Source of the DNA: an uncultured Chloracidobacterium sp.
GTDB taxonomy: Bacteria; Acidobacteriota; Blastocatellia; Chloracidobacteriales; Chloracidobacteriaceae
DNA: 40,387 nt
Reading direction: 5' to 3'
Assembly (NCBI GenBank): GCA_937966115.1
Contig: CALCKX010000016.1
Span: forward strand, 1-40,387
Positions 1-40,387 of this stretch are shown here, in pieces. Made by a program: the position numbers and the translations under genes. The notes beneath the pieces were generated by a model. The model was not told where the DNA came from. It was given only the letters and a program-made list of their open reading frames with translations, and searched no databases. Position 1 is the first letter of the stretch, and each line of letters opens with the position of its first letter.

Positions 1-1
1 T

Positions 2-628
2 ATCGCGGTTGGGCTAAACTACCGCGACCATGCCGCCGAGCAGGGCAAAGCGCCTCCGGCCGAGCCGGTTGTCTTTGCCAAGTATGCCAGCGCCGTGACC
101 GGCCATGGCTGGCCAATCGTCCTGCCGCCCAACAGCCGCGAGGTGGACTACGAAGCCGAGCTGGCCGTCGTCATCGGGAAAATGGCCCGTCGGGTCGCGC
201 GGGAGGATGCCTATGCATACGTAGGCGGCTACACGATCCTCAACGACGTCAGCGCCCGCGACATGCAGCGCCAGGACAAGCAGTTCACGCGGGCCAAGTC
301 CTGCGACACCTTCGCGCCGATCGGGCCGTGGCTCGTGACGGCCGACGCCATCCCCGACCCGCAGGCGCTGGACATCCGCCTCACGCTCAACGGGCGCGTC
401 ATGCAAGCATCCAACACGCGGGAGATGATTTTCGACATTCCCTACCTGATCTGGTTCTTATCGCAGGCGATGACGTTAGAGCCGGGCGATGTCATCGCCA
501 CCGGCACGCCCGGCGGCGTCGGCGTTTTTCGTCAGCCGCCCGTTTTCCTCCGGCCCGGCGACGAAGTGGCGATTACCATCGAGCGCATCGGGACGCTCCG
601 CAACCCCGTCATCACGCCGCAGGATTGA
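2..628 (+). CDS. Fumarylacetoacetate hydrolase (FAH) family protein, 5' end outside window
   Basis: The reading frame is open from the first bases of the window, so the start lies upstream; 208 residues are visible. The fragment begins with the family motif AVGLNYRDHAAE and continues with EVDYEAELAVVIGK, which supplies the acidic metal ligands, then LNDVSARDMQ, KSCDTFAPIGPW and TPGGVG. These are typical of the small FAH-fold C-C bond hydrolases and decarboxylases (fumarylpyruvate hydrolase, acylpyruvase, ureidoglycolate-lyase-like), which cleave 2,4-diketo acids using Mg2+ or Mn2+. The exact substrate cannot be read from sequence. It could be fumarylacetoacetate itself, since hppD of tyrosine catabolism lies in the window, but that gene is 18 kb away on the other strand. 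The stop is 3 nt before selA, so the two are probably co-transcribed. Confidence 0.85.
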   Translation: MAVGLNYRDHAAEQGKAPPAEPVVFAKYASAVTGHGWPIVLPPNSREVDYEAELAVVIGKMARRVAREDAYAYVGGYTILNDVSARDMQRQDKQFTRAKSCDTFAPIGPWLVTADAIPDPQALDIRLTLNGRVMQASNTREMIFDIPYLIWFLSQAMTLEPGDVIATGTPGGVGVFRQPPVFLRPGDEVAITIERIGTLRNPVITPQD

Positions 629-631
629 CCG

Positions 632-2050
632 ATGGAAGACGAAAGGCTGCGCGCGCTGCCGTCGGTGGAGCGTCTAGCGCAGGCGCTGGACGCCGACCCA
701 GCCCTGCGCGCCTACCCGCCAGTTGAACGCCGCGCGGCGGCCCGCGCCGCCATTGCCCAGCGCCGCGCCGCGTTGCGCCAGGGAGCTTCCGAAGCCCCGG
801 ACTGCGCCGCGTCGCCGCTTTGGTCGCCCAGCCAGATGTTTGAGCAACTGTGCGCGGCGGCGCGGCAACGCCTGCGCGAAGCGCGGTCGCTGCGTCCGGT
901 TATCAACGCGACGGGCGTGATCCTGCACACCAACCTGGGGCGGGCGCCGTTGCCCCAGGCGGCGCTGGCCGCCATCGCGGAGATTGCTGGCGGCTACGCC
1001 AATCTGGAATACGACCTGACAACCGGCCAGCGCGGCCGGCGCGATGCGCATGGCGAGGCGCTCTGGCAAGAGCTACTCGGCTGCGAGGCGGCAGTGATCG
1101 TCAACAACTGCGCGGCGGCGGTGTGGCTCGTCCTCGATGCGCTGGGGCGGGATGGCGCGGCGCTCATCTCGCGCGGCGAGCTGGTCGAAATCGGCGGCGG
1201 CTTTCGCATCCCTGACATCATGGCGCAGAGCGGCGTCGCGCTGCGGGAAGTCGGGACGACCAACCGCACGCGGCTGTCGGACTACGAAGCGGCGCTCGCG
1301 CCGGACGCGCGCCTCATTGTCCGCGTTCACCAGTCGAACTTTCGCCTGACCGGCTTTACAGCGCGCCCCGCCGTGGCCGAGCTGGCCGGATTCGCGCGGC
1401 GTCACGGCCTCGTTTTGTTTGACGACATTGGCAGCGGGCTGCTGGCGGACCTAACGGCCGACGGCCTGCGCGACGAGCCGCTGCCGGCGCGGGCGCTCGC
1501 CGATGGCGCGGACGTGGTGACCTTTAGCGCCGACAAGCTGCTGGGCGGCCCGCAGGCGGGGGTCATCGCCGGGCGGCGCGACCTCGTCGAGCGCATCCGC
1601 CGCCGGCCGCTGATGCGGATGCTGCGGGCGGATAAGCTGACTTATGCGGCGCTAGAAGCCGCGCTGCGTCTCTATCGGGCGGGCGACTGGGCGGCGATTC
1701 CCGTATTGGCCATGCTGCGCGCCTCGCCCCTGGCGCTCAAGCAGCGGGCGCAGCGCCTGGCGCGGCGATTGCGGCAGCGCATTCCGGCGGACATCTGCCG
1801 GATTGAGCTGGCGCCGGGCGCGTCGGTCATTGGCGGCGGCTGCGCCCCGCACATCGCGTTGCCGACGACGCTGGTAGCCCTGAAGCCGGAACGGCATTCA
1901 TCCGAAGAGCTAACCGCGCGACTGCGGCAGGCGTCGCCGCCGGTCATCGCGCGCGCCGCCGACGGGCGCGTATGGCTCGATCTCCGCGCGGTCTTTCCAA
2001 CCCAGGAAGGAGACCTGGCCAAGGCCGTGGCGGAAAGCCTCGCTTCGTAG
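632..2050 (+). CDS. selA: L-seryl-tRNA(Sec) selenium transferase SelA
   Basis: This 472-residue PLP enzyme converts Ser-tRNA(Sec) to Sec-tRNA(Sec) using selenophosphate. Length matches bacterial SelA (about 460). The N-terminal helical domain (1-80) is followed by the conserved INATGVILHTNLGRAPL (about 91-107), then VNNCAAAVWL, the VGTTNRT loop, FDDIGSG, and the PLP-binding lysine in TFSADKLLGGPQAG (K302). The ATG at 632 lies 3 nt after the upstream stop. No selB, selD, selC tRNA or selenoprotein is recognisable in the window, so the rest of the selenocysteine machinery must be elsewhere if it exists. Identity is strong from the motifs and length; what is unknown is which selenoproteins it serves. 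Confidence 0.93.
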   Translation: MEDERLRALPSVERLAQALDADPALRAYPPVERRAAARAAIAQRRAALRQGASEAPDCAASPLWSPSQMFEQLCAAARQRLREARSLRPVINATGVILHTNLGRAPLPQAALAAIAEIAGGYANLEYDLTTGQRGRRDAHGEALWQELLGCEAAVIVNNCAAAVWLVLDALGRDGAALISRGELVEIGGGFRIPDIMAQSGVALREVGTTNRTRLSDYEAALAPDARLIVRVHQSNFRLTGFTARPAVAELAGFARRHGLVLFDDIGSGLLADLTADGLRDEPLPARALADGADVVTFSADKLLGGPQAGVIAGRRDLVERIRRRPLMRMLRADKLTYAALEAALRLYRAGDWAAIPVLAMLRASPLALKQRAQRLARRLRQRIPADICRIELAPGASVIGGGCAPHIALPTTLVALKPERHSSEELTARLRQASPPVIARAADGRVWLDLRAVFPTQEGDLAKAVAESLAS

Positions 2051-2164
2051 TCGCCCCTCGATGGCGGCCGCCGTCCGTCAAAGAAAGCCCAGTGCGCTCG
2101 AAGCCGCGGCTCGGCTATGCTTGGCGAACGCTAAGCTTCAACGGTCAGGGACTTGCGGTTTTTT

Positions 2165-3436
2165 ATGCGCGCTTTCATTCCCGAACGCTTCGCGCCGCTT
2201 TGCTCGGCGACGGTGATCATTTCGGCGCTGGGCTACTTTGTGGACATTTACGATCTACTGCTGTTCGGCATCGTGCGCGTGCCGAGCTTGCAGGCGCTGG
2301 GCCTGAGCGGACAGCAGCTCCTCGACAACGGCATTCTTCTGCTCGACATGCAGATGGTCGGGCTGCTCATCGGCGGCGTGCTGTGGGGCGTGCTGGGCGA
2401 CAAGCGCGGGCGGCGCTCGGTGCTGTTTGGCTCGATCATGCTCTACTCGGTTGCCAACTTCGCCAATGCCTTCATCATTGAGCTGGCAGGCTGGTTGCCG
2501 GGCGGCGTGACGCCGTTTCAGCTATACGTCGTCCTGCGGTTTCTGGCGGGCGTCGGGCTGGCCGGCGAGCTTGGCGCGGCGGTGACGCTCGTCAGCGAAA
2601 GCCTGCCGAAGGAACTGCGCGGCTATGGCACGGCGATTGTCGCCGGCGTCGGCGTTTCGGGGGCGGTGGTGGCGGCGACGGTCGGCAAGCGCTTCTCGTG
2701 GCAGGTCGCCTACATGAGCGGCGGCATTCTAGGCTTTCTGCTGCTGGCGATGCGCGCTACGCTGCTGGAGTCCAAGCTATTCCACGCGCTCGAAAAGCGG
2801 GAAGTCTCGCGCGGCAACTTCTTTGCGCTCTTTACCAACGCCGACCGCTTCCGGCGCTTCTTCTGCTCGATTCTGATTGGCGTGCCGCTGTGGTTCGCCA
2901 TCGGGATTTTGATTACGCTGTCGCCTGAATTGTCGCGCGAGCTGGACATTGCGGGCGTGACGGCGGCCGACGCCATCAAGTACGCCTATGCCGGGCTGGT
3001 CGTCGGAGACGTGGCCAGCGGGCTGTTGAGTCAGTACTTTCAGAGTCGCAAACGGGTCGTATTCGCCTTCCAGACGCTGACGCTGGCGTTGACCTTCGTC
3101 TATGTCGCCTCGCGGGGGGCGTCGCTGACCTATTTCTACGCCTTGTGCTTCGCGCTGGGCATCGGGGCCGGCTACTGGGCGGTGTTCATCACGATTGCCG
3201 CCGAGCAGTTCGGCACGAACTTGCGCGCCACGGTCGCCACGAGCGCGCCGAACTTCGTCCGGGCGTCAGTGGTGCCGCTGACGCTGGCGCTTCAGTGGCT
3301 CACGCATCACACGGCGCTTGGGTTACTCTACAGCGCCTTGGCGGTCGGGATTGGCTGCGCCCTGCTGGCCTATCTGGCGTTGGCGCTCCTGGAGGAATCC
3401 CACGGCAAGGCGCTCGATTTCGTTGAGGCCACGTAA
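2165..3436 (+). CDS. Major facilitator superfamily (MFS) transporter
   Basis: A polytopic membrane protein of 423 residues from the ATG at 2165. A TTG at 2153 would add 4 residues, but it lies only 2 nt from the AGGG ribosome-binding-like sequence at 2147-2150, so the ATG is preferred. The MFS motif A between TM2 and TM3 is clear (GDKRGRRSVLFGS), about 12 hydrophobic segments can be traced, and the middle loop carries ESKLFHALEKREVSRGNF. The general look (VDIYDLLLFGI in TM1, the long TM1-TM2 loop) resembles the metabolite:H+ symporter / sugar-phosphate-type MFS branch, but the substrate is not predictable. It follows selA after 114 bp, and no functional link to neighbours is evident. Confidence 0.85.
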   Translation: MRAFIPERFAPLCSATVIISALGYFVDIYDLLLFGIVRVPSLQALGLSGQQLLDNGILLLDMQMVGLLIGGVLWGVLGDKRGRRSVLFGSIMLYSVANFANAFIIELAGWLPGGVTPFQLYVVLRFLAGVGLAGELGAAVTLVSESLPKELRGYGTAIVAGVGVSGAVVAATVGKRFSWQVAYMSGGILGFLLLAMRATLLESKLFHALEKREVSRGNFFALFTNADRFRRFFCSILIGVPLWFAIGILITLSPELSRELDIAGVTAADAIKYAYAGLVVGDVASGLLSQYFQSRKRVVFAFQTLTLALTFVYVASRGASLTYFYALCFALGIGAGYWAVFITIAAEQFGTNLRATVATSAPNFVRASVVPLTLALQWLTHHTALGLLYSALAVGIGCALLAYLALALLEESHGKALDFVEAT

Positions 3437-3476
3437 GCCTTTTGATACGCATCCGCCCGTTGACACGCATCCGCTC

Positions 3477-4451
3477 ATGACGCAACCGATTCGCTTTCTT
3501 TCCGGCATTCAGCCTTCAGGCCGGCTGCACCTGGGGAACTACTTTGGCGCCATCGCCCAGCACATCGCGCTCCAGAGCGAGGGCGAGGCGCTTTATTTCA
3601 TCGCCAACTACCATGCGCTGACAACGGTCAATGACGCAACGCAGTTGCGCGAATTGACGCGGGACGTAGCCGCAACCTATCTGGCGCTGGGGCTTGACCC
3701 GCAGCGGGCCACGCTGTTTCGCCAGTCGGACATTCCCGAACTCCATGAACTCGCCTGGCTACTGGCGACAGTGACCGGGATGGGCCTGCTTGAGCGGGCG
3801 CACGCCTACAAGGACAAGGTTGCGCGGGGGGTCCCGGCTAAGGTCGGGCTGTTTTACTACCCGGTGCTGATGGCGGCGGACATCCTGGCCTACCGCTCGA
3901 ACATCGTGCCGGTCGGGGCCGACCAGGCGCAGCACGTCGAAATGACGCGCGATATGGCGGGCTACTTCAACCATGCGTACGGCGAGACGTTTGTCTTGCC
4001 GGAAGCGCGCGTCAGCGAGGCGGCCAGCGTCGTGCCCGGCACGGACGGTCAGAAAATGAGCAAATCCTACGGCAACGCGATTGAGCTGTTCGCCGATGAC
4101 GGGGCGCTCAAAAAGGCCGTGATGGGCATTGTCACTGACTCGGCGCCGGTTGACGCCCCGAAGGACCCGACCAAAAACGTCATTTTTCAACTCTACGCCC
4201 TGGCGGCGTCGCCCGCCGAAGCCGCGGCGATGGCGGAGGCTTTTCGCGCCGGCGGTTACGGCTATGGGGAGGCGAAGAAAGCGCTGCTGGCCAAGCTCAA
4301 AGAGCGATTCGGCCCGGCGCGCGACCGCTACCGCGAGTGGCTAAAGCGCCCGGATGATCTGGAAGATGTCTTGCGCGCCGGCGCGACTCGCGCGCGGCAG
4401 GTCGCGCTGGCGACGATTGACGCCGCGCGGCGCGCCTGCGGCATCGCGTGA
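3477..4451 (+). CDS. trpS: Tryptophanyl-tRNA synthetase
   Basis: A class I aminoacyl-tRNA synthetase that charges tRNA(Trp) in the cytoplasm; 324 residues, close to the family norm of about 330. The N-terminus FLSGIQPSGRLHLGNYFGA carries the HIGH-equivalent HLGN, and DGQKMSKSYGNAI carries the KMSKS loop. GADQAQHVEMTRDMA is the conserved Trp-binding region. The ATG at 3477 is chosen because the conserved sequence begins within 5 residues of it; upstream in-frame codons translate to sequence unlike the family and overlap the MFS gene. No good ribosome binding site is visible. The stop overlaps the next gene's GTG start (GTGA), suggesting translational coupling. Confidence 0.96.
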   Translation: MTQPIRFLSGIQPSGRLHLGNYFGAIAQHIALQSEGEALYFIANYHALTTVNDATQLRELTRDVAATYLALGLDPQRATLFRQSDIPELHELAWLLATVTGMGLLERAHAYKDKVARGVPAKVGLFYYPVLMAADILAYRSNIVPVGADQAQHVEMTRDMAGYFNHAYGETFVLPEARVSEAASVVPGTDGQKMSKSYGNAIELFADDGALKKAVMGIVTDSAPVDAPKDPTKNVIFQLYALAASPAEAAAMAEAFRAGGYGYGEAKKALLAKLKERFGPARDRYREWLKRPDDLEDVLRAGATRARQVALATIDAARRACGIA

Positions 4452-5032
4452 CGGGCATGACGCGGGAGCCATCAGCGAGCTGGCAGACGCGCCTCCGCTC
4501 GGCGGCGCAGCGGGCGCGCGTGCCGCTGGGGTTTCTGGTCGCCGTTTTGTTTCTCGCGACCGCGCAACCAGCGCCTGGGCGGATGGTCGCGGGCGCGCTG
4601 CTGGGCGGCATTGGGGTTGCGCTGCGCGCCTGGGCGACCGGGCATCTGCGCAAGGACGAAGCCCTGACGGCGCGGGGTCCCTACCGGCTGACGCGCAACC
4701 CGCTGTATCTCGGCAGTTGGCTTATGACGATGGGGTGTCTGGCGGCGGCGGCGCCGTGGCCGCTGGCGCTTGCCATTGGCGCGCTGTTCGTTGGCATCTA
4801 CTGGCCCGTCATGCGGGCTGAGGAAGCGCACCTGGGGAGGCTTTTCCCGGAAGACTATCCGGCGTATGCCGCTCGCACGCCGTTGTTCCTGCCAAGGTGG
4901 CGCAACCTGGGCGCCGCCTGGCGCGATGGGTTTGACGGGCGGCTCTACTGGCGTCATCGCGAGTATCGAGCGGCGCTGGGGCTGGCGGGCGTCTTTCTGG
5001 CGCTGGGCGCGATATGGCTGTGGCGGCGGTGA
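4448..5032 (+). CDS. Isoprenylcysteine carboxyl methyltransferase (ICMT)/PEMT-like membrane protein
   Basis: An integral membrane protein of 194 residues (GTG start overlapping the trpS stop; an ATG at 4457 is an alternative). Hydrophobic segments flank the conserved cytoplasmic SAM-binding signature GPYRLTRNPLYLGSWL and the C-terminal EEAHLGRLFPEDYPAYAARTP. These match the ICMT/phosphatidylethanolamine N-methyltransferase fold (RNPxYxG and EExxLxxxFGxxYxxY-type motifs). Bacterial members are methyltransferases or related proteins of mostly unknown substrate. A final hydrophobic segment (ALGLAGVFLALGAIWLW) ends the protein. The link to trpS is likely only positional. Confidence 0.8.
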   Translation: MTGMTREPSASWQTRLRSAAQRARVPLGFLVAVLFLATAQPAPGRMVAGALLGGIGVALRAWATGHLRKDEALTARGPYRLTRNPLYLGSWLMTMGCLAAAAPWPLALAIGALFVGIYWPVMRAEEAHLGRLFPEDYPAYAARTPLFLPRWRNLGAAWRDGFDGRLYWRHREYRAALGLAGVFLALGAIWLWRR

Positions 5033-5457
5033 CGCGCCGGCGGCGCTCGCTGGGAAGGTTTCGCCAATCCGCTTTTGGCGCGCGCCAAATCCGCTTTTGG
5101 CAAAGGCGCGCGGCGTCGCCTTGCTCAGGGGCTTGCGCAGAGGATTGTTCAGATCGCCCTGCCGAATCTCAGGCGCTGGCCCGCTCGGTTGGCGGCTACA
5201 GTCGGGAAAGGCGTTCATTCTGGCGCCCCGGCGCGCCTGTCCCTGCGGCATCGCGTTTGCCGCGCAGCGGTTGACGCCGCTTCGCCAGCTTCATCAGACT
5301 TGACTGCCAGGGGGCTTGACCGCCCTGGGAAGCGATGGCGCCACCCAGCGTTTCCCTTGCCAGTCCTTACTCTGCCAGGCGCTTGGCCAAGCGCGCCCGC
5401 GCTTTATCGCCGGCTTTCGAGTCGGAAAGGCTGGCGCGCCCAAGGCGTGCCAATCGA
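5033..5457 (+). other. Gene-free 425-bp interval with repeats
   Basis: No convincing gene lies between the ICMT-like gene and rfaE1. The open frames here are Arg/Ala/Pro-rich translations with no family motifs. The first 70 bases hold the palindrome and direct repeats described separately; the remainder is GC-rich with several copies of the word GGCGCGCC (for example near 5233 and 5435). A decayed gene, untranslated leader or small RNA cannot be excluded. Confidence 0.5.
5063..5101. repeat. Direct repeats around a 16-bp perfect palindrome
   Basis: AATCCGCTTTTGGC occurs at 5066-5079 and again at 5088-5101. Between and overlapping them is the perfect palindrome TTTGGCGCGCGCCAAA at 5074-5089. 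Each repeat copy with its preceding bases also forms a short hairpin (GCCAA...TTGGC). The element begins 31 bp downstream of the ICMT-like stop codon. It could act as a transcript 3' end or a protein-binding site; there is no U-tract to make it a standard terminator. Confidence 0.6.
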
Positions 5458-6456
5458 ATGAACCAGCGTGAACGCGAACAAGCCATCGCCGCCTTAGCCG
5501 GGCAGCGCATCCTGGTGCTGGGCGATGTCATGCTAGATGAGTTCTTCTGGGGCAGCGCCCGCCGCATCGCCCCTGAGGCGCCCGTTCCGGTGGTTGAAAT
5601 CGAGCGCGAAAGCTATGTTTTGGGCGGCGCGGCCAACGTTGCCGCCAATATCCGCGCGCTTGGCGGCGTGCCGCTCGTCGTTGGCGTCGTCGGAGATGAC
5701 CTGGCCGCCGAACACCTGCGCGACGCCCTGCTGCGGTGGCACCTCGAATGGCACGGGCTGGTCGTGGACCCCGACCGCCCGACCACGCGCAAGACGCGCG
5801 TCATGGTCAATGCCCACCAGATGGCCCGCTTCGACCGCGAATCCCGGCAGCCGATTGCTAAATCCATCGAAGCCGCCATCATCGCCAAAGTGGAGGAATG
5901 GCTGCCGCAGGTCGCGGCGGTCGCCGTTTCAGACTATGACAAAGGCGCGCTCACGCCGCGCGTTCTCCGGCAGGCGCTCGTGGCGGCCCGCCGGCGCGGG
6001 CTGCCGGTCGCGCTCGACCCCAAGCCGGCGCGCTTCGCCCGCTATCAGCCGGTGACCATCGTCACGCCTAACCACCACGAAGCGGCTGCCGTCGCCCAGT
6101 CGCCGATCACTGACGACGCCTCGCTCGGCGGGGTCTGTCGGCGCCTGTCGGCGATGCTGGGCGATGCCCATATCCTCGTGACGCGCGGCGAGGCCGGCAT
6201 GACGCTTTATGAAGCCGCCGGCCGCCTGCGGCACATCCCGGCGGCAGCGCGCGAGGTCTATGATGTCACCGGCGCCGGCGATACGGTGCTGGCGACCCTG
6301 ACGCTCGGCCTAGGCGCGGGACTGTCGCTGCGCCACTCCGCGGAACTCGCCAATCGCGCCGCCGGGGTCGTGGTCGGCAAGCTCGGCACCGCCACGGCTC
6401 GCCCCGACGAGCTGCTGGCCGGCCAAGCCCGCGTCGCGCGCCGCCCGGCGCGTTGA
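5458..6456 (+). CDS. rfaE1: D-glycero-beta-D-manno-heptose-7-phosphate kinase (RfaE1/HldE kinase domain)
   Basis: A PfkB/ribokinase-family sugar kinase of 332 residues from the ATG at 5458. The N-terminal family region runs RILVLGDVMLDEFFWGSARRI, then PEAPVPVVEIE and GGAANVAANIRALGG. The C-terminal catalytic anion hole with its Asp base is DVTGAGDTVLATLTLGLG. This pattern is diagnostic of the RfaE domain I, which phosphorylates heptose-7-phosphate at C1 on the route to ADP-heptose for LPS. The protein ends after the kinase domain, so the cytidylyltransferase-like domain II of HldE is not fused here and must be separate. Longer upstream in-frame starts (5335) add a non-conserved basic stretch and are rejected. 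Confidence 0.9.
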   Translation: MNQREREQAIAALAGQRILVLGDVMLDEFFWGSARRIAPEAPVPVVEIERESYVLGGAANVAANIRALGGVPLVVGVVGDDLAAEHLRDALLRWHLEWHGLVVDPDRPTTRKTRVMVNAHQMARFDRESRQPIAKSIEAAIIAKVEEWLPQVAAVAVSDYDKGALTPRVLRQALVAARRRGLPVALDPKPARFARYQPVTIVTPNHHEAAAVAQSPITDDASLGGVCRRLSAMLGDAHILVTRGEAGMTLYEAAGRLRHIPAAAREVYDVTGAGDTVLATLTLGLGAGLSLRHSAELANRAAGVVVGKLGTATARPDELLAGQARVARRPAR

Positions 6457-6482
6457 CCGCTCGCGCAGGCTTTTGTTATGGT
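6453..6482 (+). promoter_or_regulatory. Possible sigma-70-type promoter upstream of gltA
   Basis: TTGACC (6453-6458) and TATGGT (6477-6482) are separated by 18 bp, about 130 bp before the citrate synthase start. The match is partial and untested. The 157-bp intergenic interval suggests gltA has its own promoter. Confidence 0.3.
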
Positions 6483-6613
6483 CCTCACACTTCGGCAGCG
6501 GCCCGCCATTGGAATCACTCCGTTCAAATCTCCCCCTTCGGTCGGGTTGAGTTGCGAGACATAGCGGCCGGCAGCCGCGCGTACTACTATTCTCACTCTC
6601 CAAAGGAGCGGAC

Positions 6614-7741
6614 ATGGCGCACGAGGATTTTGTCAAAGGGCTGGAGGGCGTGTTGGCGGCGCAATCCTCAATTTGCTTCATCGATGGCGCGGCTGGTCGC
6701 CTGGCATACCGCGGGATTGATATTCAGGACCTGGCTGAGCGCTCGACATTTGAGGAAACGGCCTATTTCTTGCTTTTCGGCAGCCTGCCCAAGCAGGCGG
6801 AGCTGGACGCTTTCATCAAGCAGGTGCAGGCGGAGCGCGGCGTGCCGGCGGAAATCTACGCCCTGCTCCGCGCCCTGCCGACGACCGCCACGCCCATGGA
6901 GGCGCTGCGGACGGCGACTTCGGCGCTCTCGGCCTATGATCCGGACGGTCGCGACAACAGCGACGCCGCCAACCTGCGCAAGGCGGTGCGGCTGCTAGGG
7001 CAGATGACCACGCTGACCACCGCCTATGACCGGATTCGGCGCGGGCTGGAGCCGATTGTCCCCGATCCGTCGCTGACGATGGCGGAAAGCTTTCTCTACG
7101 GGCTGACCGGCGAGAAGCCGCATCCGTCAAGCGCGCGGGTCTTCGATGTGTGCCTCATCCTGCACGCTGACCACGAGCTGAACGCTTCCACGTTCGCGGC
7201 GCGGGTGATCGCGTCCACGCTTTCCGACGTTCACGCCGCCGCGACCGGCGCGATTGGCGCGCTGGCCGGCTCGCTCCACGGCGGGGCGAATCAGCGCGTG
7301 CTGGAAATGCTGCTGGAGATTGGCGAGCTGGATAAGGTCGAGGCCTACGTGGACAACCTCTTCGCCAACAAGAAGAAAATCATGGGCTTCGGTCACCGCG
7401 TCTATCGAACGATGGATCCGCGCGCGACCGTGCTGCGCAAGTTCGCCAAGCAGCTTGGCGAGGATATCGGCAATACCAAGTGGTATGAAATGGCCGAGCG
7501 CATCGAGCAGCTCGCCTTTGCGCGCAAGAAGCTCTATCCGAACGTGGACTTCTTCTCGGCGCCGGTCTTTTACACGCTCAACATTCCGGCGGATTTGTTC
7601 ACGCCGATTTTCGCGTGCAGCCGCATTTCAGGCTGGGTGGCGCATACGGTGGAGCAGTTGCGCGACAACCGCCTCATTCGCCCCCTGGCGCTTTACACCG
7701 GCGCGGAGAAGGCGGAGTACATTCCGATCTCCGAGCGATAG
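6614..7741 (+). CDS. gltA: Citrate synthase
   Basis: Condenses acetyl-CoA and oxaloacetate into citrate at the entry of the TCA cycle. The 375-residue length fits the short bacterial/archaeal citrate synthase/methylcitrate synthase type without the Gram-negative N-terminal domain. The catalytic residues are visible: His in GSLHGGANQRVLEML, His in MGFGHRVYRTMDPRA and Asp in NVDFFSAPVFY. The N-terminus shows AYRGIDIQDLAERSTFEE. A strong Shine-Dalgarno (AAAGGAG at 6602-6608) precedes the ATG at 6614. 2-Methylcitrate synthase activity cannot be excluded from sequence, but no prp genes are nearby. Confidence 0.92.
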   Translation: MAHEDFVKGLEGVLAAQSSICFIDGAAGRLAYRGIDIQDLAERSTFEETAYFLLFGSLPKQAELDAFIKQVQAERGVPAEIYALLRALPTTATPMEALRTATSALSAYDPDGRDNSDAANLRKAVRLLGQMTTLTTAYDRIRRGLEPIVPDPSLTMAESFLYGLTGEKPHPSSARVFDVCLILHADHELNASTFAARVIASTLSDVHAAATGAIGALAGSLHGGANQRVLEMLLEIGELDKVEAYVDNLFANKKKIMGFGHRVYRTMDPRATVLRKFAKQLGEDIGNTKWYEMAERIEQLAFARKKLYPNVDFFSAPVFYTLNIPADLFTPIFACSRISGWVAHTVEQLRDNRLIRPLALYTGAEKAEYIPISER

Positions 7742-7768
7742 GCTGCGCGAGACGGGGGCGCGCCTGCG

Positions 7769-8962
7769 ATGCCGGGCTTATCCGCGGCAACCCATGCCCT
7801 AGTGGACTTTCTGGATGCGCGCTATGACCGCTATGCCGTCCGCGGGGCGACGCCCCGCTTGACGGCGAGCGAGCTGGGCGCGCGCCTGGCGGATTTCGCC
7901 GCCCAGGACGCGCGAATCAAGGTGGAAATCGCCGGCAAGTCGGCCGCTGGGCGCCCGATTCATCGCGTGCTATTCGGGCAGGGGCGCCGGCGCGTCCTGA
8001 TGTGGACGCAAATGCATGGCGACGAGCCAACAGCGACCCTGGCCACGCTCGACCTGTTGGCGGCGCTGAGCGCCTTCGACCAGAACGCCGCGCTGGCGAC
8101 CATCCTCAAGGAAACGCAAGCGTGCATCATCCCGATGCTCAACCCGGACGGCGCGGAGGTCTTTCAGCGCCGGACGGCGCAGGGCATTGATCTCAACCGC
8201 GACGCTCGCTGCTTGCGCGCGCCGGAAGCCAGAGTTCTCAAGCGGACGCACGATGACTTTGTCCCGGACTACGCTTTCAACCTGCATGATCAAAACCCGC
8301 GCTACACCGTGGGCGACAGTCGGCGGCTGACGGCGATGGCTTTTCTGGCGCCGGCGCATGACGCTTCGGGCAAGGATAATGTCGCCCGGCGGCGGGCCAA
8401 GCGCTTGGCGGCGGCGCTGGTCAGTCTGCTCGCGCCGCGCATCGCCGGCTACATGGCGCGCTTTGACGATGCCCATGAGCCGCGCAGCTTCGGCGACGCC
8501 ATGCAGGGCTGGGGCACGAGCGTCGTCCTGGTCGAGTCAGGCGCCTGGCGAAATGACCCGGAGAAAGCCTACCTGCGCAAGCTCAACGCCATCCTGCTGC
8601 TTGGCGCGCTGCATGCGATTGCCGGCGACGAGTTCGACGAGCTGGACGCCGCGGCCTATGAAGCGCTGCCCGGCAACACGCGTCACTTCCATGACTTCAT
8701 TTTCGAGGACGCCCAGCTCGACTTCGGCGAGGGCATTCCCTCCATCGTCGCCGACATTGCCGTTGACATTCCGGGTCCGCCGCCGCTGCTCGCGGATGCC
8801 GCTCGCGGGCGCGTGATGGACATTGGCGACCTGCGCGACTACGAGGCCGGCGAGCGATGGTCGCTGGCCGGGCAGCGCGTCAGCGGGGAAGCCCTGCGCA
8901 TCGAGTCGGAAATCGACATCGACGCCCTCCGCTCGCTAGCGCGTCCGGTTGAGCCGTCGTGA
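7769..8962 (+). CDS. M14-family zinc carboxypeptidase-like protein
   Basis: A 397-residue protein with the M14 metallocarboxypeptidase signature. The first two zinc ligands lie in MHGDEPTA (H83, E86), the third in FNLHDQNP (H173), substrate-binding residues in LNPDG and LNRDAR, and the general-base Glu in VLVESGAW. No signal peptide is visible, so a cytoplasmic peptide- or amidated-compound-processing role is more likely than secreted digestion. The C-terminal 100 residues (after RHFHDFIFEDAQ) form an extra domain of unknown role. It follows gltA by 27 bp and converges with the dipeptide epimerase gene; both enzymes act on small peptides, which may be a shared theme (murein-peptide salvage) or coincidence. 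Confidence 0.82.
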   Translation: MPGLSAATHALVDFLDARYDRYAVRGATPRLTASELGARLADFAAQDARIKVEIAGKSAAGRPIHRVLFGQGRRRVLMWTQMHGDEPTATLATLDLLAALSAFDQNAALATILKETQACIIPMLNPDGAEVFQRRTAQGIDLNRDARCLRAPEARVLKRTHDDFVPDYAFNLHDQNPRYTVGDSRRLTAMAFLAPAHDASGKDNVARRRAKRLAAALVSLLAPRIAGYMARFDDAHEPRSFGDAMQGWGTSVVLVESGAWRNDPEKAYLRKLNAILLLGALHAIAGDEFDELDAAAYEALPGNTRHFHDFIFEDAQLDFGEGIPSIVADIAVDIPGPPPLLADAARGRVMDIGDLRDYEAGERWSLAGQRVSGEALRIESEIDIDALRSLARPVEPS

Positions 8963-8981
8963 GACTCGTCGCCGGCGCAAG

Positions 8982-8996
8982 GCTCGTCAGACGAGC
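8982..8996. terminator. Perfect 7-bp inverted repeat between convergent genes
   Basis: GCTCGTC (8982-8988) and GACGAGC (8990-8996) pair with a single central base, overlapping the stop codon of the minus-strand epimerase and lying 20 bp beyond the plus-strand peptidase stop. It is placed where a bidirectional terminator would be, but the one-base loop (the RNA would open at least one pair) and lack of a T-tract leave it uncertain. Confidence 0.3.
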
Positions 8997-10009
8997 GCCT
9001 TTGGCTGGACGCCGATGCCCGGCGCCGGTTGGGGCGTGAGGCGTCCGGCGATAAGCCGCGCGCCCGCGAAGGGATCGTTGGCAATCAGCGCCGCGCCATC
9101 CAGGTCGGCCCAGTCGGCCAGGGGTGAGAGGTGCGCCGCCGCCGACACGGCGCAGGAGGTTTCGGTCATGCAGCCCAGCAGGACCTTCAGGCCCAGCGCC
9201 CGCGCCGTGATCAGCATCCGGTAGGCGACGCGCAGGCCGCCGCACTTCGCCAGCTTGACGTTGACGCCGTGATAGACGCCGCGCGCCGCGACGATATCCG
9301 CCAGTCCGCGGATGGCTTCGTCGCCGATGATGGGCAGGGGGCTGCGCTCGGTCAGCCAGGCGTGGTCGTCGGCGCGGCTCGCCGGGAAGGGCTGCTCGAC
9401 AAACAGGACATTTCGCTCGGCGAGCCAGCCGATGAAGTCGAGCGCCGCTTCGCGGTCGCGCCAGCCCTGGTTGGCATCCACGGAAAGCGGTCGGTCGGTC
9501 GCCTCGCGCGCCGCGGCGACTAGCGCCCGGTCCGTTGGCCCGCCCAGCTTGAGCTTGATGACCTCATACTCGGTCGCTTGCGCGACCTTGCGCCGGATGG
9601 TCTCGGGCGCGCCGAGGCTCACCGTGAGCGACGTTGGCGGCCTGCGCGCCAAGTCCAGGCCCCAGAGCGCGTAAAGCGGCTGCCCGATGATTTTGCCAAA
9701 CAGGTCGTGCAGCGCGATGTCGAGGGCGGCCAGCGCCGGCGGCAGGTCGCCCATCGCGCCCGCGGCGGCCTCCAGGAGTGCGTCCAGGTTGAGCGGGTTG
9801 GCGTCATCCGGCCAGGCGACCCGCTCCAGGGCGCGGCAAACGGCGGCTTGCGTCCAGCCCAGATAGGGCGGCAAGGCGACTTCGCCATAGCCGACGAGTC
9901 CGGCGTGATGCAGCTCCGCGAGGACGGCTGGGGTTGTCGTCCGGCTGCCGCTCGCGAGCGCGAATGGCTCCTTGAGCTCAATGGTGAACGGGCGGATTGC
10001 CAAGCGCAT
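8987..10009 (-). CDS. Dipeptide epimerase (L-Ala-D/L-Glu epimerase-like, enolase superfamily)
   Basis: A 340-residue enolase-superfamily enzyme of the muconate-lactonizing subgroup. The catalytic KxK motif is in EVIKLKLGG (K152, K154), metal ligands are D178 (VDANQGW), E205 (VEQPF) and D230 (GDEAI), and the opposing base is K252 (VNVKLAKCGG). The MTETS strand near the C-terminus also fits dipeptide epimerases, which interconvert L-Ala-D-Glu and L-Ala-L-Glu during murein peptide recycling or act on related dipeptides. Exact dipeptide specificity is not predictable. The gene diverges from the SDR gene across a 157-bp region containing repeats. Confidence 0.85.
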   Translation of the reverse strand: MRLAIRPFTIELKEPFALASGSRTTTPAVLAELHHAGLVGYGEVALPPYLGWTQAAVCRALERVAWPDDANPLNLDALLEAAAGAMGDLPPALAALDIALHDLFGKIIGQPLYALWGLDLARRPPTSLTVSLGAPETIRRKVAQATEYEVIKLKLGGPTDRALVAAAREATDRPLSVDANQGWRDREAALDFIGWLAERNVLFVEQPFPASRADDHAWLTERSPLPIIGDEAIRGLADIVAARGVYHGVNVKLAKCGGLRVAYRMLITARALGLKVLLGCMTETSCAVSAAAHLSPLADWADLDGAALIANDPFAGARLIAGRLTPQPAPGIGVQPKALV

Positions 10010-10093
10010 GAGCGGCGCTATCGCTCCTTGGATTTTTCTTTCGCTTCGCCAGGCCAGGCCGAACGCGGAAACATTGACGATGCCTAGGGGGCA

Positions 10094-10138
10094 TTGGCTA
10101 ACCTAGCGTTGGCTGACCTAGGTCGCGAGCGATTCGCG
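10094..10138. promoter_or_regulatory. Candidate operator repeats in divergent intergenic region
   Basis: TTGGCTAACCTAG (10094-10106) and TTGGCTGACCTAG (10109-10121) are near-identical 13-mers with a 15-bp period. They are followed by TCGCGA (10123-10128) and a second TCGCGA within TTCGCGAA (10131-10138). They lie between the divergent epimerase and SDR genes, 29-73 bp before the SDR start. Tandem plus inverted elements here suggest regulator binding; no regulator gene is adjacent. Confidence 0.35.
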
Positions 10139-10166
10139 AACCATTTTGCTACCATCAATTGGCGAC

Positions 10167-11039
10167 ATGAAACAAACTGCGCTTGTGACTGGGGGCACCG
10201 CCGGCATTGGCAAGGAAACCGTGCGCGGGCTGGCGCGCGCCGGCTTCGCCGTGGTCTTTGTCGGACGCGACCGCCGGAAGTGCGAGCAGGTGGCGGAGGA
10301 GCTGCGCGAAGACGCCAAAAGCGCCGACATCGCCTTTCTGACGGCCGATCTATCGCGCCTCGGCGACATCCGGCGCGTCGCCGCCGAGTTTCGCGCCGCG
10401 CAGCTGCGGCTGGATGTCTTGGTCAACAACGTCGGCGCGATTTTTGACTCGCGCCACGTCACGCCCGACGGCCTCGAGCAGACGTTCGCCCTCAACCACC
10501 TCTCGTATTTTCTGTTGACCAACTTGCTGCTCGACCTGCTCATCGCCAGCGCGCCGGCGCGGGTTGTCAATGTCAGCTCGGCCGCCCACCGCTTCGTCTC
10601 GGGCGTGGATTTCGATGACCTGCAGTTTGAGCGAAAGCCCTACGCCGCGATGAAGGCTTATGGGCAATCAAAGCTGATGAACATTTTATTCAGTCGCGAG
10701 CTGGCGGAGCGCCTCCGCGGCGCGGGCGTGACCTCCAACAGCCTGCATCCCGGCGGCGTGGCCTCGAACTTTGCCGACAACACGACCGGCTGGTTCCGGC
10801 TGACGGCGAGCGCGCTCAAATGGGCGGTTGGCATCTCTCCGGCCCGCGGCGCCGAGACCTCTTTGTATTTGGCGACCTCGCCGGAGGTCGCGGGCGTGAC
10901 CGGAAAATACTTCGAGCGCCGCCGCGAAGCGCCGACCAGCGCCGCCGCCGCTGACGCCGCCGCGCAGAAGCGGCTCTGGCAAGTCAGCGAGGAAGCCGTT
11001 GGGCAAGCCTTTCCCGCGCCCTCAGGAGTCGCATCGTGA
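10167..11039 (+). CDS. Short-chain dehydrogenase/reductase (retinol-dehydrogenase-like)
   Basis: A classical-type SDR of 290 residues from the ATG at 10167 (the TTG at 10146 adds 7 unconserved residues). It shows the NAD(P)-binding TGGTAGIG (residues 8-15), VNNVG, the active-site Ser in NVSSAAHRF, and the YxxxK pair Y165/K169 in AYGQSK. The LHPGGV segment after the active site and the overall shape resemble retinol dehydrogenase/WW-domain oxidoreductase-like SDRs, whose bacterial substrates are mostly unknown. Its TGA overlaps the GTG start of the downstream glycosyltransferase gene, so the two products are probably made together; they may act on a common lipid or glycolipid substrate (inference). 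Confidence 0.85.
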   Translation: MKQTALVTGGTAGIGKETVRGLARAGFAVVFVGRDRRKCEQVAEELREDAKSADIAFLTADLSRLGDIRRVAAEFRAAQLRLDVLVNNVGAIFDSRHVTPDGLEQTFALNHLSYFLLTNLLLDLLIASAPARVVNVSSAAHRFVSGVDFDDLQFERKPYAAMKAYGQSKLMNILFSRELAERLRGAGVTSNSLHPGGVASNFADNTTGWFRLTASALKWAVGISPARGAETSLYLATSPEVAGVTGKYFERRREAPTSAAAADAAAQKRLWQVSEEAVGQAFPAPSGVAS

Positions 11040-12604
11040 TTTTTGACGCGCCACCCGCGCCTTCCGCCGCCCGCCAGCCCGCCGCCGCGCCGACGATCAT
11101 CGGGCGAGCGCTGGCCGTAGCGCTTTTGGGCTGGTGGATTTTACCGTTTCTGGTCTTTTTCGTTGTCGCGGCGCCCGGCGGCATTGGCTTCGAGTTCCAG
11201 CTCGGCCTGACAAGCGGCGCGATGGCGCTGACGTTGGCGGCGCTGGCGGCCACGGCGCTGCGCCTGGCCGCCATGGGCGGCTCGCTCTTTGAAATCCGGC
11301 AGCGCCGGCGGCGGCGTGCCGTGGAAATGGAATGGACGCTGCCCAACTCCGAGCGGATTCGTCCGATTTCGATTGTGATGTGGGTGCGCGGCGGGCGCGA
11401 GCAGGTCGTTGAGACTGTCAACCGGCTACTGGCGCTCGAATATCCGCGCTTCGAGGTCATCGTTGTCAACGATGGCGCGACGGATGGCACGCAGGCCTGC
11501 TTGCAGGAGGCGTTCCTGCTCTACCCGACCTCGCGCATCATTCAGCGAAGCATCCCGATGCGCGCCGAGCCCACGCTCTACGCCTCGTCGCGACAGCCCG
11601 AGCTGACAGTCGTGGCGAAGCCGGAGACTGGGCGGGAGGATTCGCTCAACTGCGGCTTGAATCTGTCGCGCTATCCGCTCATCTGCGTCCTCGACACGCA
11701 GGTGGGGCTTGACCCGGACGCCCTCAGCGAGCTTGCCCGCGGATTCATCGAGAACGTAACCCAGACCATCGCGGTCAGTTGCCTGGCCGAATTCCCCGGC
11801 GACTCCTCGACGCCCAGCGGCTCGGACATTCGTCTCTCCGCCGACGGGATTGCGCCGGCCTATGGCGCGACCCAGCGCCTGGTGAGCGCGGCCGCGCCGG
11901 AGCGCCCGCTTGATGACCTTCAGCGGATTGACCGCGCCGCGCTCTTCCACGCGCAGTGGCTGCTGCGCGCTGGCGTCGGGAATCTGGCGCTCCTGCCAGG
12001 CGTGGTCTCGTTGATCAAGAAAACCGAAATCGTGGCGGCCGGCGGCTATCGCGCCGGGTATGCCGCCGACACGCTGGACCTCTTGCTCAGGGCCTACGCC
12101 GCGCGCAAGAGCGAAGACACGCGGCGCGTGATCTTTCTGCCGGAAATCATCGCTCGCATCCCGCCGCTTCCGTCGCTCGACGCGGCAATGTCCACGCGGG
12201 CGGCCGCCACGCAGGAGGCCTTTAGCGTCATCATCCGGCACTTAGGGCTGACCTTTGGCGGGCAAGGCGACTGGCGCGCGCGGGTGGCCCTGCCGGTTTT
12301 CATCGCGGCTTCGATCTTCGCGCCCATCTGGGAATGGCTCTCGGTCGTCCTGGTCAACGTGGCCGCCATTGCCGGCGGGTTCGCGTTTGATGAGCTAGTG
12401 GCGTTGCTGACGATGTTTGTCGCCATTGGGCTGGCGGACAGCCTAGGCGCGATTCTATGCGATGAGGCGTCTAGTCGCCGCCGTCGCTCGACGGCAGAGA
12501 TTCTGCGCCTTGCCGTGGCCGCCATCAAGCATGCGGTCGGCTTTCGGTGGATGATGGGACTGGCGCACCTGCGGGGCATGCTGGCGTACATTTCGGGACG
12601 CTGA
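11036..12604 (+). CDS. Membrane-bound family 2 glycosyltransferase with atypical catalytic motifs
   Basis: This 522-residue protein has two N-terminal hydrophobic segments (about 22-47 and 55-80), a GT-A/GT2 domain (about 110-400), and C-terminal hydrophobic segments (LPVFIAASIFAPIWEWL, then a second pair). The nucleotide-binding start PISIVMWVRGG and EVIVVNDGATDGT fits GT2 synthases such as PgaC/IcaA or cellulose-synthase-like enzymes. Where these have DxD or DAD, this protein has LICVLDTQVGLDPDAL (D220-T-Q222). No QxxRW motif is visible; the corresponding region reads TRAAATQEAF. It may use altered metal/acceptor chemistry, be non-processive, or be catalytically weak. It is coupled by GTGA overlap to the SDR. 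Confidence 0.78.
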   Translation: MIFDAPPAPSAARQPAAAPTIIGRALAVALLGWWILPFLVFFVVAAPGGIGFEFQLGLTSGAMALTLAALAATALRLAAMGGSLFEIRQRRRRRAVEMEWTLPNSERIRPISIVMWVRGGREQVVETVNRLLALEYPRFEVIVVNDGATDGTQACLQEAFLLYPTSRIIQRSIPMRAEPTLYASSRQPELTVVAKPETGREDSLNCGLNLSRYPLICVLDTQVGLDPDALSELARGFIENVTQTIAVSCLAEFPGDSSTPSGSDIRLSADGIAPAYGATQRLVSAAAPERPLDDLQRIDRAALFHAQWLLRAGVGNLALLPGVVSLIKKTEIVAAGGYRAGYAADTLDLLLRAYAARKSEDTRRVIFLPEIIARIPPLPSLDAAMSTRAAATQEAFSVIIRHLGLTFGGQGDWRARVALPVFIAASIFAPIWEWLSVVLVNVAAIAGGFAFDELVALLTMFVAIGLADSLGAILCDEASSRRRRSTAEILRLAVAAIKHAVGFRWMMGLAHLRGMLAYISGR

Positions 12605-12676
12605 ATCATGAAACGATAAGGATGACCCAGCGCTTCGCCCGAGCAAGCTTCGCATCCGAATCGAGCCGCCTTCCCC

Positions 12677-13309
12677 ATGCGCATTACCGAAATTTTCTTC
12701 AGCATCCAGGGGGAATCCAGTTACGCGGGGCTGCCCTGCGCCTTTGTGCGCACAACCGGCTGCGATCTGCGCTGCACCTGGTGCGATTCCGAATACACGT
12801 TCACCGGCGGGACGCACATGTCGGTCGAGGAAATCGTCGAGCGCGTGCGCGCTTATCCGGCGCGCTTGGTGGAGCTGACCGGCGGCGAGCCGCTGCTTCA
12901 GAAGGACATTCATGAGCTTGGCGGCCGCTTGCTCGAAGAAGGCTACACGGTGCTCATCGAGACCGGCGGGCACCGCGATGTCTCGGCCCTTGACCCGCGC
13001 ATCATCAAGATTCTCGACATCAAGTGTCCGGGGAGCGACATGGTCGAAAAGAACCTGTGGTCGAATCTGGACCACATAACGCGCCGGGATGAAATCAAAT
13101 TCGTGCTCTCCGATCTGGGCGATTACTTCTGGGCGCGCGAAATTCTGCGCATCTATCGGCTGGAGCAGCGGGCCAACGTCCTGTTCTCGACCGTCTTCGG
13201 CGTCGAGCGGCGGCCCTTCGTCGAGCGCATCCTGGCCGACGGCCTGCAGGTTCGCTTTCAGGCGCAGTTGCACAAGCTGATTTGGCCGGCGGAGACGCGC
13301 GGCGTGTGA
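12677..13309 (+). CDS. queE: 7-carboxy-7-deazaguanine synthase QueE
   Basis: A radical SAM enzyme that converts 6-carboxytetrahydropterin to 7-carboxy-7-deazaguanine in the queuosine pathway. The 210-residue length is typical. It begins with ITEIFFSIQGESSYAG, followed by the [4Fe-4S] cluster motif C29-x3-C33-x2-C36 in TTGCDLRCTWCD, the GGEP motif in ELTGGEPLLQ, and IKILDIKCPGS, all diagnostic of QueE. The ATG at 12677 is well placed relative to these motifs. Other queuosine genes (queC, queD, queF) are not in the window. Confidence 0.94.
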   Translation: MRITEIFFSIQGESSYAGLPCAFVRTTGCDLRCTWCDSEYTFTGGTHMSVEEIVERVRAYPARLVELTGGEPLLQKDIHELGGRLLEEGYTVLIETGGHRDVSALDPRIIKILDIKCPGSDMVEKNLWSNLDHITRRDEIKFVLSDLGDYFWAREILRIYRLEQRANVLFSTVFGVERRPFVERILADGLQVRFQAQLHKLIWPAETRGV

Positions 13310-13467
13310 CGCGCCGCGGACCCGCGCCGGCATCCCTGTCGCGCGCGCCGCGGCGCGCCTTGTCGGACCGCCTTGCCGTCTCGCTGATGACGGTGTAGGT
13401 TTTCTTACCTTGACGAGCCGCGCGCCACGCTGCGCGACTGCCATTCCGCCACGGGAGACTAACCATT

Positions 13468-14898
13468 ATGCGTTCATCCACACTCAAGCATTTGGCGCTT
13501 GGCTGCGCGGTCGTCGCGGCCGCCGGCGGAATTGGCGTCATGCGCCGCCTCCCGGCCCCGAAGCCGCGCTGGACCAAATCCTGCCAAGTCAGAGTCGAGT
13601 CGAGTCAGCGCCCTGGCGGCGCTCCGGCGACGGTTGCCGAGCGCCCTGAAAGTTACGGCTTCATCATCAAGTATAAGCAAGCGACCAAGCCGAGCGTCAT
13701 CGCCCAGATGTTGGAGGAGATGAGCGTTCGCAACCCCTACCGCTATCCCCGCCTGCCATCGCTCGCCTTTGGCATGTACCCTGAGCGGGAAGCCGACGCC
13801 ACGGACGCCTTTCTGGAGCGGCTGCGGAAGCATCCGAGCGTGGAGTACGTCGAGCCTAACTACGTGTACAAAATCGGCGACACGCGCCCCAACGACCCCG
13901 ACTTTGCCGAGCAGTGGGGCCATTTCAACGACGGGCAGCCCATCAAGGGCGGCCGGCCGGGGACGCCCGGCGTGGACGCCGCCGTTCTGGCCGCCTGGGA
14001 TGTCACGACGGGCAGCCGCGATGTGGTGGTCGCGGTGATTGACACCGGCGTTGACTATGCGCACGAGGACTTGGCCGACAACATGTGGGTCAACGAGCGC
14101 GAGATCCCCGACAACGGGATTGACGACGACGGCAACGGCATCGTGGATGACTATTACGGCTACAATGCCGTTGGCAACAGCGGCAACCCCATGGATGACA
14201 ACGGCCACGGCACGCACTGCGCGGGCGTCATTGGCGCCAAGGGCGACAATGGCGCGGGGATTGCCGGCGTCAACTGGGACGCCCGCATCATGGCGCTCAA
14301 GTTCCTCGACGCCAACGGGCGCGGCACGCTCAACGACGCGCTGGAGTGCATTGACTACGCGATTGCCATGAAGCAGCGCGGCGTCAATGTGCGCGTCCTG
14401 TCGAATAGCTGGGGCGGCGGCGGTTACTCGCGGGCGCTGGAAGACGCCATCCGCGCGGCCAACGCCAATGACATCCTCTTTGTCGCCGCCGCGGGGAACT
14501 CCAGCACGGATAATGACCGCCTGCCGCACTATCCGGCTTCCTACAATGTGGCCAACGTGCTTTCGGTCGCCGCCCTGGACGCCAATGACCAGTTGGCTCC
14601 ATTTTCCTGCTATGGCAAGAAGACGGTTCACTTGGCAGCGCCGGGCGTGGATGTGTATAGCGCCGTTCCAGCCAGCATTTTCGGGCAGGGCTACAAGCAC
14701 TTTTCAGGCACTTCGATGGCCACGCCCTACGTCGCGGGCGCGGCGGCGCTGGTTTTGGCGCGCGAGCCGGCAATGCCGGTCAAGCGACTCAAGGGGCAGT
14801 TGCTGCGCTCCGTCACGCCGGTCGCCGCGCTTGACGGGCGATTGGCGACGGGCGGACGCCTCAACATTGCGCGGGCGCTGGGCGTTCGCGGCGAGTAG
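13468..14898 (+). CDS. Secreted subtilisin-like serine protease (S8 family)
   Basis: A 476-residue exported protease. A basic N-terminus and hydrophobic stretch (LKHLALGCAVVAAAGGIGV) form a signal peptide or anchor. Residues about 60-135 look like an inhibitory propeptide ending in SVEYVEPNYVYK, then the catalytic domain (about 150-470). The triad is visible: D192 in AVIDTGVDYAHEDL, H247 in GHGTHCAGVIGA and S416 in GTSMATPYVAGA, with oxyanion N344 in AAGNSS. An Asp/Asn-rich insertion (about 214-232, DNGIDDDGNGIVDD) resembles a calcium-binding loop as in thermostable subtilases. The ATG at 13468 was chosen for the signal peptide. It is followed by a strong hairpin. Confidence 0.93.
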   Translation: MRSSTLKHLALGCAVVAAAGGIGVMRRLPAPKPRWTKSCQVRVESSQRPGGAPATVAERPESYGFIIKYKQATKPSVIAQMLEEMSVRNPYRYPRLPSLAFGMYPEREADATDAFLERLRKHPSVEYVEPNYVYKIGDTRPNDPDFAEQWGHFNDGQPIKGGRPGTPGVDAAVLAAWDVTTGSRDVVVAVIDTGVDYAHEDLADNMWVNEREIPDNGIDDDGNGIVDDYYGYNAVGNSGNPMDDNGHGTHCAGVIGAKGDNGAGIAGVNWDARIMALKFLDANGRGTLNDALECIDYAIAMKQRGVNVRVLSNSWGGGGYSRALEDAIRAANANDILFVAAAGNSSTDNDRLPHYPASYNVANVLSVAALDANDQLAPFSCYGKKTVHLAAPGVDVYSAVPASIFGQGYKHFSGTSMATPYVAGAAALVLAREPAMPVKRLKGQLLRSVTPVAALDGRLATGGRLNIARALGVRGE

Positions 14899-14945
14899 CG
14901 GGGCGCGTTAGGTCATCGCCGCCCTTTGCCAGCATTACCGATTCC

Positions 14946-14975
14946 AACGCCCTCGCCAGGCTTGGCGAGGGCGTT
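14946..14975 (+). terminator. Strong stem-loop downstream of the subtilase gene
   Basis: AACGCCCTCGCC (14946-14957) and GGCGAGGGCGTT (14964-14975) form a perfect 12-bp stem with a 6-nt loop, 47 bp after the protease stop. There is no T-tract, so it is a probable transcript-end or RNA-stabilising structure rather than a canonical intrinsic terminator. Confidence 0.6.
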
Positions 14976-15022
14976 GCGCATGGCTGGCTCGTCAGCGCGA
15001 AACCCTCAGCTTTGAACGAGCG

Positions 15023-15655
15023 ATGAATCTGCATCAGCGCACCATTGTGTATGTGACGCGCCCGGCGCTACGCTTGGCGCTGCATCCCTTTTTTCGGATG
15101 TCGTATGTCGGCGTTGAGCACGTGCCCCAGCGCGGCCCGGTGTTGCTGGCGCCAAATCACCAGGCTTACGCCGACCCGTTTTGGATCGGGTTGCCGATTC
15201 GGCGGCCAATCCACTTCATGACGTGGAGTCGCGTTTTCCGCGTCGCCTACCTGCGGCCTTTTCTGCGCTACTTTCAATGCTTTCCCGTTGACCATGACAA
15301 GCCGTTCGACAAAAGCGCGCTCCGCATGACCCAGGATCTCATTCGCGCCGGCCAAGTCGTCATGATTTTTCCCGAAGGCGGGCGGACGCCGCACGGCGAC
15401 TTGCAGGAGTTCAAGGCGGGAGCCTTTCGGATTGCCGTCAAAATGGGCGCGCCCATCGTGCCGGTAACGCTCAACGGCGGGTTCGAGGCCTGGAGCATGC
15501 ATCGCAAGCTGCCGCGCCCGCGCAAGATAACGGTTCACTTCCATCCGCCGATGCATTTCTCGGCTGGCGAGCGAGACCTGAAGGAGGTCGCTGCCGAAGC
15601 GGCCCGCGCCGTGCGCGAGGCAATTGCCAGCAAGTTGCAGCGTTCCAAGCCATGA
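15023..15655 (+). CDS. plsC: 1-acyl-sn-glycerol-3-phosphate acyltransferase (PlsC family)
   Basis: A 210-residue LPLAT-family acyltransferase that acylates lysophosphatidic acid (or a related lysolipid) at the membrane. The catalytic HX4D motif is in LAPNHQAYADPF (H46, D51), and the phosphate-binding block is FPEGGRTPHGDLQEFKAGA, followed by APIVPVTLNG. The size is at the short end for PlsC (about 210-245). The stop overlaps the cdd start as ATGA, indicating coupling. Acyl-acceptor specificity is inferred from the family only. Confidence 0.88.
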   Translation: MNLHQRTIVYVTRPALRLALHPFFRMSYVGVEHVPQRGPVLLAPNHQAYADPFWIGLPIRRPIHFMTWSRVFRVAYLRPFLRYFQCFPVDHDKPFDKSALRMTQDLIRAGQVVMIFPEGGRTPHGDLQEFKAGAFRIAVKMGAPIVPVTLNGGFEAWSMHRKLPRPRKITVHFHPPMHFSAGERDLKEVAAEAARAVREAIASKLQRSKP

Positions 15656-16146
15656 GCGACGCCCAGTCAGTCGAGCCAAGCGCCAACGCCGCCCTGAGCG
15701 ACGCGGCGCTCATCGCCGCGGCGCAAGCGGCGCGCCGTCATGCCTATGCGCCATATTCAAAGTTTTCGGTCGGGGCCGTGGCGCAAACGCGCTCCGGGCG
15801 CTTCTACGCCGGTTGCAACATCGAGAACGCCTCGTTCGGGCTGACAGTCTGCGCCGAGCGCGTGGCGCTCTTCAAGGCGCTTTCCGAGGGCGAGCGCGAG
15901 TTTCAAGCCGTGGTCATCGCGACCGACGCCGCGACGCCGACGCCGCCCTGCGGCGCCTGCCGGCAGGCGCTATGGGAGTTTTGCGGCGATATTCGCATTC
16001 TCAGCGTGGCCAGGCAGGGCGCAGTGGCCGAGTGGTCGCTCGCCGCGCTGCTGCCAGCTGCCTTCGATGATGACCATTTAGCGGCCCGGCGCGGGGAAGG
16101 GCCGTCTGCGCCAATGCCGGCGCCCAGCTCCGGCGCGCCGGCGTAG
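15652..16146 (+). CDS. cdd: Cytidine deaminase
   Basis: Deaminates cytidine/deoxycytidine to uridine/deoxyuridine in pyrimidine salvage. It is a zinc enzyme of 164 residues; the homotetrameric type is usually about 130-140. The hallmarks are AYAPYSKFSVGAV, the zinc ligand and proton shuttle C67-A-E69 in GCNIENASFGLTVCAER, and the second zinc pair C100-x2-C103 in PPCGACRQALWEF. About 15 N-terminal residues and a Pro/Ala-rich C-terminal tail of about 25 residues (after DDDHLAARRGEGP) are extra. ATGA overlap with plsC. Confidence 0.93.
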   Translation: MSDAQSVEPSANAALSDAALIAAAQAARRHAYAPYSKFSVGAVAQTRSGRFYAGCNIENASFGLTVCAERVALFKALSEGEREFQAVVIATDAATPTPPCGACRQALWEFCGDIRILSVARQGAVAEWSLAALLPAAFDDDHLAARRGEGPSAPMPAPSSGAPA

Positions 16147-16200
16147 CGCGCGGGACGGCCGCTCGCAACCGGGAGACGGGCCGACCTCGCGGGAAACCCG

Positions 16201-16959
16201 CTAGTTGTCGTCGCCAAAGAAGCCGCCGCCGGAGGTCGCCCGCGGCAGGGTCGCGCCAATCCGTCCGACGAGCCGGCTAAAGGGCAGCGTTTGGAGCATG
16301 ACCTCGCCGGGACCTGTCAGCGTCGCCAAAAACAGGCCTTCGCCGCCAAACAGGGCGTTTTTGAAGCCACCTACGAACTGGATGTTGAACTGCACCGATG
16401 GCTGGAACGCCACCACGCAGCCGGTGTCCACGCGCAGCATTTCGCCGGGCTGTAGCCGGTGTGAGATGGTCGCGCCGCCAGCGTGAATGAAAGCCAGCCC
16501 GTCGCCCTGCAACCGCTGCAAGATGAAGCCCTCGCCCCCGAAAAAGCCGCTACCGAGCCGTTGCTGAAAGCCTACGCTAATGTCCGTGCCACGGGCGGCG
16601 CAGAGGAAGGAATCTTTCTGACACAGGACTTCGCCGCCGAACTTGGCTAAGTCAATTGGAATGATCTTGCCGGGGTAAGGGGCGGCGAAGGCTACGTCGG
16701 CGCGGGCGCGACCGTGGTTGGTAAACGTTGTGATGAAGAAGCCCGCGCCGGAAAAAACGCGCCCGACGGCCTTGGCCAAGTTCCCGAAAAAGCCTTTCGA
16801 GCTGTCGGTGGCCATGGTGGTTTGCATCTGAATGCCGTCGGTCATGTAGAGCATGACGCCGGCTTCAGCCAGAACTTGCTCATTTGGATCAAGGGTGATG
16901 ATGACGCCCTGCAAGTCATCCCCAACGATGCGGTAGTCAATGACATCCGAATGCGGCAT
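16201..16959 (-). CDS. AIM24 / TIGR00266 family protein
   Basis: A 252-residue protein on the reverse strand, starting at the ATG ending at 16959, which has a strong GGAGGA ribosome binding site on that strand; upstream in-frame codons lack this and overlap no conserved sequence. It has the Gly-rich beta-sandwich pattern of the AIM24 family: YRIVGDDLQGVIITLDPNEQ, then KDSFLCAARGTDISVGFQQR, FGGEGFILQRLQGDG, and GEGLFLATLTGPGEVMLQ. Bacterial members are soluble beta-roll proteins of unknown function; the yeast mitochondrial homologue affects inner-membrane organisation. It ends in a Gly-rich tail (TSGGGFFGDDN), common for this family. It is downstream of the acyl-CoA-ligase-like gene on the same strand. 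Confidence 0.87.
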   Translation of the reverse strand: MPHSDVIDYRIVGDDLQGVIITLDPNEQVLAEAGVMLYMTDGIQMQTTMATDSSKGFFGNLAKAVGRVFSGAGFFITTFTNHGRARADVAFAAPYPGKIIPIDLAKFGGEVLCQKDSFLCAARGTDISVGFQQRLGSGFFGGEGFILQRLQGDGLAFIHAGGATISHRLQPGEMLRVDTGCVVAFQPSVQFNIQFVGGFKNALFGGEGLFLATLTGPGEVMLQTLPFSRLVGRIGATLPRATSGGGFFGDDN

Positions 16960-16981
16960 GCGTTTGGCTCCTCCGTAGGAT

Positions 16982-16998
16982 CGCGCGCTTGGCGCGCG
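16982..16998 (-). other. GC hairpin between ligase and AIM24 genes
   Basis: CGCGCGC (16982-16988) and GCGCGCG (16992-16998) form a perfect 7-bp stem with a 3-nt loop in the 101-bp spacer upstream of the AIM24-family gene. It is just upstream of that gene's GGAGGA site and could partially separate expression of the two genes. Confidence 0.3.
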
Positions 16999-17060
16999 CC
17001 GGTTCGTAGCACAGGGGCGCGCCAAGTCACAAAGCCCGGCCGCCAGTCGTCGCCAAGCTT

Positions 17061-18776
17061 TCAGGCGCGCCCCAACTCCCGCAGGACCTGGGCGCGCAGC
17101 TTGTATTTCTCCACCTTGTTGGTCAGCGTGCGCGGCAGCTCGGCGACGAGCCGGACATGCTGCGGCTGCATGTATTTCGGCAGCCGCTGTGCAGCCCAGT
17201 CGAAAACCGCCGCTTCCGTCAGCGCCGCGCCCGATTTGGGGACGATGAACGCCACGATGTCGTCTTCGTCGCCTTCCGCGGCGGGAATGGGGAAGACGGC
17301 GCACAGGGCGATTTCCTCGAGCTGGTAGAGCAGGTCTTCGACAATGTAGCTGGAAAAGTTCTCGCCACGCCGCCGCAGTCGCTCGCCCAGCCGGTCAACG
17401 AAGAAGTAATCGCCGTTTTCGTCCGCGTAAGCCGCATCGCCGGTGTGAAACCAAAGATGGCGAAAGGCCGTGAGGGTAGCTTCCGGCTTGCCCAGATAGC
17501 CGTCAAACAAAAGCCCCGGGATCCTGGGACGAAAGCAAAGCTCGCCGATCGCGCCTGGGGCGCAGGGGTAGCCTTGCGCGTCTAGGATGGCAACTTCGTG
17601 AAAGGGCATCGGTCGGCCCATCGCGCCCTTGGTCGTGACCGACCCGCCGCTCGCCACGGGGATGCCGAATTGGGTCGCGACCCGCCGCAAGTGGTCGCGC
17701 GTCGCGCCTTTCCAGACCGCGGCCGGCGTGCCTTCGCCTTCCGGCAGCTCTTCAATCAAGAGGCATAGCCCCAGACCGGATTCCGTTTGCCCGAAGCCGG
17801 TCGTGACGATGTCGAACCCGAAGCGTCGCGCTATCTCGTGGTGATTGAGCGGCAACGGCTGTAGGTGGACCTTGGAAAGCGTCGTCATCCGATCCTGCTC
17901 GCTGGGGGGCGCTTTCATCAGCCAGGGCGTCATGACATCGAGCAAGATGGCGGTCGTCGCGCCGCGCTTGGCGATGCGTTTCCAAAAGTCCTGCGGGCTG
18001 AAGCGATTCCAGATAGCGACCTCGCAGCCGACCCACGCTGCCCGGGCGACGAGCGCGAAGGCGCCGGCGATGTGATACAGCGGCAGATCGCAGTAGATGA
18101 CATCGTCGCGGGTCAGCAGCTTGCGCGCCAGAAAGCAGTATTGGTTCAGGCAGCGGAAGGAGAGGACGACGCCCTTTGATGGCCCGGTCGTGCCGGAGGT
18201 GTACACGATGCTTGCCGTGTCCTTGAACGTCGCCGCGAAGCTAGGGCGCGGCGCGGGCGCTAGCAGCTCCATCCAGTCAAGCGGTCGAAAGGCGTCTGGC
18301 AAGGGCGGACGATCAGGGGGGCGGATGAAGTCGGGCGACCCCTCCGGCGCGTCGTACACAATGACGCGCGGCGCGCAAGCGAGGTCGCCGACGATTTCCG
18401 CCAGCCGCGGCGCTATCTGACGGTCAATCAACAGCAGCGTTGGCTGCGTGTCGTTGAGCGTGTAGGCCAGCAGCTTGCCGGCGAACGCGTGGTTGATCGG
18501 ACAAAACGCCGCGCCCGCCTTCCATATCCCGAACATCGCGAGCGCCGCGGGTATCGCATTGGGCGTGAGCACGGAGACGCGCTGTCCGGGCGTCACGCCG
18601 AGACGCGCCAGATTGCCGGCGATCCAATCGGTCACTTGCGCCACGTGGCCAAAGGTAAGCGCGCGGTCGCCTTCGCCGTCGTAGAGGTAAACTGCGTCAG
18701 GCGACGCCTGCGCCCAGGCGTCGAGACGCTCGAAGACAATTTCCTCGCGCTCTAGCTCAGTCAATAAATCGCGCAT
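17061..18776 (-). CDS. AMP-forming acyl-CoA synthetase/ligase (ANL superfamily)
   Basis: A 571-residue adenylate-forming enzyme from the ATG ending at 18776 (a longer frame to 18845 starts inside a tandem repeat and is rejected). The ATP-binding P-loop SIVYTSGTTGPSKGVVLSF, the A7 motif WFHTGDAAYADENGDYFFVDR, the hinge DRLGERLRRRGENFSS and the C-terminal NKVEKYKLR (with the adenylation Lys region) are all present. ANL enzymes activate carboxylates as acyl-AMP and transfer them to CoA. The look is closest to bile-acid/crotonobetaine/short-to-long-chain acyl-CoA ligases, but the acid is not identifiable. It lies 84 bp downstream of hppD on the same strand, so an aromatic-acid or fatty-acid substrate is possible. 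Confidence 0.88.
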   Translation of the reverse strand: MRDLLTELEREEIVFERLDAWAQASPDAVYLYDGEGDRALTFGHVAQVTDWIAGNLARLGVTPGQRVSVLTPNAIPAALAMFGIWKAGAAFCPINHAFAGKLLAYTLNDTQPTLLLIDRQIAPRLAEIVGDLACAPRVIVYDAPEGSPDFIRPPDRPPLPDAFRPLDWMELLAPAPRPSFAATFKDTASIVYTSGTTGPSKGVVLSFRCLNQYCFLARKLLTRDDVIYCDLPLYHIAGAFALVARAAWVGCEVAIWNRFSPQDFWKRIAKRGATTAILLDVMTPWLMKAPPSEQDRMTTLSKVHLQPLPLNHHEIARRFGFDIVTTGFGQTESGLGLCLLIEELPEGEGTPAAVWKGATRDHLRRVATQFGIPVASGGSVTTKGAMGRPMPFHEVAILDAQGYPCAPGAIGELCFRPRIPGLLFDGYLGKPEATLTAFRHLWFHTGDAAYADENGDYFFVDRLGERLRRRGENFSSYIVEDLLYQLEEIALCAVFPIPAAEGDEDDIVAFIVPKSGAALTEAAVFDWAAQRLPKYMQPQHVRLVAELPRTLTNKVEKYKLRAQVLRELGRA

Positions 18777-18826
18777 GGCGGTACCGAAAAATAGATATGG
18801 GGAATGAGTCAAGCGGCGGGCGGCAG

Positions 18827-18864
18827 GTCGGAGCGCGTCGCTCACGTCGGAGCGCGTCGCTCAC
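18827..18864. repeat. 19-bp perfect tandem duplication
   Basis: GTCGGAGCGCGTCGCTCAC occurs at 18827-18845 and directly again at 18846-18864. The second copy overlaps the hppD stop codon. Each copy contains a short hairpin (GAGCG-CGT-CGCTC), so the hppD-ligase spacer carries two identical tandem stem-loops. Confidence 0.85.
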
Positions 18865-19976
18865 AAGGTGCCGCGCGCGGCCTGGTCGCTTTCAATGGCC
18901 TCGAACAGCGCCTTGAAGTTGCCTTTGCCGAAGCTTTCGCTGCCCTTGCGCTGAATGATTTCAAAGAAGACCGTCGGGCGATCCTGGAGCGGCTTGGTGA
19001 AGATTTGCAGCAGGTAGCCTTGGTCATCCCGGTCAATGAGGATGTTGAGGTCGCGGAGCGCGGACAGGTCCTCCGCGATGTCGCCAACCCGCTCGGCGAC
19101 GGTGTCGTAGTAGCTCGCGGGAACGCTCTGCAACTCGACGCCATTGGCGCGGAGCTGCGCCACCGCTTGAATGATGTTTGGCGTGGCGATGGCGACGTGC
19201 TGGACGCCGGGCGAGCCGTAGAAGTCCACATACTCCTCGATTTGCGAGCGCTTCTTGCCCTCGGCCGGCTCGTTGATCGGGAGCTTGATGGCCAGGCTCG
19301 GGCTCGCCATCACCTTTGAGCGCAAGGCCGTGTATTCCGTCGAAATGTCTTTTTCGTCGAAGTGCCGAAACTGGAAGAAGCCGAAAATGTCTTCGTAAAA
19401 CTTCACCCAGGTCTCCATTTCATTCCAGCCGACGTTCGCCACGACGTGATCGATGCGATGAAGAAAGCCGGTTTGAGGCGCCTTGACGGCGCGCGGCTCG
19501 AAGCCGGGAAGAAACGCGCCGGCGTAGCCGTCGCGGCCGACGAAGCGGTGAATGGTGTCGCCATAGGCGGCGATTTCCGCCACCTGAGCCGCGCCCTGCG
19601 CGTCGGCGAGCGTGACCGGCTCGCTCACCGCTCGCGCGCCCCGGGCGACGGCTTGCTCGAAATCGGCTGTGACATCCGTCGAGCGAAACGCGACGGCGCG
19701 CGCGCCATCGCCATGGCGGCGAACGTGTTCGGCGATGGGATGGTCGGCCGTCAGCGCGCCGGTGACGACCAAGCGAATCGCGTCGTGCTGCAGGGCGTAG
19801 GAGACGCGGTCGCGAACGCCCGTTTCCGGCCCGCAATAGGCCACGAGGTCAAAGCCAAAGGCGGTCCGGTAAAAATGCGCCGCCTGCTTGGCGTTGCCAA
19901 CGTAAAACTCAATGTGGTCGAAATCGACGACGGCCAGCGGCGAGCGGCGCGGCGGCGCTTCCTTGGGCGCGGACAT
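18861..19976 (-). CDS. hppD: 4-hydroxyphenylpyruvate dioxygenase
   Basis: A non-haem Fe(II) dioxygenase that converts 4-hydroxyphenylpyruvate to homogentisate. It is used in tyrosine breakdown and, in phototrophs, in tocopherol/plastoquinone synthesis. The 371-residue length and two tandem vicinal-oxygen-chelate domains fit the family. The iron ligands are visible as H177 (RIDHVVANV), H260 (GVQHVAIAT) and E339 (FFEIIQRKG), and the C-terminal gate GSESFGKGNFKALFEAIE is intact. The ATG ending at 19976 is preceded by GAGGGG on the minus strand. Homogentisate dioxygenase is not in the window. It is transcribed toward the acyl-CoA ligase-like gene and diverges from cysE. Confidence 0.95.
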   Translation of the reverse strand: MSAPKEAPPRRSPLAVVDFDHIEFYVGNAKQAAHFYRTAFGFDLVAYCGPETGVRDRVSYALQHDAIRLVVTGALTADHPIAEHVRRHGDGARAVAFRSTDVTADFEQAVARGARAVSEPVTLADAQGAAQVAEIAAYGDTIHRFVGRDGYAGAFLPGFEPRAVKAPQTGFLHRIDHVVANVGWNEMETWVKFYEDIFGFFQFRHFDEKDISTEYTALRSKVMASPSLAIKLPINEPAEGKKRSQIEEYVDFYGSPGVQHVAIATPNIIQAVAQLRANGVELQSVPASYYDTVAERVGDIAEDLSALRDLNILIDRDDQGYLLQIFTKPLQDRPTVFFEIIQRKGSESFGKGNFKALFEAIESDQAARGTL

Positions 19977-20156
19977 AGGACGATACCCCTCGAAAAAATG
20001 TAAAAAAGCTAGCGCTAGATTGTCGTCTGGTCGCTCGCTGCGCGCAAGTCGGCCTTTGGCGCGCAGAAACATTTCACGCCGAAGGCGTTTCTGGTTTAGA
20101 GTTTGCAGGCAAGCCAACCTCGCGCCCGCGCGGCTCCGAAGCTCTCGCGCTCGCCC
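19977..20156. promoter_or_regulatory. Divergent hppD-cysE promoter region
   Basis: This 180-bp spacer must hold the promoters of both divergent genes. It contains the palindrome CTAGCGCTAG at 20009-20018 within an AT-rich stretch, about 33 bp before the hppD start, and an inverted repeat AGAAAC (20065-20070) / GTTTCT (20087-20092) enclosing ACGCC-GAA-GGCG. No clear -35/-10 pair is visible for either gene. Confidence 0.4.
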
Positions 20157-21074
20157 ATGCCTCCCCGCCTGACCCAAGTCGCCCAAGCCATCGCGCAGTC
20201 ATACGCCGCTTCGTCGGCGCTCCGGCGCGAACAGGGGGCGCTGCCGTCCCGCGACGCCATCATCAAGACCCTGCTTGACTTTCGCGAGCTGCTGTTGCCC
20301 GGCTACTATGGCGCGGTGACGCGGGCGGCGACCCCGGAGCGGATAACAGAGCTGCTCGAGGACATTGCCCAGGAATTGCCGAAGCAAGTGGCGCTCGCGC
20401 TCTGCCACGGCCGACAACTGCCCAGGGAGGCCGCGGACGGGCATTTGGACTGTCAGGCGGAAGCCGAAGCGATTGTGTGGGACCTGCTGGACCGGCTCCC
20501 GACCCTGCGCGATATGCTCGCCGAGGATGTGGACGCCGCCTATCTGGGCGACCCGGCGGCGCATGACCGCGATGAAGTGATTTTGAGCTACCCCTGCGTG
20601 CAGGCGATTTTGGTTCACCGCATCGCCCACGATCTGTTCGCGCGCGGCGTGCCGCTCATCCCGCGCATCATGGCGGAATACGTCCACGGGCGCACCGGCA
20701 TTGACATCCATCCCGGCGCGCGGATTGGTCGGCGGTTTTTCATTGACCACGGCACCGGCGTCGTCATCGGCGAGACGACCGTCATCGGCGACAATGTGAA
20801 GATTTATCAGGGCGTGACGCTTGGCGCGCTCTCTTTTCCAAAAGATGAGAGCGGGCAGCTCGCGCGTCACGTGAAGCGCCATCCAGCCATCGAGGATGAC
20901 GTGGTGATTTACGCCGGCGCGACAATTTTGGGCGGCGACACGGTCATTGGGCGGGGCAGCGTCATTGGCGGCAACGTCTGGCTGACCCACTCCGTCGCGC
21001 CATATAGCAAAGTCGTCATTGAAGACCCGCAGATTCGGATTGTCACGCGCGCAGGCGCGGCGCGCGTGACGTGA
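20157..21074 (+). CDS. cysE: Serine O-acetyltransferase
   Basis: A left-handed parallel beta-helix acetyltransferase of 305 residues that acetylates L-serine for cysteine synthesis. The N-terminal helical domain (about 1-180) is longer than in E. coli CysE, as in the EpsC/SrpH-like forms. The catalytic hexapeptide-repeat region is [20 protein letters not shown], then [20 protein letters not shown] and the SAT-specific LSFPKD. Further hexapeptide turns ([18 protein letters not shown]) follow. The ATG at 20157 precedes the conserved helical domain; the upstream in-frame ATG at 20103 adds a non-conserved basic stretch. Confidence 0.93.
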
Positions 21075-21133
21075 CGACCATTTCTTCCCTGGCTTGAGCG
21101 GGTGGCAGGTCGCCCTCAGGCGCGGAGCGCGAT

Positions 21134-21835
21134 ATGCAAGCTGGACTTACGACCGGTCTCCCCGGAAAGCTTTTTATCGTCGAAGGCATTGACGGTTCCG
21201 GCAAAAGCACCCAACTCGACTTGTTGCACAAATGGCTGGTGGCGGAAGGCTACTGCGTCTTTTTCAGCGCGTGGAACTCCTCGCCGCTGGTCAAGAAAAC
21301 GACCAAGCTCGGCAAGGAAACCCGTGCGCTTTCGCCGACGACCTTCAGCCTAATTCACGCGACGGATTTCGCCGACCGCACGGAGCGCGACATCATTCCG
21401 CCGCTCAAGGCGGGCGCGATTGTGCTGGCTGATCGCTACGTTTACACGGCGTTCGCCCGCGACTCGGCGCGCGGCAATGACCGCGATTGGGTGCGGAAGG
21501 TGTATGGCTTCGCCGTCCCGCCGACGATTGGCTTTTACTTTCGCGTCCCGCTTGAAACGGCGCTTGACCGCATCCTGGTCGGGCGGCCGGAGTTGAAATA
21601 CTATGAGGCCGGTCTGGATATGGGCTGGTCGGAAGACCCCTACGAGTCGTTTCGGATTTTCCAGGGCAAGATTCTGGAGGAATACGACCGGCTGGTAGAG
21701 GAATACAACTTGACGGTGATTGACGCGACGCTGCCCATCACCGAGCAACAGCGCATCGTTCGCAGCCTCGTCAAGCCCCACTTGAAGGACGTTTTGCGCG
21801 ATCCGCAGTTCGGTCAGGCGCGCCGCCAGCGCTAG
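21134..21835 (+). CDS. Thymidylate-kinase-like P-loop kinase (copy 1)
   Basis: A 233-residue P-loop kinase resembling dTMP kinase. It has a canonical Walker A EGIDGSGKST (K24), ATDFADR, and the DRY-type substrate motif LADRYVYTAFARD (D100-R101-Y102). The remainder departs from classical Tmk: the LID/substrate region reads LVGRPELKYYEAGLDMGWSE followed by DPYESFRIFQGKILEEYDRL, which I do not know from standard Tmk. It may therefore be a paralogous family using another nucleotide or phosphorylated substrate. It sits 30 bp upstream of a second, divergent copy. A GGAG-type ribosome binding site lies upstream of the ATG at 21134. Confidence 0.8.
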   Translation: MQAGLTTGLPGKLFIVEGIDGSGKSTQLDLLHKWLVAEGYCVFFSAWNSSPLVKKTTKLGKETRALSPTTFSLIHATDFADRTERDIIPPLKAGAIVLADRYVYTAFARDSARGNDRDWVRKVYGFAVPPTIGFYFRVPLETALDRILVGRPELKYYEAGLDMGWSEDPYESFRIFQGKILEEYDRLVEEYNLTVIDATLPITEQQRIVRSLVKPHLKDVLRDPQFGQARRQR

Positions 21836-21865
21836 CTGGCGCTCGTTCATTCTGGAGCCACTGGT

Positions 21866-22738
21866 ATGACCAAAGTGCAGTTTTTCGGATCTGGACTATC
21901 CGGCTTTCGAGAAAAAACCTTGCCTGGCCGGCTGATCGTTCTGGAGGGAACTGACGGCGTCGGCCGCTCAACGCAAATCGGGCTGTTGAAAAATTGGCTC
22001 GAGTCGTCCGGCTTCGCCGTGCTCGACACCGGGCTGACGCGCTCGCTGCTGGCCGGGCGGGGCCTCAAAAAAGCGAAGGAAGGGCATACGCTCGGCGCGA
22101 AGACCATGGACCTGTTCTACGCGACCGACCTTGCCGACCGGCTGGAAAACCAGATGATTCCGGCGCTGCGGGCGGGCTTCGTGGTGTTGACCGACCGGTA
22201 TGTGTATTCCCTGATGGCGCGGGCGATTGTGCGCGGCGCTTCCGCCGACTGGATTCAGAGCGTCTATGGCTTCGCGCTCAAGCCGGACGCGGTTTTTTAT
22301 CTTAAGATAGACTTGCCGAATCTCATCCCGCGCGTGCTGACCAGCACCGGCTTTGATTACTGGGAGTCAGGCATGGACTTCCTGCCGGGCGACGACATGT
22401 ATGACTGCTTCGTGCAGTATCAAACCCGGCTCCTGGCGACCTTTGACCAACTGGCGCGGCAGTATGCCTTTGATACGGTGGACGCCACCCAAACCGTCAA
22501 CAAAGTGTTTAGCGTCTTGCAGCGGAAGATTCGAAAGGCGCTGCCCAAGTCGGCCCCGCTTGTGGACGCGCCGCGCATTTTCGTGACGCCGCTGGATCAC
22601 GCCGCTGCCGAGGAGGCCGACATCGAGGGCCGCCGGGAAGAGTTCGCCGCCGCGGCGACGCAGGCGAGCGGGCTAGGAGCCAAGTCGACAAAGGGCAAGG
22701 CGCCAGATCGTCAAGCTAATAATGCTCGGGAGGCGTGA
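21866..22738 (+). CDS. Thymidylate-kinase-like protein (copy 2) with Lys-to-Arg Walker A
   Basis: A 290-residue paralogue of the preceding gene. Shared features are the N-terminal P-loop strand, ATDLADRLENQMIPALRAGF and TDRYVYSLMARAIVRGASADW (D110-R111-Y112), followed by SVYGFALKPDAVFYLK and SGMDFLPGDDMYDCFVQYQTRL. The Walker A reads EGTDGVGRST, so the normally invariant lysine is arginine (R34); the codon is CGC in GGCGTCGGCCGC. A 60-residue charged/Ala-rich C-terminal tail (after HAAAEEADIEGRR) is absent from copy 1. It may be a regulatory or heteromeric partner of copy 1, or a kinase tolerating Arg. Start ATG at 21866 with CTGGAG upstream. Confidence 0.78.
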   Translation: MTKVQFFGSGLSGFREKTLPGRLIVLEGTDGVGRSTQIGLLKNWLESSGFAVLDTGLTRSLLAGRGLKKAKEGHTLGAKTMDLFYATDLADRLENQMIPALRAGFVVLTDRYVYSLMARAIVRGASADWIQSVYGFALKPDAVFYLKIDLPNLIPRVLTSTGFDYWESGMDFLPGDDMYDCFVQYQTRLLATFDQLARQYAFDTVDATQTVNKVFSVLQRKIRKALPKSAPLVDAPRIFVTPLDHAAAEEADIEGRREEFAAAATQASGLGAKSTKGKAPDRQANNAREA

Positions 22739-22742
22739 GAGC

Positions 22743-22768
22743 GCCAGGTCAAGCGGCCAGGTCAAGCG
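22743..22768. repeat. 13-bp perfect tandem duplication
   Basis: GCCAGGTCAAGCG occurs at 22743-22755 and 22756-22768, immediately after the copy-2 kinase stop in the 139-bp spacer between convergent genes. The rest of the spacer is GC-rich with a weak inverted repeat (ACAGG...CCTGT); no classical terminator is visible. Confidence 0.8.
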
Positions 22769-22877
22769 CCGCCCCGCTCGCTGGCTTGGCCTGCCGCTTG
22801 GGAATGGTCGCCGCGCCTGAAACAGGTCCGCGAGCCTGTCTGCGCGCGGCGAGCCGTCCGCTCGCGCCGCCGGGAAG

Positions 22878-23708
22878 CTACGGCCCAGGCGAGCTTGCGA
22901 CGACGCGAAATCCGATGTTGCTGTCCCGTCCCTGGGGCGATTCCCGGTAACCGCTGCGCGGACCGCACCGCTCCGGCGGGCTGTCATACGCGCCGCCGCG
23001 CACCAAGCCATCGGCGCACCACTCCCAAACGTTGCCGCTCATGTCAAAAAGCCCGAAGCTGTTGGGTTGCTTGCGCCCGACGGGCTGCAGGCGACTGCCG
23101 GAGTTGCGGATGTACCAGCTCTGGGCGTCGAGGTTGAAAAGACCGTCCCCTAGCGCGGCCGCTTCCCATTCATCTGACTTGGGCAGACGGTAAATGAGCC
23201 GGCTGGCGCGCTCAAGCTGATTGAGCTCGCGCAAAAAAGCCGCGATGTCGTCCAGCGACACTTTGTTCACTGGCAGATCGTCGCCTTTGTAGAAGCTTGG
23301 GTTGCTTCCCATCACCGCCCGCCACTGCTCCTGCGTGACCTCATACTTGCCGAAATACAAGAGGTTGCGCCCCAGGCGAATCGGCACCATTTCAATGCCG
23401 ACCAAGTTGACGAGCGACCGAGTCGGAGGCGGGGTCGGTTGCAGCTCAGCCTTTGGCGTTGGGCGCGGCGCCGGTTGCAGACGCGGCGTCGCCGTCTTCC
23501 GGTCCGGCTCTTTTTTCCGAGCCGGCTCTTTTTTGAATGGATTGTCGCCCTGCGCGACGCCGGTCGCCGGCAACAGCATGGCTGACAGAAAAAGAGCCAG
23601 CAGCGCCGCCGGCGCGCCAGCCGCCGCCAGGCGGCGACTGGCGGGAGGTTGACCAATTGGAACTGTAACCGTGCGCCAAGAGAGCTTTTTCCGAGGCAGC
23701 TTTTTCAT
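22878..23708 (-). CDS. Exported FGE/sulfatase-modifying-factor-like protein (A)
   Basis: A 276-residue protein beginning at the ATG ending at 23708. A basic N-terminus and hydrophobic segment (about 28-50, LLALFLSAMLLPATGVA) form a signal peptide or anchor, then mature QGDNPFKKEP and a Lys/Arg/Pro-rich linker (about 55-95). An FGE-like domain (about 100-270) follows: YFGKYEVTQEQWRAVMGSNPS, YRLPKSDEWEAAA, LFDMSGNVWEWCADG, RGGAYDSPPERC and IGFRVVAS. The segment between GNVWEWCAD and RGGAY is only two residues, much shorter than in catalytic formylglycine-generating enzymes, and the usual paired active-site cysteines are not both present. It is therefore probably a non-catalytic binding fold. 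It is the distal gene of the kinase locus. Confidence 0.8.
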   Translation of the reverse strand: MKKLPRKKLSWRTVTVPIGQPPASRRLAAAGAPAALLALFLSAMLLPATGVAQGDNPFKKEPARKKEPDRKTATPRLQPAPRPTPKAELQPTPPPTRSLVNLVGIEMVPIRLGRNLLYFGKYEVTQEQWRAVMGSNPSFYKGDDLPVNKVSLDDIAAFLRELNQLERASRLIYRLPKSDEWEAAALGDGLFNLDAQSWYIRNSGSRLQPVGRKQPNSFGLFDMSGNVWEWCADGLVRGGAYDSPPERCGPRSGYRESPQGRDSNIGFRVVASSPGP

Positions 23709-23819
23709 GGACGCTTCGTCGTTGAGAGCGCGTTTGGCAGTCTGCGACAGCCCAGCGCCGGGGCGCGGGCATCGGGCGGAGCTTGCATCGCCTACGGCTG
23801 GATAGATTAGCAAAAACTC

Positions 23820-23861
23820 TTGCGCGTTGCGCGCCTTGCTTTTGCGCGCTGCGCGCCTTGC
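23820..23861. repeat. 20-bp imperfect tandem repeat upstream of FGE-like gene A
   Basis: TTGCGCGTTGCGCGCCTTGC (23820-23839) and TTGCGCGCTGCGCGCCTTGC (23842-23861) differ at one base, separated by TT. They lie in the 239-bp spacer between the two exported FGE-like genes, 112-153 bp upstream of the gene A start on the minus strand. Possible binding site or duplication. Confidence 0.7.
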
Positions 23862-23947
23862 CAGCCGCCGGCGGACGAGCCGCGACATGGCAGACAGCGC
23901 CTTCCCCTAGCGTCTTCCCCAGCGGCCAGCATCGCGCGCCCCCCCCC

Positions 23948-24784
23948 TTACTTTTTAGGGACGGGGGAAGCCACGAGCCGAAAGCCGATGTTGTAGTTGC
24001 GCGAGTTGGATGGAAGCGGGCGGTTGGAAGCTGGATAAATGACTTCCGGCGTGACGTCGCTCGGCGGGCTGTCGTACGCGCCGCCGCATACAAACCCATC
24101 GGCGCACCATTCCCAAACATTGCCGCACATGTCGTGCAGGTCGTATCCGTTGGGCGCTTTGCTACCCGCCGGCTGAGGTGTGCCCAGCGAATTTCCCGCA
24201 TGCCAGCTCTGCGTTTCGCGGTTGAAGCCCAGCTTCGCCGCCAGCCACCACTCTTCCGAAGTCGGCAAGCGGTACGTCACGCGCGGATCGTTTTCCAGGC
24301 TGTTGAGCTGGCTAATGAACAATCTGATGTTATCCAGCGAGACATTGGTCACCGGCAAGTCAGGCCCCTTGCGACGACTTGGATTGAACCCCATGACTTT
24401 TTCCCACTGCGCCTGAGTCACTTCGTGCCGACTGAAGTACAGCGTTTTCCCATTGATGGATACAGGAACCATGGTCAGGTTGATGGAGCTCGCCAGAAAC
24501 GGGCGAAGGGGCGATGACGGCGCGGGCGGCGACGATGAAATGATCGGAGGCGCGGACTTGGGACGTCGGGCTGAGGCGGGAGGCGTGGGCGGCCGCGTGG
24601 GACGAGGCTTGAACGGGTTGTCACCCTGTGGCCTGGCGCTGACCGTTACCGGCTTGCCGAACGACAAAGTTAGCAGAGCGAAGGCGCAGTAGCGGGCCAA
24701 TCGCCGCCCCTTCCAGGCTGGAGTCGCCGCCCTGGGCTTGGCGACAAGCTTGGCGACAATTGGTGTCAAGCCTGGCGCGGTCAT
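23948..24784 (-). CDS. Exported FGE/sulfatase-modifying-factor-like protein (B)
   Basis: A 278-residue paralogue of protein A. Its start overlaps the kinase stop (ATGA), so the two are translationally coupled. After a basic N-terminus and hydrophobic segment (about 29-50) comes the shared mature motif QGDNPFKPRP, a Pro/Ser-rich linker, and an FGE-like domain: YFSRHEVTQAQWEKVMGFNPS, YRLPTSEEWWLAAKL, LHDMCGNVWEWCADG, CGGAYDSPP and YNIGFRLVAS. As in A, the loop after WEWCAD is very short, the RGG is changed to CGG, and active-site cysteines of formylglycine-generating enzymes are not evident. Likely a periplasmic or surface non-catalytic domain working with the upstream kinase (inference). Confidence 0.8.
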   Translation of the reverse strand: MTAPGLTPIVAKLVAKPRAATPAWKGRRLARYCAFALLTLSFGKPVTVSARPQGDNPFKPRPTRPPTPPASARRPKSAPPIISSSPPAPSSPLRPFLASSINLTMVPVSINGKTLYFSRHEVTQAQWEKVMGFNPSRRKGPDLPVTNVSLDNIRLFISQLNSLENDPRVTYRLPTSEEWWLAAKLGFNRETQSWHAGNSLGTPQPAGSKAPNGYDLHDMCGNVWEWCADGFVCGGAYDSPPSDVTPEVIYPASNRPLPSNSRNYNIGFRLVASPVPKK

Positions 24785-26658
24785 GGCTGCTGACCTACGC
24801 GGGGAATATCCTTGACGCAGCGAAAGCCGAGCGCCCGATCGCGCGTGTCGGGCGGAACCTGCGCTCGCCGCGTGGCTGAGGCGTACTTCCGAGTTAGCGA
24901 AAAGGCCCCGCCACGCACAATTTTGGCCCCCAAATCCGGCTTGTAGGCGCTGCCTTCATACGCCGTATCATCCGAGGCCGTCCACTCGGCGACATTGCCG
25001 GCGAGGTCGAGAACCCCTTCCGGCGTCGCGCCGCTGGGAAAGCTTCCAACGGGTTGGCTGCGCTTGATTTTGGCTTCCTCCGAGTTGAGTCGGCGAGGAT
25101 CGAATTCGTTGCCCCATGGATACTTTCGCCCCTCCGGGCCGCGGGCCGCGAATTCCCACTCCGCCTCCGTTGGGAGACGCTTGCCGGCCCAAGCGGCATA
25201 GTCGCAAGCGTCTTGCCAGGAGACATAGGTGACAGGGTGCGTGGCTTTTCCGGGGGGATAAGAGCCTTTCACCCAATCCGTCGGCAGTTCCCGACGATTC
25301 GTCGCCCTGACAAACGCTTCGTATTCCTCCTGGGTGACTTCGCGCTGGTCTATGAAAAATGGCGCCACCACAACGCGGTGGCTGGGCTTTTCCGATAGGT
25401 TTTCCGCCGCGTCATCGCCCATCGCGAATACGCCGCCCGCAATGAACGCCATGCCCGGCGGCGGCAAGATATTCGATGCGCCCCTTCGATCCGGCTCCGA
25501 TCCCGCTTTGGAGTTGGGTATCTGGTCATCCGACTTGACGTTCGCCAGTCGCTTGCCAGGGCTTGGGGAGAGGGTCTGCCAGGCGACGCCCCCGGCCACA
25601 AGAAGCAAAGCCAGTCCGGCAGCGACGCTGAGCATCGTAATGAGCAGCCGCGATGACGGCGTTGCGCGCCTGCCGCCCGCTTGCCCTTGGAGCTGGTTGA
25701 TGATGTCGGTCACGCCGCTGGTTGGCGTGGGGCCAACCGGTGGATTGGACGCTCCCGTCCACGCAGGAGTCGGCGTTGCGACCGACGGGTTCAGCGCGAC
25801 CGCGAAGCCAGCAGACAACGGCGGAATGGCGATCGGCCCGCTGCTGAGCGCCGCTTGAATGGCCGCCGCGAAATCGCGGGCGGTTTGGTAGCGTTCGCGG
25901 CCGCTGTGCCGAATCGCGACGTCGAGGGTGTCCGCCAGCATCGGCCGAACCTGCGGCGCGGCGGCGCGCCACACGACCTCGCCGCTGAGCGGGTCGATCA
26001 GCTCGCCCGGATGTCGCCCGGTCGCCAGCATGATGGCGGTCATCCCCAGCGCGTAGATGTCGCTGGCAAAGGTCGGTCGCCCGGCGGCTTGCTCCGGCGG
26101 CATGTAGCCTTTGGTGCCAGCCAGGATGGTGTTGACCGCGCCGCTGCCGTCCGTTGGAGTCACTTCCTTGACAATGCCGAAATCAATGAGCGCCAGCTGA
26201 CCGCTGCCGTGGCGTAGCATGATGTTGTCCGGCTTGATGTCGCGGTGAATGATGGGCGTCGGGCGCGTGTGGATGTAATCGAGCGCCCGCAACGCGCCAA
26301 GCAGAACGAAGACTAGCGTCGCCTCCGGCTGCGGCCCTTCCCGCGTCAGCTTCTGGGTCAGCGTTTCGCCGTCAATCCACTCCTGGACAAGGTAATATTG
26401 CTCGCCTTCGATAAAATAAGCGTAAAGCTCTGGAATGCTCCCTTGCGAGCCGCGCCCCAGCAGCTCAAGCAGCGCCGCCTCGCGCTTGAACCGCTCGCGC
26501 ACGATAACCGCCATCTGCGGATTCTGATTCCACGTCAGGCGCTTGATGACGCAGCGCCGATTCGACGGCGAATGCAGGTCTTCCGCCAGGTAGGTTTTGC
26601 CAAACGCTCCGCTGCCTAGCTCGTGGAGTAGCCGATACTGATTTTTGAGAAGCGTCAT
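24781..26658 (-). CDS. Transmembrane Ser/Thr protein kinase with C-terminal FGE-like domain
   Basis: A 625-residue one-pass receptor-like kinase. The N-terminal Hanks-type kinase domain (about 8-270) has the Gly loop LGSGAFGKTYLA, K39 in CVIKRL, the catalytic HRDIKPDN (D140), D159-F-G and GTKGYMPPEQAAG, so it appears active. A Pro/Ala linker leads to one TM helix (about 338-360, LLITMLSVAAGLALLLVAG). Outside is an FGE-sulfatase-type domain (about 400-617): MAFIAGGVFAMGDDAAENL, DQREVTQEEYEAFV, RLPTEAEWEFAARG, KYPWGN, LAGNVAEWTASDD, KIVRGGAF and GFRCV. The extracellular module lacks the paired active-site cysteines of formylglycine-generating enzymes and is probably a sensor or binding domain. 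The two exported FGE-like proteins follow directly. Confidence 0.93.
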   Translation of the reverse strand: MTLLKNQYRLLHELGSGAFGKTYLAEDLHSPSNRRCVIKRLTWNQNPQMAVIVRERFKREAALLELLGRGSQGSIPELYAYFIEGEQYYLVQEWIDGETLTQKLTREGPQPEATLVFVLLGALRALDYIHTRPTPIIHRDIKPDNIMLRHGSGQLALIDFGIVKEVTPTDGSGAVNTILAGTKGYMPPEQAAGRPTFASDIYALGMTAIMLATGRHPGELIDPLSGEVVWRAAAPQVRPMLADTLDVAIRHSGRERYQTARDFAAAIQAALSSGPIAIPPLSAGFAVALNPSVATPTPAWTGASNPPVGPTPTSGVTDIINQLQGQAGGRRATPSSRLLITMLSVAAGLALLLVAGGVAWQTLSPSPGKRLANVKSDDQIPNSKAGSEPDRRGASNILPPPGMAFIAGGVFAMGDDAAENLSEKPSHRVVVAPFFIDQREVTQEEYEAFVRATNRRELPTDWVKGSYPPGKATHPVTYVSWQDACDYAAWAGKRLPTEAEWEFAARGPEGRKYPWGNEFDPRRLNSEEAKIKRSQPVGSFPSGATPEGVLDLAGNVAEWTASDDTAYEGSAYKPDLGAKIVRGGAFSLTRKYASATRRAQVPPDTRDRALGFRCVKDIPRVGQQP

Positions 26659-26721
26659 CGCTCGCCGCCCCTGCCTGGCAAAGCGCTAGGCTGCGCTCTT
26701 CGCAATGTGAGCAAGAAAAAT

Positions 26722-28077
26722 CTACAATGCGAACAGGAAAACAGCAAGCATTGCGCCGCTCAATGTGCAGGCGAAGTTGACGGCTTCATTGTCGAGATAG
26801 CCGGCGTTTTCGGCCGTCGCGCCGAGCAGGCTGTCAATCAAGTTGCCGGCCATGCCGCCGCCGGCGATGCACCAGGCGGCGCGGTGGAGGCTGGGGTCGG
26901 CGGCCAGAAAGGCCAGCGCGCCAAAGCCCAGGGCGGTCGCGAGTCCGGCCAGCAGCCCCACGAGGGATACCGCGCCGTTGTCCCCTACCCGCGCTCGGCG
27001 CAGCGTGACAATCGAATACGGCGTGCCGCCATAGGCTCGCCCGATTTCGCCGGCCACGGTGTCGGAGGCGGCGGCGGCGAAGGCGCCGAGCGCGGCCACG
27101 GCGAATAAGTCGGGGCGCGGCGTGAGCGCGGCCAATGGCGCGCACAGCGCCGCGACGCCGGCATTGGCCACGGCGTTGCGCCACGTGCGAATTTCCTGAG
27201 CCGCTTTTTTGGCGCGCTTTTTCTCGTAGCCAATCTTCGAGGCCGCCGTGCCGACAATGAAGAAAGCCATCAGCCCAATGACGCCCAATCCGCCGAGCGC
27301 GGCATAGAGCATCAGCGCGAACGCCGCCCCGGTCAGCGCCCCGGACCAATCCACCGACTTGGTCGCCCGAGCCAGGAGCGCGAGCGCGACCGCCAGCCCG
27401 ATGGCCACGGGCATTCGCGCCGCCACGTCGGGCTGGGCCGCCTGCCAGGCGCCTAGGTCGAGTTGCGTCGCCAAGCAGAGCGTCAGGGCCGTCGCGCCGG
27501 CGACGAGCGGGTTATCGCAAATGTCGTAGGGCAGCGACTCCAGGAGCGCGGCGACAACGGCCGCCGCGAGGATGACCAGCGCCAGCCCCGCCGGCGTGAA
27601 GGGGTGGCCGCCCGTCACGAGAGCCGTGACCAGCGTGCCCAGCCAGCCGAACAGGATGAACCCCAGCGTCCCGAACAGACTCTTGCGCGGATTCCACCAC
27701 AGCCGCGGTCCCCGCAGCCCCTGCCCGCAGACGACCGCCATGCCGTCGCCATAGGCCATCATGGCCCAGCCTCCGGCGACAATCCACAGGTCATTCGGAA
27801 ACAGAAGCGTGAGCGCCACGACGGCAGCCGGATAGGCAATGACGCCGACCGAGTAGCCCTGGGCCTGCTCGTGCGGGCGGAGCAGGCTGGGCATCCACTT
27901 GGGCAAGACCCAAGCCAAGGCGAGGCCGGACAAGCCCATCAGGAGCGTTTGCCAAAATGAAACGACAACCAGCGCAAAGAGTCCCATGCCCACATGCACT
28001 AGTCGCCGACGCATCTCCGAGCTGTCCGCCGCGCCGGCGAGCGACGCGGCGCGCCAAGGATGGTCAAAGACTTCCAT
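26722..28077 (-). CDS. Fused prenol kinase (VTE5/dolichol-kinase-like) + DUF92 (VTE6-like) membrane protein
   Basis: A polytopic protein of 451 residues from the ATG ending at 28077 (a GTG at 28086 is an alternative). Residues about 23-215 carry the CTP-dependent lipid-kinase pattern of phytol/dolichol kinases: RRRLVHVGMGLFAL, then YGDGMAVVCGQGLRG, WNPRKSLFGTLGFILFG, and LPYDICDNPLVAG. Residues about 230-451 carry the DUF92 pattern: DWSGALTGAAFALMLYAALG, then KIGYEKK, WRNAVANAGVAAL, SDTVAGEIGRAYGG and GNLIDSLLGATAEN. In plants and cyanobacteria these are separate proteins, phytol kinase (VTE5) and phytyl-phosphate kinase (VTE6), acting in sequence to salvage chlorophyll-derived phytol. A fusion implies direct prenol to prenyl-diphosphate conversion, but the substrate here is inferred. 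Confidence 0.82.
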   Translation of the reverse strand: MEVFDHPWRAASLAGAADSSEMRRRLVHVGMGLFALVVVSFWQTLLMGLSGLALAWVLPKWMPSLLRPHEQAQGYSVGVIAYPAAVVALTLLFPNDLWIVAGGWAMMAYGDGMAVVCGQGLRGPRLWWNPRKSLFGTLGFILFGWLGTLVTALVTGGHPFTPAGLALVILAAAVVAALLESLPYDICDNPLVAGATALTLCLATQLDLGAWQAAQPDVAARMPVAIGLAVALALLARATKSVDWSGALTGAAFALMLYAALGGLGVIGLMAFFIVGTAASKIGYEKKRAKKAAQEIRTWRNAVANAGVAALCAPLAALTPRPDLFAVAALGAFAAAASDTVAGEIGRAYGGTPYSIVTLRRARVGDNGAVSLVGLLAGLATALGFGALAFLAADPSLHRAAWCIAGGGMAGNLIDSLLGATAENAGYLDNEAVNFACTLSGAMLAVFLFAL

Positions 28078-28180
28078 CGCGCGCACTCACTTCGAAGGAA
28101 AAAGGCAGGGGGACCGCTTGCCGCCTGCCTTCAACCTACCGAACTTGCGCCGATCGGGCAAACCGTTTCGCGCGTCGCCG

Positions 28181-28200
28181 CTCGCCCGCAGTCGGGCGAG
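28181..28200 (-). terminator. Stem-loop downstream of the 40-residue membrane protein gene
   Basis: CTCGCCCG (28181-28188) and CGGGCGAG (28193-28200) form a perfect 8-bp stem with a 4-nt loop, 20 bp beyond the small gene's stop on the minus strand. No T-tract follows, so it may be a partial terminator or processing site before the DUF92 gene. Confidence 0.45.
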
Positions 28201-28220
28201 GCTCGCCGAGCCGAAGCCCT

Positions 28221-28343
28221 TCAGCTCAGAAACAAGAGCATTTTGACGAACAGCTTGGGTATGTAATTGCCAAACGCGCCGATCAGGCAAATCGCCAGCA
28301 ATACGCCAAACCAAGCCCAAGCGACCTTGCTGATGTCTTCCAT
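28221..28343 (-). CDS. Small single-pass membrane protein, 40 residues
   Basis: Below usual length cut-offs but well supported. The ATG ending at 28343 is preceded on the minus strand by a near-perfect Shine-Dalgarno GGGAGGA at about 8-nt spacing, and a TATAAT box lies about 50 bp upstream. The protein begins MEDISKVAWAWFGVLLAICL and continues with IGAFGNYIPKLFVK and MLLFLS: an acidic N-terminus, one helix rich in Trp, Leu and Ile, a YIPK turn and a second short hydrophobic stretch. No family is recognised. It is transcribed in the same direction as the prenol-kinase fusion and kinase genes, separated by a hairpin. Possible roles include a subunit of a membrane complex or regulatory micropeptide; none is shown. 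Confidence 0.7.
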   Translation of the reverse strand: MEDISKVAWAWFGVLLAICLIGAFGNYIPKLFVKMLLFLS

Positions 28344-28393
28344 GACAACATCCTCCCTTCGCTTTCGAGAAGTCGAATATGGGACGCCATGCG

Positions 28394-28399
28394 ATTATA
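28394..28399 (-). promoter_or_regulatory. TATAAT -10 box for the small membrane protein gene
   Basis: A perfect TATAAT on the minus strand lies about 50 bp before the 40-residue protein's start, giving a leader of roughly 44 nt. No good -35 hexamer is found at 16-18 bp (nearest is a TTCACA at 21 bp). The region also holds an AT-rich break in an otherwise GC-rich sequence, supporting a real promoter. Confidence 0.5.
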
Positions 28400-28515
28400 A
28401 AGTTAGCACAGCGGGCGCTGTGTGAAAGATGACCTTTTTTCCGCTGGCTTGTGCTACAAGGCAATTTCGGCCGGCGGTTGTCGGCCGGCATCTGGGCAAA
28501 GGCTCTGGAGACGCG

Positions 28516-29343
<828 letters not shown>

Positions 29344-29353
29344 GTTGCCGATA

Positions 29354-30526
29354 ATGCTTCGCCTTACGATTCGCCAAGTCATTTGGCTCAGCATTGCCGT
29401 TTCGCTGATCGGGGGCGGCGGGATCACGGTCGCGGCCTATTTCGCCGCCAAGTGGCTGGACGCGCGGCGCGTGGCCCCGGCCGTGTCTCCAACCGTCAAC
29501 TCCGACCCGCTTCCCGACGCCGAGCCGCCCCTGCAGCTCGACGCCGATGAGCGCAACAACATTACGGTTTACGAGCGCGTCAGCCCTGGCGTCGTCAATA
29601 TCAACACCACTTCTTTCGTCGAGGACTTCTTCTTTGGCGCCTATCCGCAGCAGGGCAGCGGGTCTGGCTCGATCATTGACGCGAAGGGCCACATCCTGAC
29701 CAACTACCACGTCATCGAGGGCGCGAATCGCTTGGATGTGACGCTGTCGGACAATACGTCCTATCCGGCGACGGTGGTCGGCGCCGACCCCGATAACGAC
29801 TTAGCCATCATTCGCATTCAGGCGCCGGCGGAGCGTCTGCGCGTCGTGCCGCTCGGCTCGTCCCGCAATCTCAAGGTCGGGCAGAAAGTGCTGGCGATTG
29901 GCAATCCGTTCGGTCTGAGCCAAACCCTCACTTCGGGCATCATCAGCGCCCTGGGGCGGCCGCTGCGCAGCGAAAATGGTCGCACCATTGAAAATGTCAT
30001 TCAAACCGACGCTTCCATCAATCCCGGCAACTCCGGCGGGCCGCTGCTCAACTCAGCCGGCCAGATGATTGGCATCAACACGGCGATTTATTCGCCGCGC
30101 GGCGGGAGCGTCGGCATAGGCTTCGCCGTGCCGGTTGAAGTTGCCAAGCAGATCATTCCCGACCTGCTCGAATTCGGCCGCGTGCGCCGGCCCTGGCTTG
30201 GCATCACCAATACCTATCAGCTCAACGCCAGACTGGCGCAGCGACTCAACCTGCCGGTCAGCGAGGGATTGATTCTGACGGGCATCGCGCCGCGCGGCCC
30301 AGCGGCCCAGGCCGGACTCTATGCCAGCGACCGAGTCATTCAGCGCGGCGGGCAAATCGTGATTGGCGATGTGCTCGTCAAGGTGAGCGACGCGCCCATC
30401 AAGTCCAATGAAGACCTATACCGGTCGCTTCGGGACAAGAAGATTGGCGATACCTTGCCGGTGACGGTCATTCGCGCCGGGCAGCCGCTGACCGTTGATG
30501 TGACGCTTCAGGAGCGTCCAAGCTAG
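29354..30526 (+). CDS. Membrane-anchored trypsin-like serine protease (HtrA/DegP family)
   Basis: A 390-residue protease. An N-terminal TM/signal anchor (about 8-31, IWLSIAVSLIGGGGITVAAYF) is followed by the S1C protease domain with the triad H119 (TNYHVIEG), D149 (DPDNDLAII) and S227 (NPGNSGGPL), and one PDZ domain (about 290-385). This is the DegS/DegP-like architecture used in periplasmic protein quality control or envelope-stress signalling. The single PDZ and anchored N-terminus make it more DegS/HtrA-like than two-PDZ DegP. The ATG at 29354 was chosen over the upstream ATG at 29249, which adds a stretch overlapping the SDR end. Convergent with the zinc-ribbon gene. Confidence 0.92.
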   Translation: MLRLTIRQVIWLSIAVSLIGGGGITVAAYFAAKWLDARRVAPAVSPTVNSDPLPDAEPPLQLDADERNNITVYERVSPGVVNINTTSFVEDFFFGAYPQQGSGSGSIIDAKGHILTNYHVIEGANRLDVTLSDNTSYPATVVGADPDNDLAIIRIQAPAERLRVVPLGSSRNLKVGQKVLAIGNPFGLSQTLTSGIISALGRPLRSENGRTIENVIQTDASINPGNSGGPLLNSAGQMIGINTAIYSPRGGSVGIGFAVPVEVAKQIIPDLLEFGRVRRPWLGITNTYQLNARLAQRLNLPVSEGLILTGIAPRGPAAQAGLYASDRVIQRGGQIVIGDVLVKVSDAPIKSNEDLYRSLRDKKIGDTLPVTVIRAGQPLTVDVTLQERPS

Positions 30527-30557
30527 CCTGGCGGAAGGCGAGCCGAAAGGCGAGCGG

Positions 30558-30599
30558 AAAAAAGGCGATGTCGGCGGCAGGGCGCCGCGACATCGCCTT
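30558..30599 (-). terminator. Intrinsic terminator of the zinc-ribbon gene
   Basis: On the minus strand, a 12-bp stem (plus-strand arms 30562-30573 and 30588-30599, AAGGCGATGTCG/CGACATCGCCTT) is followed by a run of T (plus-strand A-run from 30558), downstream of the zinc-ribbon stop at 30718. It also lies 36 bp past the htrA-type stop on the plus strand, so it may act in both directions. Confidence 0.85.
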
Positions 30600-30717
30600 G
30601 ACGACGCATTCATGGAGAGTTGACGGCCTTTCGCTGGGGTGATCCTGTCGTGAACCCGGCTCGCGGCGGCTGCCCTCAGCCGCGCTTGGTCTTCGTTTGG
30701 TTTTTTGGCGAAAGGGT

Positions 30718-31107
30718 TTAGGCCGCGGTCGGCGGCAAATACTTGACGACCGGCTTGACGCAGACCGGCGCTGTAACCTGCGCCCGAACGAAGCAGTCCC
30801 GGCACAAGACGGGACGCCCCTGCGTTGGCAAGAAGGGCACCGTGGTCTGGATGCCGCACTCCGCGCATTCAACCTCGACTTGAATGCGGGGGCGGCTACC
30901 GTCGGTCGCCATCATGCTCAGCAGTTGATTGAAGCGCTCGTTCTTGCGCGTTTTGCAGGGTTTGCACCGCTTTGGCGGATTTTTCAAGCCCTTGTCAAAG
31001 AAAAATTGTTGCTCTCCAGCGGTGAAGACAAATGGCGCCCCGCACTCAACGCAGGTGAGGGGAATGTCTTCAAACGCTGGAGCGGTCTTCTTGTCCTCGG
31101 CTTCCAT
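30718..31107 (-). CDS. Double zinc-ribbon protein
   Basis: A 129-residue soluble protein with two cysteine-quartet ribbons. The first is C19-x2-C22 ... C48-x2-C51 (CVECGAPFVFTAGEQQFFFD to RCKPCK), matching the 'probable zinc-ribbon' zf-trcl pattern. The second is C81-x2-C84 ... C102-x2-C105 (CAECGIQTTVPFLPTQ to VLCRDCF), matching CxxC-x17-CxxC zinc-ribbon proteins. Role unknown; such small ribbons often bind nucleic acid or partner proteins. The ATG ending at 31107 has an AAGGAG about 11 nt upstream on the minus strand; an ATG ending at 31116 would add three residues but leaves only 2 nt to the same site. A longer frame to 31299 has no ribbon-like sequence before this point. Confidence 0.85.
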   Translation of the reverse strand: MEAEDKKTAPAFEDIPLTCVECGAPFVFTAGEQQFFFDKGLKNPPKRCKPCKTRKNERFNQLLSMMATDGSRPRIQVEVECAECGIQTTVPFLPTQGRPVLCRDCFVRAQVTAPVCVKPVVKYLPPTAA

Positions 31108-31337
31108 AGTGACCATCGCTCCTTGCGTGTTTCTCCCTTCGCTTCCGCAAACTGGCTTCCGCAGACTGCGAAGCGCGGGGGTTGCCCTGACCGATACTTC
31201 CTCTGGCGACACCATCCGACACGGCGACGGCGAGAAGCTGTGGAAAAGCCCTCCCCGCGCGGCCGCGACCGCTCGGTGGCACCTTACCCCCTTGCTCATT
31301 CTTGCTGAATCTACGAAATCTTTTTTGGACAGCTATT

Positions 31338-31366
31338 TATCTATTGAAGGCTAAAGTAACTGTCAA
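31338..31366 (-). promoter_or_regulatory. Candidate promoter of the zinc-ribbon gene
   Basis: On the minus strand a perfect TTGACA (31361-31366 in plus coordinates) is followed 17 bp later by TAGATA (31338-31343), inside an AT-rich break. The implied leader to the zinc-ribbon start is about 215 nt, longer than usual, so a second promoter closer in cannot be excluded. Confidence 0.45.
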
Positions 31367-31451
31367 GCCCCATTTCGAGTCGTCGCCACGACCGAAGATG
31401 CGGTGGTCGCGCCAAATCGTTGAATCCTTTCGGGTTAACCGCTAGCTCTCA

Positions 31452-31480
31452 TTGAAATCTTTTTTTTTGTTTGATTTAGT
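31452..31480 (+). promoter_or_regulatory. Candidate promoter driving the long leader of the radical SAM gene
   Basis: TTGAAA (31452-31457) and TTTAGT (31475-31480) are 17 bp apart on the plus strand, within an AT-rich stretch (a run of nine T) that stands out from the GC-rich surroundings. Transcription from here would give a leader of about 510 nt before the radical SAM start at 32001. Confidence 0.4.
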
Positions 31481-32000
31481 TGCTCAGAGCTAGTGTAGCT
31501 TCTTATGGGTTATTTACAGTCGCCTGTGGATGCTTTGTGGAACCGCGCCTTGCTTGACCAGCTTGCGCGGCGCGGGGGCGCGGTCAGCGCCAGCGACCCT
31601 GCCGCGTCGGTCAGCGCTGGAACGGGGTTGCCCTCCGGCGCGCCGCCGAGCGAGGCGGCGGCCGAGCGGGAGCTGACTCGCGGCCCGAAAGTAGGGTTGT
31701 CACGCCGTTTGTCGCCTACAGACGGTTTGCACGGGTTGGTCTTGACACCTCGCGGGGCAGCCCACAAGATGCGGGCGCATCAAAGAGCTCCTCGCGCGGT
31801 CTTGGGCTTTGAACTCAGACAGGCTTCTCGAAGAAGCCGCCTAGCTCAGAGCAGCCTGGCCGCCGCTGGCCTGAGGGGCGTCGGCGATGCGGATTGCGCT
31901 GCGCTCGCAGGCTGCGGCGCGCGCAACCATAGGTCGTCGCCCGAAATCGGAATCCATCACCGGGGAATCACTACACCCACATAGGAGAAGCACAGGACTC
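31481..32000 (+). other. Gene-free leader/RNA region before the radical SAM gene
   Basis: Together with 31117-31480 this makes an 884-bp interval without a convincing gene. The longest plus-strand frame here (31505-31984) translates to Arg/Ala/Gly-rich sequence with no motifs. The stretch contains two copies of GGTCAGCGC (near 31584 and 31608) with a CCAGCG...CGCTGG pairing and a perfect hairpin GGCTTCT-CGA-AGAAGCC (31822-31838). RNase P, tmRNA and SRP RNA signature sequences were looked for and not seen. It could be a regulatory leader, a small RNA, or decayed sequence. Confidence 0.4.
31822..31838. other. Perfect hairpin in the radical SAM leader
   Basis: GGCTTCT (31822-31828) pairs with AGAAGCC (31832-31838) across a 3-nt loop, about 160 bp before the radical SAM start. 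It is not followed by a T-tract. Possible structural part of an untranslated leader. Confidence 0.4.
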
Positions 32001-34112
32001 ATGAAGCCCATCAAGCACGCCGAAAAAGCGTTGTCGAAAATTGCGGGAGGGCTATTCGCGGCTATTCAGTCGGTCAACAAGCATCGCCCGGCGCCTTCCT
32101 TCACCCCCAAGTGGTCGGACAAGCCCATGCTCAAGTCCTGGCAGAAGACAAAGCCGACGCTTGGCTGGCCACGCGTGACCGACTCGCTTTGCCCAAAGTG
32201 TGTCAAGGAGGCGCGCGAGAAAATCCTGAGCGGGGAAGCGGACTACACGATTCTCATCAACGAGCGCATCGGCGAGATAAAGGCTCACATCGTCAAGCGT
32301 CACAACCCGGAAACTGGGCGCGACGAGGTGTGGATGGAGAAGGAGTGCCCCGTCCACGGCAAGTTTGAAGACCTCATGGCGATGGACGCCAGCTTTCTCG
32401 CGCACATCGAGGCGCAGTTTCCGGGGCGCGACATTGACGCGCACAACGACGCCAAGCTGCACAATCACGGCACGAGCTCCATCAAGCACGGGCGCGGGTC
32501 GGTTCTGACAATTGACCTCACCAACCGCTGCAACATGATGTGCGACCCCTGCTTCATGGACGCCAACCAAGTCGGCTTCGTCCATGAGCTATCGCTCGAG
32601 GAAGTCAAGGAAATCCTCGACAACGCCATCAGCATCAAGCCGCGCCGGCAAATGTCGGTCCAGTTCTCAGGCGGCGAGCCGACGCTTTCGCCGCACTTCT
32701 TCGAGGCGATTCGCTACGCCCGCGATCTGGGCTACAACAGCGTCCAGTGCGCGACCAACGGCATCGAGTTCGCCAAGAGCAAGGAGTTTTGCCGCAAGGC
32801 GGCGGAGGCCGGGCTGCGCTACGTTTACCTTCAGTTTGACGGTATCGGCAACGACGCCAACAGTCACCGCCAGGTCGGCAACCTGTTTGACGTGAAGCTG
32901 CGGGCCATTGAAAACCTGCACGAGGCGGGCGTTGAGATCGTGCTGGTCGTGACGCTGGTCAATGGCGTCACGAATGACCAAGTCGCGCCGGTCATCCGCT
33001 TCGCGCTCGACAATCCGAAGAAGATCGCGTTCATATCGTTCCAGCCGGTGTCGTTCACCGGGCGCGATGAGGACATCACCGATGAGCGCCGCTTGCGACA
33101 GCGTTACACGCTGTCGCACCTCGCGCATGATGTCAAAGAGCAGGTGGGCATCACGGAGCCGACCCGCGACTGGTTTCCCATCTCCGTCATGAGCACGATT
33201 GCCGACTTCGCCGACCTTGCGCACGGACCGGAGGCGCAGTTTGGCCACCTGAGCTGCGGCTGCCATCCCAACTGCGGCGTCGGCACGGCCGTGATGATTG
33301 ACAAGGAAACCAAGGAGATGGTCCCGGTGCCGGAGTTTATCAATGTGCCGCAGCTCCTCAAGGATATGCAGGCCATCACGGATGCCGGGCGCGGGCGGGC
33401 GTTTTCATCCTTTATGATGGCGCTGTCGCTGCTGCGCAACTATGACGCCTACAAGTCGCCGACGCACTTCACGCTCAAGTCGCTGATCGAGAAGTTTGAC
33501 AAGTCGCTGGGCATTTCCGGGCGCGACTACGGCAGCGTGAAAGGCAACCGGACGCGCGAGGACATCGAGAAGCGTCGCCGCGACCGCTGGAACTTCCTCT
33601 TCATTGCCGGCATGTGGTTTCAGGACCTGTTCAACTACGATTTCCGCCGGACGGAAATGTGCATCATTCCCTACGGCACGCAGGAAGGCGAAATCTCCTT
33701 CTGCGCCTACAACACCGGGGTTGGCTGGCGGAACATCATCGAGGACATGCACAAGAACGCGACCGTGGCGAAGTGGTACAAGGAGCACGGCAAGCACGAA
33801 ATCTACGCCAAGGGGCGCAACGTCGCCTTGGCGGATGCGCCGTACACGCTCAACATCAATGCCGAAGATGCGGCGCGGACTCGTTCGCGCGATGAAGAGG
33901 CGCCCATGACCGCCGCCGAAGAGAAGCGGATGATGGAGAAGCTTTTCAAGGAAAAAGTCTTGGGCATCAAGAATGGCGAGACGAAGCTCGTACAGCTTGG
34001 TCGCTCGAGGAAAGCGACCGCGAGCGGCAACGGCGCGGTTGCCCCGCCGGCGCAAGCCAGCGTGGCGGTCGCGGCGGCGGGCGCGAGCGGCTCGCTGACG
34101 GCGAAGAAGTAG
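32001..34112 (+). CDS. Radical SAM protein of the tetraether/membrane-spanning lipid synthase (Tes/MJ0619-like) type
   Basis: A 703-residue radical SAM enzyme. The N-terminus has a rubredoxin-like Cys site (C64-x2-C67 and C116-PVHG). The SAM [4Fe-4S] motif is C177-x3-C181-x2-C184 in TNRCNMMCDPCF, then SGGEPT (213-218) and the QFDGIG strand. A third Cys cluster, HLSCGCHPNCGVGT (C419, C421, C425), and a C-terminal pair, MCIIPYGTQEG and FCAYNTGVGWR (C554, C568), match the layout I know for the archaeal tetraether synthase Tes (MJ0619/MA_1486), which joins lipid tails tail-to-tail by radical C-C coupling, and for related bacterial radical SAM proteins. A Pro/Ala-rich tail (about 670-703) is extra. 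Start ATG at 32001, with AGGAG about 12 nt upstream. A substrate such as iso-diabolic-acid precursors is inferred, not shown. Confidence 0.82.
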   Translation: MKPIKHAEKALSKIAGGLFAAIQSVNKHRPAPSFTPKWSDKPMLKSWQKTKPTLGWPRVTDSLCPKCVKEAREKILSGEADYTILINERIGEIKAHIVKRHNPETGRDEVWMEKECPVHGKFEDLMAMDASFLAHIEAQFPGRDIDAHNDAKLHNHGTSSIKHGRGSVLTIDLTNRCNMMCDPCFMDANQVGFVHELSLEEVKEILDNAISIKPRRQMSVQFSGGEPTLSPHFFEAIRYARDLGYNSVQCATNGIEFAKSKEFCRKAAEAGLRYVYLQFDGIGNDANSHRQVGNLFDVKLRAIENLHEAGVEIVLVVTLVNGVTNDQVAPVIRFALDNPKKIAFISFQPVSFTGRDEDITDERRLRQRYTLSHLAHDVKEQVGITEPTRDWFPISVMSTIADFADLAHGPEAQFGHLSCGCHPNCGVGTAVMIDKETKEMVPVPEFINVPQLLKDMQAITDAGRGRAFSSFMMALSLLRNYDAYKSPTHFTLKSLIEKFDKSLGISGRDYGSVKGNRTREDIEKRRRDRWNFLFIAGMWFQDLFNYDFRRTEMCIIPYGTQEGEISFCAYNTGVGWRNIIEDMHKNATVAKWYKEHGKHEIYAKGRNVALADAPYTLNINAEDAARTRSRDEEAPMTAAEEKRMMEKLFKEKVLGIKNGETKLVQLGRSRKATASGNGAVAPPAQASVAVAAAGASGSLTAKK

Positions 34113-34195
34113 CTGAAGAAGCAGCTACAGCGAGGTAGCCGCCGCGCCAGCCCTGCTGGCGGGGCTTCGGCGCTGAAAGCGAGTGACAAAATTCG

Positions 34196-34227
34196 GCGGC
34201 GCGCTTGATGCGCGCCGCCGCTTTTGT
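34196..34227 (+). terminator. Rho-independent terminator after the radical SAM gene
   Basis: A perfect 11-bp GC stem CGGCGGCGCGC (34196-34206) / GCGCGCCGCCG (34212-34222), loop TTGAT, followed by CTTTT, lies 84 bp after the stop. A smaller hairpin CGCCAGC-CCT-GCTGGCG precedes it at 34147-34163. Good evidence that the radical SAM transcript ends before the nuo operon. Confidence 0.85.
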
Positions 34228-34255
34228 GCCCGCAAGGCTTTCCGCCGGATATAGC

Positions 34256-34288
34256 GTTAGTTTTCTAACACATTCAGAATCATATACT
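34256..34288 (+). promoter_or_regulatory. Candidate nuo operon promoter/operator
   Basis: An inverted repeat GTTAG-TTTT-CTAAC (34256-34269) is followed by TATACT (34283-34288) in an AT-rich stretch between the terminator and nuoC. TATACT is a fair -10; no convincing -35 is seen at 17 bp, though TTTTCT lies at 16 bp. The remaining sequence to nuoC (34289-34415) shows nothing else. Confidence 0.35.
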
Positions 34289-34415
34289 TGCAACGGAAAA
34301 AAGGCGGAACTTCACCTAGTTTTCAAAGCGCCCTTTCGCCTATAAGCGCTTTTTGCCTGACACGCGCTCGCCCATGGCGCGTCCAGCCTAGACTTGGATT
34401 GGGGTTACACAAGCG

Positions 34416-35282
34416 ATGTCTGACGAGACGAAGCCGGCGCCAGAAGCGGGGTCCTCGGGTGTTGACGCCGAGCGGGCGGCGAAAGTAGCGGCTGCCAAAG
34501 CCAAGGCGGCCCGCGAGGCGGCTGGCGAGTCCCCGGCGACGGCTGAGCCTGCCCCGGCTGACGCCGACAAGTCGGTTGACGCTGAGAAAGAGGCCAAAAT
34601 CGCGGCTGCCAAAGCCAAGGCGGCCGCGGCCAAGGCGGCCCGCGAGGCGGCTGACGAGGGCGGCGAGACGCCTAAGCCCGCGCCCGCCAAGGCGCCAGCC
34701 AAAGCCGCCGCCAAGGCCCCGGCCAAGAAGGAGGCGGCGCCAGCCTACGCGGAAATCACGGGCGACGCTTTCATTGCCGCGCTTCGGGCGGTCTTTCGGG
34801 ATGACATTAAGGAGGCCGTCACGAGCAACGGTCAGCAGATTGTTCGGGTTGTCCCGGAGCGCGCCCGCGACCTGCTCTGGTATTTGCGCTATGACGCAGC
34901 CATCCGGTTTGATCTGCTGACGGACGTCACGGCGGCGCACTATCCCGACCGCAAGGCTTTTGAAGTCGTCTATCAGTTGTATTCGATTGCCGACAACCGC
35001 CGGCTGCGCGTCAAGGCCGAGCTTCCCGAAGACCAATCCATCTACACGGTGTGCGACATCTGGACGACCGCCAACTGGCTGGAGCGCGAGGTGTACGACA
35101 TGTTCGGCATCACGTTCGAGGGGCATCCCGATTTGCGGCGCATTCTGCTCCCCGAGGGCTGGGTCGGCTTTCCGCTCCGCAAGGAGTATCCGGTTGAATA
35201 TCGCCACAACGAGTGGGTGACAGAGAACCTGAACATCCTTGAAATCCCCGAAGGGGCTGACCTGACCGGCAAGTTTGATTGA
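34416..35282 (+). CDS. nuoC: NADH-quinone oxidoreductase subunit C (NuoC) with long Ala/Lys-rich N-terminus
   Basis: A 288-residue peripheral-arm subunit of respiratory complex I. The 30-kDa-type core (about 110-285) has the family pattern YDAAIRFDLLTDVTAAHYPD, the YQLYSIADNRRLRVK strand, and the signature ANWLEREVYDMFGITFEGHPDLRRIL ending in RKEYPVEY (shown here in part). The first about 105 residues are unusual: low-complexity Ala/Lys/Glu/Pro sequence containing two copies of a repeat (about 16-36 and 54-79, each with AAAKAKAA and AAREAA). E. coli has NuoC fused to NuoD; here they are separate. It is first in the operon; nuoA and nuoB are not upstream. Confidence 0.93.
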   Translation: MSDETKPAPEAGSSGVDAERAAKVAAAKAKAAREAAGESPATAEPAPADADKSVDAEKEAKIAAAKAKAAAAKAAREAADEGGETPKPAPAKAPAKAAAKAPAKKEAAPAYAEITGDAFIAALRAVFRDDIKEAVTSNGQQIVRVVPERARDLLWYLRYDAAIRFDLLTDVTAAHYPDRKAFEVVYQLYSIADNRRLRVKAELPEDQSIYTVCDIWTTANWLEREVYDMFGITFEGHPDLRRILLPEGWVGFPLRKEYPVEYRHNEWVTENLNILEIPEGADLTGKFD

Positions 35283-35304
35283 TCGAGCTGGATTGAGCCA
35301 AGAA

Positions 35305-35325
35305 GGCGGTCGCGCTCCGACCGCC
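35305..35325 (+). other. Intercistronic hairpin between nuoC and nuoD
   Basis: GGCGGTCG (35305-35312) and CGACCGCC (35318-35325) pair perfectly with a 5-nt loop, in the 104-bp spacer. There is no T-tract; it could stabilise or partially attenuate the polycistronic message. Confidence 0.5.
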
Positions 35326-35386
35326 GCTTCCCTGCGCGAGGGCTGCACAGGCTGCGCGCCAAGGGCTACCCGACAAGGATTACGCC

Positions 35387-36523
35387 ATGAACGCTATTCC
35401 GCTGGTTACGCACCACACCGAGACGCTCTTTGACTCCGAGCAAATGGTTTTGAGCATGGGGCCGCAGCATCCGTCCACGCACGGCGTGCTGCGCGTCATT
35501 TTGAAGCTCGACGGCGAGCGCGTGATTGACCTGGATTGCGATATTGGCTACCTGCACCGGGGCGCGGAAAAGATTTTTGAAAATCGCCTGTACCCGATGA
35601 TCGCGCCCTACTTCGACCGGCTGGATTACATTGCCGCCGTCTCGAACGGGCTGCTGTATGTTGAAACCGTCGAGAAGGCGATGGGGTTGGAAATACCGCC
35701 GCGCGCGCAGTACCTGCGCGTGATCTTGACCGAACTCAACCGGCTGGCAAGCCATCTGCTCTGGCTGGCGACGCATGCGCTCGACATTGGAGGCTTTACG
35801 GTATTTCTCTACGCCTTCCGGGAGCGCGAGGAGATTCTCAAGATTTTCGAGAATTTCTTTGGTGCGCGATTGACTTGCCATGCCTTTCGGATTGGCGGGA
35901 TGACCTACGACGCCTATCCCGAATTCGAGGCGCAGGTCCGGGCGTTTTGCGATTTGTTCCCGAAGCGGCTCGAAGAGTATGAAACGCTGCTCAACGAAAA
36001 CCGCATCTGGCTGGGGCGCACGGTCGGCATTGGCGTCATCTCGGCGGAGGACGCGATTAGCCTGGGTCTGACGGGCGCGCCCTTGCGCGGGTCGGGCGTG
36101 GATTACGACGTGCGCAAGACGGATCCGTATGAGTGCTACGCCGATTTGGAGTTCGACATCCCGATTGGCGAGAACGGCGATACCTTCGATCGCTACCTCG
36201 TGCGCATGGAGGAGATGCGCCAGAGCCGCCGCATCATCATGCAGGCGCTGGATCGTCTCCCGGACGGCCCCGTGATGGGAAGGGTGCCAAAAGTCATACG
36301 GGTTCCGGCCGGCGAAGTGTATCACTCCATTGAGGCGCCTAAAGGCGAGCTGGGTCTCTACCTCGTCTCTGACGGCAGCACCAAGCCGTACCGGTTGCGC
36401 ATGCGCCCGGCGTCGTTCATCAACCTGGCGGCGCTGCGCAAGATGACGGTTGGCTCGCTCGTTTCAGACGTGGTGGCGGTGATTGGCTCGCTAGACATTG
36501 TTTTGGGTGAGATTGACCGATGA
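35387..36523 (+). CDS. nuoD: NADH-quinone oxidoreductase subunit D (NuoD)
   Basis: A 378-residue 49-kDa-type subunit that forms the quinone site with NuoB in complex I. Conserved blocks: [17 protein letters not shown] near the start, [49 protein letters not shown], and the end [11 protein letters not shown] through [12 protein letters not shown]. The length matches the free-standing form (about 370-400). ATG at 35387 with AAGGA upstream. The stop overlaps the start of nuoH (ATGA). Confidence 0.96.
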
Positions 36524-37881
36524 TGATTGCTTCAGGGCCGTGGATGCTGGCGCTCAACGCATCTCCAAAGTGGCTTGAATCGCTAGTGGAGCAGTTTTTT
36601 GCCTACCTGCCGGCTTGGCTGACGTCCAACCTCACGCCAACTGACGCCGCCGACTTCATCGTCTGGCCGCTGATTCAGATTGGCGTCATGCTGGTCGTGG
36701 TGCTGACGGCGGTAGCCTATTTGACCCTCGCCGAGCGAAAAGTGAGCGCGTGGATCCAGGCTCGCGTCGGACCTAACCGGACTGGCCCGCTGGGACTGCT
36801 CCAGCCGGCGGCGGACGGCATCAAGCTGCTCATCAAGGAAGACGTGATTCCGTTCAAGGCGGATAAGACGGTCTTCACGCTCGCGCCCATCATCAGCATG
36901 GTTTGCGCTTTCGTCGTGTTGGCGGTGTTACCCTACGGGCCGCACTACGCGAGCATCACGAACATCAATATCGGGTTGCTCTTCATTCTTTCCATCTCGT
37001 CGGTAGGCGTGCTGGGGATCATTCTGGGCGGCTGGGCGTCGAACAGTAAGTATCCGTTGCTGGGCGCGTTACGCTCGTCGGCGCAGATGGTGAGTTATGA
37101 GGCCGCCATCGGGCTGACCATTGTTTCGGCGCTCATTTTCACGCGGACGTTCTCGATGCAGGGCATTGTCGAGGCGCAGCGCAGCCTGGGCGTATGGTTT
37201 GTCCTGTTCCTGTTTCCGTCGTTCATTGTGTTTATCGTTTCCGCAGTGGCGGAAACCAATCGCGCGCCGTTCGACATGGCGGAAGCCGAATCGGAGTTGG
37301 TGGGCGGCTTTCACACGGAATACAGCGGCTTTCGGTTCTCGATTTTCTTTATCGCGGAGTACGCCAACATGGTCGTGGTGTCCGCGATTGGCGCGACCCT
37401 TTACCTGGGCGGGTGGTACGTGCCCGGCATGGACTGGGTCGCCGCCCAATTGCCTGAAGCCTATCGGGAAGCGGCGCTGACACTGATGGGCATCACAGCC
37501 TTCGCCATCAAATGCGGCGCCATCCTATACCTGTTCATCTGGATGCGCTGGACGTTTCCGCGCTACCGCTACGACCAGCTCATGGAGTTGGGCTGGAAGT
37601 GGCTCATGCCGGCCGCGCTCGCCAACATTGTCCTGACGGCGACGATCTACATCATTGGCAAGGAGCTGGGCCTGGTGCGCTCGGTGGAAGGAGTGCTCCA
37701 AATGGATTGGCAGGGCAAGGTCTATTTCACGGTTGCCGGGCTGCTCGCGATGTTTCCGATCCTAGCCTTGCTCAACGCCATCAACCGCAATTCAAAGAGT
37801 TTCAACCTGCGGGCGCAGCGGACGACCATTCCCATCAGCACGCGCAAGGTCAAGCTCTCGCCGGGCGTCAAGCCGGCATAA
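36520..37881 (+). CDS. nuoH: NADH-quinone oxidoreductase subunit H (NuoH)
   Basis: A 453-residue membrane subunit forming the quinone chamber entrance of complex I, with about nine hydrophobic segments. The signature [20 protein letters not shown] follows the first helix, then [25 protein letters not shown]-like [20 protein letters not shown], and [13 protein letters not shown]. It is longer than typical NuoH (about 330-350), because of an about 40-residue N-terminal extension and a C-terminal basic tail ([16 protein letters not shown]). Its ATG overlaps the nuoD stop. nuoI, which normally follows nuoH, is absent; nuoJ comes next. Confidence 0.95.
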
Positions 37882-37938
37882 GCAAGCGCGGCCGACTGCG
37901 CCGCGCTATCCACAGGGAGCGTCATAGGGAGAACGACG

Positions 37939-38523
37939 ATGTTGCTCGTTGGCTGGGAAGCTCTGTTTTTTTGGTTGCTGACGCTGTCGGCGCTCTTTGC
38001 GGCCGTTTTCACGGTGTCGACGCGCAACCCCGTTCACTGCGCGTTGTTTCTGATTTCGACGCTGATTGCCACTGCCGGGCTGTTTCTCCTGCTGCGCGCC
38101 GAATTCGTCGCCGGCGCGCAGATTCTGGTCTATGTCGGCGGCATTTTGGTTTTGTTTCTCTTTGTGTTGATGCTGGTCAACACGCGCAGCGAAGTCGAAA
38201 ACCCCTTCAACCGGCAGGATAAGGCCGGGGCTTTCATCGCCGCGCTGGTTGGGCTAGCCCTGCTGGGCGCGGTGACCTACACGCAGCAGCGCGGCGGGTT
38301 CTTCAAAACGAAGCCTTCCGCCGACCGCCTGGCGATTGAAAACGCCAGGCCCGACCCGAACGCCCCGGCCGGCGTCATTTCCGCTGATACCGAGACGCTG
38401 GGCGTGACGCTCTACACCCGGGCCGTGCTCCCGTTTGAGATTGCCTCGGTGCTGCTGTTGATGGCGATTGTCGGCTCGGTGCTGTTGGCGCGCGACCGGA
38501 GGCAGGAAGAAACCTACGACTGA
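37939..38523 (+). CDS. nuoJ: NADH-quinone oxidoreductase subunit J (NuoJ)
   Basis: A 194-residue membrane subunit with five hydrophobic segments; LFWLLTLSALFAAV-like first helix (ALFFWLLTLSALFAAVFTVS), the diagnostic FVAGAQILVYVGGILVLFLF followed by VLMLV, and a last helix FEIASVLLLMAIVGSVLLA. The long connecting segment (TQQRGGFFKTKPS to ADTETLGVTLY) is hydrophilic. Preceded by AGGGAGA. It is cotranscribed with nuoH and nuoK. Confidence 0.94.
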   Translation: MLLVGWEALFFWLLTLSALFAAVFTVSTRNPVHCALFLISTLIATAGLFLLLRAEFVAGAQILVYVGGILVLFLFVLMLVNTRSEVENPFNRQDKAGAFIAALVGLALLGAVTYTQQRGGFFKTKPSADRLAIENARPDPNAPAGVISADTETLGVTLYTRAVLPFEIASVLLLMAIVGSVLLARDRRQEETYD

Positions 38524-38552
38524 CAGGCCTGCGACGACAGGCAGGAGCGATC

Positions 38553-38975
38553 ATGACGACTTTCTCAGCTTCTTTCTTGGCTTCGGCGTTGAGCTGGGCG
38601 GCTCAACAAGCCTCCGATCCCTCGCTGATGGAACGCTACCTTCAGGGTCTGAAGGAAGTGGACACCTCGAAGTTTCTGGTGCTGAGCGCCATCATTTTCA
38701 GCATTGGCATCGGGGGCGTGCTCATTCGGCGCAATATCATCGTCATCTTCATGTCGGTCGAGCTGATGCTGAGCGCCGCCAACCTGAATTTCATCGCTTT
38801 CGCGCGCTACTGGCAGACCCAGGGGGGCCTGTACGCCTACAACGGCCACGTCATGACGATTTTCGTCATTGTCGTCGCGGCGGCGGAGGCGGCGTTGGGC
38901 TTGGGGCTGCTGCTCGCGCTTTACCGCAACCGCGAAACCATCGCGGCCGATGAAATCAACCTGCTCAAGTGGTGA
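38553..38975 (+). CDS. nuoK: NADH-quinone oxidoreductase subunit K (NuoK), extended N-terminus
   Basis: A 140-residue membrane subunit; family members are about 100. The core is normal: FLVLSAIIFSIGIGGVLIRR, FMSVELMLSAANLNF (conserved Glu for proton transfer), and FVIVVAAAEAALGLGLLLAL. The extra 40 N-terminal residues include a Ser/Ala-rich segment and SLMERYLQGLKEV. The ATG at 38553 has a good AGGAG upstream; an internal ATG at 38628 would give 115 residues but lacks one. Confidence 0.93.
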   Translation: MTTFSASFLASALSWAAQQASDPSLMERYLQGLKEVDTSKFLVLSAIIFSIGIGGVLIRRNIIVIFMSVELMLSAANLNFIAFARYWQTQGGLYAYNGHVMTIFVIVVAAAEAALGLGLLLALYRNRETIAADEINLLKW

Positions 38976-38983
38976 CCCAGCTT

Positions 38984-40387
38984 ATGTATCTCGTTGCGCT
39001 TGTTCCGTTTTTTCCGCTGCTGGGCTTTATCGTCAATGGTCTCTTCGCCAAGCGGCTGGGCTTTTCCGAGAAGGTCATCGGCGCGATTGCCTGCGCCACG
39101 GTCGCGGCCTCGTTTGTCTGCTCGGCCATAGCCGTCTATGAGTTTAGCCATTACGCCCATGACGCCAAGGTTCAGGCGGCGGCCAAGCAGCGCGAAGCCG
39201 ACCTTCAGGCGCGCATCATCGGGTCGGGGGTGACGTATGATTCCAAGGCGGATGCCAAGCGCGAAGCGACGGACCGCCCGGCGGACGAGCCCCAGGCCGG
39301 CGCCCACTTGGTGGCGACGCCCTACATCGTCACGTTGTTTGAGTGGATGCCCGGCGGAGGGCTGCAACTGACCCTGGGCCCGAGCGTCGGCCAGACGGCG
39401 GACTTTTCGGTCAAGTGGGCGTATCAGCTTGATCAGCTTTCGGGGCTTTACATTCTATTTGTCACTTTCGTCGCGTTCTTCATTCACCTGTTCGCCATTG
39501 GCTACATGCATGGCGATCCGAGCTTCCACCGCTTCTTCGCCTATCTCAACCTATTTATGTTCATGATGCTCAACCTGGTGTTGGGCGCGAACTTCCTCAT
39601 GACGTTCGTTGGGTGGGAAGGCGTCGGCTTGGCTTCCTACTTGCTCATCGGCTACTACCTAAAGAAGCCGGAAGCCGGAACCGCCGCGAAGAAAGCCTTT
39701 GTGATGAACCGCGTGGGCGACTTCGGCCTCATGCTCGCTATGATGGCGACCTTCGCCGTCTTTGGGACGCTGGACTATGCCGACGTGATGGCGATGGCGA
39801 AGGCGATGCCGCAGGAGCCGTTTGGCCTGGCGGCGCTGAGCTTCGCGACCGGCACGCTGACTGTCATCGCGCTCTTGATCTTCCTCGGCGCGGCGGGCAA
39901 GAGCGCGCAGATACCGCTTTATACCTGGCTGCCGGACGCCATGGCTGGCCCGACGCCCGTTTCCGCGCTCATTCACGCGGCGACGATGGTGACGGCGGGG
40001 GTTTATCTCGTGGCGCGCTGCAATCCGCTCTTTCAGCGGTCGCCCACGGCTATGTTCACCGTCGCCGTCATTGGCATCGCTACGGCGTTTGTCGCCGCGA
40101 CCATCGGCATCACGCAAACCGACATCAAGAAGGCGCTGGCGTACTCGACCGTCTCGCAACTTGGGTACATGTTCGTCGGGTGCGGCGTTGGGGCGTTTGT
40201 CGCGGGCGTATTCCACGTCGTGACGCACGCTTTCTTCAAGGCGCAGCTCTTCCTCGGCTCCGGGAGCGTCATCCATGGCGGCTCGCCCAGCGGCCATCAG
40301 CAGGAAATGACCTACTACGGCAACTTCAAAAAGTACATGCCGATTACCTTCGCGACGATGATGCTGTCGCTGTTCGCCATCTGCGGC
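38984..40387 (+). CDS. nuoL: NADH-quinone oxidoreductase subunit L (NuoL), 3' end outside window
   Basis: Starts with the ATG at 38984, 8 bp after nuoK, and runs open to the window end (468 codons). It is an antiporter-like proton-pumping subunit. Conserved blocks: LDQLSGLYILFVTFV, TFVGWEGVGLASYLLIGYY (conserved Glu), MNRVGDFGLML, GAAGKSAQIPLYTWLPDAMA then GPTPVSALIHAATMVTAGVY, QTDIKKALAYSTVSQLGYMF and HVVTHAFFKAQLFLGSGS. The loop between the second helix and the FEWM region is about 45 residues longer than in E. coli NuoL, with a charged stretch (DAKVQAAAKQREADLQARI). Confidence 0.95.
   Translation, partial: MYLVALVPFFPLLGFIVNGLFAKRLGFSEKVIGAIACATVAASFVCSAIAVYEFSHYAHDAKVQAAAKQREADLQARIIGSGVTYDSKADAKREATDRPADEPQAGAHLVATPYIVTLFEWMPGGGLQLTLGPSVGQTADFSVKWAYQLDQLSGLYILFVTFVAFFIHLFAIGYMHGDPSFHRFFAYLNLFMFMMLNLVLGANFLMTFVGWEGVGLASYLLIGYYLKKPEAGTAAKKAFVMNRVGDFGLMLAMMATFAVFGTLDYADVMAMAKAMPQEPFGLAALSFATGTLTVIALLIFLGAAGKSAQIPLYTWLPDAMAGPTPVSALIHAATMVTAGVYLVARCNPLFQRSPTAMFTVAVIGIATAFVAATIGITQTDIKKALAYSTVSQLGYMFVGCGVGAFVAGVFHVVTHAFFKAQLFLGSGSVIHGGSPSGHQQEMTYYGNFKKYMPITFATMMLSLFAICG

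Follow-up and report, generated by a model that had tools for sequence, protein, structure and literature searches.

The gene at 32001..34112 (+) of the window, by which is meant the whole 40,387-nucleotide stretch analysed here from an uncultured Chloracidobacterium, encodes a radical SAM protein of 703 residues with the fold of the archaeal enzyme GDGT-MAS/Tes. It belongs to an acidobacterial clade, here called clade A, which lacks the cysteines of one iron-sulfur cluster of Tes, carries additional cysteines beside another and retains the residues of the catalytic site. We hold it moderately probable that the clade-A protein is a variant of Tes that makes the iso-diabolic acid of this acidobacterium. 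Tes couples lipid tails and forms no ether bond.

In Chloracidobacterium, iso-diabolic acid is reported to be one of the primary fatty acids (PMC12816986). It is described as a major membrane lipid in many acidobacteria and as the unit from which brGDGTs are presumed to be built; brGDGTs in turn serve the reconstruction of past temperature and pH (PMC13274423). The synthesis of brGDGTs by acidobacterial Tes homologs has already been proposed by Zeng et al. (PMC8941075) and by Halamka et al. (PMC10087280), and in 2025 a role in lipid synthesis was still called unconfirmed for the bacterial Tes homologs (PMC11868695). The first-pass annotation of this DNA had suggested a synthase of membrane-spanning or ether lipids. 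The membrane-spanning half of this suggestion likely holds, in that it fits the lipids of the organism's kin, and the ether-lipid half finds no support, either from what is known of Tes or from the profile search given below. A second point of reference is Mss, reportedly identified by Sahonero-Canavesi in 2022 as the bacterial membrane-spanning lipid synthase. Mss has been proposed to condense iso-C15 lipids into iso-diabolic acid lipids, and its models are said to retain the catalytic architecture of Tes (PMC13274423).

Translation confirms the reading frame together with all eleven cysteines that had been named in it, including the CPVHG context. A second in-frame start at 31887 would give a longer product of 741 residues, but the start at 32001 is favoured because the close relatives L005 (95%) and L006 (92%) align from residue 1. 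The closest named relative found is that of Chloracidobacterium sp. CP2_5A, at 95%; the source genome itself was assembled as a draft in 151 contigs, with a completeness of 85%. Residues 1-54 (32001..32162, +) make up an N-terminal extension without counterpart in MJ0619, the archaeal Tes, where the first metal ligand is already C9. According to the structure model, the extension would consist of a helix (residues 3-26) followed by a Trp/Pro-rich linker, and its residues F34, P36, W38, P42, K45, S46, W47 and K49 are invariant in 58 aligned sequences. An amphipathic character of this helix is no more than suggested, as it exceeds that of shuffled sequences at p<0.05 in only 39 of 81 members.

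To see which parts of Tes are retained, consider the alignment of the window protein with the best 80 of its 575 confirmed relatives, all of them named and all acidobacterial. Among these 81 sequences C64, C116, C177, C181, C184, C419, C421, C425, C554 and C568 are kept without exception and C67 is kept in 80, while the only two other cysteines that the window protein has are found in 14% (C250) and 70% (C264). From this contrast follows that the listed cysteines are not there by chance. The comparison with MJ0619 (PDB 7TOL, 7TOM), with which the window protein shares the fold over 419 residues and to which its sequence aligns at 32.1% identity and 221 bits, was made by pairwise alignment (chain numbering minus 20) and repeated on an alignment of 62 proteins. 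No family besides Tes came near among the structure matches listed.

In the account of Lloyd et al. (PMC9433317), MJ0619 holds a mononuclear iron bound by C9, C12, C33 and H36, a radical SAM cluster, a cluster [4Fe-4S]N bound by C73, C77, C80 and a His, and a cluster [4Fe-4S]C with a labile ligand, Met439, where the carbon-sulfur bond of the substrate forms next to Tyr459. In the window protein C116, H119, C177, C181, C184, C425, M538, C554, Y558 and C568 each face an identical residue of MJ0619, with M538 in the column of Met439 and Y558 in that of Tyr459. The two proteins thus have in common a rubredoxin-type site, a radical SAM cluster, the putative positions of the C-terminal cluster and its Met and Tyr. 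The Tyr is described as strictly conserved across archaeal Tes homologs, and the M439A variant of MJ0619 is reported to be active, so that Met439 is non-essential (PMC9433317) and the conservation of M538 is supportive but not decisive.

The rubredoxin-type mononuclear metal site consists of C64, C67, C116 and H119 (32190..32357, +) within a match to the zinc ribbon PF23545 (43.9 bits, residues 58-127), and its motif CX2C...CX2H occurs in 79 of 81 sequences. The stretch of MJ0619 with C9 and C12 lies outside the alignment, and C64 and C67 would be their putative counterparts. The radical SAM motif C177-x3-C181-x2-C184 (32529..32552, +) lies in a match to PF04055 at 81.3 bits and is present in 81/81 sequences. 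The rest of the C-terminal cluster site, M538, C554, Y558 and C568 (33612..33704, +), is invariant in all 81, and by alignment C425, C554 and C568 would be the three cysteine ligands of [4Fe-4S]C. The first-pass annotation had grouped cysteines into three spaced clusters: the residues stand, but C64, C67 and C116 correspond, together with H119, to a mononuclear site in the homologous structure rather than to an iron-sulfur cluster.

Unlike MJ0619, the window protein is without the cysteines of [4Fe-4S]N. At their position stands an HxHG segment with H154 and H156 (32460..32471, +), where H156 shares its column with a [4Fe-4S]N cysteine of MJ0619. HxHG is present in 79/81 clade-A rows and 0/17 acidobacterial Tes; the motif CX3CG[LMI]C of the N cluster is present in 17/17 acidobacterial Tes and in 0/81 named, 0/13 divergent and 0/7 further clade-A rows. 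In a search of open-licence papers we found no description of a bacterial Tes clade without [4Fe-4S]N. A second difference is the CxC added before the shared cysteine C425 in the segment CGCHPNC (33255..33275, +), and a third is that the window protein has a C-terminal extension in addition to the 54 residues at its N terminus. CxCHxxC occurs in 81/81 clade-A rows versus 1/17 acidobacterial Tes. Here C425 would be a ligand of the C-terminal cluster, and the invariant C419 and C421 are additional, MJ0619 having Leu and Ser opposite them. The first-pass annotation had listed C419, C421 and C425 as one cysteine cluster, but in MJ0619 there is no separate cluster at this place, as C425 alone has a Cys counterpart there. 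The geometry of C419 and C421 was dropped as a line of evidence, since around the C-terminal site the confidence of the structure model is too low to be of use (pLDDT <50 for residues 543-605).

By analogy with MJ0619, the cluster occupancy, the substrate and the product of the clade-A protein may be pictured as follows. The radical SAM cluster at C177, C181 and C184 would generate a 5'-deoxyadenosyl radical, which would abstract a hydrogen from one iso tail at its terminal methyl. The resulting carbon radical would be held through a carbon-sulfur bond by the C-terminal [4Fe-4S] cluster, with C425, C554, C568 and the labile M538 as ligands, and a second SAM would give rise to a second radical, the attack of which on the held carbon would create an sp3-sp3 bond. 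If true, this would show which metal sites of Tes are dispensable. Against a clade-A synthase speak the lack of the [4Fe-4S]N site and the added CxCHxxC. The loss of the N cluster could even mean that clade A descends from Tes but has become catalytically inactive; this is very improbable indeed, with the residues of the radical SAM and C-terminal sites invariant in 81/81 sequences and the gene present in all but one of the 54 genomes sampled from its class.

The distance from Tes is reflected also in the profile scores. Against the NCBIfam Tes model NF045702, with a cut-off of 450 bits, the window protein scores 322.4 bits, and clade A in the seven genomes of the genus scores 315.6-322.2 bits; it is the strongest Tes match in each, and nothing in these genomes is above the cut-off. 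The assignment to the Tes/MJ0619 type made in the first-pass annotation is therefore borne out for the fold and the catalytic-site residues but not for the [4Fe-4S]N site or the NCBIfam cut-off. The window protein also matches the models of TrsS (NF045646), at 208.7 bits against a cut-off of 490, and of NirJ1, at 82.6 bits against a cut-off of 650, from which one could imagine that clade A acts on a non-lipid substrate, as do radical SAM proteins of the TrsS type or of heme biosynthesis. We regard this as quite improbable, as both matches are weaker than the match to Tes and cover a smaller part of the protein.

In a maximum-likelihood tree of 62 proteins (midpoint root, MJ0619 on a long branch) clade A, represented by 38 rows, is monophyletic with support 100/100. 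Its nearest neighbours are the acidobacterial Tes proteins L136 and L137 (99/84), followed by L135 (100/99), and, with support 100/100, the group of 55 is set apart from MJ0619 and another two proteins of acidobacteria. Clade A is thus nested within Tes proteins of its own phylum that score above the Tes cut-off (L135-L145, 11/11, 472.0 to 619.1 bits). Identity to MJ0619 is 28-33% for clade-A rows and 37-45% for acidobacterial Tes rows. L135 carries both the N-cluster motif and CSCHTNCG, and the CxC motif is represented in L136 and L137 by its first cysteine; because of these intermediates, the extra cysteine was probably gained first and the N cluster lost later in the lineage of clade A.

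The genomes of the genus contain further members of the superfamily, two types of which were read, L002/L098 and L103/L106. L002, from the same genome as the window protein, shares 25% with it over 585 columns (tblastn), is 31.8% identical to MJ0619 at 232 bits and, unlike the window protein, keeps the N cluster, as CPHDCGLC; it branches apart in the tree. L002 and L098 score 305.1 and 310.7 bits with the Tes model and 301.1 and 305.5 bits with the TrsS model, under both cut-offs, and a classification of L002 as TrsS-like was rejected on that account. That L002 comes almost as near to the Tes model as does the window protein argues against a unique role for clade A. Being about as Tes-like overall and in possession of the N cluster, L002 could be the synthase instead. 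Clade A would then carry out another radical reaction on lipid tails, such as methylation, cyclisation or the cross-linking of an existing bolalipid, for which its altered metal sites could also speak. This we consider unlikely, as the Met and Tyr of Tes are retained in the window protein and absent from L002 and L103: at the positions of Met439 and Tyr459, L002 and L098 have Gln and Phe, whereas L103 and L106 show a gap and Ile and have, moreover, Asp in place of the last cluster cysteine.

The latter type is represented in the source genome by L089 (G000, contig C145:3702-4103), of which L103 and L106 are fuller versions. It keeps the N-cluster motif as CPYDCGIC and reads FDTFN, with Asp where Tes has the last Cys of the C-terminal cluster (FCxYN); in its own genome L089 ends at the contig edge, and a thioesterase-like ORF, named by sight, adjoins downstream. 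L002 (G000, contig C150) adjoins ORFs that resemble, by sight, a SAM-dependent methyltransferase and a mercuric-reductase-like flavoprotein.

The distribution of clade A was followed with the window protein as query in a sample of acidobacterial genomes drawn with a completeness requirement of 90%. In its own class 53 of 54 genomes have a match at E 2.5e-302 or better; the remaining one, G345, is 97% complete and has a match at E 7.4e-17. The other 341 genomes of the phylum divide into 127 with matches at E 1e-150 or better, 18 at 1e-61 to 1e-149 and 196 with weaker ones. Twelve of the 18 intermediate genomes were searched again and gave the 11 Tes proteins L135-L145 and one clade-A fragment (G218). 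By family, clade A is present in all sampled genomes of 24, in none of 44 and in some of 8, 76 families in total. A clade with a signature of its own and such block-wise presence in most sampled families provides a concrete gene and a marker for producers. Among plasmid records, 34 of 72,556 have a match, none above 80% coverage. At one locus (L048, 5838-6116) a partial second copy of about the first 90 residues lies near the full gene on the opposite strand.

The link between gene and lipid can be judged where lipids have been reported. Edaphobacter aggregans has 26.4% iso-diabolic acid (PMC11354219), and Zeng et al. list for it one Tes homolog at 32% identity, as compared with 42% for Koribacter and 40% for Solibacter (PMC8941075). 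These values were obtained with an archaeal Tes other than MJ0619, so that identities are here compared across different queries; even so, the E. aggregans homolog probably belongs to clade A, since 32% fits the range of clade A and not that of acidobacterial Tes. Among the families with no clade A in the sample are f27 (0/43), f44 (0/18) and f49 (0/16). Iso-diabolic acid is reported also from subdivision 6 (PMC13274423), and the link would be weaker if any of these families corresponded to that subdivision.

Clade A and Tes meet in one acidobacterial family, f15; the Tes model was run against 60 of its genomes, and the window protein against 12 of these in a second search. Clade-A genes are found in 56/60 (51 full length, 5 in pieces); of the four without a clade-A match, one (G433) has Tes alone and three have neither gene. 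Tes above the cut-off occurs in 11 genomes, 10 of which also have clade A. In six of these ten, both genes are on the same contig and strand with clade A upstream of Tes, at distances of ~0.25 kb (G243), 2.3 kb (G440), 2.6 kb (G423), 3.0 kb (G407), 5.7 kb (G065) and 10.9 kb (G415). G438 has a split clade-A gene, the end of which precedes Tes by ~6.5 kb on the same strand, and in G404, G414 and G418 the two are on separate contigs. The paired genomes are kin, and the pairings are not independent events.

From this pairing one may suppose that clade A does couple tails but that its physiological product is a brGDGT or another bolalipid, made from diether or mixed substrates. For Tes and Mss it is said to make no difference whether the linkage is ester or ether, and Solibacter usitatus, according to Halamka et al., has two Tes homologs and makes brGDGTs without iso-diabolic acid (PMC10087280), which counts also against a clade-A synthase. 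This product is nevertheless rather unlikely for the organism studied here, as iso-diabolic acid is the lipid reported for Chloracidobacterium and the profile PF09989 is found in 0/7 genomes of the genus. We take PF09989 to be part of Ger/PlsA (ether synthesis); it was found in 4 of 14 named controls, including Thermotoga maritima.

Iso-diabolic acid thus remains the preferred product of clade A, and from it a wider and more doubtful proposal may tentatively be drawn. Clade A would be the enzyme hitherto missing for iso-diabolic acid synthesis in aerobic acidobacteria. It would descend from a Tes in which an additional cysteine first arose next to the catalytic cluster, and would then have lost the surface [4Fe-4S]N, perhaps as an adaptation to oxygen, and acquired a membrane-associating N-terminal helix. 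Where the two genes are paired, clade A would join ester-bound tails and Tes would then complete the brGDGTs, the lipids of the soil paleothermometer.

The gene stands by itself in the window. A divergent zinc-finger ORF (30718-31299, -; PF13451, PF23477) leaves ~700 bases before the coding sequence, which bears out the long leader already noted (31300..32000, +), and no sigma-70-like site was found in this leader. Behind the gene lies a terminator-like hairpin of 11 G-C pairs (34194..34220) in a stretch, 34110-34235, that folds at -72.1 kcal/mol (z -4.0). The strong terminator seen in the first reading is hence right as to the hairpin, but the T run is short (CTTTT), and terminator-like sites in the region are no more frequent than in shuffles (4 found against 4.0 expected). 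Downstream of the hairpin follow nuoC, nuoD and nuoH. L006 retains this nuo-side neighbourhood, and L007 and L024, the latter with little upstream flank, match the window in the gene alone.

When the genes flanking clade A at the 81 loci (80 named ones plus the window, 65 with six or more flanking ORFs) were grouped into families, the commonest were phosphoglucomutase-like (19/81) and small FtsB-like (17/81), both named by sight. With no neighbour family in more than 19/81 loci, a conserved operon was rejected as a clue to function, and from the first 70 residues none of the 25 commonest families was, by sight, plainly lipid-related. Because of the long leader, the hairpin and the lack of a commoner neighbour, it is plausible that the gene is an independent transcription unit. 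An Rfam scan of the window gave no family at gathering score. Elsewhere in the window, a protein kinase domain is fused to a formylglycine-generating-enzyme-type (FGE-sulfatase) domain (24781-26655, -), and a 445-residue ORF with no Pfam match at E 0.001 (28087-29424, -) adjoins a DUF92 membrane protein. NuoC (34416-35279, +) has a long Ala/Lys/Glu-rich N-terminal extension with an internal repeat, the Complex1_30kDa domain starting from residue 143.
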